A stretch of 64,000 nt of DNA, taken from contig NC_056540.1 of the NCBI RefSeq assembly GCF_910596095.1, positions 22,728,001-22,792,000 on the forward strand, given 5' to 3'. The notes under the pieces were generated by a model that made no database searches, was not told the DNA's origin, and was given only the letters and a program-made list of their open reading frames with translations. A program made the translations under genes and the position numbers. Shown here piece after piece: positions 1 through 64,000 of this stretch; position 1 is the first letter of the stretch, and every line of letters starts with the position of its first letter. The stretch is from Thunnus maccoyii (Eukaryota > Chordata > Actinopteri > Scombriformes > Scombridae).

Positions 1-167
1 TTCAATACTTATCATCTCCTATTTAAATATATTAAATGTGTATATAGAGAGCCAGGAGCATGAATTTGTTTATGAGATACTACTAACCAAAATGCACAGC
101 TACTTGTGTATTTGTCTGTGTGCCTGTGGTTATTATATTGGGTTTGCTTTGTTCTTTTCTTTTGCAG

Positions 168-3938
<3,771 letters not shown>

Positions 3939-4430
3939 ACCTCAAAATGATGTCCACACCAACAAACACAAACACACACAGCCACACAGCCACACAGCCA
4001 CTCCAACAGTTCACTCAGATCCCCACAGAGCAGCATCTCCATGTATTCTGGAAGGTTAACACAATCTTTAAAACAGTTAAAACCAGTTGAACTGAGGTCC
4101 TCTGTAATGTGAATATGTGTAATGTGAATGTCACTATAACTCATTGATTTAAATAGCCTACATATCACATTATTACAAGTACAGTCGCTACCCTATAGAC
4201 TAGCTTTTGAAATTTGTATATTTCATTGAAGTTAAATTGAGTAAAAGATTATTGTATTGTCTTTATTGTATTCTGTGGAATCATTGTTAAATGTATACAT
4301 TTGCATGTGGAAACAAGCTTTGTAAAAGCATATATGTTGCACAAATACAAGCCAAGTTTGCCCGGCTTTGAAATGATTGTGTAATGAAAATGACTGTCAA
4401 AACATCTGAGACTTGTCATTATTAAATTCT
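3939..4430 (+). other. BTK 3' UTR with ATTAAA poly(A) signal
   Basis: AT-rich untranslated sequence follows the BTK stop. It holds a short CA-rich tract (about 3964-4003) and a poly(A) signal variant ATTAAA at 4421-4426. No coding signal is seen up to the TIMM8A promoter; 4431-4900 is AT-rich spacer. Confidence 0.5.
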
Positions 4431-4924
4431 AATCAAATATAAACTGTTTTTGATGTCACAAGGACACTTCTGCAACGGTAAGTGTTAGTTTTATTGGTAT
4501 AATTAAATAGTGTATCAACATGAAGGTATACAGTAGGTGTTTTTTTTCTTGTGATTTACTTATTTTATTAGTTTTTAACAGTTTACTAAGTGTAAAGCAA
4601 TAGCAAAAGCCTCTTTCCTCCTTTCTAGTACAGTATATCTGCTGTTTGATGGAGTTTGTTTTTTCAACAAAAAATAGCACATCGTACGTCAGGCACAAAA
4701 CAAGTACACAATACAATACAGGAGTGCAACAAAAACAGTATGTAAATATTTATTAAATAAGGAAAAAATAATAATACAAATACAGTGAGACAAAAAAATC
4801 CCAAATAAGTTAAAAAATTAAATAATTATAAGAATTTGAAAAAAGTACATAGGAAGAGGGAAATTAATTTGACCTCAGGGGTTTTTTAATATATGTCACT
4901 CAGTACGGGATTCTATATATGTGG

Positions 4925-4976
4925 TGACGTGTGCCGTCATAGGAACGCGCTCTCTGATTGGTCGAAACACTTCCTG
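4925..4976 (+). promoter_or_regulatory. TIMM8A proximal promoter elements
   Basis: About 100-150 bp upstream of the TIMM8A start there is a CRE-like TGACGT (4925-4930), an inverted CCAAT box ATTGG (4957-4961) and an ETS-type ACTTCC (4969-4974). No TATA box is evident. This suits a TATA-less housekeeping promoter; function is inferred from motifs only. Confidence 0.4.
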
Positions 4977-5077
4977 TTTCCCGTCTTGCACACACATACA
5001 CGTGAAGGTCAGCAATTGAGCCATAAGACATTCATAATTAGAGAAATACTGCTGCTACGATTAGTTTTTATCCGAAT

Positions 5078-6814
5078 ATGGACGGCCAGGGAGCGACAGC
5101 GGACCCTCAGCTTCAGCACTTCATCGAGATCGAGTCTCAAAAACAAAGATTTCAGCAGCTGGTGCATCAAATGACGGAAGTTTGCTGGGTAAGCTAGCAG
5201 TGCAGCTTTGCAGTTTGCTTTTTACATATCTTTCAGGGGCTAAAACTGTTAGGTTGTCTTCTATAGGCATAACAGCTGCAGATAAATGTATTATCTGCTG
5301 TGTCCAAATACTACTTTTCTTATATTACCTTTTTAGTGAAAGAAGTTACGTGTACTTAAGTAACGTAAGTTAATGGACATCGAAAAGAGGCTGATGATAT
5401 CTTGTTTCAGACATCTGTCGCTGCTGTGTGTGACTTATAAACGATATGTCACTCCTGTTTCACTGGAAGATGAAGATTACAACAGGCAGTGTGGTGGCAA
5501 GTAGATAAATACATTTACTCAAGTACTGTACTGTAAAATTTTGAGGTACTTGTACTTTACTAGAACATTTTCATTCCTTCACCACAATTCAGAGGAAAAT
5601 ATTGTGCTATTTACTACATTTATATGACAGCTGTAGTTACTTTACAGATTAAGATTTCACATCCAACACATTGGATGCACTGTTATAAACTACCCAACGT
5701 TATATTAAGTAATTAAAATGAGCTCCTCCTTGACCAACTACAACAGAAAAATACTACTTGCACATCAAATGCATGAGTAATTAAAATCCAATAATATGAT
5801 AGGTAATAGTAAAACAGTCATAGGAACATATTCTTTGAATTATGAGTACTTTTACTCTGGATACTTTGAGTACACTTTGCTAATAAAACTGACATTTTCA
5901 ATCCAGGACTATTGCTGGCAATGGAAGTATTTTGATATTGTAGGGTTGCTACTTTTTAATTAAGTAAAGGATCTGAATAAATTAAATTACTCTCGAGATT
6001 AAACATTTTGTCTATAAAATTTCTTAGAGCCCAATGTGGCATCTTCAAATATCATGTTTGTCTGATCAACAGTCTAAAATCCAAAGATAATCAGTTCACC
6101 GTCATGTATGACACAAAAAAGCTCAAAATCCTCACATTTAAGAAGCAGCAACCAGCAAATTCTTGACAATTTTCCATAGAAAATGACTAAAACATTTATC
6201 AGTATAGTTGCTGATTAATTTTCAACTTATTGTTGCAGCTGTAATTAGCTGCCAGTGTTACACAGTAGCTCCTGGTTAAAAATGGGACCTGTCAATGGCT
6301 TGCTGTTTTTATGTGGCACACAGCAGTGATATAATCAGCAATGGTATGTGCCAGTAAGAATCACCATATGTCAGGGTGGGAAGTGGTTGCAGTGGAACAC
6401 AGTGACATACTGTTTTTATGTGCTGTATGCCAAACAAACAATGGCAGCATACAACTAACAATAGGCCTTTTTTCCCTCAGGACAGGTTTTGACATATCAC
6501 AACAGGAAAAGCTCACGTGTACATAAATTATGAGTTAAAGCAGAATCCGTTTAGCTGCTTCGGTTTCAGGGTCTTACATAAATTCAGTGTTCTACTTTTA
6601 CATTGTACGAGCAGCTGTAGTTAAAATAAATATCTCTGTCTTCTGTTTTCAGGAGAAGTGCATGGACAAACCCGGGCCAAAGCTGGACTCAAGGACAGAA
6701 ATGTGCTTCGTTAACTGTGTGGAGCGATTTATTGACACCAGCCAGTTCATCCTAAACAGGCTTGAACAGACTCAGAGGAGCAGGGGGTCACTCTCTGAGT
6801 CCATGTCAGAATAA
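5078..6814 (+). CDS. timm8a: TIMM8A, small Tim chaperone of the mitochondrial intermembrane space
   Basis: Two exons, 5078-5188 and 6653-6814, give 90 residues, the usual size for this family. The product, with TIMM13, escorts hydrophobic precursors across the intermembrane space to the TIM22/TIM23 machinery. The protein starts [20 protein letters not shown] and carries the twin CX3C motifs of small Tims: CWEKC, whose codons are split by the intron, and CFVNC. The conserved [18 protein letters not shown] helix follows. The start is the first ATG in frame and matches the family N-terminus. Near-identity to human TIMM8A in the core makes the call firm. Human TIMM8A (DDP1) is the deafness-dystonia gene and lies beside BTK. 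Confidence 0.95.
5492..5985. repeat. Interspersed repeat in the TIMM8A intron (ctcaagtact/gtacttgtactttac type)
   Basis: The sequence from 'ggtggcaagtagataaatac' through 'gaggtacttgtactttact' to 'attaagtaaaggatctgaa' is a frequent teleost dispersed element. A related stretch with 'ctccactacatttatctgacagctgtag' sits at 10130-10440. Non-coding. Confidence 0.6.
5990..6247. repeat. MITE-like element, 'gcagctgtaatta / agattaaac' family, copy 1
   Basis: Contains 'cagtctaaaatccaaagata', 'agaagcagcaaccagcaaat' and 'ttgttgcagctgtaatta', shared in either orientation with elements near 27675-27995, 50865-51155 and 57745-57832. Presumed non-autonomous element without coding capacity. Confidence 0.55.
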
Positions 6815-7345
6815 AAACCAACTCTGCAAGGATGATAACAGATGCAAAAGGCCCTTCAGCCGAAACAAGACCGTTTTGGTCCCGACGCAGCTGTCTATAT
6901 GTTGCAGAACTGTCCGTTCATCTGGAAGAAGGAACAACAGGAAGTGTTACTTTTGATACAAGTGCCTCAGATTAACACCTTGTATCTTGCCCCTGCGACT
7001 CATGCAGAAGTGTTGGGTTTGATTTGTCCTCCATGTGGTGGGATATGAGTCTTACACAACTGTTAAATTGTGGTCTGTTGCTGGCAGTGACTTGATGTTG
7101 GTTTTGTTTCTTTTGTCATGATATACACATGGAATTCAGTAAGTCATGGATACTGTTAAATACAGTTGGACTGTGTTGAATATAAATTGCTGCAACTAGT
7201 GGGTGAAGTGTGGGAGACTGCAGCAAGATACACACATCTGGGACATTCAGCACGTTCACCACACCTGCTGCAAGTTAAGAGAACAAACAGTCTCTTGACC
7301 GAAGAGGTGTGATCAACTGCTAAAGGTTTTGGACTGTACATATGC

Positions 7346-7400
7346 AATAAACAAAATGCCAAATAATTCTGTCTCTTAAGGAAAAGTGTAGTCATTTAAT
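7346..7400. terminator. Convergent poly(A) signals of TIMM8A (+) and the NIPA2-like gene (-)
   Basis: AATAAA at 7346-7351 on the plus strand can end TIMM8A. ATTAAA on the minus strand (plus-strand TTTAAT 7395-7400) can end the NIPA2-like transcript, so the two genes are tail to tail. 6815-7345 reads as TIMM8A 3' UTR and 7401-8097 as the NIPA2-like 3' UTR. No other gene is seen there. Confidence 0.45.
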
Positions 7401-8097
7401 GTTGTAGTTATGTTTTAATCAACATCAAACACAAAAGGCACAGTTACATCAGATATGTTACAGCTTGGCACATGTTGGGGAAGTCATTTATACAGGGAAA
7501 CGGCATTCTTTGGTCAGGCTTGTATATAATACTGAGGTATTAAGTAACTCAGAGGAATTACTCAAACTTGTTCATCAACAACACATGATTAAAACTTATT
7601 CAGGGCAAAGAAAGGTTTGTTTTTTTTGCCTTAACACTGGTCATAAGTCAGTTTATACATTTGTACAGTATATGATCAAGATTAAAAGTGCAAAACTATG
7701 ACTACGGTTATTAAAAAAAAGGCACATTCTGGCTTCAGTTATTTTTTAACTAATGTAAAAATTGTACACAGCAGTGCAACAGACATTCACTTTCATATTT
7801 AAAGATAGTTTCTTGTATAAATTATACAATAGTTTAATTTTGGTCTGTCTTTTAGAAAAAATATGTGGACGTACCATCATGTTCAACTAAGTACATCATT
7901 TAAGTTGTACATGCGATCCAGTGTGCTCATAGCAACATATGCTCATATTAAGAAACCTTTGTTCATCCAGTGCATTCTGCATTGTGTAAGACAGACTAGA
8001 AATTCAGATTTAGTAAAACTAACTTGTCACATTGTAAAGCTGTGATGTGCATTAAAGCTTCTTAATTGCAATAAGCAATTTTTCTTAGTAGGGAAGG

Positions 8098-10660
<2,563 letters not shown>

Positions 10661-10959
10661 CTGAAACAACGAACAACACTTCACTTATTAATTTACGTCT
10701 TTATGTTGCTGTTTCAACCAACTCTCGCATGAGAAACGAAGCTTTCGTCTACTTCCCAGGACTCGAGCAACAGGCGACCGATAAGTAAAATCACATGATG
10801 GGCGAGTAGCTTGAAACTAGATTTTTAGACAGCTAGAGATGCCATGAATAGGAAGACTTACAACTTTTGCAACTTCTTTTTTGCGTTTTTAACGGCCGCG
10901 TAACGTTAAAATTCCGTAAATACTCGGTTGTCACGTCAACCCCATTCGTCGTCGTTAAC

Positions 10960-11165
10960 TGCAGGCAACGGAGCAGCTGATTAACTGTCAGTCAACGCAG
11001 CACTTCCTGGTTATTGCTAAGGCAACCAAAAGGGGGCGGCCTTTCTCCACTCCAGTCCTGTCACATACTATGCTGCTAAAATATATCCTATTAGCAATGG
11101 TGGAAGATGTTATTCAGACCCTTTACTTAAAAAATAGCAGTGATAACACTTTATACTTAGGGTAT
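10960..11165. repeat. Direct repeat D, left copy (upstream of the NIPA2-like gene)
   Basis: From 'gttaactgcaggcaacggag' to 'tagcagtgataacacttta', this sequence reappears in the same orientation at about 25562-25725. Both contain 'cttcctggttattgc', 'tttctccactccag' and 'ttcagaccctttactt'. The left copy has about 20 extra bases after 'ggagcagc'. It lies 300-500 bp upstream of the NIPA2-like ATG, so it may include part of that promoter. Confidence 0.7.
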
Positions 11166-11224
11166 AACTTTAAAATTCCTCAAATACTTTACCTCGGCTG
11201 TAACGCTTCAACAAGCTACACGCA

Positions 11225-11440
11225 ATTTCCGCTTGTTTAAATATATTTATTGAAAACATTATCTTCGGTTTATTGCTGGATAAATTAATAATGAAAGAAT
11301 AGAAAATCGAGAGAGAGATGGGTTTATTAGGAATTTCGTTTCACTTAAGTTTCGTTTCTCAAGTTTCACTAAGCTAATTTCTAGTCCCCTCTATTATACA
11401 CAATTCAAGGTGCGACACGAACAAAATCTCTTTGCTCTTT
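11225..11440 (+). repeat. Long inverted repeat, left arm
   Basis: Reads 'ttccgcttgtttaaatatat', then 'tatcttcggtttattgctgg', 'ataaattaataatgaaagaa', 'tttcgtttcacttaagttt' and 'cacaattcaaggtgcga', ending in 'caaaatctctttgct'. The reverse complement of 25255-25478 follows the same order with small indels and substitutions. The inner part (from 11368) is also the start of the tandem unit. Confidence 0.8.
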
Positions 11441-11816
11441 GCTGGCTCTTTACATCTATCAAAAATCTGACTCCCCTCTTATATTAAAAATACAAGACGT
11501 GACACACACCAAATTCACTCAGGTCGAATATCTGGACTTCTACTACTTTTGTGTAAAGTCATTTAGTGACAACAGGAAAAGATGGCAAACTGAATGTGGT
11601 CTCATTGTCTGTGCTGTCGGAGAACTCACAGGCAGCATTGTACAACTTGATTATGTGTGAGGGAACATGATAGGTTGGTCCGCTACTGTATTAATCAGCC
11701 AATCCGCATACAGGAAAGTTGAGCGCAGGAAAGTGGCACGCGCACATCCGTGCTGCCACTAAGCGACTTTCAATGACCGAGGTACCGCCTTTCGGCTGCC
11801 TTCACCTCCGAGGACG

Positions 11817-11846
11817 AAAGTAGTCCTCGTTTCAGAGGACTACTTT
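11817..11846. repeat. Palindrome in tandem unit 1
   Basis: Arms aaagtagtcctc (11817-11828) and gaggactacttt (11835-11846) are perfect 12-bp inverted repeats around a 6-base loop. A third partial copy 'gtagtcctc' follows at about 11871. Confidence 0.85.
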
Positions 11847-12489
11847 CCGAGGAGGAGGGAGTAGTCCTCTTTTCAGGCTCGTGGAAGCAAAGCCAAGGCG
11901 CTGAGCGCATCGTCTGATCTTTTCGATTTTTCGATGAAGACGATCGACTTGGGGTGAGTCTGTTTGACTTAATCTGCCCTTTTAGCAATATAGGATGGGT
12001 ACTGTTATGTTGGGACACCTGGCAAAGTGAGACAGTTAATATTGGCAATAATGCTGTCACCTGTTAACAGTTTACTGTTTTTAAAAGACTGTAACAGACT
12101 CAGTTTTAAAGCTAGAGTGAAGATACTGGTATCATATGAAACTAGACGACTTACGGTATATCAAATATAAGGTGTCCCATTTTGCAAGTAGCGCATGGAA
12201 AAAAGTGGAATTATAGCCTATTGTTTGAGGTGGAGTCATCAATTCAGTGTTTGATTATTCTTTTTTTTCTGCATTTTGTAGTAAGGGGGTAATGTTTATA
12301 GAATTGTATCAAGTTGGGAGCTACGGCATTGGGATGATTGATTCAAATTGCCAGAAAATTACCACTCTCTCTCGACAGGAGGGTAAAACCCCACTAACTC
12401 TCTCTCGCTCTCAAATTCAAACTTTGGAGAGATTATCAATAACGTTACGTTACGAATATAACAAAAAATCACAGATAAAAAACCGGTCT

Positions 12490-13045
12490 CTTACTATTCA
12501 ACAGTAGAGCAAGCAAATTAAATCTTTTCAGCTGGGGGGAGTGTAGGGACGTAGTCAGAATAGGCGTTTCAAACTCCTTTAGGGTGATAGGAATGCCAAA
12601 AGTATCAAGAAATTCAGAATAGCTCAATAGCAGTCCATTAGTATTAATTAATTGGTTTACTAAAATTATATTATTATTAATGGATAGTGGATAAAATAAG
12701 GATCTATTTTTGAACATTATATGCCGACTATTCCAAATAAATTTCTATGGGGGGAGAAGTTATGTTTGTAAATTAAGGTCCATGCCAACAGCATTCGTCT
12801 GTGGAATTTAGATAAGAATAAGGGAAGTTTCTCAATTTTATAATCACACAGAAGTTTTTGAAAAATGCTCAGAAAATTAGATATTGTCGCTCTCTTATCT
12901 TAATATATGGAGGTGAAGAATGACCGCACAGCAAACGGAATATTTTTGATGCAGATTTAGGTTAAACAATATTGTTCTCCTCAACAAATCACAAGGGGTG
13001 ATGCTCTTACAAAGTACTTACATAGTCTACATGTCCGTGCCGAAG
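12490..13045 (-). mobile_element. L1/Tx1-like LINE ORF2 C-terminal fragment (also in unit 2, about 14172-14727)
   Basis: The minus-strand translation contains LAWTLIYKHNFSPHRNLFG, followed after a stop by SINNNIILVNQLINTNG and LLLSYSEFLDTFGIP. These resemble the region near the end of ORF2 in fish L1-like LINEs. Stops and frame changes make it a dead fragment. The call is by recognition of the family style, not by search. Confidence 0.65.
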
Positions 13046-13049
13046 ACTC

Positions 13050-14731
13050 ACTAAGCTAATTTCTAGTCCCCTCTATTATACACAATTCAAGGTGCGACAC
13101 GAACAAAATCTCTTTGCTCTTTGCTGGCTCTTTACATCTATTAAAAATCTGACTCCCCTCTTATATTAAAAATACAAGACGTGACACACACCAAATTCAC
13201 TCAGGTCGAATATCTGGACTTCTACTACTTTTGTGTAAAGTCATCTAGTGACAACAGGAAAAGATGGCAAACTGCATGTGGGCCCACTGCCTGTGCTGTC
13301 GGAGAACTCACAGGCAGCATTGTACAACTTGATTATGTGTGAGGGAACATCACAGGTTGGTCCGCTACTGTATTAATCAGCCAATCCGCATACAGGAAAG
13401 TTGAGCGCAGGAAAGTGGCACGCGCACATCCGTGCTGCCACTAAGCGACTTTCAATGACCGAGGTACCGCCTTTCGGCTGCTTTTCACCTCCGAGGACGA
13501 AAGTAGTCCTCGTTTCCGAGGACTACTTTCCGAGGAGGAGGGAGTAGTCCTCTTTTCAGGCTCGTGGAAGCAAAGCCAAGGCGCTGAGCGCATCGTCTGA
13601 TCTTTTCGATTTTTCGATGAAGACGATCGACTTGGGGTGAGTCTGTTTGACTTAATCTGCCCTTTTAGCAATATAGGATGGGTATTGTTATATTGGGACA
13701 CCTGGCAAAGTGAGACAGTTAATATTGGCAATAATGCTGTCACCTGTTAACAGTTTACTGTTTTTAAAAGACTGTAACAGACTCAGTTTTAAAGCTAGAG
13801 TGAAGATACTGGTATCATATGAAACTAGACGACTTACGGTATATCAAATATAAGGTGTCCCATTTTGCAAGTAGCGCATGGAAAAAAGTGGAATTATAGC
13901 CTATTGTTTGAGGTGGAGTCATCAATTCAGTGTTTGATTATTCTTTTTTTCTGCATTTTGTAGTAAGGGGGTAATGTTTATAGAATTGTATCAAGTTGGG
14001 AGCTACGGCATTGGGATGATTGATTCAAATTGCCAGAAAATTACCACTCTCTCTCGACAGGAGGGTAAAACCCCACTAACTCTCTCTCGCTCTCAAATTC
14101 AAACTTTGGAGAGATTATCAATAACGTTACGTTACGAATATAACAAAAAATCACAGATAAAAAACCGGTCTCTTACTATTCAACAGTAGAGCAAGCAAAT
14201 TAAATCTTTTCAGCTGGGGGGAGTGTAGGGACGTAGTCAGAATAGGCGTTTCAAACTCCTTTAGGGTGATAGGAATGCCAAAAGTATCAAGAAATTCAGA
14301 ATAGCTCAATAGCAGTCCATTAGTATTAATTAATTGGTTTACTAAAATTATATTATTATTAATGGATAGTGGATAAAATAAGGATCTATTTTTGAACATT
14401 ATATGCCGACTATTCCAAATAAATTTCTATGGGGGGAGAAGTTATGTTTGTAAATTAAGGTCCATGCCAACAGCATTCGTCTGTGGAATTTAGATAAGAA
14501 TAAGGGAAGTTTCTCAATTTTATAATCACACAGAAGTTTTTGAAAAATGCTCAGAAAATTAGATATTGTCGCTCTCTTATCTTAATATATGGAGGTGAAG
14601 AATGACCGCACAGCAAACGGAATATTTTTGATGCAGATTTAGGTTAAACAATATTGTTCTCCTCAACAAATCACAAGGGGTGATGCTCTTACAAAGTACT
14701 TACATAGTCTACATGTCCGTGCCGAAGACTC
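13050..14731. repeat. 1,682-bp tandem unit, copy 2
   Basis: Full-length second unit, nearly identical to copy 1 and with the same boundary to the next unit. It keeps both the 1.1-kb module and the L1-like tail. ORFs found in it recur in the other copies only because the DNA is duplicated; none resembles a known protein apart from the L1 fragment. Confidence 0.85.
13499..13530. repeat. Palindrome in tandem unit 2
   Basis: Same site as the hairpin in unit 1, but one substitution lengthens the perfect arms to 14 bp: gaaagtagtcctcg (13499-13512) and cgaggactactttc (13517-13530). Confidence 0.85.
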
Positions 14732-15835
14732 ACTAAGCTAATTTCTAGTCCCCTCTATTATACACAATTCAAGGTGCGACACGAACAAAATCTCTTTGCT
14801 CTTTGCTGGCTCTTTACATCTATCAAAAATCTGACTCCCCTCTTACATAAAAATACAAGACGTGACACACACCAAATTCACTCAGGTCGAATATCTGGAC
14901 TTCTACTACTTTTGTGTAAAGTCATCTAGTGACAACAGGGAGAGATGGCAAACTGCATGTGGGCCCACTGTCTGTGCTGTCGGAGAACTCACAGGCAGCA
15001 TTGTACAACTTGATTATGTGTGAGGGAACATCACAGGTTGGTCCGCTACTGTATTAATCAGCCAATCCGCATACAGGAAAGTTGAGCGCAGGAAAGTGGC
15101 ACGCGCACATCCATGCTGCCACTGAGCCACTTTCATAGGAATGAACGGCGTACCGCCTCCGGGTGCTTTTATTATAATGAAAAACGCGAGTGACGGAAAC
15201 GAGCACTCCTCCTCCCAGCGAGGGAGCCCTCGCTGGGACTATCTGGACTAGTAGAAGTCCAGATATTCGACCTTGTTCAGAGCCTTGTGGAAGCAAAGCC
15301 AAGGCGCTGAGCGCACCGTCTGATCTTTTCGATTTTTCGATGAAGACGATCGACTTGGGGTGAGTCTGTTTGACTTAATCTGCCCTTTTAGCAATATAGG
15401 ATGGGTAATGTTATATTGGGACACCTGGCAAAGTGGGACAGTTAATATTGGCAATAATGCTGTCACCTGTTAACAGTTTACTGTTTTTAAAAGACTGTTA
15501 CAGACTCAGTTTTAAAGCTAGAGTGAAGATACTGGTATCATATGAAACTAGACGACTTACGGTATATCAAATATAAGGTGTCCCATTTTGCAAGTAGCGC
15601 ATGGAAAAAAGTGGAATTAGGATATAGCCTATTGTTTGAGGTGGAGTCATCAATTCAGTGTTTGATTATTCTTTTTTCTGCATTTTGTCGTAAGGGGGTA
15701 ATGTTTATAGAATTGCATCAAGTTGGGAGCTATGGCATTGGGATGATTGATTCAAATTGCCAGAAAATTACCAATCTCTCTCGAAAGGAGGGTAAAACCC
15801 CACTAACTGCCTCTCGCTCTCAAATTCAAACGCAG
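14732..15835. repeat. 1,682-bp tandem unit, copy 3, truncated and rearranged
   Basis: The third copy follows the first two through most of the 1.1-kb module. It is replaced between about 15130 and 15285 by unrelated palindromic sequence and ends at about 15833, after 'gctctcaaattcaaac', where L1-like sequence begins. It lacks the L1 tail found in copies 1 and 2. Confidence 0.8.
15214..15265. repeat. Two adjacent palindromes replacing the hairpin in unit 3
   Basis: First arms cccagcgaggg (15214-15224) / ccctcgctggg (15227-15237); second arms tatctggact (15240-15249) / agtccagata (15256-15265). The second right arm continues as the reverse complement of the unit's own sequence near 14887. Confidence 0.85.
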
Positions 15836-15839
15836 GCGC

Positions 15840-17862
15840 AGGACGGGACAGTGTAGGGGCATGAAATTGTGCTCTACCGTGTCAAAAGCTTTATAGAAGT
15901 CCAAAAAAAGACTGAAATTATCTTCAGAACATAAAATAGAATAATCAATTAAATCTAAAACAAGCCTGATATTATTGGAGATATGTCTTTTTCTCATGAA
16001 ACCTGATTGAACCTCATCAATAATTGGATCCAACACATTTTAATACGCTTAGCAATTATTGAGGCAAAGATTTTGTAGTCACTATTCCATAAGGAAATAG
16101 GCCGCCAGTTATCAATAAAAAGGAGATCCTTTTTGGGTTTTGGGATTAAAGAAATTAAGCCTTGTGTCATTGTAGGGGGAAGAGCTCCTTTTTCAATGCT
16201 TTCTAAGAATACTTCAAGCAGAAAGGGAGCTAAATGTTCTGTAAAGGCCTGATAAAATTCAGTAGAGAGTCCATCAACACCTGGAGATTTGTTAATTTTA
16301 AGATGTTCAATTGCAAAAGTGACTTCATTTAGATTTACATTACGGTCACATAACTTTTTATTGTCTGGACTAATTTTGGTGACATTTTTAAGGGAATTTT
16401 GCTTTATTTGTGTATATTTCATTGAGATTAAGTTGTTCTGAGTTTAACTGTAATCTGTCCTCATCTGACATATTTGCAGGGCCTCTCTGTGACAGACAAA
16501 ACATATCTTAGTATAAGCAGAATGTAAAGGAATAGAAATAAAGACTGCATTATGATCTGTTAATGGTGTTGTAATGACATTAACTGATACCTTATCAATG
16601 TTCATATTTTGAGAAATTAGCCAGATGTCCAATCGTGACTGTCTGGTGGCACTTCTATTATGCCAAGTGAAAGCATTTAGGTTAGGATTCTTATTCCTCC
16701 ATATGTCAATTAAATTAAATCTTTGCATAAATATCTTTGAATTTTCATTTTCTGCCGTAGAATCATGTTGAGGCCAACAATCCCTATTATGGTCTAGTAT
16801 CATGTTGAAATCCCCCCCTATTGCAATACCAGAGTTTGGAAAGTTATTAAGGGTGTGCTGAATCTGGTTCTCTAAAATTTCAAGAAGCTTATCATTCTCA
16901 GATTTAGAGTTATACCCATAGATATTAATAATAATAACAGTAAAGATGTCAATGTTAACGACTAGATAATGAAAATGACCTGCTATGTTATTGACAGAGT
17001 ATAGAATAACTCCAGAGAAAGTGTGTTTTAGAGTGGCAACACCAGCCGAGTGTTAAGATTCATGTGCCAGTCATAACTCGTTGCCCCATTGAGACCTCTA
17101 TAACCTTGCATCATTAGTAATCGAATGTGAATCTTGAATAAAACAGAAATCAGTTTTGTGCTGCTTAGCAAACAAAAAAATAGCTTTGCGCTTTACAGTA
17201 TTTCTTAATCCTCGGCATTAAGAGTAATAACAGACAAAAACGTATTAACAACAATAAAGAATCAAACAAGAAGTAGTCTAAAGTTAGGATGAAACTAGGA
17301 AATTTAACCCTGCTGTCAGGAGCTGCACCATTTTAACATTTATGTAAAGTGAATTAGTGAAACAAGCTAAATTTAACTCTGAAACTAATAAGGCACCTTA
17401 GTTTTCCTGTTGATAAACATTCCAGCAGTTTTTAACAATAAAAGGAAAAAGTGTGCAAAAATTAGGACTAGCAACATTGACCTGAATGGGCTTAGCTACG
17501 GAAAAAGTGTCGCTCATTGTTAACAAGTAGCGTTATTTGTACTCATCAACCTTTCAGGACAATAGTCCATTTGAAGAAAGAAGCAACTTGAAGAATCAAG
17601 GTGAACTATTCTTAGTTACTCTTTGGTTATTGCAGATCAGTATTACTTGGTTTTAAACATACACCGTCTTATAGGATGTTTGTCAAACCTCAAGCAGCAG
17701 TTCAAAGTTGCTAATGAGGACTTATCTATTGAAGAAATCTCAAGTCGCAGCAAGAGTCAGTTCAGTGTCATTAGCAAAGGCTCGTCCACCAATGAAATAT
17801 GCCGTTTTTCCTTGTTCGCGTGCCTTCTCCACCAGCGGCCAGAGCTTCATCCTTCTCTCTAG
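15840..17862 (-). mobile_element. L1/Tx1-like LINE, degenerate: ORF1 end, endonuclease, start of reverse transcriptase
   Basis: On the minus strand, 17862-17727 gives MKLWPLVEKAREQGKTAYF, typical of the ORF1 C-terminal domain. 17060-16444 gives an APE-type endonuclease with GGDFNMILDHNRDCWP and SRLDIWLIS. 16422-15845 gives reverse transcriptase motifs NKSPGVDGLSTEFYQAF, SLIPKPKKD, NWRPISLWN, and FLDFYKAFDTVEH. Stops and frameshifts interrupt it. The catalytic YADD region and everything after it are absent: the element stops where tandem unit 3 begins. An hAT-like element abuts its 5' side. Confidence 0.85.
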
Positions 17863-18831
17863 GGCACGATTCAGGAAATCTCACGATTCGATTCAACTCG
17901 ATTTCTTGGGGTCACAATTCGATTCACAACCGATTCGCGATTCAAAAATCGATTCGATTTGCAATTCTAAATCAGTTCTCAATTCAATACATTCATAGAT
18001 TTGATTCTAGATTGATGTTTTGAGTTACACTTTCCATTTGACTGCAGTAGACACTTTTATAGGTCTCAAATAAAAAAGATCACGCTGAATCAAATGTAAA
18101 CATTTGCTACTCAATGTCAACCTGAGTAAGATTGATGTTCCTTTAGTCCACTTAGTCTTTTGGAGAAACGCAACCAGTAACGCTGTACAACCTGCCATAT
18201 GAGAAAAACATTACTAGGAAGAGGGGAGGACATTTCTCTTCCTTTGATAACGTTAAAAGTAAAGTTAGGCTTTGATGACGGCTTCATTTCAAAAAGACAA
18301 GAGAGAGAAGCAGTGGTCGAGCGAGCTAGAGAGTGAATGAAGAGAGGGAGCGCTGGTAACGTTAGTGAGGAAGCTGTGAATCAGATCAATAACACGTTAC
18401 TTTCTGACTGTTTCACAGCGGTTACAAATAAATTAGCCCACAATGGCACAAACCTGCGGAAGTGCATTGCAGCGCCTGATAATGGCATTAGTCTTGTAAA
18501 GCTCCTTCTTCCCTACGAGATAAGAAAATCCAAAATATGTCCAAATGATCGCCGTCATAGCCGATGGACCAAGTTGTATTTGTTTGTCTGTCCGGTACTC
18601 CATTGCTCGCGGCCTCTTCATGACACACACTTCACTTCCCTCTTGCCCCCGGATTTGGGTCCGGGGCGGCGTCATTGCGCCATCTATGGGATTTAGCGAG
18701 CTAATTCATTGCAGAAAAAAAAAAGGAAAACAGCGTCGTGACAAGACTGAAAAATGTGAATCGATTCTTGGAATCCTGAATCGGCAGAGATAGAATCGCG
18801 ATTGTTATGTGAATCGATTTTTTGCGCACCC

Positions 18832-18833
<2 letters not shown>
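17860..18833. mobile_element. hAT-like non-autonomous element with gaatcg-rich ends
   Basis: Starts at 'tagggcacgattcaggaaat' and ends 'gattttttgcgcacccctaa', so the termini are imperfect inverted repeats (TAGGG...CCCTA) rich in gattcg/cgaatc, a style common to fish hAT elements. The interior (about 18210-18420) includes 'aggggaggacatttctcttc' and 'agtaaagttaggcttt', also present in reverse near 35390-35755. No transposase reading frame is evident. Confidence 0.6.
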
Positions 18834-18901
<68 letters not shown>

Positions 18902-18928
18902 CAGACAGACAGACAGATAGATAGATTG
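18833..18928. repeat. Compound microsatellite (TA)n(GA)n(GACA)n(GATA)n
   Basis: A pure TA tract passes directly into GA, then GACA, then GATA repeats. It lies between the hAT-like end and a Tc1-like remnant. Confidence 0.95.
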
Positions 18929-18934
18929 CTTGAC

Positions 18935-19365
18935 CCCTACTTGTCCCCTTAGAGAGAAGGGTCACTGCAAATCAACACAAAGTTGTTCTGAGTGATCACC
19001 TTTATCCTATGATGAAACACTTTTATCCTGATGGGAGTGGTCTCTTCCAGGATGACAATGCCCCAATTCACAGGGCACAAGGGGTCCTGAATGGTTTGAT
19101 GAATATGAAAATGGTGTGAATCATATGCTATGGCCCTCACAGTCACCACATCTCAACCCAATTGAACACCTATGGAAGATTTTGGACCAACGTGTTAAAC
19201 AGCGCTCTCCACCACCATAATCAAAACAGTAAATGAGAGAATATCTTTTCCAGTAGAGTTCAGAGACTTGTAGAATCAATGCTAAGCGTATTGAAGCTGT
19301 TCCGGTGGCACGTGGTGGCCCAACACCTTACAAAGACACTTTATGTTGGTTTTTAAATTGTCATG
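18935..19365 (+). mobile_element. Tc1/mariner-like transposase remnant
   Basis: Plus-strand reading frames, broken by stops, give [14 protein letters not shown] and, in shifted frames, the equivalent of '[15 protein letters not shown]' (DNA 'tggccctcacagtcaccaca' and on). This is the DDE-region layout of Tc1-like transposases. The tail 'tggcccaacaccttacaaag' followed by 'acactttatgttggttttt' is a familiar 3' end of such elements in fish. Inactive. Confidence 0.75.
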
Positions 19366-19419
19366 TATTCCATATGTTTCCCATTAATTGCAATTATGTC
19401 ATTATTTTATTCATTTCAG

Positions 19420-22400
19420 AACTACTCTCAGGAAGTATCCCGTGGGGATGACAAAGGTGAAGAAAAAGACTTTTCGTAGACGAACCCGCACCTACAATAT
19501 TAAAGGTGAGAAACTGTCTGAATAATATCCCTTTATGTAAAGGAATTTATTAAATGCTTGTGTGCTTGTGTTTGGTATGGCTTATCATAACAAATTGTAA
19601 GGGGATGATAAGTAGGCCTACTCAACTAATTCACTCATCTTTTTGCTTCCCATTAAGATCTTATCGGATTATAACGTTGATGTCATAACTTTTTGAAAAT
19701 GCTCAGAAAATTAGATATTGTCGCTCTCTTATCTTAATATATGGAGGTGAAGAATGACCGCACAGCAAACGGAATATTTTTGATGCAGATTTAGGTTAAA
19801 CAATACAGTTCTCCTCAACAAATCACAAGGGGTGATGCTCTTACAAAATACTTACATAGTCTACATGTCCGTGCCTCTGAGCAAGTAAGAGTAAACTTTA
19901 GTGTTCTATGCAATTATAATGAAACAGCTGAGTGGATAACAGATAATTCGAAGCAGTTCTACCAACAGTGTCATTGCACTAACATAACCCCTACAATAAC
20001 ATAGATTATTATCCCTCACTGGTGTCACATAGATCAGCTTCATTGATATCACAGTAAGATGTTTTTGCCTTCTAAACTTTCCAACAAACAAACCAAGAAA
20101 TACATATATAAATCAAGACTGCCATTCTAAAGCTGAGATTTTAAACAATTCTCTACAGGACTTTTTGCTGACTTCCAGAAGAAGACCAGGGATGCCATTT
20201 CCAGCTGGTTCTACCCTCTTCTGTCTAACATCATCATCATCAAAACATTGGTGAATATGCACTAAACATTTTCTTCAATAGTATGCTTCACCACTAATGC
20301 TCATTTTTCAGTTTTTATACTTCTCTCTGATAGGCAATTTTTAAAGGAAAATAACCTCTCTCTTCAGATTTATGATTCTATCATGAAATATCATATTTGA
20401 AAAAACTGAACACAGGGACATGGGAACTGCCTCTGCAAAAAGACAAGGCCACTTGAAAAAAACATGAAAAAGACCAAACATGATATCCATTTCTACAGAT
20501 TAAACAATAAATCAACATGGTATCTGGGGCAAGCACACTCATTTTCAGTTTTACAATTTTATAATTTCCCCAGAAATTGTACCTCTCTACTCTTTGAAAT
20601 ATATAATCCTTTTTAACGAGCTGATAAATTCTTTTTTCTAAATGCTCCAATGCCATTAGGTGTCTCAGTGTGTTGCATGCCAGGCAAGTCGAACGGAAAT
20701 CAAAGAGGAGGTGGAGTATACCCCAGCAGTACCACCACCAGTAGCAGTGGTAGAACCACATGAAGCAGCAGTTGACGCCATCATAGACAAGGGTATGAAA
20801 TCTATTCAAAATGTTGTTTGAAGACTTGAGAACTGGTTGTACAAGACAGAGAGGTAATCTGTTACTGTTACTATCACACTATGTATTATATGTTTTACAG
20901 GCATCCGAGATGCATGGGCAGGAAAGCTTCCCTTTTGGCTACTGTCAGTGATAAGGAAATACCGGATTGATATAAGAAGGACAGCCCCCAATAAGGAGCT
21001 GGGAAGTGAGGTAATATCTCTTTACTAGATGATTATCTATTGATATATCTGTGACAACAAATTTATATATGAAATTTTCATTTTATATGTACTATGTACA
21101 AAATGTATCTTTTGCGGTCATATATTTTGTGGTCATATAACCCTCAGAATATCTTGCTTTTCCCCCTCTCATTTTTTCAGGTAATTAATGGATATCTCAC
21201 AGTCCTTGTGCAGAACTTCAACTGGCAACTCAAAGAGATGGCCGGAGTTATTGATTCCTTGGCTATGACTGACATTTGGAAAGGAAAAAGTTCAGAGCTG
21301 AAGGTTTGCAGTGCAATCTAATACATAGACTGATTTTTAAAGACAGTATTGGATATGTTTTTGTTTTTTGTTTTTTAACTCAAGCTAACATATAATTGTT
21401 GCACTTTTCAAATTTTAGTTGAATCCAAAGGACTACAAGTTGCTTCTTGGAGTCATAAATGAAAAAAAACATTGGCTGCTGATGGTGAGTTTATATTATT
21501 TTATATTGTGGGGGACCAAGTGGGTATGGGGTGGCAGGCTTATCTTGGACTTTTAGCTACTTAAAAATGTCCTGACCCTCTGATGGAGCTCATGATTCAT
21601 CCATAAGTGCTGCTTTATTACAAACAATTCCACCATATAAACCTAGAATCCGTGTGTAACAGCTGACCTGTGTACATGTTTAGCAGAAGACAGAACATTA
21701 ATTACCGTCAGATCCTGACCAAAGCTACGGCTGCTGTTTGCTACATGTGTAAATGCGCACATCACTCTCTCAATTTAAAGACAGACTTATTCTTTCAGCT
21801 GATGTATTTTGATGTATTTCTTGTTATGTGCAGCACCATATTCTCCCTCTCCCTCTGACACTCCACGTTAAGTTCTGCTCTGTTACATTAAAATACCAGT
21901 TCTGAGGACCAGAAATTTGCGAGGCTAGGCTCAAAACATTCGGGGCTGAAGCAGTGGCGGCCCACAGTACCCACAGGACAGACTCAAAGCTTTGGCACTG
22001 CACTTACAGCTGCTGTGTTCACTGTTGCTGTTGACATGAACACAAATGGGACGCAGGAGGTTGTCGTGGAAAAATCTTCAAATGGGCCAATAAATCTTCA
22101 GGTCACCCACAACTTAGTATTAAACTCAAAACTTTAGAAGAGAAAGACTCAAAAAATACACTGGAAGCTGGTAGAGTTCAATGTGAATAGGTTTGCTGTG
22201 CATATAAACAGATACAAAGCAATCTGAGGCCTCCTCCAAGAAAAAACCCTGATGCAAAATCATAAAACTTCATATTATATACTTTTCATAACTCCTCCTA
22301 TTGTGGAGCTTAGTTTCTAGTCTCCACCTCATTTTTAATTATATTCAACCATCTGGTCATTATTTCTGAGGTTCATAAGTTATTGGTGATAATACAAGTG

Positions 22401-24271
22401 TGACTTATCCTAGAAATTACTGTCTCAGTATCTTCCACCTTTTTCTCACACTAAAAATGGACCTTAATCATTTCACACAGAAAACCAAATTGCTATATCA
22501 CAGATTAGCCTTCTTGCCAACTCCCTGGGATCTGTCTCTTATTGGCATAATGTTATCTTTGCATTCTCACTGGTACATTCGTTTGATCATGCAAAGGCAG
22601 TTTTCCACCACAAGGTTTTCTGTGAATGATACATATCCAGTGCATTTTGGAGTCGGTTTAACTAGAAATCAGCTTTATTTCAGCCTTTTGGGGGAATCTG
22701 ATGTTGTATCAAATACAAATATTTTGGGAGGGACAAATTTCCATGTTTCATGTATTGGGGGGGATGTTACCCCCGTCTCCCACAGTGATTATGCCAATGA
22801 AACATAGGGTATGTGTTTCCCTAAGTATGCATTTGCAGTCATTTACATTGTTACATTACATTGTGACATTGTCATTTAGCTGACACGTCAAAGTGTCTTA
22901 CATATTGTATCAAGCAGGGGCCAATCTCCCTTGGAGCAATGCAAGGTTAAGGCCCAGGCTCTTCCCTCTGGCCTGACTGTGCCCTTTAATTTGGTCATCT
23001 TGCCAGGGACCCCAACTACCTCGTTTACCTCAGGGGCCCTGCAGTCCCTGAGCCTAGCTGCCGCCAGGGCCCAAGGTGTCACAGGATGTCCAGAGGCCCC
23101 ACAGAGACAATTGTGTGGGTCCCTCTGGGGTAGTTAATGCACATACTTTGCTGCATGTGTGTGTATATTTATGTACTGTAAGTATAAACATAGTATATAT
23201 TTACAATGTATATTTACATTGTATTTCCATGTAGGTCATCTTCCCCTCTCAGGGGACGTCTCTCTTCTTTGACCCATTTGGGGAATCCGACTTCCAAATG
23301 ATAAAATGCTTTTGGGTAACAAGGTAAATATTGGTAATTTTATTTTTTTAAATATAAGTAACAATTATGGAGAGCACATATTCCAATGATAGAATTTTTA
23401 AAAAATGTGAAATATTGTGTATATTCAGAGCGTTCCTGAGAGACAAGGGATGTAATATATCCAATGTGACTGTCAATAATCCCCTCCATCCACGCTCAAA
23501 AGACCTCTCCTCATCCGGGGTCTTCACTCTCAAAGTAAGTGTCACATTAGGGCTTGCAGAATTCTCTAAAATCACAGAAATTGTGCAGAAATAAGCACTT
23601 GTTTCAAAGATTGTAAGGCAACAAAACAGCTGTCGACTCTTATCTATTGTGTGTTTTAAAGAAAACATGTTAAAATCAATCAAAATTTTGTTCTGTGTTA
23701 ACCCTCCATATATTTCTGTAATTTTGTATTATGCAGCCCATAAACAATGAGAACTACTGTATTTGGGTAATAATATTGAATTGCACTGTATTTTTTCAAA
23801 GATTATCCTTTTTATAATCTGTTCATTTCTATTTCCAGTTCGCTGAGAGCATTCTAAAGGGGGAGGAAGAAATCAACTTCCAAACCTCAGACGAGGAACT
23901 CGCAAGGCATCGGTTTGCAATAGCCAAAACCCTGCTACGAAGGAACGGTATGTCTACAGGTGTTTTGAAAATTGGAATATTAATTCTGTTGTAAAACTCT
24001 TAAATGTGTCCAATTTGAAAGGTTGACATGGCATATAATCATAGGTAATCTCTTGAAATGTTGCCAACACATTTGTTAAATTATTACCCATGGCACTACT
24101 AACATGCCATCCCATTGTGACAAGATGATTTCTAGAAAATAAGTTGTGAATACACCTTGTAATCTGTTTATTTGTATGTTCTAAATAGATGACCTGAGTC
24201 AGCACCGTCCGAGTCCTGTACTCGAGTTTTGTAATACCGATAAGTCCAAAGAAAAAAAAAATCATCATTAA
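19420..24271 (+). CDS. Ulp1/SENP-like (peptidase C48) gene with Ser at the nucleophile position
   Basis: Ten exons traced with unbroken phase: 19420-19505, 20159-20250, 20669-20792, 20901-21010, 21181-21303, 21419-21484, 23235-23323, 23429-23534, 23839-23947, 24189-24271, about 328 residues; the true 5' end was not found. The N-terminal part is basic (KVKKKTFRRRTRT). The C48 fold is recognisable: SEVINGYL, LLLGVINEKKHWLLMV (His codon 21470-21472), SLFFDPFG (Asp 23271-23273), and KDLSSSGVFTLKFAE, where family members have SCGV; the codon here is TCC, Ser (23514-23516). Active Ulp1/SENP enzymes cleave SUMO; this one should lack normal thiol catalysis. Related genes are often multicopy or transposon-borne. 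It sits between long inverted repeats. Whether it is expressed is unknown. Confidence 0.7.
19697..19876 (-). mobile_element. L1-like fragment shared with the tandem units, in an intron of the Ulp1-like gene
   Basis: The stretch from 'gaaaatgctcagaaaattag' to 'tagtctacatgtccgtgcc' is almost identical to 12858-13040 and 14540-14720. It ends at the same point as the LINE tail of the tandem units, so the copies share an origin. Confidence 0.85.
22850..23090. repeat. Interspersed repeat in the large intron of the Ulp1-like gene
   Basis: 'gtcatttagctgacacgtca' and the following GC-rich sequence resemble the 'catttagctgacgcttttat' family that is frequent in fish. The rest of the 21485-23234 intron shows no gene. 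Confidence 0.4.
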
Positions 24272-24465
24272 TATTAACATGAAGCTGTGTCATTTTTGTT
24301 TAATGTAAATCTTTTTTATTTTCGGACTCGTCTTTGGTGACTCGGACTCAGGTAATGGGGACTCAACTCGGGCTCTTCTGTGGTGACTTGGACTCAGACT
24401 CGAACACTAGGGACTCGGGATTCGACTCGGACTCGAGACTTAGTGACTCAACTACAACACTGGAT
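24196..24465. repeat. gactcgg-rich degenerate repeat at the 3' end of the Ulp1-like gene
   Basis: Multiple 'ggactcg', 'gactcaac' and 'cgactcggactcgagact' motifs in 24321-24462, with a related inverted part ('cgagtcctgtactcgag') at about 24212-24226. It reads as one interspersed element that provides the last codons and stop of the Ulp1-like ORF. Confidence 0.6.
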
Positions 24466-25254
24466 GTACAATATAATGTAGCTGTTTATTGGGGGTTCTA
24501 TGTGGGGGGCAACATCTTTGACTTTTTTGCTTATGTATGCCTATTTCAGTTCATTCTAGACCAAAATTGGTTTATATTGCAGCTTTAAGGTTGTATGTGA
24601 AGGCAAATGTCCGTTTAATGTCCAACTGGCAATTAAGAGAGACCAAATTATGTCATCAGCTCCTCCAGAGGGATTCCCCTCTGGGTAACGCCTCCGGACC
24701 GCCCACCTGTGTTGGTGTCCCAGTCTTCCCTGGTCCTGCCTCCTTTCATCACTGGGTCCAGCCACCAATCACCAGCCTTCCTGATCCACCACTCAAGATG
24801 ATAAAAATTAGGAAGCGTACTTTGTTTTGTTTTTTTTTATGACTTGAGGTCCTCGCCTCATATCACTCAATTTCCTGTTAGTCACTTTCATTGAACAACT
24901 AAGCAGAAAGCTTGTATTTTTGTAACTTTTGCTATTGTCGGCCCACTGAACAATAAATGGTAGTACTTAATTGATTACATCGGCAGTGTGTTGCTTCCCT
25001 TATTCCTAGACATGTGTTGTGTACATGTAAATGACTCTGATGCATGTTTAAAATGTAAAACTTTCGTTACGGGACCAAATATTTTTGTTTGATAGCCGGA
25101 TTTGGCCAATATTTGCCTACCACTGCTGTAGTCTTATTGTTTTGAAATGTTACCTAACAAGAAGACTTGGCATGACTTATGTAAAAAGCGAAACAACAAA
25201 ATTTGATTCCCCCTCTAGTCTCTCCCCTGTTGACACTAGTGAAAAACGGGTCCA
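24466..25254. other. Spacer between the Ulp1-like gene and the right inverted repeat
   Basis: No convincing coding sequence. AATAAA at 24952-24957 could be a poly(A) signal for the Ulp1-like transcript. The end (about 25205-25254) still shows weak similarity, in reverse, to the tandem-unit sequence around 11530-11590, with an internal gap. Confidence 0.4.
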
Positions 25255-25478
25255 GATATGTCAGCAAAGAGATTTTGTTTGTACCTTGAACTTTCGCACC
25301 TTGAATTGTCTACAACAGCCTAAGAGAGGACTAGAATTTAGTTTAGTGAAACTAAGTGAAACGAAATCTTTCATAAACCATCTCCCTCTCGATTTACTAT
25401 TCTTTTTATTATTAATTTATCCAGCAGTAAACCGAAGATAATAAGACTGTTTTCAGTAAACATTTAAACAGAAGCGGA
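25255..25478 (-). repeat. Long inverted repeat, right arm
   Basis: The reverse complement runs parallel to 11225-11440: 'caaaatctctttgctga', 'acaattcaaggtgcgaaag', 'tttcgtttcacttagtttc', 'tatcttcggtttactgctgg', 'ctccgcttctgtttaaatg'. Similarity is high by eye over about 220 bp with small indels. Confidence 0.8.
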
Positions 25479-25561
25479 GATCGCGAGTAGCCTGTAAGTG
25501 TGTGCACGTTCACGCGAAGGAGGGTCACATCTGCAAGGGAGTCCGAAAATTCTGTAACACG

Positions 25562-25725
25562 TGGTTAACTGCAGGCAACGGAGCAGCTTCCTGGTTATTG
25601 CCAAGGCAAACAAAGGGAGGCGACATTTCTCCACTCCAGCCTTGTCATACACTGTATGCTGCTAAAAATAGACCTTAGAAGTATTCAGACCCTTTACTTT
25701 AAAAGTAGCGGCGGTAACACTTTAC
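25562..25725. repeat. Direct repeat D, right copy
   Basis: Same order and orientation as 10960-11165: 'gttaactgcaggcaacggag', 'cttcctggttattgccaagg', 'tttctccactccagccttgt', 'ttcagaccctttactttaaa', 'ggtaacactttac'. It lies just outside the right inverted repeat, as its partner lies just outside the left one. Confidence 0.7.
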
Positions 25726-26100
25726 AAAATCATGCACTTAAGTAATGCTTTACTAATGCATGAATCACGATGCTTTAATGCATGAATGTATCATGAATTC
25801 CTGCTCCCTGCTCACCGTTAACAAATGATCAAGCCACTATGACTTTATGTGATTAGTTCACACTTAATAGATCATCAGTTAAGGGATTTTAATTCACGGT
25901 TGCTTCATACATTAATTCATATGCGGCCAAATTAGCTGAATTACATTAAAGTTTATATCAGGACCATGCATTTGCTCAGCCTCTCTGATTAAAAAAATAG
26001 CTTCATATTTCTTTGAGAATAGACCCAATGGTATTTTTGACAACGAGGACCGGACAGCGCTCTCCCTAACAATTAATAAAAAATAAAATAAAAATAATAA
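25715..26100. repeat. Interspersed repeat (ggtaacactttac type) and AT-rich spacer
   Basis: 'ggtaacactttacaaaatc' followed by 'atgcatgaatcacgatgc' and 'cttcatacattaattcat' resembles a common fish element built of aatgcat/catgaat words. No gene is seen from here to the MARS2 promoter. Confidence 0.45.
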
Positions 26101-26611
26101 AGAGTGAGAGGAACAAAATGTGCAACAATTGACAGGTCTGATATATTCCAGTAAAGCTGTCTACTTCAGAAGTTACGTGAAAAGAAAATACACTATGTCG
26201 CGTTCAGCTCATATCAGAGCTGTCGTAATTACGAGTTTCCAATATGTAAATAGCGTTCATGTCAGTCTCCAAGACAGTCGTAATTACAACTTGGAAACTC
26301 GGATCTTTCTGAAAGCTCCGATATCTTCAATTTGGCACTTAATAATATGGAAATACCTAAAAACCAAGCAAACGTGGCGTGAATGCTTTACATCAGCCAA
26401 AGTACGTTGTTTAATGTAGTTTGTACACAAATTTAATGGATATATAGTGTAATTTTGTCAATGGACAGTATTTTAAGCCTTCATATGACCGGTTATCATA
26501 CAACCCTCCTGACTTGTTACTTACGTGAACATGTGAATAATTCAGATCCATCCGATATGGCCTGAACGCAGCATGATACAGGTTAAACAAAACTTGGTAA
26601 TCCTCGCAATC

Positions 26612-26662
26612 TGATTGGTCGTTGGTGTTCGTGGTACACAGTGCAGCGATTTGATTGGACGG
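26612..26662 (+). promoter_or_regulatory. Paired inverted CCAAT boxes upstream of MARS2
   Basis: CTGATTGGTC and TTGATTGGAC place ATTGG cores at 26614-26618 and 26654-26658, 40 bp apart and about 300 bp upstream of the MARS2 start. This spacing suits NF-Y sites in a TATA-less promoter. Inference from motif only. Confidence 0.4.
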
Positions 26663-26954
26663 TGGGCTGACGCTTATTAAAAACGGAAGAAGCTCTAACC
26701 TTGACAATCAAGCAACTCACGTGTGCTGCAGATCGAGGGAAAAAAAGCTTAAAATCCAAGTATTTCTGCTATTTTAATAGAAAATATTTGCCAGTACTAG
26801 TCTTACAATCTTAAGTTATTTTCCGAAATTGGTATCGTTACTCGCTGATCCGCTTTTCTTATCTTTTAGCTAGCTAAATGAATGACTAGCATTTACCAAA
26901 TCATTAATACTATTGTTTGGTGGACTTCATGTGGGTCTCGCCTGCTATCCAACA

Positions 26955-29900
26955 ATGAGGACACCGTTTATGTTTGTCACCAGAAGCTGTAACGCTGTTC
27001 ACAGACTGCAGCAAAGCCCCTTTTTATCACCCATTTCAGCTCTATTGAGGCATCAGAAGATCGCTGTTTTGAGACACTCCAGCACCCATCTGTGCAAAGA
27101 TGAAAGGAGTTACTACATCACCACCCCCATCTTCTATGTAAATGCGTCTCCTCATTTAGGACACTTGTATTCAGCAGTTTCAGCTGACTGCTTGCACAGG
27201 TATAAGCTACTTCAGGGATTCAAGTCAAAGTTTGCTACAGGTAACTCCTCAATTCACCTAAATGTATGCGTGCATGTTACTGTTGTTGCCATTGCTTGCA
27301 TGTATTAAGTAGGAAACCTCACACTGAAAATCTCTACATTATCTGTAAAAGTTAAAGATGACACCCTGACATCTTTAATGGCGTATAAAGTACTCTGGTT
27401 TGAATAATAATGATTTTAACAGTAAAAAAGTTAAATTATCTATGTTAAAAAATCTTCCAAGCACATCTACTCCTTCTCTCTCATTGACAAACACAGAATC
27501 AATCAATGCAGTTGTGATGTCATTAAGTTATACTCTTATGTACACATCTTAAACTGAGATTTAAGGTATCTAAAGAAAAACAGTTGAGTAAAATGGCATC
27601 CTGCCACTGGGAGGTCCAGAAAGATAATATTTTTATCTTGTGTGTGTAACGGGGGAAAAAATATCATCTTTCAGGACTCGAGGGGCTGAAAAGATTAGTA
27701 GATTAATTGATTAGTCGATCAACAGAGAAGTAACAGCTATTTTCATAATCAGTTTATCATTTAAACAGTTTTAAAAGGAAAATGCCAAACATGTTCTTTA
27801 TCAAATATGAGAGTTTGCTTTTTTTTCTGTTTTACATTATTGTAAATGGAATATCTCAAGGTTTTGGACTGTCAGTAAGACAAAACCAACAATTTGAAGA
27901 TGTCATCTTTGGCTCTTGGAAATTTTGATGGGCATTTTTATGAACAATTCTTTTGACATTTCACAGACTAAACACTTAATAACTGCAGCCCTAATTCCTA
28001 ATAACACATCCTATTATCTTGCATTCCAGGCACAGACGAACATGGCTCGAAAATTCAACAAGCTGCTGATGCTGCAGGGAAAGATCCCCTGTCCTTCTGC
28101 ACCGATGTGTCCGAAAGATTCAAACATCTCTTCAGCAGCTGCAACATATCGTACACAGACTTTATAAGAACCACTGAGGAGAGACACCAGCAGGCTGTGG
28201 AGCATTTCTGGTCTGTTCTTTGGAGCAAAGGGCTCATCTACAAGGGGAGTTATGAAGGCTGGTACTCCACACAAGATGAAAGCTTCCTCACACCATTGCA
28301 GGTGACCGATGCTTTGGACTCGACAGGGAAGGAGATCAAGGTATCGCTGGAGAGTGGCCACAAAGTAAGTTGAAAGAAATTGAGCTCAAGTTTGATTTCA
28401 GTGGACATGAGTGGGTGCAAACTATACAAGGGCACTCTGACAGTTTTGCACATTTAAGATCAGTTTGCCTGTCACAAAGAATACTACTCAGCTTGTGGAA
28501 AGAGTTGTATAATGTCTTCTGTGTAGCTTTATAAACTGTGAGAAAAAATATCTGCTTGAGCTTTGAGACTACAGATTTATAACTGGAAGCCTGTGTGTGT
28601 GTATCTAAGAAAAAGATGCTATTGTGTTGCATTATGGGAAATGGAGGATCTAGTGTTGTTGGAGATGGACCCACACCTGACATTCCTGACAACATCTGTT
28701 ATCTGTTGTGTGCACATTGTGACAAGAAGACTGCTCCTAGCAATAAAATGGTTAGGCACACAACCCCCCATAAAACCACGACTTATTGTTATTACACTTT
28801 GGTTTTTGTATGAATTAAACAAACAAGATATTGTGTGCTAATTAGTCAGCTTTAGAGATGGTTGAATGGACAGATATGAGAGTTGTATTCTCATCTAATT
28901 TGCAGGAAGGAAATAAGTGAATTTCTCAAAATGTCAAATTATTTATAGCTTTTGTGCAGTTTTACTCCATCACAAAAACAATGAGGCTGCTCTATTTTGC
29001 AGGTGGAGTGGATGAAAGAGGAAAACTACATGTTCCGCCTGTCTGCGTTCCGGTCTCAGCTGCTGGACTGGCTAAGATTAAATCCCGGGGCTGTACAACC
29101 GGAGCGTTTCTACCAGGCTGTTCTGCAGTGGCTGCAGGAGGACCTTCCTGACCTCTCAGTGTCCCGTCAGAGAAATCGCCTCCAGTGGGGGATCCCCGTC
29201 CCAGGAGACCCTGAGCAAACCATTTATGTGTGGCTGGATGCTCTGGTGAACTACCTTACAGTAGTTGGCTATCCAGATAAACACGAGCAGTGGTGGCATG
29301 TGGCTCACCACATTGTGGGAAAGGACATCTTAAAATTTCACGCCATCTACTGGCCATCTTTTCTTCTAGGGGCTGGGCTGCCACTGCCTCAGACAATACA
29401 CGTGCACTCTCACTGGACAGTAGGTGGAAAGAAGATGTCTAAAAGTTTGGGTAATGTGGTCGATCCTCTTGAACGTTCACAGCTGTTCACAACTGATGGT
29501 ATGAGGTACTTTCTGCTGCGTCAGGGGGTTCCAGACTCAGACTGTGATTACACAGATGACAAAGTTATCAAGCTGCTCAACGCAGAGCTCGCTGACTCTC
29601 TGGGCGGCCTTCTTAACCGCTGCACAGCTCCTGCACTTAACCCAGCTCAGGCCTACCCCTCTTTCTGCCCTCAGTCTTTCCCCATTCAACAGATCGGCCT
29701 TAACGGCAGGGCTGTGGTTGAAGACTATCACATGTTGGATGCTGTGAAAAGTCTCCCAGCTTTGGTGGAGCAGCATTACGAGAGCATGCATGTGTACAAA
29801 GCTCTGGAGGCCATCACTGCCTGTGTGAGGCTAACCAACGGGTTTGTTCAGCGGCACGCACCCTGGAAGTTAGATAGAAAGGACAGCAAAGACCAGTGCT

Positions 29901-30184
29901 GGCTCGACACAATCATCCACGTGTCTCTTGAATGCCTGAGGATATATGGCACACTCCTCCAGCCGATAGTGCCGGAGATATCTAACAAGCTCCTCTCCAG
30001 ACTCGGGGTGCAACCAGGTGAGAGGAGCTGGAAAGCTCTGAACTTCCTGCCAAGGCATCAGGGAATGGACTGTCCCTTTGAAGGGAGAGCGCTGGGGTCG
30101 GACTCTGGAGTGCTTTTTAGTCGTTTGGAAAGTCAGAATGTAGATAAACAAAAACCAAAGAAAACAAAAAAGCAACAAAAGTGA
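26955..30184 (+). CDS. mars2: MARS2, mitochondrial methionyl-tRNA synthetase
   Basis: Three exons, 26955-27240, 28030-28364, 29003-30184, give 600 residues. The enzyme charges mitochondrial tRNA-Met in the matrix. The N-terminus is basic and Ser/Arg-rich, as for a targeting peptide, before [20 protein letters not shown], which holds the class I HIGH motif as HLGH (27153-27164). [14 protein letters not shown] follows, then [32 protein letters not shown], and [13 protein letters not shown] (KMSKS 29432-29446). The C-terminal anticodon-binding region carries [15 protein letters not shown]. An upstream in-frame ATG at 26913 would add 14 residues; the inner one is preferred because MRTPF starts the basic stretch. 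A poly(A) signal AATAAA is at 30226-30231. Confidence 0.93.
27675..27995. repeat. MITE-like element in MARS2 intron 1, copy 2 of the family
   Basis: From 'gaggggctgaaaagattag' and 'attaattgattagtcgatca' to 'cttaataactgcagccct', with 'ggttttggactgtcagtaa' and 'aatttgaagatgtcatcttt' inside. The ends are inverted (ggggctg ... cagccct). The same family appears at 5990-6247, 50865-51155 and 57745-57832. Confidence 0.65.
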
Positions 30185-30231
30185 TCTAAGGAATTGTTTT
30201 ATGTTCCCCGTACACCAATATTACAAATAAA

Positions 30232-31540
30232 AATATACAAACTTGGTGTTACCTTCATTTGAAATTACTGAACTGGCATTTTTAGTTTTATATACATACA
30301 TCATAAATGGCTCTGATTTTGACTAACCTTGTTTTCATGTGGCTTTGAAAACAGTAGTTTACAAAAAATCTCACCACAACGTACATTACTGCTGGTAGTT
30401 CCTCTGGAGCTTTTGGTCGGTGGATTTTTCCCAGTTGTCATAAAACTGTCGATGTTCAAATTACATTTTTCCAAGCAGTTAAAGGAATTCTCATCCACGT
30501 TAGCTTAAGAAGTTAAGCATGAAAGTTCCTTCTTTTTTTGGAGACAGTAGTTACCAAGCAAGACACAACAGAGAGCTCCGAAACAGCTACTGATGGATCT
30601 TGTTGTGAGATTGTTTTGCCAACAGCTTTTCTTTTTCTGAAGCTGTTCCTTGACCGTTTCCGTCCATCAGTAATACTCCCGGCGCTAAACGGAGACAACC
30701 TAGCATCACAGCTGTACTGTTGTCCAATTAAAAGTTAGTTTGAGAAGGAGACGCATCCAGACTTCATCAATGTACTTGGATTTACTTGTAGGAGAATCTC
30801 ACACTAGTTATGGAATAATTCTAAACCACAAATATAAAATGTTGAGATTAAATCCTTTGGGGTCAGATCTATTGATGTTTTTTTCCCATAACTGGAAAAT
30901 TAAATGCACATGTAACTAATGTTCTTGTTTAAACAAACACCTTAATCTGAGTAACTCAGAGACCCAATCATACACTGGTCAACATAATCCCATTTTCTCT
31001 CAATTGGGGATCTCCAGGTTATTCAACATGTAAATGACTGCAAATGTTGCATTAAAAGGTAACTTTATGTCATTAAAACTTATTTCTTATGTGATACAAG
31101 AAACTCTTTGATCCCCCCCCAGGTTTCATTAACAGTATACAGGTACCCAACACAAATACAAGACATAAAAACTGACATGATTTTTTAATAAGAAATACAC
31201 GAAACTGAAAAAATTGTACAAATTGAAATAAAATAAAAAAATTGCATTCTTATAATTTCTGGTACTTTTTTTTACATAGACTTTTCCATTATTAACCATT
31301 ATCTGTTTACTTTAAAGCAGGATCCCTCCTTGATAATCCATGATTACAAAACTGAAATCAAGATATTTTCTGATCGTTGCTTCAGTGGTCAGAGATTGGT
31401 TTTGGTGGTCCGTTGTGCCTTGAACAGTCTTCTCTCCTAACAGCCTACACAGAACTCGACACATTCATCTGCCAATCTACAGGCCTCCACACATATCGAG
31501 TGAGGGACTTTTCTTCACAGACTACTATGAACAAGCACGA
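30232..31540. other. MARS2-MED12 convergent spacer and MED12 3' UTR
   Basis: MARS2 (+) and MED12 (-) converge here. Minus-strand frames at 30698-30513 and 30498-30301 encode short, polar, lysine/serine-rich peptides, but they are separated by a stop and a frame change and match nothing I recognise. The rest is AT-rich and likely MED12 3' UTR near 31100-31540. Confidence 0.35.
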
Positions 31541-56628
<25,088 letters not shown>

Positions 56629-56693
56629 TCACAGCCAGGGCTTTCCTCCTCCTCCTCCTCCCCGCAGCCTGAACACAGAGCCACGGCCACTCT

Positions 56694-56702
56694 CACTTCC
56701 GG
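56694..56702. promoter_or_regulatory. ETS-type site upstream of MED12
   Basis: CACTTCCGG about 80 bp upstream of the MED12 ATG matches the GABP/ETS consensus typical of TATA-less promoters. A TCC-rich tract (56645-56660) lies between it and the start. Confidence 0.45.
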
Positions 56703-56799
56703 CTACGGTTCGCCCCCAACTTCAAAATAAGAGTCCTCTAGGCCTACACATTTCTGCAGCAAACACAAAACAACAACAATAATAGATAAACAATAACAT

Positions 56800-57240
56800 T
56801 AAAGGACAAGTCTGTCTTAAAACAACAGTCAGGTGCCCAAATGAACACTGAAAGCGAAGGTTTTCTTCGCTGTAATTATTCCTCCTGTTCATAATGGCCA
56901 TTCAAAGATCCCCTTCAAATGTGCTTTCAATGTATTTGATGGATGCCAAAATCCACATTTTGTGCAAAAACGCATTTAAAGGTTTATCTGAAGCTTATAT
57001 GAGGATTCAGCAGTCTGAGTTAGTCACATCAAGTGGATATCTGCCACATTTACAGTCTTTTTTATCATCAAATTCCCATTTTGTGTCTCCTCCTATAGTG
57101 TTTTCCTTTGAGCTGCAGAGAAGTATAGAAACAAAAAGAGACTTTGGTATGAAAAAGACTGTAACATTGAAAGATATCTATTTGATTTGACTCATTTGGA
57201 CGGCTGATGCTTCATATTAGCTTTAGATAGGAGGAGTGTG
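56800..57240. repeat. Fish dispersed repeat (aaagcgaaggttttcttcgc type)
   Basis: The series 'aacagtcaggtgcccaaatg', 'gttcataatggccattcaaa', 'gtgctttcaatgtatttgat' and 'ggaggagtgtgtaagatta' is a recurring non-coding sequence in fish genomes. Its class is not certain. Confidence 0.45.
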
Positions 57241-57744
57241 TAAGATTAAGTGGCCTCCAGCAGCTGAGGAACCCTGGCCTTCCAGTGACTGGCTGGTTCT
57301 TCATGTACCTGGTGCCAGGACTGATCTTGGACGGACTGCTTTTAGTGTTTTAGTGCAGCAGACTCATGGAATATCTTGCAACGTGAAGTAAAACTGAATA
57401 CTCTCATGCCTCTTGGACATCTGAGGAATGTTCTTAATTACCACCCACTACCCGCCTGCAACTGTTTTAACTGATTTTGTTTGTTGATTTGTATTGTTGT
57501 ATTTTCCATGATGTAATCTCAGCATCATTGTAAATCAGGGTCACTCTCAACGATTTCTCTGAGAATCTTAAATAAAGGTTGAAAGAAAGAAAGAGGTTGC
57601 AGATTGCAACAATCTGAATACCCCCCCCCCCCCCCCCCTCCCCGAATATCTTTGGGTTGTTGACTGTTGGGCGGGACAAAACAAGACATTTGAGTTTGCA
57701 TCTTGTGCTTTGGCAAACAGTGATCAACATTTTTCATAATTTTG

Positions 57745-57832
57745 TAGACCAAATGACTAATTGATTAATTGAGAAAATAATCGACAGATTAGTCAATAAT
57801 GAAAATAATCATTAGTTGCAGTCCTATATGAG
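57745..57832. repeat. Partial MITE, copy 4 of the family
   Basis: 'gactaattgattaattgag', 'aatcgacagattagtcaata' and 'cattagttgcagtcctatat' correspond to one end of the element at 27675-27995. Confidence 0.55.
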
Positions 57833-59749
57833 AATGTCCAAGTAGAATTTGTACACTAATTATGTAAATACTGAGGTTACACAAAGAGAAAAAAGAACAT
57901 CTGTGAACATCTGGCTACAGATTCAAAGCAGAAAACTGTGTGAAACTGAGAGTTCCCACTCCGTGTGTGACGCTGAGGTTACCCATGCATACACTGAAGT
58001 TACAAGTGTGGCCTTGGCCTTGCTGAGTGTGTGCATCTTTGTGTATGTGTAACGTTTTTCTTCAGCTACAAATCTTTACTTCACATTCACAAACTCAAAT
58101 GTCTCCTTCACAGGTTAACACGGGTTGATATACAACAGAGACCATAGAACAAAGGACAGATTGTTGTGCAAGTCTGAAACATTCAAGGCTGATGCATGGA
58201 TTCTGAATGTGCACAGTTATGGACAAGGCTGGATTAACAATTAGTTGCCCCTGAACTCCACAGAGCCTGAAGGCCTATCAATAGGTTTGTGCAAATTGAA
58301 TTTAAAATTGTTTTGAAATACATGCTACCAAAGAACAAAATCAACTGACATGATAATGGCCTTGAGGTGTGTCCTACTTTATTACCTAATTTTGAGGACC
58401 TCTTGAAAAAGGTCCCTGTGTCCACGTTTAGTTTTATTCTTCTACAGTTTTGAGCTCATATTTTGTATATTTCTAAATTAATGTGTTGAGTCAAAATACC
58501 ACACAGCAAACTGGGACCAGGAAACAGGGAAGCAGGGAAGCAGGGAAAAACTGCACATGTTCCATCGAGACTGGGACTAACAGTGGGTTTACAGAGAGGC
58601 CCAGCAGCTCATTTTTGCCCTAGGGGCCCCCCTAGCTAGTTATTTATGAGCAGGTATTTCACCATAATGTACAGTAGGAGTAAAGAATGAACGACAGACA
58701 CATATTAATTTGCAGTTTCTTAATCTTAGGTGTTAAAACATCCAACAGTGGCAGTTCAGTGGTCTTCTTAATGTAATGTTAAAACAAATATTTACTATTA
58801 AGATTCAGTCAAGGAAGACTGACAAAGTGATACATTTGAGTGACAGATAACAGTATAAAGGGCAGGAAACTGTGGGTTTACAAGATAAGGTTAACTCATG
58901 TTGCAAAGAAATGAAACCTGGACAAGAATTACAAAGGCTTTCAGTTATTGATATGCAATTACTAATCAATGGATGATGAGAGTAGGGTATCGAGCAAGTC
59001 CAGTTGTTTGTGTACAAAGTTGTTTATCTCTCTTCGACTCACACACACACATACATCTTTGTGTTAGACTGGACATACAGTGTCATTTTTGTGTTGTGTT
59101 TTGTAAATATAAGAACAAATAAATAGTTCCTTTCGCGCCTGTTCGGCTTCAAGACTTCCAAGTATTTTCTTGCCTCGTTAAGGAATTTATGACATTTGCT
59201 AAGAGCTGACTGGTTTCCTCACAGTGCACATAATGGCCTGATAGCAGCACATTGTCAGCTGTTTAACAGGTGTGTGTTTGTGTGTGGAGCAAGTTAAGTG
59301 CGTTGCTGACGGGCTAGTTTAGTGCAGAAACCCCAAAAAATGGTATTCAATGATGTCCAGGAACAAGCTACCAGAGGGGCAGGTCACAACATTTTAGTGC
59401 TTCAGTTTGATCTTTCTTCACTTGCTGTTGATCTCAGGGCTTAAACAAGTGGATTTCTTTATTTGCTGTTTTACAGTGTATGTGAGCAGATCCTCGCTGT
59501 GACTCGGACCTTTAAACACTTCAAAACACTTTGAGGTGAACACACATTATGTCACTCGACCCTCTTAACCCTATGTGTGTGTTATGTAAAAGGTGTTAAC
59601 TCTATTCCTGCACTGTTTCAGGAAGCTGTTCTGACAAGTTGATGACAATCTGACAATTGTCTAGTGGAATATTTAAGCTTCTTATAAATGTGTCCATTAC
59701 ATTATCAGATAGACCAATAAAAAAAAGTACAAATAAGTATACAAATACT

Positions 59750-60975
59750 TTTATTGAAAAAGATCCTTCATAACAAAAATCAACCACTTACAAAAAATAT
59801 ATTGCAACATTACAATCTCAAGTGTACAAAGGCAATCTTGAAAATGTATCAATGCAATAGAAACATATTGCACTCTTCATGTTTTTTCAGCACATACTTG
59901 ATTATAAGGCAGAAGTTTACAATCCTCAGTTTTTACTGAAAACACAACATTTGAAGACACATCTTGACGATCAATTTCAGCTTTGTTGCTAATAACATAC
60001 TGTACCGTGGTTGACATCTGCAATTGCAACTGTGTAACGTACTTTTCTTCAACACTACTGCTACCTTGCTGGTAAAAACAATACTGTCAGTGTAAAATGT
60101 GTAGATTTTAAACTCCAGCATTTGGATTTAGAGGAAACATTAGCTCATTTTTAAAAAACACAGTACATGCATGCCATCTATAACAGCATGCTTACATGGC
60201 TAATTCCATTATATAACCTGAAATATAGACAGCTCTAGGCACATATTGCATCTGCAATAATTTACTGAAATGACTGCACAATAACATTGAACTAGATGCA
60301 TCAAACATAAAAAAAACAAACAAACAGTGAAACGTTTTTAGACAGTGCCTCAATGGAATGGTCACCATGTATTTTTTTTAAGATTTAGATTAATGTGTTG
60401 AATAATAATTACTAACTGATAAATTTTCTAACCTATCATGATATATAAATGTTGATTGTTAATCTGATCTATAACATTCTTTCCTTAACAGTAAATTCCT
60501 GCACAGTGAGGTTTTGGTAACAAATATAAAATGACTAAAACTAAGTCTGAGTTTTACTGATAAGCTGTCCCGGAGACAGATGAAAAAAGGGGCCTCACAT
60601 GTGCTTCCATGTGTCCACATGAAATATAAAGTGCTATTGACAGAGTCATTGCTCTGTTTCACTTGCAGTTAATTATTTGGCCTCCAGGAAATAGCTTTTG
60701 CAACAGGGTGGCAAAGAGCAGGAGGCTATGATGTCTTTCTTTGCATAGTAAGATTTGACGTATCCATCAGAAATGTTGTCCCTGGGGTCTTTGGTTTGGA
60801 AATAAGCAGACATTGTTACACAGAGCAGCTATCGCAAAGAGTCTCTGTATTTCTTAACACATCACTTTCACACCATGGCAGGATTGGGTTAATTGTATTT
60901 TTGTGCATTTCAGGTATTTCACTGAATACTTTGTGGTGTCACAGCTTGCATCCAAACGTTCAGCTCCATCATCTT
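59750..60975 (-). other. Probable 3' UTR of the ABCC-type gene
   Basis: Minus-strand AATAAA (plus TTTATT 59750-59755) lies 1.2 kb beyond the ABCC stop, with no other gene between. The sequence is AT-rich and untranslated in appearance. Confidence 0.45.
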
Positions 60976-63768
<2,793 letters not shown>

Positions 63769-64000
63769 CTGAGATAAGGAACAGCGATGGTATCAGGTAT
63801 TAATCTCTGAATCTCTGTGGAGGTTCAAGCCCCCCCCAGCTGATTTGTAGTGATTCTCTCTCTGTGAGCTTTTCTTGACACTTGAGACGGAAAAAGAAAA
63901 ATGATGGCTGTTGTGTGAAACAAGCCCTGTCATGTGCTCTGGACTGTGTAAAGACCTCACACTGGGTTTCTATCTGCTTCCTGCTGTGTTTATCACACAT

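Follow-up and report, generated by a model that had tools for sequence, protein, structure and literature searches.

A probable fossil DNA transposon with long terminal inverted repeats and a spliced Ulp1-type gene in the genome of Thunnus maccoyii

Does a block of the Thunnus maccoyii genome that carries a protease gene between inverted repeats represent the remains of a transposon? Proteases of the Ulp1 type occur in a variety of unrelated transposons including Ginger1, Mutator-like and Crypton elements, where, in the passages of the sources that deal with them, their roles are only suggested (PMC2836005, PMC3212892), and the relevant part of a further source lists the true absence of Mutator-like elements from vertebrates as an open question (PMC6446971). 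If true, a family of fish elements that combines long inverted repeats with a spliced C48 (Ulp1-type) gene of its own would offer a vertebrate test case for the role of these proteases.

The block lies in a stretch of 64 kb (the window), between two host genes arranged head-to-head: a NIPA-type magnesium transporter gene on the minus strand (first coding exon 10508–10684, ATG at 10660; Pfam Mg_trans_NIPA, 2.1e-12) and, on the plus strand, a methionyl-tRNA synthetase gene which we take to be of the mitochondrial (MARS2) type (first exons 26886–28373; Pfam tRNA-synt_1g, 4.9e-12 and 3.9e-28 in two reading frames).

The inverted arms and their family in the genome

The inverted arms bounding the block align by BLAST over 251 columns (11211–11436 against 25495–25263; 74.1% identity including gaps, E 2e-40) and are 87.9% identical over 239 ungapped columns (K2P 0.134). 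The local alignment of the pair scores 200, compared with a maximum of 39 among 1,937 random inverted pairs from the window. An ungapped repeat finder run on the window did not report any inverted pairs of at least 40 bases, because many indels separate the arms. The inverted sequence of some 220 bp reported at both ends in the preliminary description is thus real, although "closely similar" was generous for arms with so many indels, and the limits of the block have to be moved to 11203 and 25560.

The right terminal inverted repeat (TIR; 25179–25560, minus strand) is about 380 bp long and complete to within 1–2 bases of the outer end of the family; it ends at position 2 of an end profile built without the window, and it was placed at 25560 because this boundary is common to seven of the 12 other ends. 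The left TIR (11203–11590, plus strand, inner limit approximate) is truncated, its 62 outer positions (1–62 of the family) being lost, and matches the profile of the 12 non-window ends at 11203–11437 (2.4e-53) and 11445–11505 (1.3e-6). Phylogenetic trees group the arms of the window as sisters (UFBoot 95, FastTree 0.93), and therefore both are regarded as ends of one element, that is, as the paired inverted termini by which TIR DNA transposons are recognized. They differ at 11% of sites; other well-kept ends differ by 0.10–0.18 among themselves. The 64-kb window holds only these two arms, plus pieces of one of them within the tandem units described below.

A direct repeat of 165–200 bp, here called D, flanks the element and was missed in the preliminary description. 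Its right copy (25561–25724, plus strand) starts at the element's end and its left copy (10954–11153, plus strand), which is ~26 bp longer on the inner side, lies near the left end; the divergence between the copies is as for the arms. A search of the same genome with D returned the left copy, the right copy, a 54-bp partial match on C6 and nothing further. The 49 bp between the left copy and the left arm (11154–11202) match neither D nor, significantly, the outer end of the family. Their interpretation as a decayed left terminus was rejected, since 16% of shuffled sequences and 13% of window pieces taken at random aligned to the outer end at least as well.

A search of the window's own genome (782 Mb) with the arm sequence gave 29 matches at 21 loci, one of which is the window, and so the sequence recurs at 20 other loci. 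One outer boundary is common to seven of the 12 non-window ends, which start there with GGTGT, the other five being cut or unclear at this point; the ends of the family start GGTGTT (end sequence GGTGTTATAGAATTTTCC...). The family is therefore composed of dispersed copies with a common exact outer boundary, another property of TIR DNA transposons. Two inverted ends were also found at C1:1032693-1052026 (TIR of about 455 bp); these are not sisters (support 45), and this locus may therefore be composite. A single end was present within the 10–20 kb inspected at ten of the 11 other loci fetched, and at C22 a further match lies 17 kb from the first in the same, not inverted, orientation.

The ends were also considered as short retroposons or solo LTRs. 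Two results led to the rejection of this reading: the inner limits of the single ends compared differ, all falling within a subterminal tandem motif (by eye), and none of the eight ends tested has direct repeats flanking the fragment beyond the level of the controls. Inspection by eye of the window and of C1 showed no short target duplication; the ends are old there and, in the window, the left one is lost. The possibility that the arms are independent copies around a unique structure fails for the arms; for the whole structure it is only partly answered, because the sole other locus with two ends within 20 kb is the possibly composite one at C1.

The C48 gene and the insertions around it

The protease gene announced in the preliminary description is borne out by a model of six exons on the plus strand (20901–23947), all joined by GT-AG introns in matching phases, with 601 bases free of stops. 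The exons of the recognized part are located at 20901–21010, 21181–21303, 21419–21484, 23235–23323, 23429–23534, and 23839–23947. From the pattern of the family, the third (HWLLM) presumably holds the catalytic His, the fourth (FFDPFG) the catalytic Asp and the fifth (SSSGVF) the position of the catalytic Cys, at which the window copy has Ser in place of the expected Cys. The product matches Pfam Peptidase_C48 at 6.1e-6 (26.7 bits, above the cut-off of 20.7), the adenain-type family C5 at 0.026 and, in the PDB, SENP2 at 0.0065. A C48 catalytic domain is therefore present without its catalytic Cys, and the Cys-to-Ser change is predicted to leave the window copy with at most binding and no cutting activity. 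The segment 21892–22137, an earlier candidate for the Cys exon, was dropped once exons 4 and 5 had been found. As regards selection on the gene, 22% of runs in neutral simulations retain a frame free of stops, and the number of indels expected in the gene is 0.7 to 16 according to the yardstick used. A search of viral contigs gave four pattern matches and no relative.

The gene is placed near the right end of the element and reads towards it. At C18 its 3' part occurs just inside another end of the family at 86% identity, in the same order and orientation as in the window, and there it is accompanied neither by D nor by the adjoining window flank. Fragments of the 3' part are also found at C1 and C17, and damaged copies of exon 6 occur at all three loci. 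Genome-wide, the 3' region has at least three matches, two of them besides the window (86 and 79%). None of exons 1–5 was found at C17 or in any of the 11 other fetched loci. Seven further matches to the C48 family are located elsewhere in the genome.

Between the left arm and the gene lies a tandem array that the preliminary description missed; its unit of 1,682 bp is present in full twice and in part a third time (11366–15831, plus strand). Unit 1 (11366–13047) begins inside the left arm and ends with a segment B; it differs from unit 2 (13048–14729) by 13 mismatches in 1,681 columns, and the partial unit 3 (14730–15831) shows a K2P of 0.04–0.05 to both. Segment B (12849–13041 and 14531–14723) has a third copy at 19684–19875 (plus strand; 97% identical). 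Tandem-unit sequence also matched C17 over 82 columns, but the match was discarded, since relative to exon 6 it is oriented differently than in the window.

Of the nested insertions proposed in the preliminary description, the LINE was confirmed and the Tc1-like one was supported. Remains of a non-LTR retrotransposon (15803–17880, minus strand) comprise an endonuclease piece (Exo_endo_phos_2, 1.6e-6, over the Pfam cut-off) and a reverse-transcriptase piece (RVT_1, 4.6e-5, below it). An ORF1-like piece (17743–17880) and further pieces (12469–12899 and 14151–14581) were all read by eye, and Pfam gave no match on 17743–17880 and 12472–12744. A Tc1/mariner transposase remnant (18934–19247, plus strand) matches DDE_3 at 7.4e-5, below the curated cut-off, and the C9a locus contains DNA with 90% identity to its stretch of 310 bp at 18939–19247; the piece 18934–19116 alone has no Pfam match. 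A third, hAT-like insertion was not confirmed: a six-frame scan admitting E values up to 0.5 matched no hAT family, but it also missed the spliced C48 gene and is therefore of low sensitivity.

Origin of the block

The block is probably a fossil large DNA transposon with long (about 400–550 bp) TIRs and a spliced Ulp1/C48 gene near its right end, an assignment made at class level only. The recurring arms, their common boundary, the sister relationship of the window arms and the C48 3' part in other copies largely support the idea of an element remnant that the preliminary description had raised. The element would have been mobilized through its inverted repeats by a transposase whose gene may have been lost from it, may have escaped detection or may have been supplied by a partner. 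Six-frame Pfam scans of 11000–25700 for an own transposase gave only the LINE and Tc1 families; they missed the spliced C48 gene too, and the absence is therefore weak. The element would have landed between the NIPA-type and MARS2-type genes and died, and would then have gained the LINE, the Tc1 remnant and the tandem duplication beside the left arm, and would have lost its outermost left end. By analogy with other transposons carrying Ulp1, the protease probably targeted SUMO or a SUMO-like protein, to the benefit of the element.

A more far-reaching version, which we offer as a long shot, is that a vertebrate lineage of DNA transposons with its own Ulp1-type gene duplicated about 165–200 bp of target when it inserted into the promoter region common to the head-to-head genes, each of which kept a copy of D, and that the protease gene persisted as a non-cutting SUMO-binding protein with Ser for Cys. 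Known cut-and-paste elements make short target duplications of 2–11 bp, which D, if made by insertion, would not fit.

Capture of a host gene offers another, rather unlikely, origin: through template switching or gap filling, a non-autonomous TIR family would have acquired a portion of a C48 gene of the host, and this portion would then have spread with the ends. The C48 3' segment does lie inside or near several copies that have little other interior in common, and the seven C48 matches elsewhere are possible parents. Pack-TIRs, in which TIRs likewise enclose gene sequence that travels along with them, have been reported in animals including zebrafish, mostly of the hAT and Tc1/mariner types, with a median capture of 224 bp in the portion of the survey referred to here (PMC8277862). 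The window copy, in contrast, has at least six exons over about 3 kb with introns, far above that median, and no parental locus of high identity appears among the matches of the 3' region.

It is very unlikely that two copies of a dispersed repeat, unrelated to one another, came to face each other by chance around a host C48 gene. Most members of the family seen are indeed single ends, and the difference between the window arms is within the range of other well-kept ends; however, these arms are sisters, at C18 the C48 3' part is found together with an end although no flank is common to the two loci, and D adjoins the right end and lies close to the left end. A local inverted duplication without any mobile element, the other option in the preliminary description, is barely conceivable. 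In its favour, the two arms, apart from the tandem-unit pieces of one of them, are the only ones in the window and no transposase was found, but dispersed copies at 20 other loci and a common outer boundary in seven of 12 ends contradict it.

Comparison with known systems

The fossil transposon proposed here resembles several known groups in part. Polinton/Maverick elements are 14–20 kb in size, with long inverted repeats and a cysteine protease of the wider Ulp1/adenain clan. The block is similar in these three respects, whereas its protease scores as C48 and not as C5, and six-frame Pfam scans gave no match to a protein-primed polymerase, retroviral-type integrase, packaging ATPase or capsid. 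KDZ/Zisupton elements are DNA transposons with TIRs; their link to Ulp1 comes from the preliminary description, and the portions of the literature that bear on them make no mention of a protease. No KDZ transposase was detected in the block by scans that are limited for spliced genes, and within about 10 kb of the genome's single KDZ match (C4:4202870) neither the ends nor this C48 recur. Membership of the Polinton or KDZ groups thus found no support.

Some Crypton elements of oomycetes encode a C48 (Ulp1-type) peptidase, according to the section concerned (PMC3212892), but Cryptons are tyrosine-recombinase elements, and no recombinase was found in the block; CryptonS elements have terminal direct repeats of 5–6 bp instead of the long inverted repeats seen here. 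In Ginger1 of hydra, as described in the part of the source that treats it, a Ulp1 domain is linked to a cut-and-paste transposon with TIRs of 44–270 bp (PMC2836005). The block shares this tie between a Ulp1 domain and a TIR transposon; it differs in that the Ginger1 domain is the C-terminal part of a Gypsy-integrase-like transposase and in that the ends are longer here and start with GGTGTT. An integrase-like domain gave no match in the block, in scans that are limited for spliced genes.

In KI-MULEs and other Mutator-like elements carrying Ulp1, the target duplication is 8–11 bp; none was seen here, where copies are so old that it would not be detectable. No MULE transposase domain was found in the block by the scan that also missed the spliced C48 gene, and the 9-kb stretches fetched around three genomic places with MULE-domain matches contain no copy of these ends. 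TIRs of hundreds of base pairs, which are not exclusive to the Mutator-like group, are present in the block, which has in common with the elements described from plants, hydra and lancelet, in the excerpts that cover them, long TIRs with a Ulp1-type protease gene inside.

Inverted Arms and Their Dispersed Family

The inverted repeats claimed for the ends of the block (about 11203-25560) are present in the window (contig 8, 22728001-22792000), where self-comparison gives the pair 11211-11436 / 25495-25263 with a local score of 200 against a maximum of 39 for 1,937 random inverted window pairs; an ungapped repeat finder run on the window did not report it. These arms show 87.9% ungapped identity over 239 columns (K2P 0.134, interval 0.089-0.190). 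The self-comparison includes a further diverged inverted pair (18215-18426 / 35738-35488, 68%) and a 245-bp self-palindromic stretch (56985-57229), which are probably other dispersed repeats.

The search of the arm in the same genome (782 Mb, 54 contigs), recommended as a check in the preliminary description, returned family matches at 20 loci besides the window. The left arm finds at least 17 matches, its own copy counted, and the arm of a copy on contig C1 finds at least 29, both counts being lower bounds; the latter represent 21 loci including the window, with identities of 73-90%, self match excepted. Eleven of the 20 non-window loci were fetched, and the 12 ends they contain were aligned with the two window arms. 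The conserved end sequence starts GGTGTTATAGAATTTTCC, a boundary that is reached by seven of the 12 non-window ends, the remaining five being cut or unclear there. On a profile built from these 12 ends the right end of the block (25560) corresponds to model position 2 and the left arm begins (11203) at model position 63, so that 62 outer positions have been lost from the left arm. Internal to the family ends, inspection by eye showed a subterminal tandem motif whose copy number varies.

A tree of these 14 ends groups the window arms as sisters (UFBoot 95, FastTree 0.93); the two ends of the C1 copy do not pair (support 45), and other branches are poorly resolved. Two inverted ends less than 20 kb apart occur at two of the 21 loci, namely the window and C1:1032693-1052026, whose terminal inverted repeats (TIRs) agree at 80% over 466 columns. 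At ten of the other 11 loci fetched (10-20 kb inspected per locus) only one end is found, which makes an intact family harder to argue and agrees with old broken copies. Inspection of the C1 interior by eye alone picked out reading frames of reverse-transcriptase type and a transposase resembling Harbinger (L009-L010, G000:C1:1033663-1035538 and 1044270-1046004), probably nested insertions.

The C48 Gene within the Block

The C48-protease gene proposed for the block is borne out by six spliced plus-strand exons (20901-21010, 21181-21303, 21419-21484, 23235-23323, 23429-23534, and 23839-23947), each with an AG acceptor, a GT donor and matching phase, which together form 601 bases without a stop. 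The predicted product matches Peptidase_C48 above the cut-off (6.1e-6; 26.7 bits, cut-off 20.7), the adenovirus protease family at only 0.026 and, as top solved structure, SENP2 (0.0065). It contains what we take to be the catalytic His and Asp positions, and a Ser at the catalytic Cys position. A model lacking exons 4 and 5 has no Pfam match, and a search for additional first or last exons found none.

The segment 23690-24290 (exon 6 and surroundings) has at least three matches genome-wide, in the window, on C18 (86%) and on C17 (79%). On C18 this segment sits 1.1 kb from a family end on the inner side, compared with 1.6 kb in the window, and keeps the window's order and orientation relative to that end; this locus has neither the direct repeat that flanks the block (D) nor the neighbouring flanks of the window. 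A shorter exon-6 fragment occurs on C1 and shares with C17 a junction at which other sequence is followed by exon 6 exactly from its splice acceptor, which suggests that both derive from one internally deleted ancestor. No family end is found near the C17 fragment (9 kb fetched), small deletions damage exon 6 on C17 and C18, and exons 1-5 were not found at the fetched loci, C1, C17, and C18 included. Judging from sequence, the predicted C48 gene travels with the family ends.

Flanking Repeat and Later Changes

The two direct copies of D (10954-11153 and 25561-25724) flank the element between a NIPA-type gene (minus strand) and a methionyl-tRNA synthetase gene (plus strand); as these genes are head-to-head, D probably lies within their former shared upstream region. 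Outside the locus D has only a 54-bp partial match, on C6, although a failure to match is no proof that a sequence is rare. The right copy starts at the element end, whereas the left one stops 49 bp short of the truncated left arm, and these 49 bp resemble neither D nor a family end. Since the D copies (K2P 0.125, 0.069-0.187) are as diverged as the arms, one event could account for both pairs. No D-like repeat adjoins either C1 end, where flank-to-flank matches start kilobases off. D may be a very long target duplication, or equally an older tandem duplication which the element entered.

Of the nested insertions claimed, the LINE (endonuclease and reverse-transcriptase pieces, minus strand) and the Tc1-like one (a remnant at 18934-19247) were recovered, whereas a hAT-like insertion receives no support from six-frame Pfam scans of the block (E up to 0.5). 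A 1,682-bp tandem unit occupies 11366-15831, with two copies 99.2% identical (13 differences in 1,681 columns) and a partial third at 95-96% (4-5% away). Given this near-identity, the left part of the block would be a much younger local amplification within an old element; the tandem is either a recent amplification or an assembly effect.

Transposase Search and Comparison with Known Elements

The same scans detect only DDE_3 (Tc1), RVT_1 and endonuclease families and provide no transposase assignable to the block; they also miss the C48 gene with its short exons, which means that a transposase that is spliced or decayed may likewise have escaped them. Three other sites in the genome hold four MULE-domain matches between them, and a further one holds the single KDZ match; no family end was found around any of these (9-kb and 20-kb stretches). 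The KDZ-type match (G000:C4:4202870-4203208, L032/L033) has one stop and no link to family ends. MULE-domain transposase remains exceed the Pfam cut-off in L031 (2076-5095; G000:C15:6829076-6832095) and L030 (G000:C1:488001-497000); those on C15 are flanked by 445-bp inverted repeats (96.4% identity) and have a 91-94% similar copy on C1.

Elements reported to carry Ulp1 or C48 domains include Ginger1, the Mutator-like group and Cryptons (PMC2836005, PMC3212892). Long TIRs are typical of Mutator elements, and a 2019 review treats the absence of Mutator elements from vertebrates as an open question (PMC6446971). Among the papers listed by searches of an open-access library, none describes such a family in a fish, as judged by title and opening abstract lines. 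The block works like a TIR transposon carrying a Ulp1 cargo gene and is placed in no superfamily.
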